The notes under the pieces were generated by a model. The model searched no databases, had not been told where the DNA came from, and saw only the letters and a list, made by a program, of their open reading frames with translations. A stretch of DNA of 23,489 nt from a virus: positions 1 to 23,489 of the IMG/VR virus record IMGVR_UViG_3300006117_000053; one strand, 5' to 3'. Made by a program: the position numbers and the translations under genes. Below are positions 1 to 23,489 of the stretch, one piece after another (within the stretch, counting starts at the first letter, position 1; each line of letters starts with the position of its first letter).

Positions 1-2
1 AT

Positions 3-182
3 ATGACTGAAGCAATCGGAGTTGACCCCCTGACCGAAGAACGTTCACCACTTTGGCTGTGCGACGAGCCGGAGTGTACGAGAGCAACGGAGCCGGGAAC
101 CCCGGATGCTGAGGATTGGCTTCCAACTGAAGAAGCCCACTTCTGCCCTAAGCACGCCAACCTGCGCTTCGGCGGGAAGTAA
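3..182 (+). CDS. Small unknown protein with Cys/His cluster (59 aa)
   Basis: A complete 59-residue frame opens with ATG two bases into the window and ends with a TAA that overlaps the methyltransferase ATG (TAATG). The true start could lie upstream, outside the window. The sequence is acidic and carries Cys20 and Cys25 (CDEPEC) and a later C-P-K-H near residues 48-51. This spacing could bind one zinc ion, as in small zinc-ribbon proteins common in phages. No family is recognised. The TAATG junction suggests translational coupling to the methyltransferase, so it may belong to the same functional unit. That link is inferred from position only. Confidence 0.6.
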   Translation: MTEAIGVDPLTEERSPLWLCDEPECTRATEPGTPDAEDWLPTEEAHFCPKHANLRFGGK

Positions 183-1123
183 TGCCACACGCTCGCATCC
201 TCGTGGGTGACGTGCGTACACGCTTGGCCGAAATCCCCGACGGCTCTGTCCGCACCTGCATCACTTCACCGCCCTACTTCGGGCTGCGTGACTATGGACA
301 CGATGGACAGATTGGCCTAGAGCAGACACCAGACGATTACGTCAATGAACTGGTGGAGGTATTCCGTGAGGTGCGCCGTGTGCTGTCTGACGATGGAACC
401 TTGTGGCTCAACCTTGGGGACAGTTATGCTGGCTCAGGAGTTGGTGGTGGTGGTAACCGTAAGGGCAATGAAAACGGTCAACACGACGCATTGAAAGCCC
501 TAGGCCGACCACCAGTGCCCACTGGCCTGAAGCCGAAAGACTTGATTGGCATACCTTGGCGCGTGGCGTTCGCACTTCAGCAAGACGGCTGGTATCTCCG
601 CAGCGACATCATCTGGCACAAGCCCAATCCGATGCCCGAGAGCGTCACCGACCGACCCACCAAGAGCCACGAGTATCTGTTTCTGCTCACCAAGTCGCCT
701 CGGTATTACTACGACCACGAGGCCATCAAAGAGGATGGCGTTATCCCTGCTGGCACAAAGGCGGCAAAGGGTTCTGCTGAAAGGCAGGGTCTAAAGGGGG
801 TCAATGCCCGACCACCCGAATACAAGGTCTATGACGGTAAGCGGAATAAGCGTGACGTATGGACTATCAACACTAAGCCCTTCAAAGGGGCGCACTTTGC
901 GGTGATGCCAGAGGCCCTTGCAGAGCCGTGCATCCTTGCTGGTTCAGCACCCGGCGACACGGTACTTGACCCGTTTGCTGGAAGTGGAACGGTGGCAGTC
1001 GTTGCGCTGCGCCACGGAAGGAACTTTGTTGGTACGGAACTCAACCCTGAGTACAGTGAAATCGCACAAAACCGTATCTACGATGATGCCCCAATGTTCT
1101 ACCAGATAGAGGTGGTCGAATGA
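182..1123 (+). CDS. DNA methyltransferase, N4-cytosine/N6-adenine type (beta-class order)
   Basis: This 313-residue protein carries the two hallmark motifs of the N6/N4 amino-methyltransferase family (Pfam N6_N4_Mtase). The catalytic motif IV is TSPPY at residues 28-32, and the SAM-binding motif I is DPFAGSGT at residues 263-270, followed by G-T-E-L near 284. Catalytic motif before SAM motif is the beta-class arrangement. The region between them, about 95-240, would hold the target recognition domain. S/T-P-P-Y is commonest in N4-cytosine enzymes, but the modified base cannot be fixed from sequence. No restriction endonuclease gene is adjacent, so it looks like an orphan phage methyltransferase, plausibly for protection from host restriction. 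The start is set by TAATG coupling to the preceding gene, and the end overlaps the next ATG (ATGA). Confidence 0.93.
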   Translation: MPHARILVGDVRTRLAEIPDGSVRTCITSPPYFGLRDYGHDGQIGLEQTPDDYVNELVEVFREVRRVLSDDGTLWLNLGDSYAGSGVGGGGNRKGNENGQHDALKALGRPPVPTGLKPKDLIGIPWRVAFALQQDGWYLRSDIIWHKPNPMPESVTDRPTKSHEYLFLLTKSPRYYYDHEAIKEDGVIPAGTKAAKGSAERQGLKGVNARPPEYKVYDGKRNKRDVWTINTKPFKGAHFAVMPEALAEPCILAGSAPGDTVLDPFAGSGTVAVVALRHGRNFVGTELNPEYSEIAQNRIYDDAPMFYQIEVVE

Positions 1124-1299
1124 CGTTTGACGAATGGCTGGAATTTGGAATTGCTTCGGGTTTCTGTACCCAGCAGTACTGCGCTTTCCACGATTTTCCA
1201 CCACTGACGGATGCCGAAGAAGCGTTGCTGGATGAAAATGACGAGATTTGCTACGGCGTTGTCCGGCTCGGAAGCCCAAGCGACTGGCTACAGGCGTGA
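1120..1299 (+). CDS. Small acidic unknown protein (59 aa)
   Basis: The ATG at 1120 overlaps the methyltransferase stop (ATGA) and the frame closes with a TGA that overlaps the GTG of the next gene (GTGA). The 59-residue product is acidic, starts MTFDEWLEFG and has three cysteines (residues 16, 21, 44) in no clear metal-binding spacing. No family is recognised. Tight coupling on both sides supports it as a real gene. Its role is unknown. Confidence 0.7.
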   Translation: MTFDEWLEFGIASGFCTQQYCAFHDFPPLTDAEEALLDENDEICYGVVRLGSPSDWLQA

Positions 1300-1523
1300 A
1301 GGCCATCGTTCATATTCACCAACAGAAAATCAAGAAGGGCGAACCAGCCATCATCGTTCGCACCTACAAAGGGGTTGCTCACTACAGTGAAATCCTCATC
1401 AACGGCCCGATGCGCCTCGTGCAGAGCGACACCCCGGACAAATGTGGCGCACGGGTTTGGATTGAAACCGACACCGAGTACATCACCCCAGTGAGCGACT
1501 TCATTCTCTTTGGGGAGCAGTAG
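1296..1523 (+). CDS. Small unknown protein (75 aa), GTG start
   Basis: I place the start at the GTG at 1296, which overlaps the previous stop as GTGA. An upstream in-frame ATG at 1248 lies inside the previous gene and would add 16 basic residues that look like out-of-frame translation. The 75-residue product (KAIVHIHQQKIKKGEPAIIV at its start) looks like a small beta-rich domain. A similar layout of short strands ending in an acidic tail is common in phage accessory proteins, but I recognise no family. It ends where the next GTG begins (TAGTG overlap). Confidence 0.7.
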   Translation: MKAIVHIHQQKIKKGEPAIIVRTYKGVAHYSEILINGPMRLVQSDTPDKCGARVWIETDTEYITPVSDFILFGEQ

Positions 1524-1708
1524 TGCTGGGCGAAGGTGAAAAACGGCTAGTCAGCCTTTGGTATGGGAACGGTTTCTACGCCAAGGTCTACGAAGAAGCC
1601 GACGGCTCGTTCCACGCATTTTTCACTACGCCCGACTTTGACAACATTGCCGACGCACTCCAGTTTGTGGATAGGATTGCCGTCATTCTCCTTGGGGGTT
1701 TGGAATAG
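1523..1708 (+). CDS. Small unknown protein (61 aa), GTG start
   Basis: A GTG start overlaps the previous stop (TAGTG), and its own stop overlaps the next GTG in the same way. The 61-residue product predicts as a short beta-beta-alpha domain: KRLVSLWYGNGFYAKVYEE followed by a helix around DALQFVDRIAVILL. No family is recognised. Its coupling in a chain of five consecutive overlapping genes supports expression with the methyltransferase. Confidence 0.65.
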   Translation: MLGEGEKRLVSLWYGNGFYAKVYEEADGSFHAFFTTPDFDNIADALQFVDRIAVILLGGLE

Positions 1709-1851
1709 TGGATTGTCCGCACGAATGGCAACTCATCGCAGTAGGAAGCAAGGTGTGGGTGAACTGCAAGAACTGCACGAAGCGGTTCCCGTTCACCACC
1801 GAGTTCAATGGAACGCCCTACAAGGGGCCTATTCCCGAAAGGTACCGATGA
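1708..1851 (+). CDS. Zinc-ribbon-like mini-protein (47 aa), GTG start
   Basis: The frame starts at GTG 1708 (TAGTG overlap) and stops at a TGA overlapping the ATG of the next gene (ATGA). The 47-residue product contains C-P-H-E-W at residues 3-7 and C-K-N-C at residues 20-23. C-x-H plus C-x2-C is the ligand pattern of a small zinc ribbon. The same motif style recurs in the proteins at 2584-2976 and 19103-19339. Nucleic-acid or protein binding is likely for such domains, but its role is unknown. Confidence 0.65.
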   Translation: MDCPHEWQLIAVGSKVWVNCKNCTKRFPFTTEFNGTPYKGPIPERYR

Positions 1852-2132
1852 GGAAGAAAGAACTGAAGGCGTTGGTGGAAACCACCCGAAGGGATTTGGA
1901 AACCTGCCACCAGTTGCTCTACAAGTACGCCGAAGACATTGACAAGTTGATTCAGCACACCGTCACAACGGACAACAAGATTGCCGAAATCGAAAAGGAG
2001 AAAGACGTACTTCGCTACGCTTTTCACCTCGCCACTGGTCGGCTCGCAGCGCATCAAGGCATTGACTTCGACAACATCTCGGCCTTTGCCGACGCACTCA
2101 TCTCCGAGGCAGAGCAAGACGCTCAGGATTGA
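1848..2132 (+). CDS. Coiled-coil small protein (94 aa)
   Basis: The ATG at 1848 overlaps the preceding stop. The first about 70 residues are strongly helical and charged (MRKKELKALVETTRRDLETC, then a heptad-like KIAEIEKEKDVLRYAFHL), typical of a coiled coil. The C-terminus is acidic. An alternative longer frame from 1563 runs through two other genes out of frame and is rejected. It is the last gene of the coupled cluster and is followed by a 451-base gene-free region. Function is unknown. Confidence 0.72.
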   Translation: MRKKELKALVETTRRDLETCHQLLYKYAEDIDKLIQHTVTTDNKIAEIEKEKDVLRYAFHLATGRLAAHQGIDFDNISAFADALISEAEQDAQD

Positions 2133-2199
2133 ATTGCAGTTGGCTGGCCAAGCCTTGGTAATCAGGGGACTGCTACTCCCATACCTATCTGTATATGCC

Positions 2200-2368
2200 A
2201 AAATCACCATCCGATAGGCAATGGTTCTTTTTATACGGCTTCCAACCTTGTCACCCAAGGTAGGAAATTTTGGATGGTGACTTCCAAAGAACCGTAAGTG
2301 GCAACCTGTCTTCTGACAACGCTCGTGGCTTAATGCCCTTTTTACCGTCGCCACGCCGACGTGCTTCC
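2200..2368 (-). ncRNA. Candidate structured non-coding RNA, minus strand
   Basis: A consensus-like minus-strand promoter (2375-2403) predicts a start near 2368. The stretch transcribed leftwards is unusually rich in complementary segments. These are a 9-base pair 2204-2212 with 2272-2280, an 8-base pair 2223-2230 with 2286-2293, a hairpin 2240-2266 (6 bp plus 4 bp around one mismatch, 5-base loop), and 2234-2238 with 2292-2296. The first two helices cross, giving a pseudoknot or a switch between two folds. On the minus strand the 9-base arm at 2212-2204 is followed directly by TTTT (2203-2200, ending UUUUGG in the RNA), so it could act as a terminator. No open frame of coding quality starts downstream of the predicted start. 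It matches no RNA family I recognise. The boundaries are inferred. Confidence 0.5.
2240..2266. other. Hairpin inside candidate ncRNA
   Basis: The arms 2240-2243 and 2245-2250 pair with 2263-2266 and 2256-2261, interrupted by one mismatch at 2244/2262, with loop 2251-2255. On the minus strand the loop reads GGTGA, which is complementary to the TCACC at the start of the 9-base arm 2280-2272. A loop-to-arm contact is therefore possible. Confidence 0.6.
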
Positions 2369-2374
2369 AAACAC

Positions 2375-2403
2375 AGTATACCAACCCCACTACAGGGTGT
2401 CAA
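2375..2403 (-). promoter_or_regulatory. Strong sigma70-type promoter, minus strand
   Basis: Read on the minus strand, TTGACA (2403-2398) is followed by a 17-base spacer and TATACT (2380-2375). That is a perfect -35 hexamer, ideal spacing and a 5/6 match to TATAAT. It faces left, against every gene in the window, and no minus-strand gene follows, so an RNA product is the simplest reading. Confidence 0.72.
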
Positions 2404-2410
2404 GAGAAAT

Positions 2411-2443
2411 GACGAAGCGGCCCGTTGGAGAGGCCGCCTCGTC
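2411..2443. other. Long hairpin (12-bp arms, one mismatch)
   Basis: The arms 2411-2422 (GACGAAGCGGCC) and 2432-2443 (GGCCGCCTCGTC) pair with a single A/C mismatch around a 9-base loop. On the minus strand the stem is followed by ATTTCTCTT, which is weakly terminator-like. On the + strand no T-run follows. It lies just upstream of the minus-strand -35 box, so a terminator, an operator or a structural role are all possible. Confidence 0.6.
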
Positions 2444-2479
2444 GGTACTTCTGGTGTTGGTTAACGCAGCATTGCAGTA

Positions 2480-2523
2480 CTTCGGGTTAGGGCTTGGCAG
2501 ACTGTCTGCCAACCGAAGCCCCG
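2480..2523. other. Nested hairpin with competing outer stems
   Basis: A perfect 8-bp hairpin TTGGCAGA/TCTGCCAA (2494-2501 with 2505-2512, loop CTG) is enclosed by two alternative outer stems. CTTCGG (2480-2485) can pair with CCGAAG (2513-2518), or GGGCTT (2490-2495) can pair with AAGCCC (2516-2521). It lies between the divergent promoters, so it may be an operator or attenuator. No T-run follows. Confidence 0.55.
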
Positions 2524-2548
2524 TTATCGTATCCACTTCAGCAGAGGT

Positions 2549-2577
2549 TTGCAACAACACACTCAACCCTGTACGGT
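2549..2577 (+). promoter_or_regulatory. Promoter of the LexA-like gene (leaderless geometry)
   Basis: TTGCAA (2549-2554) is followed by a 17-base spacer and TACGGT (2572-2577). The ATG at 2584 lies 7 bases after the last base of the -10 box, where transcription should begin, and no ribosome binding site is present. This indicates a leaderless transcript. Confidence 0.55.
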
Positions 2578-2583
2578 AGTGAA

Positions 2584-2976
2584 ATGCGAACGAAACCGAA
2601 CACGCCACCCCGTCGTAAAGACGCAGAGATTCTTCGCTACATCGCTTGGCACTGTAGGGAGATGGGGTTTTCACCATCCATCCGAAGTATCTGCACTGCG
2701 ACAGGAATTCGGAGTACATCAACGGTTCAGCAGATGCTGGTCAGAATGGAAGTCGAAGGCCGGATTCGCCGTGACGGGTACAAGCGCACCGTCATCACTG
2801 TCCAAGATGTTGACCCGGAGTTCTGCCAGCACGACTGGCGCATCACCAACAAAGATTGCATTGCCCTCGGAGAGGCGTTGGTGGAATGTCTGCACTGCCA
2901 TCGGAGTACAGCCGTTGAGTTCCACCCGGATTGGAACGACTTAGAAACTTGCCCACGCTACACGGGTCAAGTGTAG
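2584..2976 (+). CDS. LexA-like winged-helix DNA-binding protein with C-terminal zinc-ribbon, no peptidase
   Basis: Residues about 12-65 match the LexA N-terminal winged-helix domain: a first helix (AEILRYIAWHCREMGFSPSI), the recognition region R-S-I-C-T-A-T-G-I-R-S-T-S-T-V, and the wing G-R-I-R-R-D. LexA itself is near 200 residues and ends in an S24 autopeptidase. This 130-residue protein instead ends in a Cys/His-rich tail, with C-Q-H-D-W near residue 80, C-L-H-C near 105 and a last Cys near 123. It is therefore probably a stable transcriptional regulator not subject to RecA-stimulated self-cleavage. The start at 2584 fits a promoter 7 bases upstream. A TTG at 2494 in the same frame would read through the hairpin region and is rejected. 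It stands divergent to the candidate ncRNA and could control it and the phage operators. Confidence 0.8.
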   Translation: MRTKPNTPPRRKDAEILRYIAWHCREMGFSPSIRSICTATGIRSTSTVQQMLVRMEVEGRIRRDGYKRTVITVQDVDPEFCQHDWRITNKDCIALGEALVECLHCHRSTAVEFHPDWNDLETCPRYTGQV

Positions 2977-2992
2977 GCAAACTAAATATCTG

Positions 2993-3001
2993 TGCTAACC
3001 T
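2993..3001 (+). promoter_or_regulatory. Candidate extended -10 promoter
   Basis: TG-C-TAACCT (2993-3001) fits an extended -10 element (TGnTAnnnT) directly after the LexA-like gene. No -35 box is seen. Transcription would start near 3008, giving a short leader that holds a CCCTAGTAGGG palindrome and the ribosome binding site of the 3032 gene. Confidence 0.4.
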
Positions 3002-3012
3002 ATGTGCAGCAA

Positions 3013-3023
3013 CCCTAGTAGGG
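3013..3023. repeat. CTAG-type palindrome before 3032 gene
   Basis: CCCTA-G-TAGGG is a perfect 5-bp inverted repeat around one base, lying just after the predicted transcription start near 3008. It is one of at least seven CTAG/CCCTA-type palindromes sitting in intergenic gaps of this window. Confidence 0.55.
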
Positions 3024-3031
3024 AGTTGAGG

Positions 3032-3265
3032 ATGAGTTCACTGAACGAATTGGCCGAGAGGATTGCCAAGGAAATGACCCTTGGTACGCCGAACGACGAA
3101 GACTTGCACAACCTTGTCCAAAAGGCACTGACCCAGCAGGATGCCCTTGCGCGGCTGGCCAGTGAAAACGAAGCACTGACCAAGCAGGTGGCCGACCTCA
3201 CTGCTCGCTTGGAATCCATTGAGCCGTTCACCCACCTCGTGCAGTACGCAGAGGGTTCTGCCTGA
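3032..3265 (+). CDS. Small coiled-coil protein (77 aa)
   Basis: I choose the ATG at 3032 because GGGAG lies 7 bases upstream. The in-frame ATG at 3002 would begin inside the promoter region and encode the palindrome. The 77-residue product has a helical N-terminus (SLNELAERIAKEM) and a heptad-rich stretch, ALARLASENEALTKQVADLT, ending in IEPFTHLVQYAEGSA. It looks like a small coiled-coil protein. The function is unknown. Its TGA overlaps the next ATG (TGATG), so the two are coupled. Confidence 0.72.
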   Translation: MSSLNELAERIAKEMTLGTPNDEDLHNLVQKALTQQDALARLASENEALTKQVADLTARLESIEPFTHLVQYAEGSA

Positions 3266-3522
3266 TGTGGCCGTTCACCAAGTCCCGGCTTGTGTGGAAG
3301 AAGGGCGAGTTCAACGAATTTGAAGCAGTAGACGAGCCGTATCGCTACGTCGTTTGGTCGGGGAATGGAATCACCGAACTGCGCCTCATCCAGCGTGAGC
3401 AGTTCAACGGCATTGGTATGCCGTTCCAAGATTTCAGCATCTACACCCGTGACATTGACGCTGCGTTCGCTTTGGCCGAAGAAGTCAACAAGTTGATTCG
3501 TAAGGCTCGCCGGTACAAGTAA
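3265..3522 (+). CDS. Small unknown protein (85 aa)
   Basis: The start is fixed by the TGATG overlap with the upstream gene. The 85-residue product is mixed alpha/beta, starts MWPFTKSRLVWKK, and ends in a basic helix (FALAEEVNKLIRKARRYK). The aromatic beta-rich centre (YRYVVWSGNGITELRLIQR) suggests a compact fold. I recognise no family. Confidence 0.7.
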   Translation: MWPFTKSRLVWKKGEFNEFEAVDEPYRYVVWSGNGITELRLIQREQFNGIGMPFQDFSIYTRDIDAAFALAEEVNKLIRKARRYK

Positions 3523-3536
3523 ACGTCACACCGTTC

Positions 3537-3545
3537 TGCTATGGT
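3537..3545 (+). promoter_or_regulatory. Extended -10 promoter of the nuclease gene
   Basis: TG-C-TATGGT (3537-3545) is an extended -10 element. The chosen ATG at 3553 is 8 bases after it and lacks a ribosome binding site, which fits a leaderless or near-leaderless mRNA. The ATG at 3541 lies within the -10 box and is therefore unlikely to be the start. Confidence 0.45.
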
Positions 3546-3552
3546 GGAACGT

Positions 3553-4350
3553 ATGTCCTCAACCCCTGTTTATCTCGGTGAGAAGCCCGACGGAGTATCA
3601 CCAAGTCGGGTAAGCCAATTCAAAAACTGCCCTCGCCAGTACCAGTACGTCTCGGTGGAGAGACTGCCAGAGAAGAAGGGTGAGGCTGCATACCGGGGAA
3701 CTATCTTCCACGCCGTGCTGGAAAACCTGTTCCGTGACGAAGCCCCCGAAGACCGGACAGTGGACAATGCGATGAAGCACTTCCGTTCGCTCTATCGGGA
3801 ATATATGACCCCCGAAGCGATTGAAGAACTTGGCTTCGATGAAATCCGTGTGCAGAAGTACGCTGCCGAAATCACCAAGTTGATTCGCACCTACTTCACG
3901 ATGGAAGACCCCAGTTCGATTGACGTGGTTTCCACCGAAATCCGTTTGGACTTGGATATGGGCGACTTTGGCCTGCGAGGAATCATTGACCGGCTAGACC
4001 GGCTCCCAGATGGCACACTCGCCATCCGTGACTACAAGACCGGCAAGGTTCCAAAGCCCCGGTACGAATCCAAGGCATTGGAAGCGTGTCAGGTGTACGC
4101 CTACCTGTGCGAAAAGGTTTACGGTGAACGGCCCAGCGTGATGAGCCTTATCTACGTCAAGGATGCAGTCACCATCGAAAAAACCGTGACGGACATTGAC
4201 ATCCGGGATGCTGAAACTCGTGTGCGTTCCGTGTGGGCAGCCATTGAGCGAGCCTACGAGACTTCCAATTTTCCAGCACAGCCATCCATCCTGTGCAACT
4301 GGTGTTCGTTCCAACAACGCTGCCAAGAGGACAACTACTCCGTCTTCTAG
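3553..4350 (+). CDS. Cas4/RecB-family PD-(D/E)XK nuclease with Fe-S cysteines
   Basis: This 265-residue protein has the signatures of the RecB/Cas4 branch of PD-(D/E)XK nucleases (Pfam PDDEXK_1). They are an early S-x-S-x-V-x-x-F-x-x-C-P with Cys26, the motif-I histidine H53 in RGTIFHAVLE, the metal-binding D146 in RGIIDRLD, and D160/K162 in IRDYKTGK. A C-terminal cluster Cys248, Cys251, Cys257 (C-x2-C-x5-C) together with Cys26 would hold a 4Fe-4S cluster, as in Cas4 and AddB. Such phage enzymes act as DNA exonucleases in recombination or replication. All key residues are present. The start at 3553 follows an extended -10 box, with an alternative ATG four codons upstream. Confidence 0.9.
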   Translation: MSSTPVYLGEKPDGVSPSRVSQFKNCPRQYQYVSVERLPEKKGEAAYRGTIFHAVLENLFRDEAPEDRTVDNAMKHFRSLYREYMTPEAIEELGFDEIRVQKYAAEITKLIRTYFTMEDPSSIDVVSTEIRLDLDMGDFGLRGIIDRLDRLPDGTLAIRDYKTGKVPKPRYESKALEACQVYAYLCEKVYGERPSVMSLIYVKDAVTIEKTVTDIDIRDAETRVRSVWAAIERAYETSNFPAQPSILCNWCSFQQRCQEDNYSVF

Positions 4351-4358
4351 GCCCTCGG

Positions 4359-4384
4359 CAAGCGCAATATCGCGCTATTGCTTG
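4359..4384 (+). terminator. Possible weak terminator hairpin
   Basis: CAAG..CAATA (4359-4369) pairs with TATTGCTTG (4376-4384) with a 2-base bulge and a 6-base loop, just after the nuclease stop. There is no clear T-run and the right arm overlaps the next -35 box, so termination is uncertain. Confidence 0.35.
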
Positions 4385-4409
4385 ACACTTCCAAAAAGTC
4401 TTCTACGAT
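4382..4409 (+). promoter_or_regulatory. Strong promoter for capsid genes
   Basis: TTGACA (4382-4387), a 16-base spacer and TACGAT (4404-4409) make the best + strand promoter in the window. It stands directly before the scaffold, decoration and capsid genes, consistent with high late expression. Transcription would start near 4416, leaving about 40 bases of leader before the chosen GTG. Confidence 0.68.
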
Positions 4410-4421
4410 TTCAGTAGTCAA

Positions 4422-4434
4422 GCCCTAGATGGGC
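4422..4434. repeat. Palindrome in capsid-operon leader
   Basis: GCCC-TAGAT-GGGC is an inverted repeat with 4-bp arms containing CCCTAG. It is placed just after the predicted transcription start at about 4416, like the other CCCTAG palindromes. Confidence 0.4.
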
Positions 4435-4455
4435 AATGAATCGTTAGGAGATGGC

Positions 4456-5232
4456 GTGGCTCGTAAGTTAGTCCGTCTGAACATCAAGGAGACTTCGGGC
4501 GTTGACCGCCCGGCGCACCTCCACGATGGCTGGGTAGTGATGAAGTCTGCCAATCCTTCTGACGTTGCTGCGGTTCTTGACGAAGTTCGCCCCGAAGACA
4601 CTGAAATCGAATTGGCAGATGATGCCAACGACGAAGTGGAAGTCGAAGCGAACAAGGCAGTAATCCCCACCCTCGTTTCCAAGGAGGAAACTATGTCTTT
4701 CACCCCAGAGGTGTCAACCCCAGAGGTTGTCATCATCCCTGAGGCTGCGAGCGAGGCTGACATCATTAAGGCGATGCCTGCGGCTATCCGCAAGATGCTG
4801 GATGACGCTTCGGCTAACGCCGAGGCTGCACTCCGCAAGGCTGCTGCCTCAGAGCAGGCTCTTTTGGCCGAGCGTGACGCTCGTGCTGACGAGGCTGCCG
4901 TGATGAAGGCTGCTCAGTGGTCGCACCTGAACATTGACCCCACGATTGTCGGCCCTGCGCTTCGTCGCTTGGCTGAAAACGATGGCACCCTCGCGAACGA
5001 GGTTGTCAAGGCACTTGACAGTGCCAACGCTTTGCTTGAAACCAACGTGGTTTTCACTGAGGTTGGTTCCGACGCTCCTGTTGCGAGCGACGATTCCTAC
5101 TCCAAGATGGAGAACCTCGCGAAGGCTGCTGTTGCTTCCGGCACGGCCCCGTCCTTTGAGGCTGCTCTGCTGGCTGTTGCCCAGTCGAACCCAGACCTCT
5201 ACACCCAGTACCTCGCTGAAAAGGCTCGATAA
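4456..5232 (+). CDS. Scaffold-like protein, long form (XkdF-like N-terminus)
   Basis: I prefer GTG 4456 because AGGAG (4446-4450) lies 5 bases upstream. An ATG at 4429 in the same frame has no ribosome binding site. The 258-residue product begins with RLNIKETSGVDRPAHLHDGW followed by V-V-M-K-S, which resembles the N-terminus of XkdF-like phage proteins (VSLVDRPAN..F.V.KS). After that comes an acidic, alanine-rich, helical region typical of capsid scaffolds (residues about 80-200). No clear protease catalytic residues are visible. Its place directly before decoration and capsid genes supports a role in prohead assembly. An in-frame internal start at 4693 would give a shorter form. The protease versus scaffold role of the N-terminus is uncertain. 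Confidence 0.75.
   Translation: MARKLVRLNIKETSGVDRPAHLHDGWVVMKSANPSDVAAVLDEVRPEDTEIELADDANDEVEVEANKAVIPTLVSKEETMSFTPEVSTPEVVIIPEAASEADIIKAMPAAIRKMLDDASANAEAALRKAAASEQALLAERDARADEAAVMKAAQWSHLNIDPTIVGPALRRLAENDGTLANEVVKALDSANALLETNVVFTEVGSDAPVASDDSYSKMENLAKAAVASGTAPSFEAALLAVAQSNPDLYTQYLAEKAR
4693..5232 (+). CDS. Nested scaffold protein, short form (internal in-frame start)
   Basis: Inside the long scaffold-like gene and in the same frame, AAGGAGG (4681-4687) is followed after 5 bases by ATG 4693. This is one of the strongest ribosome binding sites in the window. Translation from here gives a 179-residue protein starting MSFTPEVSTPEVVIIPEAAS, acidic at first, then helical and alanine-rich (AALRKAAASEQALLAERDAR). 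This mirrors phage lambda, where scaffold Nu3 is made from an in-frame start within protease gene C. The short form is probably the abundant scaffold and the 79-residue extension of the long form the special-purpose part. Production of both forms is inferred. Confidence 0.65.
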   Translation: MSFTPEVSTPEVVIIPEAASEADIIKAMPAAIRKMLDDASANAEAALRKAAASEQALLAERDARADEAAVMKAAQWSHLNIDPTIVGPALRRLAENDGTLANEVVKALDSANALLETNVVFTEVGSDAPVASDDSYSKMENLAKAAVASGTAPSFEAALLAVAQSNPDLYTQYLAEKAR

Positions 5233-5234
5233 AT

Positions 5235-5996
5235 ATGGCTTGGGAACAAAATCCATACACCGTCAAGGTTTCGCTGGTTGCCGATTCGTCGCTTTCGACG
5301 CAGGTTAACTCGGCTGGAACCCCGGTCTTCACCCCGCAGTTCCGCTTCGTTTCCCTTGGTTCGACCAGTGCGACCATCACTGCGAACGTGACCGCTGGTA
5401 GCAACTCGGTGTCGGTGACCGGTACCACGGCGACCCCAGCAGCATTTGCTGGAATCGTCCCCGGTGCGCTCGTCACCGCGCCAGCCGGTCTTGCTGGTGC
5501 AACGGTTGTCGGCATCAACATTGCTGCTGGCTCGTTCACCATCTCGCAGGCTGCTCCCGGTACCACCGCAAGCGCTTCGATTACCCTCACGGTTCAGGGT
5601 CAGCCTGCTAGCCAACCTGTTGCCACGGCGATTGTTGCCGGACAGACTGCTCCCGGCACGACTGCCGTGAACGCTGGTGGAACCGGCCCCAAGGCCATCG
5701 GTATTCTTCAGAACCAGCCGGTGTACCGCACTGCTGCTGGCGGCAACCTTGAAGCCCTCGCTGAGGCTGAGGTCACCCTTTCGGGTATCTCCAAGGTTGT
5801 TTGTGGTCTTGCTGTGACCGTCGGTCAGGCTCTGACGATTGACACCTCTGGCGCAGTTGTCCCTGTCACCTACCCAACGACTGGTTCTTACGCCAGCCCT
5901 ACCTCGTGGGTTTACGGTACTGCGCTTTCCAGCGGTGCTCAGGGTGACCTCATTGCGATGGCTGTCACGGCTTCGGCCCCGTCTCGCAACGCATAG
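5235..5996 (+). CDS. Capsid decoration/fibre-like protein (DUF2190-like C-terminus)
   Basis: The 253-residue product starts 2 bases after the scaffold stop, within a GCTCGATAAAT context. Its C-terminal half (about 155-253) follows the pattern of small beta-rich capsid decoration proteins of the DUF2190 type: G-N-L-E-A-L-A-E-A-E-V-T-L-S-G-I-S, then a V-G-Q-A-L-T-I-D segment, then Y-G-T-A-L-S-S-G-A-Q-G-D-L. Residues 46-120 are a Gly/Ser/Thr/Ala-rich beta insert (around GIVPGALVTAPAGLAGATVV) that resembles modules in the proteins at 10487, 20443 and probably 21457. Position between scaffold and major capsid protein supports a decoration role. It would be exposed on the capsid surface. Alternative: an unrelated minor head protein. 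Confidence 0.72.
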   Translation: MAWEQNPYTVKVSLVADSSLSTQVNSAGTPVFTPQFRFVSLGSTSATITANVTAGSNSVSVTGTTATPAAFAGIVPGALVTAPAGLAGATVVGINIAAGSFTISQAAPGTTASASITLTVQGQPASQPVATAIVAGQTAPGTTAVNAGGTGPKAIGILQNQPVYRTAAGGNLEALAEAEVTLSGISKVVCGLAVTVGQALTIDTSGAVVPVTYPTTGSYASPTSWVYGTALSSGAQGDLIAMAVTASAPSRNA

Positions 5997-6017
5997 GTTT
6001 AGAAAGGAACCTGAACA

Positions 6018-7097
6018 ATGCCCCAACCAAACGTTCAAAATGTTCACATTGACGCGATTCTGACCAACATTTCAGTCGCGTACTTGCAGAACACCGACAA
6101 CTTCATCGCTGACAAGGTTTTCCCTGTCATCCCGGTGGACAAGAAGTCCAACCTGTACTTCAAGTACACGAAGGATGACTGGTTCCGTGACGAGGCTCAG
6201 CGTCGTGCTGATGGCACCGTCTCCGCTGGTTCTGGCTACGGCCTCACCACGGACACCTATATGGCCGACGTGTGGGCTTTCCACAAGGACATTGGTGACC
6301 AGACCCGTGCCAACTCCGACAACCCCCTCAACCCCGATATGGAGGCGACGCAGTTCATCACCCAGCGTCTTCTTCTCCGTCGTGAGGTTCAGTGGGCCAG
6401 CGACTACTTCCAAGCCGGTGTCTGGGCCTTGGGTGTCAATGGTCAGCCCGCTACCGGTTCTACCGCGGCTGTTAACGCTGGTACTGCCGTGTGGCAGTGG
6501 GATGACTACGTTGGTGCGACGGGTACCTCGTCGTACACCAACGGTGGAACCTACTACTCCAACCCGATTGCGGACGTGGAACTCGCCAAGGCTGCCATCT
6601 TGCAGACCACGGGCTACGAGCCGAACACCCTCGTGCTTGGCTACCGTGTCTTCCAAGTGCTGAAGAACCACCCGCTTCTCGTTGACCGCTACAAGTTCAC
6701 TCAGGCCGGTGCCATCGTCACCGAAGACCTGCTCGCCCAACTCTTTGGAGTTGACCGAGTGCTGGTCGCCAAGGCTGTCGTGAACACGGCGAACGAGACG
6801 GCGAGCGACCTGCTCGGTGTTGGTGTTGCTTCCAGCAACTACAAGTTCACCGTCGGCAACAACGCCCTGCTTGCCTACACCGCCCCGAACCCCGGTGTGA
6901 TGACCCCCTCCGCTGGCTACACGTTTATGTGGACTGGCGTGTCGGGTGGCCTCGGTACCACGGTTGGTGTGAGCCGCTTCCGTATGGAGGAACTGAAGGC
7001 AGACCGAGTTGAAGGTGAAATCGCCTTTGACAACAAGGTTGTCGCAGCCGACCTCGGCTACTTCTTCAGCAACATCATCGGTGGCACGGCCATCTAG
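6018..7097 (+). CDS. Major capsid protein
   Basis: The 359-residue protein follows AAAGGAAC at good spacing. Its N-terminus (HIDAILTNISVAYLQNTDNF, then IADKVFPVIPVDKKSNLYFK) is the typical opening of a large class of phage major capsid proteins: P-x-V-x-V-x-K-x-S followed by Y-x-K-Y. The central part F-I-T-Q-R-L-L-L-R-R-E-V-Q-W-A-S-D-Y-F and the segment V-L-G-Y-R-V-F-Q-V-L-K-N-H-P fit the same class. Its size, highly regular codon use and place after scaffold and decoration genes agree. Its stop codon lies within a palindrome that ends just before the next gene. Confidence 0.9.
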   Translation: MPQPNVQNVHIDAILTNISVAYLQNTDNFIADKVFPVIPVDKKSNLYFKYTKDDWFRDEAQRRADGTVSAGSGYGLTTDTYMADVWAFHKDIGDQTRANSDNPLNPDMEATQFITQRLLLRREVQWASDYFQAGVWALGVNGQPATGSTAAVNAGTAVWQWDDYVGATGTSSYTNGGTYYSNPIADVELAKAAILQTTGYEPNTLVLGYRVFQVLKNHPLLVDRYKFTQAGAIVTEDLLAQLFGVDRVLVAKAVVNTANETASDLLGVGVASSNYKFTVGNNALLAYTAPNPGVMTPSAGYTFMWTGVSGGLGTTVGVSRFRMEELKADRVEGEIAFDNKVVAADLGYFFSNIIGGTAI

Positions 7098-7112
7098 CCT
7101 CTAGTAGGCTAG
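7094..7112. repeat. CTAGCC/GGCTAG inverted repeat after capsid gene
   Basis: CTAGCC (7094-7099) and GGCTAG (7107-7112) form perfect 6-bp arms around a 7-base loop. The left arm includes the capsid stop codon. The right arm runs into TAGGGGT just before the ATG at 7117. It may be a weak terminator or an operator. TAGGCT at 7105-7110 could serve as a -10 box 7 bases before that ATG. Confidence 0.5.
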
Positions 7113-7116
7113 GGGT

Positions 7117-7473
7117 ATGAACCCCGAACCACGCTTCACACACAGAATCGCCAAAGTGTACCCAGCCGGTGCCTTTGGCGATTCTGTGTTTGGGCCGAAC
7201 AATCTCGTCTCCACTGAAACGTGGACACGACGAGGATTTGACCACATCGAACTGTACGGATGGGCAAGGCCCTTGACCCCGTATGAATTGGAACACCTTG
7301 ACGAGGAACTGGCTGCTGCCGGGTGGGTTTGGCCCCCCGTGGAAGCCGAGCCTGAGGTGGAAACCGTTGTTGAGCCTGAGGCTGTAGACGAGCCTGTTGT
7401 GACCAAGGCTCCGGCCAAGAAGCCAGCAGCGAAGACGGTGAAAAAGGCAGTCAAGAAGCCAGCCACCGAGTAG
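7117..7473 (+). CDS. Unknown protein with lysine/alanine/proline-rich tail (118 aa)
   Basis: The 118-residue product lacks a ribosome binding site, so translation may be leaderless. TAGGCT ends 7 bases before its ATG. Residues 1-75 form a compact domain (HRIAKVYPAGAFGDSVFGPN, then W-T-R-R-G-F-D-H-I-E-L-Y-G-W). The next about 20 residues are acidic Glu/Pro/Val repeats. The last about 25 are a histone H1-like tail of K-K-P-A-A-K type repeats. Basic tails of this kind bind nucleic acid or act as flexible linkers. No family is recognised. Its place after the capsid gene hints at a head protein, for instance one contacting packaged DNA. That is speculative. Confidence 0.7.
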   Translation: MNPEPRFTHRIAKVYPAGAFGDSVFGPNNLVSTETWTRRGFDHIELYGWARPLTPYELEHLDEELAAAGWVWPPVEAEPEVETVVEPEAVDEPVVTKAPAKKPAAKTVKKAVKKPATE

Positions 7474-7495
7474 CCACAGTTTACGGCAATACTGG

Positions 7496-7504
7496 TGATA
7501 CGAT
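7496..7504 (+). promoter_or_regulatory. Extended -10 promoter before 7511 gene
   Basis: TG-A-TACGAT (7496-7504) fits TGnTAnnnT. The ATG at 7511 lies 7 bases after it with no ribosome binding site, the same leaderless geometry as at 2584 and 19384. No -35 box is visible. Confidence 0.45.
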
Positions 7505-7510
7505 TTCCGT

Positions 7511-7771
7511 ATGTCGCTGCGAGATGCTGAAAAGCGTATTGAGCAATCATCCACCTGTCGCTTCGCAGACTTCCTGAAGTCGTTAGACAAGGATGACACT
7601 GCCACGCTGAAATCGTGGATTGAACTCCAAAAGCCTGCTGGCTGGATTGCCAGAGTGGTCACTGCCGACGGCAAGAAACTCAACGAGAAGACCCTGAAGC
7701 GTCACCTTGACGGCCAGTGTCAATGCCCTGCTGAATCCACCCACAAGGGGGCGTATCGTGTCGCTAAGTGA
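7511..7771 (+). CDS. Small helical protein, possibly DNA-binding (86 aa)
   Basis: The 86-residue product is basic and largely helical: a first segment C-R-F-A-D-F-L-K-S-L-D-K-D-D-T-A-T-L-K-S-W, then KKLNEKTLKRHLDGQCQCP. It resembles small phage proteins with a helix-turn-helix that chooses alternatives at a second helix (a K-T-L-K-R-H-L style recognition helix), but this is a weak similarity. Two cysteines (C-Q-C) and an upstream Cys16 could bind metal. It overlaps the start of the metallophosphoesterase gene by 14 bases, so the two are probably made together. Function is unknown. Confidence 0.68.
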   Translation: MSLRDAEKRIEQSSTCRFADFLKSLDKDDTATLKSWIELQKPAGWIARVVTADGKKLNEKTLKRHLDGQCQCPAESTHKGAYRVAK

Positions 7772-8999
7772 CGCAGCATCGTCATTGCCACAGCGTCACG
7801 TCAACACCATTCCAAAAGGAACTGAGCCATCGTTCCAATGGAATGGCAACGAGGGCTACATCACCTCACCGCTTCTCCCCAATGAGCCAGACCCGGCGTT
7901 TTGGGAAGTCCTTATGCAGGACTGGGGGCTTTCACCAGACACTACGGAAGTCGTAGACGGCTCCGTCAATATCCGTGGCTGGGATGCCAATATGGGCCGA
8001 GATGCAGACGGTCACCCAACCGTGCATCGAATGAAGTACTACCGAGCGCAGATTCGCCGTCGCCAAGGTGGTGAACGCTCCATCAACGTGGACACGTTGT
8101 GCGAGAAGATTCTGAAGCGCAAGCCACTGAAGTCCGCCCCAAGTGTAAACAGCAACCGTGCATTGGTAGTCACTTTTTCCGATTGGCAGACAGGAAAAGG
8201 GGAAGGGGGTGGCCCAGATGCAATGACCGAGCGCATCTGCCTCGCCCAAGACCGTGTGGTGGAACGGGTCAAGGAACTGCGTAAGGCTGGTCGTGCGCCT
8301 AGCCATATCTACATTGCTGGAATGGGCGACCTCGTGGAGCAGTGCGACGGTCACTACGATATGCAGACTTTCCAAACCGTCCTCACTCGTCGCCAACAGA
8401 AGGACTTGGTGGTCTACCTCATTGACCGGATGGTGGAATTGTTGGTAGACAATTTCCCCGATATCCAAATCATCCTCACTGCCGTTCCGGGCAATCACGG
8501 TGAAAACCGCAAGAACGGCAAGGCGTTCACGGACTGGTTGGACAACGACGATTTGGATGTTTTCACCTCAACGTACCGTTGTTATCTGAAGAACCCAGAA
8601 CGCTACGTCAATGTTTCGATGCCCCAGTTCGACGGCCTCGTTCAGGAAGACTTGACTATCACCTTGGACATCTGTGGTGTGCCAGTGACGTTCGCTCACG
8701 GCCACCAATTTGGAAAGGGCAACGGTGGAGGCACGGTTGCCAAGATTGAGGCGTGGTGGAAAGGCCAAGTAATGGGTCGCACTCCGGCTGCGGACAGCGC
8801 AATCCTCATCTCTGGCCATTATCACCACTTCGTCGCATCTGAAGGCACTGGTCGCCAAGTGTTCCAATGCCCAGCGATGGATGGTGGTTCTAAGTGGTTT
8901 ACAAGCCAGACGGGTGCAAACTCCCCTGCTGGAATGTTGACGGTTGGTATCGGACTTGACTACGGCTCTCGTGGCTGGGGAGATTTACTGATTATCTGA
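7758..8999 (+). CDS. Metallophosphoesterase (calcineurin-like)
   Basis: The start is GTG 7758, preceded by AAGGGGG. The frame also opens at an ATG at 7707 that would overlap the upstream gene by 65 bases. The 413-residue protein carries the metal-site motifs of calcineurin-like phosphoesterases in order: F-S-D-W-Q (D142, with Q144 in the usual His position), G-M-G-D-L-V-E (D191), P-G-N-H-G-E (N246, H247), H-G-H-Q (H314, H316) and G-H-Y-H-H (H354, H356). Such phage enzymes are thought to act on nucleic acids or nucleotides as phosphatase or nuclease, but the substrate is not determinable. The first about 120 residues form an N-terminal extension with basic helices near YYRAQIRRRQ. It is followed by a DUF4406 gene with TGATG overlap. 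Confidence 0.88.
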   Translation: MSLSDAASSLPQRHVNTIPKGTEPSFQWNGNEGYITSPLLPNEPDPAFWEVLMQDWGLSPDTTEVVDGSVNIRGWDANMGRDADGHPTVHRMKYYRAQIRRRQGGERSINVDTLCEKILKRKPLKSAPSVNSNRALVVTFSDWQTGKGEGGGPDAMTERICLAQDRVVERVKELRKAGRAPSHIYIAGMGDLVEQCDGHYDMQTFQTVLTRRQQKDLVVYLIDRMVELLVDNFPDIQIILTAVPGNHGENRKNGKAFTDWLDNDDLDVFTSTYRCYLKNPERYVNVSMPQFDGLVQEDLTITLDICGVPVTFAHGHQFGKGNGGGTVAKIEAWWKGQVMGRTPAADSAILISGHYHHFVASEGTGRQVFQCPAMDGGSKWFTSQTGANSPAGMLTVGIGLDYGSRGWGDLLII

Positions 9000-9379
9000 T
9001 GGCGTATTACTTGTGCGGCCCGATGCGGGGTCTGCCCCACTCCAACTTCCCTGCCTTTGAAGAAGCGCGGGAACACCTCAGAAGCCTCGGATTCGACGCT
9101 CTTTGCCCCGTAGAGGCTGCCAAAGAGCGATTGGGTGCTGATATCCAAGCCGACGATTCTAACTACTACGACCAAATGTGGCACTGCTTCGATATGGTGC
9201 AGCGTTGCGATGGTGTAATCGTGCTGCCGGGTTGGGCGAAGTCTGAAGGCGCAAAGGCAGAAGTACTGGTTGCCGTGAACACTGGCAAGCCGGTTTACGC
9301 CTACCACAAGCACCGCCCCCACGTTTTGGAAGAACTGGTCGGCGTGAAAATCACCACACGGGCAGAAATGTTGTCGTAA
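8999..9379 (+). CDS. DUF4406 protein (nucleoside 2-deoxyribosyltransferase-like)
   Basis: The 126-residue protein starts on a TGATG overlap. It has the family signature: YLCGPMRG near residue 4, N-F-P-A-F (15-19), a helical A-R-E-H-L-R-S-L-G-F-D-A-L-C-P, and the late C-D-G-V-I-V-L-P-G-W-A-K-S-E-G-A-K-A-E (about 65-85), where the SEGA glutamate region corresponds to the nucleoside-binding side. DUF4406 proteins share the fold of nucleoside 2-deoxyribosyltransferases and are common in phages. A role in nucleotide salvage or modification is inferred, and no substrate is known. TAATG coupling to the next gene. Confidence 0.87.
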   Translation: MAYYLCGPMRGLPHSNFPAFEEAREHLRSLGFDALCPVEAAKERLGADIQADDSNYYDQMWHCFDMVQRCDGVIVLPGWAKSEGAKAEVLVAVNTGKPVYAYHKHRPHVLEELVGVKITTRAEMLS

Positions 9380-9891
9380 TGGGAATCGGCGTACCCCCAC
9401 CGTGGATTGACGGTACCGAAGAAGACGATTGGGAAGATTGGTACGACCCACGCAATCCTTGGACACCACTCCCCGGCGTTCGTACAGGAGCAGAACTCAC
9501 TCGTGGTGAAAAAGCAGCCGACGCTATGCGAAACAAAATGGGTTCGTGGGCGTTCGTTGGTTGGTTCGTCGTGTTTATGGCGAGTTGGGCAGTCCTGAAT
9601 AGTTTTGCCTTGAACAACAATGGCTTTGACCCGTACCCGTACATCTTGCTGAATCTGTTCTTGTCAATGCTCGCCGGTCTTCAGGGGGCCATCTTGCTGA
9701 TTGCCGCCAAGCGAGCCGATGCCATCGCAGCAGAGCAGGCCCTATCCCACTTGACAATCTCTAAAGCAAGTAGTGAAATCATTGCTGCGGTCAAAAAGGA
9801 CTTGGCTTCCAATACTCACTTGACGCACGAGATTCACGCAGCACTGAAGGACATCCAGCACTACATTGCCGAAAGGGAGAACAATGACTGA
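9379..9891 (+). CDS. DUF1003 membrane protein
   Basis: The 170-residue protein matches DUF1003: after an acidic N-terminus (residues 1-45), MGSWAFVGWFVVFMASWAVL (about 54-73) is the first membrane helix. Next comes the family's most conserved segment F-D-P-Y-P-Y-I-L-L-N-L-F-L-S-M-L-A-G-L-Q leading into a second helix (about 83-110). The C-terminus is helical and cytoplasmic-looking (SKASSEIIAAVKKDLASNTH). DUF1003 proteins are of unknown function and are mostly bacterial. Here it lies between metabolic phage genes and fibre genes, coupled by TAATG to DUF4406. It could alter the host membrane or act in exclusion of other phages; a holin is less likely but not excluded. The role is inferred. Confidence 0.83.
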   Translation: MGIGVPPPWIDGTEEDDWEDWYDPRNPWTPLPGVRTGAELTRGEKAADAMRNKMGSWAFVGWFVVFMASWAVLNSFALNNNGFDPYPYILLNLFLSMLAGLQGAILLIAAKRADAIAAEQALSHLTISKASSEIIAAVKKDLASNTHLTHEIHAALKDIQHYIAERENND

Positions 9892-10432
9892 CATCAACCG
9901 TGTTTCACCACACCCACGCCGTTCGATGGAGGAAATCAACCAATTCCTCGCACAGGAGAACGAGAACATCCTGAACTGGAAAGGTACGAACACGGCTGGC
10001 AGTGCTATTCAGGCACCCTTGAAGTCAACGATGACCAAGCGTCTCGTCACGGCTGGTGGTGGCCGTCGAAGGGCTGGCTCCGGGTACCAATTCGCTTCAT
10101 CACCGGTTGAGCCAGAGTTCCCCGAAGGTGGCGACCCACGCTTCCGTGCAGTCCTGTCCGAGATGCTGAAATTGCATATCTCTAAGAGCAACGACTACGG
10201 CACGAACCGTGACCCCTATGCCAACTACCGGGCTGCCGAACAAATCGGCGTTTCAGCGTGGAAGTCCTGCTTCATCCGAGGTTTGGAAAAGGTGCAGCGC
10301 ATCGCTAACGCAGCATCGGGCAAGCGTCTGAACCACGAGAGTGCTGAAAACTCGTTCCTCGACCTTGCCAATCACATTGTCATCGCCAAGGTTCTCTACG
10401 ACGAGGAACAGGACAACAAACGCCAAATCTGA
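9884..10432 (+). CDS. DUF1599/Nmad1-like protein (nucleotide modification-associated)
   Basis: The ATG at 9884 follows AAAGGGAG and overlaps the previous stop. An upstream in-frame ATG at 9866 lies before the ribosome binding site. Of the 182 residues, about 80-182 match DUF1599 (nucleotide modification associated domain 1): an L-K-L-H-I-S-K-S-N-D-Y-G segment, A-W-K-S-C-F-I-R-G-L-E-K-V-Q-R-I, and the end A-E-N-S-F-L-D-L-A-N-H-I-V-I-A-K-V-L. The first about 75 residues are low in order, with a basic R-R-R-A-G region. The family is all-helical, related to MazG-like pyrophosphohydrolases, and is often found beside genes for modified bases. Together with DUF4406 this suggests a nucleotide-handling cassette. 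Confidence 0.75.
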   Translation: MTDINRVSPHPRRSMEEINQFLAQENENILNWKGTNTAGSAIQAPLKSTMTKRLVTAGGGRRRAGSGYQFASSPVEPEFPEGGDPRFRAVLSEMLKLHISKSNDYGTNRDPYANYRAAEQIGVSAWKSCFIRGLEKVQRIANAASGKRLNHESAENSFLDLANHIVIAKVLYDEEQDNKRQI

Positions 10433-10434
10433 AA

Positions 10435-10465
10435 TTGTGTGGCAAAATGGGGGGGCAACTACGCT
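10435..10465 (+). promoter_or_regulatory. Weak candidate promoter
   Basis: TTGTGT (10435-10440) and TACGCT (10460-10465) are separated by 19 bases that include a run of seven G. The spacing is longer than usual. It could supply transcription of the fibre genes, whose first ATG at 10487 has AGGAG upstream. Confidence 0.28.
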
Positions 10466-10486
10466 TACCCATAGGAGTTTTACCAG

Positions 10487-11269
10487 ATGGCTCTTGCTGC
10501 TCAGGCATTTCCAAACGAAGGTCTTGACCTTATTTTTAGCCAGTTGGCCATCTACTCCGGTGGTGTGACTACCCCGCAGACAACGGGCCTCAACCCTTAC
10601 TACATCGGTCTTTTCACCTCATCCAGTGGCCTTGGAACGCAGGTTCCTTACGGTGCAGCCACTCTCGCTGTCGTTGATTCAGCCACGGGCTACACGGGAA
10701 CCTACACGACGAACGGTGGTGGAACCGGTACTGGTGTCACTTTCCGTGAACTGGGAACTGCTAATTCGACTGCTGCCGGGTACGCACGAGTGAGTGCGAC
10801 GTACAGCCTGAGTTCGACTGCTGCTGCGACTGGTGCGACGAGTGGTACCTTGACGGCACTTTCAGCAACCGCTACTTGGACGCTCACGGTTAGTGCAACT
10901 GCCGGTCTTGCCGTTGGTATGAACATCACGGTCACCGATTCCTTGTCGGCGCAGGAGACACGAGTTATCACCAACATCCCAACGGGTAGTTCCATTGTGG
11001 TTCTCTCGGCTGCGCTCTCTGCGACCTGCAACTCTGGCGCAGCGTGGACTGCTGGAGATGCTGTAAACGGTCAGAAGTCAACTGCCCCAGCCGTCACGTT
11101 CACGGCCCAAGGCGTTTGGCCTGCCGTGTGTGGCTACTTCATCACCAACGTTGCAAGCGGTACGTCGGGCAAGATTGTCTACATTGCAAACTTTGCCGAC
11201 ACCTCAACGCCTATTCTCAACCCCAACGATTCACTGACGGTCACGCCTACTTGGTTGATGAGCAACTAG
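10487..11269 (+). CDS. Virion structural protein, fibre-associated (260 aa)
   Basis: AGGAG precedes the ATG. The 260-residue product follows a phage structural pattern: an N-terminal helix (EGLDLIFSQLAIYSG), then Y-Y-I-G-L-F-T-S-S-S-G-L-G, A-G-Y-A-R-V-S-A-T-Y, a segment V-T-F-T-A-Q-G-V-W-P-A-V-C-G-Y-F-I-T-N, and an end N-D-S-L-T-V-T-P-T-W. This F-x-S-x-x-x-W-P...G-x-F shape is common in tail or fibre proteins of phages. Residues about 118-187 carry an inserted beta module (GLAVGMNITVTDSLSAQETR, then V-I-T-N-I-P-T-G-S-S-I-V-V-L-S). Similar modules occur in the proteins at 5235 and 20443. It sits directly before the large fibre gene and may anchor it. The precise location in the virion is unknown. 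Confidence 0.72.
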   Translation: MALAAQAFPNEGLDLIFSQLAIYSGGVTTPQTTGLNPYYIGLFTSSSGLGTQVPYGAATLAVVDSATGYTGTYTTNGGGTGTGVTFRELGTANSTAAGYARVSATYSLSSTAAATGATSGTLTALSATATWTLTVSATAGLAVGMNITVTDSLSAQETRVITNIPTGSSIVVLSAALSATCNSGAAWTAGDAVNGQKSTAPAVTFTAQGVWPAVCGYFITNVASGTSGKIVYIANFADTSTPILNPNDSLTVTPTWLMSN

Positions 11270-11278
11270 GGAGGTGAA

Positions 11279-11292
11279 ATCCCCTAGGGGAT
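11279..11292. repeat. 14-bp perfect CTAG palindrome before fibre gene
   Basis: ATCCCCTAGGGGAT is a perfect palindrome. It ends 5 bases before the fibre ATG at 11298, and its right half (AGGGGAT) can also serve as ribosome binding site. If it folds in the mRNA it would hide that site, so it may control translation, or it may be a protein-binding operator. Confidence 0.62.
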
Positions 11293-11297
11293 AGACG

Positions 11298-14200
11298 ATG
11301 GCTCGCACCCCTTATACACAGAACTCATACGTCGGTGGAGCATACGCTGCCACGCTGACGGGGAGCATCAACAGTTCTACGTCAACGATTTCACTGACGT
11401 TTTCCGGGACGCAGTACTCATCGTGGACTGGCCTCGGCATCGCCACTTCACCAAGTGGAGCGACGGCCAACGCTGGTTTCTTCCTGTCCATTGACTACAA
11501 CTCGGCCTCTGAAGAAAAGGTCTGGGTTCCAGCGCAGACGATTTCGTGGACTACTTCTCCTATCACGCTCACTGGGGTTGTCCGTGGTCAAGACGGGACA
11601 TCAGCAGTAAGCCACCTTGCTACGGCTGCCGTCATCCCTGTTCTGACAGCCTCTGACATTTCAGAAGGCAACTACACGGTAAGCCAGACCGTTGGCCAAG
11701 TTCAGGCAGTCGGAGACATCCTCTACGGTTCAACGGCTCAGGCGTTCAGCAGGCTTCCAATTGGTTCTGCCGGGCAGGTTTTGGTTGCAGGCACGACTGG
11801 GCCGTTCTGGTCAACAACGAACACCAATGCCCACTCATCAGTGATTGTGGCTGACTTTGGTACCGGGGCAGCAGTCCTTGTCGGCACCAATGCTTCGTAC
11901 ACAGCCGGTACTACCGATGCCAGTGGTGGTTTGGGTATCGGCGCAAGAATCACGGGAAACAGCACGGGAACGCTGACAATTGACGGGGTGGGTCTGACTG
12001 GTTCCTACGCTAACTCCCGTGTGTTGATTGCTGGAAACACCAGCACGCAATCTAAGTACAACGGCATTTACACGCTCACTACCGTTGGAAATACCACCAC
12101 TCCCTACGTCCTCACCCGTGCAACTGACTACAACGACAGCATTGCTGGCGAGGTTGCTCCCGGTGACTACGTTCTTACGATTCAAGGAAGTTCCTACGCA
12201 GGCCGAACGTTTGTAATGAACGCCACTGGCTCCGGTGCTAGTGGAATCACCATTATTGGAACCGACCCCATCACTTGGGTGCAATCCGGTGGTGTCGGCC
12301 CGACAGGGCCTACTGGCCCTACCGGTGCTGGTGGCACACTAGGCTACTACGGTTCATTTTACGACACCACCACGCAGTCAGTAGGTTCTGCCAACACGCC
12401 TACGGCAATGACCTTCAACACCACGGCGGAGAACAACGGTGTCTCCATCACCAGCAGCAGCCACATTTTGTTTGCCAACGCCGGAACCTACAACGTGCAG
12501 TTCTCGGCGCAACTCACGCAGACCGATAACAGCATTGACCAAGTGCAGATTTGGCTCCGCAAGAACGGCAGCGACCTCACAGAGACCAACACCACGGTCA
12601 CGATGGACAAGCAGAACAGCGACAAAGTTGCCTCGTGGAACTTTGTGCTTACCGTCGCAGCCAACGATTACTTGCAACTTATGTGGGAATCTAATTCCAC
12701 GAGTGTGACGTTACTGGCTCAATCTGCGGGTAGCAATTACCCTGCTACGCCTTCCATCATCTTGACCGTACAGCAAGTGATGTACACCCAGATTGGCCCT
12801 ACAGGGGCCACAGGTGCCACTGGAGCCACTGGAGCCACCGGCCCGACTGGTGCTGGCTACTCAGGTGTCACTTCAACCTCTACGGTCAACCTCGGCACGG
12901 GAAGCGCAGTTTTTTCCGGTATCACCTCAACCGGGGCGTTCCAAATTGGACAGCGCGCTCGTGCCATCTCTACGGCGAACACGAGCCAATACGTTGAAGG
13001 CACCATCACGGCGTTGACGGCCAATACGTCAATCACCATCAACGTAGATACGTTCGCTGGTTCGGGCAGCCCGTCATCGTGGTCTATTGCCGTTGCTGGA
13101 AACGTTGGCAACACCGGGGCAACCGGGGCAACTGGAGCAACAGGTGCAACTGGAGCAACCGGGGCAACTGGTGCTACAGGAGCAACGGGTGCGACGGGTG
13201 CAAGTGGTTCGTTTGGAACAGCAAACGCTCCACTCTCCCTCTCTGGCACGACGCTTTCCATTTCCAATGCTACGACGGGTGCAAGTGGTGTAATCACGCT
13301 CGGCGGCGACCTCAACGCAACGGGTTCGACGGCAGGAACTCCCCGTGTCGGTTCGTGGCAAGGACAAGCCTTCACCACCGGAACAACGGCTGGTCAAGTT
13401 TACATCTTCAGTGGCACAACTTGGGCAGCCACTTCCCTTTCTGGCGACGTAACGGTTTCGGCTGCTGGAACTGCCACCCTTGCCACAACCGGCCCCGGCG
13501 CAGGCACTTACGGCTCATCGGGTTCGACTATCTCCCACGCCATTATTTCACTAGACGCAAAGGGTCGGGTCACAGGTGCAACATCAAGTCCTGCAAGTCT
13601 CGTCGCAGGTGTTCTAAACGCAACAAGCGCAACAACTTGGACTGCCTCGGCATCTGATAACGGACAGTTCGTTCGCTTCAGCAGCACAGTCGTTGTGACC
13701 CTTCCGGCAACGGCTCCTTCAGCCCCTTGGCTTGCCACCTATTACGGCTCAGGCTCGCTCACGATTACACCAAGTTCGCCAGCGACGCTCAACGGTTTGT
13801 CATCGTCGTATTACCTATCGTCGGGTATTCCAGCACTGGTTTGGACAGACGGAACCAACTACTTCGTGCAGCCATCTATTTCAACAGGAAACTGGACCGC
13901 TACTTCCTATCTGAACGCAACTCAATACATCACTGCTGCGAATACACTTCTCACCCTCGGCAACAAGGCGGTCTATAACGGAACCGTATCAACGGCACTG
14001 ACCCTCAACTCTGCTTCAACAAACAACTACATTCCGCAAATCCTCGTCAATGGCTCTACCCAGACGGTTTACCTCTTGCCGAATGGACAGGTGACGGGTT
14101 CACCAAGCATCCTCAACGCTTACGGCACGACCTATGCGGGCTATGTCGTTGGGGTTGGCGGCATTTCCACCAACGGAACCATTTGGACAGTCACGACTGG

Positions 14201-15503
14201 AACAACCCACAACTTCTTGACCGGGCAGACAGTTTACCTTGGTGGCATTTCTGCCGGTGGCTCTACTGCCTACAACGGTTCGTTTACGATTGCCTCTACA
14301 GGTGCAACCAACACTTTCACCATCGCAAATACGGCTCAACCCGGTGCAGTCACTTTCGCTGGCACTGCAACCGTGCAACCCTTCCCCCTTCCAGCAGGAG
14401 GGGCAGTTTCGTATCAAGGCATCAGCGGTTCAACTAATGCAGTCTGGCTCACTGGTTCCAATCCGCAAACGCTCTCTGGTGATGTGACGGTTGGCAATAC
14501 AGGAGCAGCCACGGTCAACAAGGTTCAGGGTGTAGCAATCAGCGGAACGCCTTCTGCTGGTCAAGTTCTGACGGCTTCAGCAACAAACGCTGCATCGTGG
14601 TCGGCACAGTCAAGTGTCACGGTCCTTTCCACCACGGGAGGAACGGGAACTGCTGGCACGACAGGAACCTACACGGTGCCTTCTTGGGCTACCAACCTTC
14701 ACGTCATCTGCGTTGGTGGTGGAGGTGGGGGTGCAGGTGGTGGATACTTTGCAGGGACAACCGGCTACGCCAGTGGGGGCGTTGGCGGGAATGGTGGAAA
14801 TGCCACAATTATTGACATTCCTGTCACCGCGTCCCTTATCTCTTCGGGTATTCCTTACGGCATCGGTGGTGGTGGAACTGGAGGGACTTGTGCCTCATCA
14901 ACGACAACTTCTGGTGCTGCTGGGGGAACGGGAGCGACTACCTACTTCGGCTCAACAAACGCTGCGACCAACTCCTACTGCTACGCCAGTGGTGGGGTGG
15001 GTGGTTCGACTGGTGGAAAGTTCAATACTTCATCATTCATCTACAACTTCCAAGGTGTGGTCACCAACGCTCAGACTTCGGGAAACGTTCTCTACGGTGG
15101 CGTTGGGGGCTATGGGGGAACTGGAGGAACTGCTGGTGTTGCTGGAACCAATGCTCAGCAGGGAACCCTTGGTGGCTTCACTGGAGGCGGTGGAGGCGGT
15201 GGAGGATGCAGTTTCAACACTGGCAACTCCAACGGTGGGGCTGGTGGAAAGCCAGACATCTCGCCCGGTATGTCCACCGTTGGTGCTGGTGGTGTTGTTT
15301 CTGGTTCGGCAGCCACGAGTGGAAGCACCTTTGGATACGCTTCGCCGGGTGCCGGTGGTGGAAACGGCAACAACACTCCAACTCCAGCAGGAGCCAACGG
15401 AGTTTACGGTGGAGGTGGAGGTGGAGGCGGTGCTGCTGCCAACACAACAACTGGCGTTGGTGGAAATGGTGGCGCAGGCTACATCGTTGTTATTGCGACC
15501 TAA
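11298..15503 (+). CDS. Large collagen-like, glycine-rich fibre/adhesin (1401 aa)
   Basis: The 1401-residue protein is a modular fibre. Residues 1-130 are a beta-rich anchoring domain. Collagen-like tracts of G-x-T triplets occur at 334-345, 500-520 and 604-637, the last with about ten G-A-T repeats; they would trimerise into triple helices. Between them and from 640 to 1100 are repeated beta segments of the phage-fibre kind (L-S-G-D-V-T-V-x-x-x-G-x-A-T appears twice, near 715 and 1056). Residues about 1108-1401 are a glycine-rich domain with runs such as VGGGGGGAGGG, like the polyglycine-helix tips of phage adhesins such as S16 gp38. There it binds the host receptor. A role in host recognition is likely. 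The location among head-side genes leaves open a head or neck fibre. Confidence 0.88.
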   Translation: MARTPYTQNSYVGGAYAATLTGSINSSTSTISLTFSGTQYSSWTGLGIATSPSGATANAGFFLSIDYNSASEEKVWVPAQTISWTTSPITLTGVVRGQDGTSAVSHLATAAVIPVLTASDISEGNYTVSQTVGQVQAVGDILYGSTAQAFSRLPIGSAGQVLVAGTTGPFWSTTNTNAHSSVIVADFGTGAAVLVGTNASYTAGTTDASGGLGIGARITGNSTGTLTIDGVGLTGSYANSRVLIAGNTSTQSKYNGIYTLTTVGNTTTPYVLTRATDYNDSIAGEVAPGDYVLTIQGSSYAGRTFVMNATGSGASGITIIGTDPITWVQSGGVGPTGPTGPTGAGGTLGYYGSFYDTTTQSVGSANTPTAMTFNTTAENNGVSITSSSHILFANAGTYNVQFSAQLTQTDNSIDQVQIWLRKNGSDLTETNTTVTMDKQNSDKVASWNFVLTVAANDYLQLMWESNSTSVTLLAQSAGSNYPATPSIILTVQQVMYTQIGPTGATGATGATGATGPTGAGYSGVTSTSTVNLGTGSAVFSGITSTGAFQIGQRARAISTANTSQYVEGTITALTANTSITINVDTFAGSGSPSSWSIAVAGNVGNTGATGATGATGATGATGATGATGATGATGASGSFGTANAPLSLSGTTLSISNATTGASGVITLGGDLNATGSTAGTPRVGSWQGQAFTTGTTAGQVYIFSGTTWAATSLSGDVTVSAAGTATLATTGPGAGTYGSSGSTISHAIISLDAKGRVTGATSSPASLVAGVLNATSATTWTASASDNGQFVRFSSTVVVTLPATAPSAPWLATYYGSGSLTITPSSPATLNGLSSSYYLSSGIPALVWTDGTNYFVQPSISTGNWTATSYLNATQYITAANTLLTLGNKAVYNGTVSTALTLNSASTNNYIPQILVNGSTQTVYLLPNGQVTGSPSILNAYGTTYAGYVVGVGGISTNGTIWTVTTGTTHNFLTGQTVYLGGISAGGSTAYNGSFTIASTGATNTFTIANTAQPGAVTFAGTATVQPFPLPAGGAVSYQGISGSTNAVWLTGSNPQTLSGDVTVGNTGAATVNKVQGVAISGTPSAGQVLTASATNAASWSAQSSVTVLSTTGGTGTAGTTGTYTVPSWATNLHVICVGGGGGGAGGGYFAGTTGYASGGVGGNGGNATIIDIPVTASLISSGIPYGIGGGGTGGTCASSTTTSGAAGGTGATTYFGSTNAATNSYCYASGGVGGSTGGKFNTSSFIYNFQGVVTNAQTSGNVLYGGVGGYGGTGGTAGVAGTNAQQGTLGGFTGGGGGGGGCSFNTGNSNGGAGGKPDISPGMSTVGAGGVVSGSAATSGSTFGYASPGAGGGNGNNTPTPAGANGVYGGGGGGGGAAANTTTGVGGNGGAGYIVVIAT
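12297..12332 (+). repeat. Collagen-like tract 1 in fibre gene
   Basis: Codons 334-345 encode G-P-T-G-P-T-G-P-T-G-A-G. The triplet phase is kept with glycine in each first place, as in collagen-like phage fibres. Confidence 0.85.
12795..12857 (+). repeat. Collagen-like tract 2 in fibre gene
   Basis: Codons from 500 encode G-P-T, then G-A-T repeats, G-P-T and G-A-G. The DNA is an imperfect 9-base repeat of the GGNGCCACN type. Confidence 0.85.
13107..13208 (+). repeat. Collagen-like tract 3 with 9-base DNA repeat
   Basis: Codons 604-637 encode G-N-T followed by about ten G-A-T triplets. The DNA is a nearly perfect 9-base tandem repeat (GGNGCAACN), so it is a place for slippage and length variation. 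Wobble differences between copies limit exact repeats. Confidence 0.88.
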
Positions 15504-15511
15504 GGGTTTAG

Positions 15512-17002
15512 ATGCCTCTTGCTAACGAGCAAATTGGACAGACTTTCCTTGGTGGTGCCGAGTTCTTCTTCAGTGGGCGCACCATCGGGGAAGTCGCCGT
15601 CTCCAGTGAAATCGAAATAGCCGAAGCCGTTGACAGCCACAAGTACAACAAAGTTTCTGAAGTTCCTGCTTTGGAAAACAGCACGGGCGAAACTTCGGTC
15701 ATCCACGCTCGTTCAAGTTCCAACGCTTTGGTGGAAACCGATGAGGGAACGACATCGCACACTTCCAAAACTGTCTCATCTGTTGCAGAAACAGCAACAG
15801 CCACCGACGGCAACAAATCTGCACGAAAGTCTGCTTCCAGCATTGTGGAACAAGACGGAACGGCCATTGCCGAAGACGCGACCAGCCGGACAAAAAATAG
15901 TTTGGCCAGTGAAATCCAAAACTCGCAAGCAGTTGACATCCGCACACGGAACCCTGTTAGCGCAGTGTTTGAAGTGGAAACCACTGCTGCTCCAAAGGTC
16001 TACGGCAGGAACGTCGTTTCAAAAGCGAGTGTTATTGAATCCAGCACCAACAACAAGCAGTACGCCCGGAACCTTGTCAGCCACGTCGAACTTCGCAATA
16101 CCCGTGAGCAACACAAGAAGAACAGCATCCTTGGCCTTGGCGCACTTGGGGCTGGCTACCTTGGGTACTGGATGGCTGGCTTCCTTCCAAAACAGACCGT
16201 TCCAGCAGCCGATGGTGCGATTCGTGGAAAAGTAAGCGACGCATCTCTGGTGGAATCCCAAACAAGCCAGCGAATCGCTGCGTTCGTCAATAACGGCACG
16301 ACAACGGAGACGTTCACCACTGATGGCGTAGATTCCCGGACTGTTCCCCGTACTGGTTCGATATCTGAAACGTTTGCAGCCGAGGCAACTGGTGGAAAAA
16401 TCCGCAATGCCCTTTCTTCGTCGGCCCTGTTCCAAAGTAGTTCTGCCGTCAAGAAGCAAAACTTGCCACGCCTTTCAACAGTTGCCGAAGTGCTGGTCAG
16501 TGCAGCCACGGGCCAAAACGTTCGTCGGCCCATTTCGGCAGTGGTGGAATCCTCGCAGCAAACCAATACCAAGAGCCACGGATTTGGCCGACTTTCTTCT
16601 GCGTTCCAAACGTTCGTTGCGGCTGCAACAACCGGGCGTACCCGAACCGAAGTTGGTGAAACGGCCTTCGTACAGGCCGAAGCAGGCGTTCGCTCTACGA
16701 TTCACAGGGAAACTGGAGCAGCAAAACTCGTAGAGGCCAAGACCGAAGCCAAGAAGACTTCCTACCTGACCAATTCAGCAGCATCTCTGGTGCAAGCCGT
16801 ATCTAGTAGCCGTTCGTTGCAAGCAATTGTTAACGGTGCTGGAATCCTCGTTCAGGTCGCTTCGTGCTTCAGTTTTGCTCGCATCATCACCAACCCCCTG
16901 CCCGAAACGTATATCGAAAAAACGGCTGCTGGGGTGTATGGTGAAATGTCCCAAATTCTTTTTGAAGACGGTGGAGTAGGCTCTTACAAGGACGGCCCAT
17001 AA
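15512..17002 (+). CDS. Virion protein built of about nineteen 20-residue repeats (496 aa)
   Basis: The 496-residue protein begins 8 bases after the fibre gene. From about residue 28 to 470 it is made of degenerate repeats about 20 residues long, each with a small/basic turn (R-N, R-K, R-T), then S-x-x-x-x-L-V-E or S-x-V-x-E, then polar Thr/Ser/Ala residues. Clear units include RNPVSAVFEVETTAAPKVYG, GRNVVSKASVIESSTNNKQY and ARNLVSHVELRNTREQHKKN. A regular strand-turn pattern like this predicts a beta-solenoid or stacked hairpins. A hydrophobic Gly-rich stretch (LGLGALGAGYLGYWMAGFLP, about 206-230) interrupts the repeats. The last about 30 residues are acidic. It is probably part of a fibre. 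I know similar Arg/Ser/Val repeat proteins in phages, but no named family. Confidence 0.7.
   Translation: MPLANEQIGQTFLGGAEFFFSGRTIGEVAVSSEIEIAEAVDSHKYNKVSEVPALENSTGETSVIHARSSSNALVETDEGTTSHTSKTVSSVAETATATDGNKSARKSASSIVEQDGTAIAEDATSRTKNSLASEIQNSQAVDIRTRNPVSAVFEVETTAAPKVYGRNVVSKASVIESSTNNKQYARNLVSHVELRNTREQHKKNSILGLGALGAGYLGYWMAGFLPKQTVPAADGAIRGKVSDASLVESQTSQRIAAFVNNGTTTETFTTDGVDSRTVPRTGSISETFAAEATGGKIRNALSSSALFQSSSAVKKQNLPRLSTVAEVLVSAATGQNVRRPISAVVESSQQTNTKSHGFGRLSSAFQTFVAAATTGRTRTEVGETAFVQAEAGVRSTIHRETGAAKLVEAKTEAKKTSYLTNSAASLVQAVSSSRSLQAIVNGAGILVQVASCFSFARIITNPLPETYIEKTAAGVYGEMSQILFEDGGVGSYKDGP
15593..16900 (+). repeat. Degenerate ~60-base/20-residue protein repeats
   Basis: About nineteen units of roughly 57-63 bases span the gene, visible at protein level rather than DNA level. 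Their DNA has diverged, so the array looks old or under selection for varied surface residues. Confidence 0.6.
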
Positions 17003-17004
17003 AA

Positions 17005-17337
17005 ATGACGATTAACTACCCAACTCCAGCAGCCAGTCTCCCAGAACTGGAATTTACTTGGGAAGATGCCGTGGGGAACGTCATAGATTTCAGCATCCCG
17101 GACTGGTCGTTCCAATTGAAGATTGGACGTTTCCCCAGTCCAGCCGTTTTGACCAAGACCAGTGGGATTCAAGGCTTTGCCGTCGCCCCAAATCTCATTG
17201 TCAATTGGAACCCCGGTGACCTCAACAAGTTGACCCCCGGTGTGTGGTACTTGCAAGTGACAGCAACCTACGGCCCAACGGCGCAGCAGCGTGTGTTGAC
17301 CGGCTCTATCCGTATTGACCAACCAGTGATGTCGTAG
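17005..17337 (+). CDS. Small beta-rich virion protein (110 aa)
   Basis: The 110-residue product starts 2 bases after the previous stop. It reads as alternating strands typical of an immunoglobulin-like or BppU-like baseplate/fibre domain: L-P-E-L-E-F-T-W-E-D-A-V-G-N, W-S-F-Q-L-K-I-G-R-F, I-V-N-W-N-P-G-D-L-N and G-V-W-Y-L-Q-V-T-A-T-Y. These match a common N-terminal fibre-domain pattern, but no single family is certain. It closes the fibre block and is followed 8 bases later by the head-tail connector. Confidence 0.65.
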   Translation: MTINYPTPAASLPELEFTWEDAVGNVIDFSIPDWSFQLKIGRFPSPAVLTKTSGIQGFAVAPNLIVNWNPGDLNKLTPGVWYLQVTATYGPTAQQRVLTGSIRIDQPVMS

Positions 17338-17345
17338 GTGAAAAG

Positions 17346-17864
17346 ATGACGTGGACATACACGCAAGACCCAACCAGTTCCGTCAAGGATGCCGTGCGCT
17401 TCCTCATCGGAGACACCAACGAAGGTGACCCGCTTCTCCAAGACGAGGAAATCTACTTCAACCTCTCTGAGGTGAATATGGATGTCTACCGTGCTGCATC
17501 GAACAGTTGCTACAACTTGGCTGCCAAGTTCACCCAGCAGGCAACCAACGTCTCCAAGAGCGTCGGTGGCCTCTCCCTGAGCCAAGGCTACGGTGACCGA
17601 GCGCAGCGTTTTGAGCGTCTGGCCAAGGACTTGCTGATTCGCAGCCGTCGTGTCAATCCCCCGATTGCCAACGTTGACCCCCACGCACTCTGGGCAGAAC
17701 TCAAAGTTGGTGGCCTTGACCCGTACATCCTCACTGAAAACACTTGGCCGACGAACTCAGAACTCGGCACAACGACTTCCTACGGGATGGGCTACAACCC
17801 CGGTGGTGGTGAAAACAACTCCGATGCCAACGGCGATGAATACAACGGCAACGATGTACCGTGA
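17346..17864 (+). CDS. Head-tail connector/adaptor protein
   Basis: The 172-residue protein shows the pattern of phage head-tail adaptors: V-R-F-L-I-G-D-T-N near the start, then D-P-L-L-Q-D-E-E-I, a helix Y-R-A-A-S-N-S-C-Y-N-L-A-A-K-F, and S-K-S-V-G-G-L-S-L-S-Q-G-Y-G-D-R-A-Q-R-F. The last about 40 residues are Gly/Asn-rich and disordered. Such proteins sit between portal and stopper. It overlaps the next GTG (GTGA), and the order connector, stopper, tail completion, terminator supports this reading. GGTGAAAAG precedes its ATG. Confidence 0.83.
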   Translation: MTWTYTQDPTSSVKDAVRFLIGDTNEGDPLLQDEEIYFNLSEVNMDVYRAASNSCYNLAAKFTQQATNVSKSVGGLSLSQGYGDRAQRFERLAKDLLIRSRRVNPPIANVDPHALWAELKVGGLDPYILTENTWPTNSELGTTTSYGMGYNPGGGENNSDANGDEYNGNDVP

Positions 17865-18271
17865 GTATTGACCCAGAACTTCTGGCGATAATGACCCAGA
17901 CCATTATCGTCCAAAACCCGATTGCAGCAAAAAGCCCCGGTGGTGGCCCACCGGTTTTGGATGGCTACGGGAGACACTACGTCAACAGCAGTGGGCAAAG
18001 TGGTTCGACGGTGGAATACGGCCCACCAGTGACCTACAAGTGTCGCTTGGAGTACAAAATGAAGGTGCTGGCCACTGAAAATGGCCGTGACCGGATGAGT
18101 TCTGGCCGTGCCTACCTCAACGGTTTCTACCCCAACCTCACTACTGAGTGTCTGGTCGTTGTCCCAAACCAGACGCAGGAATCCTTGAAGTACCCAGTGG
18201 TGATGTATGTAGAGAACAACTTCGATGAGACTGGCCTGACGGGGTACAACACCGTTCTGCACTTTGAATAG
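17861..18271 (+). CDS. Head-closure (stopper)-like protein, GTG start
   Basis: GTG 17861 overlaps the connector stop. The 136-residue product is beta-rich (V-T-Y-K-C-R-L-E-Y-K-M-K-V-L, then LTTECLVVVPNQTQESLKYP), with an N-terminal low-complexity P-G-G-G-P-P stretch. Sequence alone is a weak match to head-closure proteins. Its position after the connector and before an HK97 gp10-like protein is the main reason for the call. A glycine/proline-rich loop could insert into a ring channel. Confidence 0.6.
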   Translation: MSIDPELLAIMTQTIIVQNPIAAKSPGGGPPVLDGYGRHYVNSSGQSGSTVEYGPPVTYKCRLEYKMKVLATENGRDRMSSGRAYLNGFYPNLTTECLVVVPNQTQESLKYPVVMYVENNFDETGLTGYNTVLHFE

Positions 18272-18282
18272 GGGGCAGTGAA

Positions 18283-18672
18283 ATGGCCGAAGAACTTACT
18301 GCCGAAGTCTCGCTCCACCTGTTCAATATGATAAACGCTCCAAAGCGTGTTTTGGAGGAAATGGTTGATGCCTATAACGAATATCTGCACTTCGTTTTTA
18401 AACTGAGCCAAGAGTTAGTCCCAGTGGACACTGGTGATTTGATGATGAGTGGCCAAGTTGACGATGCCGTGCTCCGTGACGAAAACACGGTTGGTGGGTC
18501 AATCACCTACGGCGACAATTTGGTGGATTACGCAGTGATTGTCCACGAAGATTTGGATGCTTACCACGAGTATCCAACGCAGGCGAAGTACCTTGAACAA
18601 CCGTTTACCGACAATTTCCCCGACCTCGTAGAAGACGTAAAGCGTAGAATCCGAAAGGCGTTGAAAGAATAA
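18283..18672 (+). CDS. Tail completion/neck protein, HK97 gp10-like
   Basis: The 129-residue protein matches the HK97 gp10 pattern: a helical N-terminus, then V-P-V-D-T-G-D-L-M-M-S-G, then I-T-Y-G-D-N-L-V-D-Y-A-V-I-V-H-E and the late YPTQAKYLEQPFTDN. The V-D-T-G-x-L and H-E...K-Y-L-E-x-P signatures are typical. It fits between stopper and tail terminator. GGGGGCAGTGAA precedes the ATG. Confidence 0.87.
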   Translation: MAEELTAEVSLHLFNMINAPKRVLEEMVDAYNEYLHFVFKLSQELVPVDTGDLMMSGQVDDAVLRDENTVGGSITYGDNLVDYAVIVHEDLDAYHEYPTQAKYLEQPFTDNFPDLVEDVKRRIRKALKE

Positions 18673-19106
18673 TGGCACTCCTTGATTCGATGGGCCAGTA
18701 TCTCCAAGACCAGACAGCCAGTCTCCCTAGCAATCAGCAGTTGACCCTCGGTGGGAACCTGTTCCTTGGTCGCTTCCCGGCAGAAGCCCCGAACGCTGCC
18801 GTCCTCATCCAACAATACGGTGGTGGAACTCCGACGATGACGATGGGTTCAGCACCGGCGGTCATTGAGAATCCAAAACTCCAGTTGCTCGTTCGTGGTG
18901 AGCGAGAGGACTACCCGGATGCCTACCAGTTGGCCTACATCCTTTGGACAATTTTGTCCTCAGTGGTCACAAACGTCACCATTGACGGCACCAACATTCT
19001 CCGTATCGCTCCTATGGGGATGCCGAACTACATCGGCTACGACGATACTGACCGACCTAAGTTCACCATCAACTTCACAGCGATGGTCGCTACGCCCTCG
19101 TCGTGA
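18672..19106 (+). CDS. Tail terminator / minor capsid-like protein
   Basis: The 144-residue protein overlaps the previous stop by one base (TAATG). It has the alpha/beta shape of phage tail terminators: an early helix (ALLDSMGQYLQDQTASL), a beta pair near L-F-L-G-R-F-P and P-K-L-Q-L-L-V-R-G-E-R-E-D-Y-P-D, the helix A-Y-Q-L-A-Y-I-L-W-T-I-L, and a C-terminal strand set. The Y-x-x-A-x-x-L-A-x-x-I-x-x-x-L pattern is common to minor capsid proteins of the PF12691 kind. Order in the cluster supports it. The family assignment is moderate. Confidence 0.78.
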   Translation: MALLDSMGQYLQDQTASLPSNQQLTLGGNLFLGRFPAEAPNAAVLIQQYGGGTPTMTMGSAPAVIENPKLQLLVRGEREDYPDAYQLAYILWTILSSVVTNVTIDGTNILRIAPMGMPNYIGYDDTDRPKFTINFTAMVATPSS

Positions 19107-19339
19107 GCGAACTCAACCTTGTACTGAAATCCATTGAGGCTGCCAAGGCAGCCAACCTCGCAGCCATCCGTGCTTTGGAAGCCGTCGAACAGATGTTGGG
19201 TGGTTCTGCCCCTGAGCCTGAGCCAGAGACGGAGCCGGAACAGCAGCCTGAGGGATGCCAACACACCGATGCCGTGAAGGTTCCTACGGTCAACGGCTCG
19301 TTCCTCGTCTGCCCCTGCGGGCATCAGCAAGAAATCTAA
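19103..19339 (+). CDS. Small protein with helical N-terminus and Cys/His tail (78 aa), GTG start
   Basis: GTG 19103 overlaps the previous stop (GTGA). Residues 1-34 form an alanine-rich helix, 35-50 are a Glu/Pro hinge (P-E-P-E-P-E-T-E-P-E), and 52-78 hold C-Q-H near 52 and C-P-C-G-H near the end. The C-x-H plus C-x-C-x-H layout could bind zinc and resembles the Cys/His tails of the genes at 1708 and 2584. The function is unknown. Confidence 0.65.
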   Translation: MSELNLVLKSIEAAKAANLAAIRALEAVEQMLGGSAPEPEPETEPEQQPEGCQHTDAVKVPTVNGSFLVCPCGHQQEI

Positions 19340-19348
19340 AATCCTGAC

Positions 19349-19377
19349 TTGACTTTGTTCTAACCCTAATGTAAACT
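19349..19377 (+). promoter_or_regulatory. Promoter with leaderless start
   Basis: TTGACT (19349-19354), a 17-base spacer and TAAACT (19372-19377) form a clear promoter. The ATG at 19384 lies 7 bases after the -10 box and has no ribosome binding site, so the mRNA probably begins at or within a base of the ATG. Confidence 0.65.
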
Positions 19378-19383
19378 TAGGGT
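19363..19383. repeat. Operator-like inverted repeat over promoter
   Basis: ACCCTAA (19363-19369) pairs with TTAGGGT (19377-19383), 7-bp arms around 7 bases, spanning the -10 box and the predicted start site. It is placed as an operator would be. It belongs to the CCCTA-type set seen in other gaps. Confidence 0.5.
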
Positions 19384-19530
19384 ATGAGCAACCTCACAGA
19401 AGAACAGCAAGCAGCGATGAACAGATTCGCTCAGGACTTTGCAGCAGTGCTTCTTCCCATTGTGCGTAGGAAGTACGAGCAAGACCTGAGCAACGGAGCC
19501 ACCGAAGCCCAGACGATAGGAGAGCAATGA
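19384..19530 (+). CDS. Small helical protein (48 aa), leaderless
   Basis: The 48-residue product is acidic-to-neutral and helical (MSNLTEEQQAAMNRFAQDFA, then V-L-L-P-I-V-R-R-K-Y). The start is set by the promoter 7 bases upstream, and the stop overlaps the next ATG (ATGA). No family is recognised. It is too short for most gene callers, but its promoter and its coupling to the next gene make it credible. Confidence 0.6.
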   Translation: MSNLTEEQQAAMNRFAQDFAAVLLPIVRRKYEQDLSNGATEAQTIGEQ

Positions 19531-19820
19531 ACACCATCACCCCTCTGTTCCCCCTTGGGAACGTGGTCATCACGACCAACGCCCTGAACACCCTCACCGA
19601 GGCCAACCCTGAGGCTTCCTACGAGATGGTCAAAATCCTTGGCCGTCACCAGTCTGGCGACTGGGGAATCGTTGACAACGAGGACAAGAGTTCCAACGAC
19701 GATGCCGTGAAGAACGGAAGCCGTATCCTGTCGGCCTACGAAATCGAAGGCATCAAGGTGTGGGTCATCACCGAGTATGACCGGAGCATCACCACCATTT
19801 TGCTCCCTGAGGACTACTAA
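19527..19820 (+). CDS. Conserved phage/plasmid-type unknown protein (97 aa)
   Basis: The 97-residue protein starts at an ATGA overlap with GGAG upstream. Its layout P-L-F-P-L-G-N-V-V-I-T-T-N-A-L-N-T-L, then I-L-G-R-H-Q-S-G-D-W-G, a D-x-x-x-N stretch, R-I-L-S-A-Y and the ending V-W-V-I-T-E-Y-D-R-S-I-T-T-I-L-L-P-E-D-Y is a pattern I have seen in conserved small proteins of phages, plasmids and integrative elements. Some are misnamed in databases. Their function is not established. It is not an obvious structural protein. Confidence 0.72.
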   Translation: MNTITPLFPLGNVVITTNALNTLTEANPEASYEMVKILGRHQSGDWGIVDNEDKSSNDDAVKNGSRILSAYEIEGIKVWVITEYDRSITTILLPEDY

Positions 19821-19840
19821 GCAGCCAATCCAAGGTTGTG

Positions 19841-19846
19841 TAGAAT
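19841..19846 (+). promoter_or_regulatory. Possible -10 box before 19874 gene
   Basis: TAGAAT is a 5/6 match to TATAAT. No -35 hexamer is seen at usual spacing. The palindrome CCCTAGGG at 19848-19855 would sit at the transcription start. Confidence 0.3.
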
Positions 19847-19847
19847 C

Positions 19848-19855
19848 CCCTAGGG
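19848..19855. repeat. CCCTAGGG palindrome
   Basis: A perfect 8-bp palindrome lies 2 bases after the TAGAAT box, between promoter and ribosome binding site of the 19874 gene. It shares the CCCTAG core of the other intergenic palindromes. Confidence 0.5.
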
Positions 19856-19873
19856 AAATACACAGGAGACAAA

Positions 19874-20146
19874 ATGGCAGCGCGGAAAACGCAAGGCGTG
19901 GCAGACCTCGCTCTCACCTACGAATGGGAGAACGTTGAGGAATGGGATGGCCTCGTCAAGGGTGACCTCGTACTCGTCAAGGGCGAGCGTGGTGATTGGC
20001 GTTTCCAATGGGCCAAGGTCAAAGATGGCGAAGTCACTGAGGTGACTGTCCACGGTGGCCCCAATGGTCACGGCTCGTTCCGAACGTTCTTACCGAACCG
20101 GGTCAGCAAGCCAAAGGTCAGGAATCGCAGGCCTGCCAAGGCGTAG
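19874..20146 (+). CDS. Small SH3/KOW-like unknown protein (90 aa)
   Basis: GGAG lies 6 bases before the ATG. The 90-residue product looks like a small beta-barrel: W-D-G-L-V-K-G-D-L-V-L-V-K-G-E-R-G-D-W-R-F-Q-W-A-K-V-K, then EVTVHGGPNGHGSFRTFLPN. It ends in a basic tail (K-P-K-V-R-N-R-R-P). This resembles small actinophage proteins with an SH3-like barrel, possibly DUF7246-type, and could bind nucleic acid. The family is uncertain and its role is unknown. Confidence 0.65.
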   Translation: MAARKTQGVADLALTYEWENVEEWDGLVKGDLVLVKGERGDWRFQWAKVKDGEVTEVTVHGGPNGHGSFRTFLPNRVSKPKVRNRRPAKA

Positions 20147-20182
20147 TACGGTGTTGTAGTCAAATCCATTTCGGACTTTCGG

Positions 20183-20191
20183 TGGTAATCT
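20183..20191 (+). promoter_or_regulatory. Candidate extended -10 promoter
   Basis: TG-G-TAATCT (20183-20191) fits TGnTAnnnT. A hairpin follows at 20193-20211 (GCG.GGGTA/TACCC.CGC with one bulged T), which would lie in the leader of the 20228 gene. Confidence 0.4.
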
Positions 20192-20192
20192 T

Positions 20193-20211
20193 GCGGGGTA
20201 AGTACCCTCGC
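20193..20211. other. Leader hairpin before 20228 gene
   Basis: GCGGGGTA and TACCCTCGC pair with a single bulged T and a 2-base centre, so the real loop must be wider. It sits between the promoter candidate and the ribosome binding site and resembles the other short palindromes ahead of genes. Confidence 0.4.
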
Positions 20212-20227
20212 TCACCGGAAGGGCCAG

Positions 20228-20443
20228 ATGGCTAAGGCTGCACCGAAGTCCTACCAAGTCACCGACAAGTCGCCCCTTACCTACAACGGTAAGCGGGCTA
20301 TGCCCAGTGACGTGGTGACGGATATCCCCGGCGAGGACATTTCGTGGCTTCTTGAAGGTGGCTACATCGTTCCTGTCGAATCAGCACCTGAGCCAGACGT
20401 GGATGCTAGCGAGCCTGCCCCTGCGACTACCGAGGCCAACTAA
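20228..20443 (+). CDS. Small phage protein upstream of the tail proteins (71 aa)
   Basis: GAAGGG precedes the ATG, and the TAA overlaps the ATG of the major tail protein (TAATG). The 71-residue product has a compact motif (VTDKSPLTYNGKRAMPSDVV, then I-P-G-E-D-I-S-W-L-L-E-G-G-Y-I) common in small phage proteins near head-tail genes, followed by a Glu/Pro/Ala tail. Its function is unknown. Coupling to the tail protein suggests a structural or assembly role. Confidence 0.68.
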   Translation: MAKAAPKSYQVTDKSPLTYNGKRAMPSDVVTDIPGEDISWLLEGGYIVPVESAPEPDVDASEPAPATTEAN

Positions 20444-21444
20444 TGCCGATTTTCCAGCACGGTAAGAATACTCGCACCATCCTCACGGTTCCAAATTCGA
20501 CGGCAGGCACGTTCACTGGCACGGCCACCAACAGCAGTTATTACTTGACTGGCGTAGTCACCTCGTTCGGCTTGACGGTTGGAATGGTCATCACGTCTCC
20601 CTCAGACCTGTCGTGGTCGGCAGTCATCACCTCAATCGGTTCCAACTCCGTAATGCTTAACGCCACGCCGAGTTCGGGTGTCTACAGCGCAACGGCCCCA
20701 CAGGTTTTCACTGTGCTTCTGCCCCAAGTTTCGGCTGGAGTGACCGGAATTGGCTACGACCTCTCCCAATTTCTGAACGATGCCAGCATCAGCCAGATGA
20801 TTGACGCTACTGAAACCACCACGTTCCAAACCGGTGGCAGTAAGTCCTACATTCAAGGGTTGAAGGAAGGCACCGTCAGTCTGTCCGGCTTCTATGACGG
20901 AACACCAGCCGGTATTGACCCAATTATGTACAGGACTGCCAACCTCGCAGCCAACAAGTCCGTTCTTATCTTCCTTGATGGTGGAAACAACGCTACCCCG
21001 GCAGTTTGCTATATGGCCAACGGTGTCCAAACTAAGTACGACTTGAAGTCGCCAGTTGCCGGTGTTGTTAGTGCTGATATGGAACTTCAGGCCGATGGTG
21101 GCGTGTGGCGTGGATACGGCCAGTACATCACTTCGGGAACCACCAGCCTCATTGCAGCAGCCACGGTCAACAACAACTTTTCCACCTCAAAGGGTGGGCT
21201 GTTGATTATGGGCGTTTCGTCGGCCAACGGCAACTCCGGTTCTTCGTTGCTGGAATTCCAAACCTCGCCAACCGGCTCAGTGTGGACAACGGTGGAAACG
21301 CTGACTGTTGACGCTTCAACCTCTTACGGGATTGGTGCAGTCGCCATCAACCTCGTTGGAACCATCCCGCAGTACACCCGCCTGTACTACTCCGTCGGAA
21401 GCGGAGTGACAGCCAACATCTACTACGGGTTCGCCCGCTTCTAG
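20443..21444 (+). CDS. Major tail protein paralogue A, with C-terminal extension
   Basis: The 333-residue protein shares with its neighbour at 21457 the start M-P-I-F-x-H-G-K-N, the central S-x-F-x-N-D-A-x-x-x-x-x-I-D-A-x-E-T-T-T-F and K-x-Y-I-Q-G-L-K, and the late T-K-Y-D-L-K-S-x-V-x-G-V-V. These fit a phage tail-tube protein, and the gene order before the chaperones supports that. Residues about 23-92 are a beta insert (FGLTVGMVITSPSDLSWSAV, then I-T-S-I-G-S-N-S-V-M-L-N). The last about 105 residues, after the shared core, form an extra beta domain, likely exposed on the tail surface. Only one of the two may be the tube's main subunit. Confidence 0.8.
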   Translation: MPIFQHGKNTRTILTVPNSTAGTFTGTATNSSYYLTGVVTSFGLTVGMVITSPSDLSWSAVITSIGSNSVMLNATPSSGVYSATAPQVFTVLLPQVSAGVTGIGYDLSQFLNDASISQMIDATETTTFQTGGSKSYIQGLKEGTVSLSGFYDGTPAGIDPIMYRTANLAANKSVLIFLDGGNNATPAVCYMANGVQTKYDLKSPVAGVVSADMELQADGGVWRGYGQYITSGTTSLIAAATVNNNFSTSKGGLLIMGVSSANGNSGSSLLEFQTSPTGSVWTTVETLTVDASTSYGIGAVAINLVGTIPQYTRLYYSVGSGVTANIYYGFARF

Positions 21445-21456
21445 AAGGAGATAGCA

Positions 21457-22227
21457 ATGCCCATTTTCAATCACGGTAAGAACGCGTTTCTGGCCCTCGG
21501 ATACGAGTTGTCCGGTTCCACCTACGCAACCTGCACCCTGACCAGTTCCTCGTCGCTCTCCAGCGTTTTAGTGCCTGCTGGCACCCTGCTCGCTGGTGGT
21601 GCCGGTGCTTACGGCAGCCCGTCAATGCTCGCTGGTTCGACGGCCACCTATGGTGTGTTCGCTGGTGGAATCCCCGGCTACACGACCACCCAAATCACGA
21701 GCAGCAGCACGAGCGTCACGCTGGCTGAATCGGCAATTGGTGGAACCGGTGTCCTGCCTGCCGTTGGTACGGCTGGCGTTCCGCTTCTGCCGATGGTGAA
21801 CATCTCGCCATTTATCAACGACGCTGGACTTCCGGTTGCCATTGACGCAAGCGAAACCACGACGTTCAGCCAAGCCGGTGTGAAGACCTACATTCAGGGT
21901 CTGAAGGGCTACTCGCTTACGTTTGCTGGTATGTACGACCAGACTGCTGCTGGTGCAACCTCGGCTGCCGATGGCGTTGCTGGTGGAATTGACTACATCG
22001 TTTACTGTATGGAGAACTGGCAGAACATTGCTGGAAACTTCGTTCAGTTCGTGTACGGCCCGTCTGACCCCGGCCAGTTCGTTCTTGGTTCGGCTGGTGT
22101 GCCATCCATCAAGTACTTCGGCCAAGGCGTTTTCACCAAGTACGACCTGAAGTCATCGGTCAACGGCGTTGTGACGTTCGACGGTGAAATCCAAGTGACA
22201 GGCCCCGTGTATCGGACTATCCTCTAG
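21457..22227 (+). CDS. Major tail protein paralogue B
   Basis: AAGGAG precedes the ATG. The 256-residue protein shares the core of the 20443 product but lacks its C-terminal domain. Its sequence ends at G-P-V-Y-R-T-I-L shortly after the shared segment T-K-Y-D-L-K-S-S-V-N-G-V-V. It has its own N-terminal beta insert around residues 20-100. It has the stronger ribosome binding site and is the simpler tube protein, so it is likely the main one. Its gene runs up to the tail assembly chaperones. Confidence 0.82.
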   Translation: MPIFNHGKNAFLALGYELSGSTYATCTLTSSSSLSSVLVPAGTLLAGGAGAYGSPSMLAGSTATYGVFAGGIPGYTTTQITSSSTSVTLAESAIGGTGVLPAVGTAGVPLLPMVNISPFINDAGLPVAIDASETTTFSQAGVKTYIQGLKGYSLTFAGMYDQTAAGATSAADGVAGGIDYIVYCMENWQNIAGNFVQFVYGPSDPGQFVLGSAGVPSIKYFGQGVFTKYDLKSSVNGVVTFDGEIQVTGPVYRTIL

Positions 22228-22237
22228 GTAACCCTAG
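22224..22237. repeat. CTAGG/CCTAG inverted repeat before chaperone gene
   Basis: CTAGG (22224-22228) and CCTAG (22233-22237) pair around TAAC. It includes the tail protein stop codon and lies just before the AAGGAG of the chaperone gene. Confidence 0.45.
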
Positions 22238-22249
22238 TAAGGAGCAGGA

Positions 22250-22603
22250 ATGTCAAATCTCGCACAGCAAATTTTTGCCGTAGACGATATCGAAAGCGAA
22301 CTTTTGGAAATCGCGCAGTGGAATGTCACCGTGCTGGTCAAGTCAATGACGGCCAAGGACCGCGCCCGGATGATTGGTCGCTCGGTTCAGGCCAACGGCA
22401 ACTTCGACTTGGAAGAAGTCCTGCCCGACTTGGTGATTCACTGCACTTTCGACCCAGAGACGGGCGAGCGTGTGTTCACGCCAGCCGACCGCGAGATGCT
22501 GATGTCCAAGGCTGCCTCGGCCATCGAACTCATCGCCACGGTTGCAATGCGCTTGTCCGGTATGGACGAGGATGCAATTGAGAGGGCGGGAAAAGGCTTG
22601 TAG
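22250..22603 (+). CDS. Tail assembly chaperone, short form (lambda gpG-like)
   Basis: AAGGAG precedes the ATG. The 117-residue acidic helical protein (ELLEIAQWNVTVLVKSMTAK, then D-R-E-M-L-M-S-K-A-A-S-A-I-E-L-I-A-T-V-A-M-R-L-S-G) fits the first frame of the two-frame tail assembly chaperones. It lies between major tail protein and tape measure protein, the standard place. Its stop codon TAG at 22601 follows a slippery heptamer by 6 bases, so most ribosomes make this form. Confidence 0.88.
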   Translation: MSNLAQQIFAVDDIESELLEIAQWNVTVLVKSMTAKDRARMIGRSVQANGNFDLEEVLPDLVIHCTFDPETGERVFTPADREMLMSKAASAIELIATVAMRLSGMDEDAIERAGKGL

Positions 22604-22779
22604 ATGACCCGGAAAGGAGATTTCTCTTTGAGTTGGCTGAAAAGTTAGGCCGAACCGTAGAGGAACTTCTTGACGGGTCACCGTCACACAAACCAATTTC
22701 CGCTTACGAAGTGACTGAGTGGCACGCATTGTGGCGACTGAGGAACTACGAACACGAACAGGCCACAAAGGGCTACTAG
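22250..22779 (+). CDS. Tail assembly chaperone, -1 frameshift fusion (lambda gpGT-like)
   Basis: The second frame reads through from the slippery site: join 22250..22594 with 22594..22779. The fusion is 176 residues; after G-K it continues R-L-V-D-D-P-E-R-R-F-L-F-E and ends H-E-Q-A-T-K-G-Y, with a W-H-A-L-W-R-L-R-N-Y segment typical of the T-part of phage chaperones. The second part has no start codon and no ribosome binding site of its own, so a frameshift is the only clear way to translate it. The fusion is thought to bring tape measure protein and tail tube subunits together. The use of GGGAAAA matches lambda's GGGAAAG. Confidence 0.85.
22588..22594 (+). other. -1 ribosomal frameshift site GGGAAAA
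   Basis: In the zero frame the bases read gcG GGA AAA, which is X-XXY-YYZ with X=G, Y=A and Z=A. A one-base backward slip lets both tRNAs re-pair. The zero-frame stop follows two codons later, and the -1 frame stays open to 22779. Confidence 0.88.
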
Positions 22780-22797
22780 CGGAAAGGGGGTAGTGAA

Positions 22798-23489
22798 ATG
22801 ACGATGGACACCGGTGGCGACAACCTAATCGCCAATGCCATCCGTATCGCTATTCTCGGTGACAACAAGCAATTCAAGAGCGTTGTCGGTGACAGCGTTG
22901 AATCAGCAAAGGCCGCAGCAGACGGCATCAAAGGTGCTTTTGCCGACGTAGGTGGGTTCCTTTCCAAGGCAGTTGGCTTCTTCGGTGTCGCTGCGATGGT
23001 TGACAAATCAGCAGAAGCCGCTTCCAAACTGACCGGTCAACAAAATCTTCAGGCAACGATTCTGAAGAACCAGTTGTCCCCAGAACTGGTGAAGCAGTTC
23101 GGCATCACTAAGGGAATCGAGGGTAATTACTCCAAGATTCTTGCCAATGCTGCGATGATTCAGTCAACTTCAACCGGTATGAGCGTCACCCAGATAACGC
23201 AGGCCCAGACGATGTTCCTTACCAACAAGGAACTGGCCAATATGTTTGCCACCGGTCAGAAGATTACTTCTGGGCCACTGACCGGTATGAACGTTCAGTT
23301 GGAAAACGCAATGAACGCTGCTGCAAACTTGGCAGGAACGATGGGTGGCAACGTCTACGCCGCGTCTCGTCTGCTGAACCGAGTATTGGAAGACCCGGCA
23401 AAGCGTGTGACAGCACTTCGCCGTTCTTCGTTGCAGTTGAGTACCGACCAAATCAACTCCATTAAGCAGATTGAGGCTTCACAGGGCAA
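22798..23489 (+). CDS. Tape measure protein, N-terminal part (runs off window)
   Basis: The frame opens at ATG 22798 after AAAGGGGGTAGTGAA and stays open to the window end. About 230 residues are seen. It begins with a helix-rich polar region (A-I-L-G-D-N-K-Q-F-K-S-V-V-G-D-S-V-E), then the small hydrophobic-glycine segment FADVGGFLSKAVGFFGVAAM, typical of tape measure N-termini, then repeated helices (ending D-P-A-K-R-V-T-A-L-R-R-S-S-L-Q-L-S). Its place after the chaperone pair is canonical. The product fixes tail length and is probably many hundreds of residues longer. The real length is not visible here. Confidence 0.85.
   Translation, partial: MTMDTGGDNLIANAIRIAILGDNKQFKSVVGDSVESAKAAADGIKGAFADVGGFLSKAVGFFGVAAMVDKSAEAASKLTGQQNLQATILKNQLSPELVKQFGITKGIEGNYSKILANAAMIQSTSTGMSVTQITQAQTMFLTNKELANMFATGQKITSGPLTGMNVQLENAMNAAANLAGTMGGNVYAASRLLNRVLEDPAKRVTALRRSSLQLSTDQINSIKQIEASQG

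Follow-up and report, generated by a model that had tools for sequence, protein, structure and literature searches.

A Pistol self-cleaving ribozyme at the front of a probable phage small RNA gene running against its neighbours

Introduction

The locus considered here raises a simple question, namely what could be made from a consensus-like promoter that faces leftward, against every likely gene of a phage genome, into a stretch where no gene is apparent. The DNA analysed as a whole, hereafter the window, comes from a virus record 23,489 bases long (IMGVR_UViG_3300006117_000053) whose likely genes, the reading frames being judged by eye, all run rightward and include those for a DNA methylase, small proteins, a LexA-type protein, a PD-(D/E)XK exonuclease and the major head protein. 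Elsewhere in the window and also by eye, positions 11298-15503 encode a possible tail fibre, 1401 residues long and containing collagen-like GAT/GPT repeats, and positions 20443-21444 and 21457-22227 encode adjacent proteins both starting with MPIFxHGKN, perhaps duplicated tail proteins. A sequence-only reading of the locus had proposed a phage small RNA encoded against the gene direction and possibly folded through two long crossing helices. As presented below, the proposal of a small RNA gene is retained, whereas the structural element that now defines the locus is a different one.

A leftward promoter in a stretch without likely genes

A small gene stops at 2132, and the next likely gene, which runs rightward at 2584-2976 and encodes a protein with a DNA-binding domain of LexA type, comes about 450 bases later. 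The interval between that stop and a terminator-like hairpin, i.e. 2133-2410, measures 278 nt and has a G+C content of 0.49 vs. 0.55 for the window. Within it, on the minus strand, lies a sigma70-type promoter (2375-2403) with the -35 box TTGACA at 2403-2398, a 17-nt spacer and an extended -10 box TATACT at 2380-2375. The promoter announced by the sequence-only reading is thus present, and in a consensus scan it reaches 11/12 to consensus with the extended -10 TG, a match found nowhere else in the 23,489 bases when both strands are scanned, which makes it the best of the window. Taking transcription to start about 7 nt past the -10 box, the RNA would be expected to begin around 2368.

The terminator-like hairpin (2411-2443, minus strand) stands directly upstream of this promoter and is also found in a relative devoid of the ribozyme described below (L181). 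Read leftward, from 2443 to 2411, it scores as a terminator in both the window and this relative, and could insulate the promoter from leftward transcription arriving from further upstream. Of note, the region 2411-2519 contains two hairpins kept at the DNA level in the same relative. In the first of them, as far as can be judged by eye, both pairs that differ are G-U on the minus strand and A-C on the plus strand, which hints that another RNA may be made leftward. In that relative the scan also lists a promoter-like site facing left.

A full-length Pistol ribozyme at the predicted RNA start

The first part of the expected RNA belongs to a known class. An Rfam covariance-model search matched positions 2361-2300 of the minus strand to the Pistol self-cleaving ribozyme (RF02679) over the full length of the model (positions 1-68 of 68), with 50.5 bits for a gathering score of 34.5 and an E value of 1.1e-6, and none of 14 control genomes was matched. 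The earlier statement that no known family fits the locus was therefore wrong, since the match clears the cut-off of 34.5 bits, and from its sequence 2361-2300 is almost certainly a Pistol ribozyme. The match starts 13 nt downstream of the -10 box, so that the ribozyme would begin about 7 nt into the transcript.

The Pistol architecture, in which the P1 loop forms a pseudoknot with the junction of P2 and P3, is found at the locus. Its three stems, with coordinates read off the alignment, are P1 (2361-2358/2349-2346), P2 (2337-2334/2303-2300) and P3 (core 2318-2315/2310-2307), and no pair in the stems of the model is flagged there as non-standard. The pseudoknot, spanning 2324-2355 on the minus strand, joins 2355-2350 (CGUGGC) to 2329-2324 (GCCACG) by six exact base pairs; it is the well-supported pseudoknot of the locus and lies upstream of the arms named in the sequence-only reading. 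The catalytic and core residues of the class are listed as purine 32, G33, G40, C41 and G42 (PMC6154101, in part), and once the numbering is mapped to the window all of the core is there, as A2330, G2329, G2322, C2321 and G2320, together with the GU at 2305-2304. Pistol cleavage is described as falling within the GU that links P3 and P2 (PMC4604425, in part), and the alignment places the predicted site on the minus strand between G2305 and U2304 (2304-2305). Folded by itself, the ribozyme has a nested minimum-energy structure that differs from the active Pistol fold. Separately, a second, HDV-like ribozyme sharing the crossing topology was considered and rejected, as Rfam over 2050-2650 (E up to 1) returned Pistol only.

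Two alleles and a broken minus-strand frame

The ribozyme is found in all eight contigs (8/8) whose exonuclease is 100% identical. Over 1501-3300, five contigs have the sequence of the window and three (L003, L005, L009) carry a second allele, hereafter allele 2, with five differences: 2030C>T, an insertion at 2196, 2227C>T, 2637C>T and 2847C>T. None of these falls in the promoter or the ribozyme, an invariance that carries little weight given just five differences per 1800 bases.

The alleles bear directly on the notion that the leftward RNA encodes a small protein. A minus-strand frame of 190 codons is indeed open at 2390-1818, and would be the obvious candidate, but its start codon lies upstream of the expected RNA start, a Pfam search of the frame returned no match at E 0.01, and the 1-nt insertion at 2196 frame-shifts and stops it in allele 2. 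A coding explanation for the minus strand is rejected on the frameshift and the lack of a Pfam match, and a small protein, being largely refuted, is left with almost no probability. The region thus appears free of any plausible gene, as had been claimed, and the long minus-strand frame is not conserved since it is broken in allele 2. With a promoter of its own, predicted from the consensus, and no conserved coding frame, the unit has two of the features expected of a small RNA gene.

Folding of the RNA downstream of the cleavage site

The 3' cleavage product was folded as 2304-2176 on the minus strand, 2176 being the folding limit and not a mapped 3' end. At -39.3 kcal/mol (z -2.65) it is stable to a degree equalled by 1 of 200 shuffles. 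Its favoured nested fold is a three-way arrangement (2234-2296) with pair probabilities of 0.75-1.0, made of a closing helix (2296-2291/2239-2234), a hairpin (2288-2283/2274-2269) and a hairpin whose core is 2261-2256/2250-2245. The last of these and the closing helix are respectively the hairpin and the competing helix that the sequence-only reading had pointed out, and both are recovered.

The 9-base and 8-base helices of that reading are exact in the sequence and do cross, the first pairing 2280-2272 with 2212-2204 (span 2204-2280, minus strand) and the second 2293-2286 with 2230-2223 (span 2223-2293, minus strand). It had been suggested that they form a pseudoknot, or else a terminator/antiterminator switch controlling leftward transcription. 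Over 2200-2299, a crossing pair of at least 9 and at least 8 bp occurs in 0 of 2000 dinucleotide shuffles when restricted to Watson-Crick pairs, but in 158 of 2000 once G-U is allowed, and the same test over 2200-2368 gives 2/2000 and 860/2000, respectively. The 9-bp helix extends to 13 bp with G-U pairs, reaching 2200, is unchanged in allele 2, is followed by TTTT, and its 13-bp version is contained in the minimum-energy fold of an RNA terminating at 2200. Against this, the T run is just four long, the longer RNA is dominated by other pairings, both long helices having a pair probability of 0.00-0.01 in the nested ensemble of 2304-2176, and in allele 2, i.e. in three of the eight near-identical contigs, 2227C>T puts a C-A mismatch in the 8-bp helix and takes its duplex energy from -8.1 to -2.5 kcal/mol. 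With the 8-bp helix broken in this way and nested folding favouring other pairings, the suggested long-range pseudoknot is doubtful, and control by crossing helices, either as a pseudoknot or as a switch, is improbable. The 9-bp helix could still serve as a loop-loop contact.

The positions of the allele differences favour the three-way fold, without proving it, since base 2227 falls in an unpaired linker of that fold and the 2196 insertion falls beyond it, either within the loop of an additional hairpin (centroid structure) or in a small inner helix of 3 bp (minimum-energy structure). The 129-nt product stretch accounts for two of the five differences and so does not look like one under strong constraint. 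Covariation was to be sought in the arms of the crossing helices, and no homologue able to show it was found. BLAST among 50,697 phage records detected no homologue of the product outside this phage species, and a covariance model of the product, run on 69 of 249 loci together with the window, on 31 further loci and on 13 viral records, matched the window itself and four records of its species, and detected no other homologue; a single weak match (L286, E 1.7) was taken as chance. For want of a homologue outside this phage species, the product fold stands without covariation support.

The 3' end and antisense transcription

The sequence-only reading had the RNA end in a pairing arm followed by TTTT. 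The TTTT is present (2203-2200), but nothing at this place makes a convincing terminator: the consensus scan lists none, and the candidate 3' end consists of just the long-range helix and then the T run. In the scanned region 1-3600, no minus-strand terminator-like site was found left of the ribozyme, and the leftward RNA may consequently be longer and purely antisense.

This leads to the alternative of a long antisense transcript that would pair with the rightward mRNA from the upstream genes or interfere with it; the Pistol ribozyme would then only set the transcript's 5' end, and the fold would be incidental. The minus strand from 2300 to 1 without a terminator-like site would suit such a transcript, as would the rightward course, judged by eye, of the likely genes to the left. 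On the other hand, the promoter, the ribozyme and the fold come as a discrete gain that ends beside the stop codon of the left gene, and the product is more stable than 199 of 200 shuffles. Long antisense transcription is accordingly seen as rather unlikely, and a small RNA gene headed by the ribozyme is retained as the preferred reading.

A segment gained in one phage species

Relatives of the window were gathered by similarity of the exonuclease and of the LexA-type protein. In two of them (L181 and L183, at 72% identity in the exonuclease), the same place holds a small gene that stops 8 nt before a hairpin homologous to 2411-2443, where the window has 278 nt, so that about 270 nt are missing. 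That small gene is a homologue of the one in the window in a single comparison (25% over 88 residues, E 2e-8), a homology not detected by tblastn at 0.01. In L179, also at 72% exonuclease identity, a small gene without detectable homology to that of the window is followed by the LexA-type gene with no such gap, and the hairpin is missing. No Pistol was found in L179-L183, in 13 loci at 51-54% identity, one of which (L012) ends short of the site, or in 11 further loci.

Because a relative lacks these ~270 nt between matching flanks, the cassette looks gained, and from the sequences compared the promoter, the ribozyme and the body look like one segment acquired in this phage species. Such a gain might also be a dead one, a Pistol-bearing piece brought in by recombination and carried neutrally; its restriction to one phage species and the variation between alleles inside the product stretch would agree with this. 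It is nevertheless a full-length ribozyme with an intact core, located beside the best promoter of the window, and promoter and ribozyme are the same in both alleles (a lesser argument, as already said), all of which makes a dead insertion unlikely. As for the host, 79 of the best 80 exonuclease relatives from genome contigs, out of at least 450 confirmed, bear actinobacterial names, and the host is probably actinobacterial, as far as can be judged from exonuclease identities of just 34-40%.

Other Pistol ribozymes behind a promoter

Among the surveyed Pistols, TTGACA is found just upstream of the ribozyme in four cases, i.e. the species of the window, L282, L300 and L313. In the three latter, the approximate Pistol start comes 7 to 11 nt after a -10 box. 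The cited site is listed by the consensus scan for the window and L300 only; L282 has a poor -10 box and its promoter is not listed, and the site cited for L313, TTGACA-15-TATAGT with a 15-nt spacer, differs from the one its scan lists. The claim of a shared architecture is therefore weaker for L282 and L313.

L282 (2308-2560) and L300 (8429-8690) have a Pistol-led noncoding RNA in common, with a conserved closing stem and, at the end, a 17-bp terminator hairpin followed by a T run (z -5.6 and -6.9). In a four-helix model drawn from both sequences, 19 of 19 pairs hold and two are compensated, a result reached by 117 of 500 shuffles, and the two compensated pairs are by themselves a weak argument for the structure. 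Compared with shuffles, the nested fold of the L282 body is no better (z -0.07), and that of L300 with its terminator is better (z -2.58). Pistol is the only Rfam family over its cut-off in this RNA, the terminator part of L300 giving a sub-threshold match to NsiR1 (E 0.4), and the product model of the window has no match in these loci. The L282 RNA sits upstream of replication genes. L301 (1169-1230) and L313 (24-85) have the Pistol and much of the following sequence in common, L313 being cut off by the contig end.

Taken together, these loci might tentatively be seen as a loose family of phage small RNAs, a possibility to which we give less than even confidence, where a promoter-Pistol front (the ribozyme at the start or within ~7 nt of it) would be joined to swappable bodies, acquired as cassettes of ~270 nt, and would give exact 5'-OH ends. 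The window, L282/L300 and perhaps L313 would, equally tentatively, represent three bodies on one front end.

Genomic context of viral Pistols

Pattern scans of viral contigs gave 65 stretches outside this species, of which 61 were covariance-searched and the other four had duplicate cores; Pistol was over the cut-off in 23/24 and 31/37 records of the two search batches. The survey of their context, which relies on crude open-frame calls with no gene finder, leaves out L040, L042, L047 and L055 (core duplicating another locus), L037 (unmatched) and further repeats of one core, as well as six of the 37 loci of the second batch, four unmatched and two under the cut-off; one of its 47 rows (L025) sits at a contig edge. 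By this crude measure, 35 of the 47 distinct viral Pistols have the same orientation as most of the frames around them, and the other 12, among them that of the window, do not. A same-strand frame starts within 250 nt downstream for 24 of the 47, and for 37 of 46 the core is preceded, at a distance of 7 to 61 nt, by the end of an open frame of at least 60 codons, this upstream frame being spurious for the window and perhaps also for L300 and L313. A frame ending just ahead of most cores is what cutting between genes would lead one to expect, within the limits of these crude frame calls.

In two loci, a Pistol lies ~170-190 nt upstream of a same-strand tRNA-Met(cat) gene (L024 at 1492-1571 and L041 at 523-599). 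Besides, the isolated Curtobacterium phage Ayka (ON381767.1, L347) contains at 1129-1208 an unannotated Pistol of 62.1 bits between the genes for the ssDNA-binding and terminal proteins, and the words 'ribozyme' and 'non-coding' are absent from the main text of the corresponding paper (PMC9502298). Two overlapping sets of actinobacterial genomes gave no Pistol (0/396 and 0/396) with 12 candidates scored per genome, counts that do not amount to a demonstration of absence.

A ribozyme-capped small RNA gene

Our preferred answer to the question raised at the outset, which is considered fairly probable, is that the minus strand carries a phage small RNA gene capped by a ribozyme and running against the other genes. 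The small RNA originally claimed is thus still the best reading of the locus, the computation supporting the identity of the ribozyme, the placement of the promoter next to it, the stability of the product fold, the lack of a kept reading frame and, in a relative, an empty site. That the unit is transcribed, that the RNA is cut in the cell, that it then has a 5'-OH end and that it has any regulatory role is what we infer. RNA polymerase would start leftward about 7 nt ahead of the Pistol ribozyme, which would fold while emerging and cut between G2305 and U2304. The discarded 5' piece, with its 5' triphosphate, would be the ribozyme itself (~64 nt), and the remaining folded RNA would start with UUGCC at U2304 and bear a 5' hydroxyl. 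Self-cleavage in this class gives a 2',3'-cyclic phosphate on one piece and the 5'-OH on the other, and the ribozyme would in effect be a built-in means of fixing where a noncoding RNA begins. This RNA would most likely be regulatory or structural, acting in trans or against the rightward transcripts of the phage itself. Enzymes that act on 5' triphosphates or monophosphates do not usually target a 5'-OH, and such an end might lengthen the lifetime of the product.

Many phage Pistols lie between genes, and mRNA cutting is the natural guess for their role; to our knowledge, their purpose is not settled. In the window and at least one other phage pair, the Pistol ribozyme appears to front a noncoding RNA with its own promoter, which turns the matter into a testable question, that is whether self-cleavage gives a small RNA with a 5'-OH and thereby alters its lifetime or its targets. 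If the loose family is true, the ribozyme would give each of its RNAs a precise 5'-OH, a kind of end not made by ordinary transcription. A compact promoter-ribozyme cassette would also offer an easy way to produce RNAs whose 5' ends are exact. No description of a phage Pistol heading a gene for a small or antisense RNA was found in the literature, as covered by titles and the first part of abstracts, a search that does not prove novelty; the ribozyme class is known and the setting seems new.

Comparison with known systems

The locus shares with the described Pistol class (RF02679) the core, P1, P2, P3, the 6-bp pseudoknot, the GU junction and the phage setting (PMC4604425, in part). Whereas 35 of the 47 distinct viral Pistols surveyed lie sense by the crude measure used here, the one in the window would head its own transcription unit against the genes. 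Prophage hammerheads are likewise self-cleaving ribozymes in phage DNA and are proposed to divide long transcripts into mRNAs the length of an operon or a gene (PMC3088659, in part), whereas the ribozyme of the window is not followed by a plausible same-strand protein gene and its product appears noncoding. The theta (HDV-like) ribozymes beside phage tRNAs are also phage ribozymes proposed to process a noncoding RNA (PMC10879173, in part), but they belong to a different class and would serve tRNA 3' trailers, while that of the window would serve the 5' end of an unrelated RNA. With the glmS ribozyme the locus would have in common a 3' product bearing a 5' hydroxyl; glmS, though, is a ribozyme of an mRNA leader, and since in B. 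subtilis RNase J1 degrades the product with its 5'-OH (PMC11780869, in part), the stability of the phage product is not to be assumed. In L282/L300, a TTGACA promoter, a Pistol at the very 5' end and then a noncoding RNA follow one another as in the window, but the product sequence is different and has a strong terminator.
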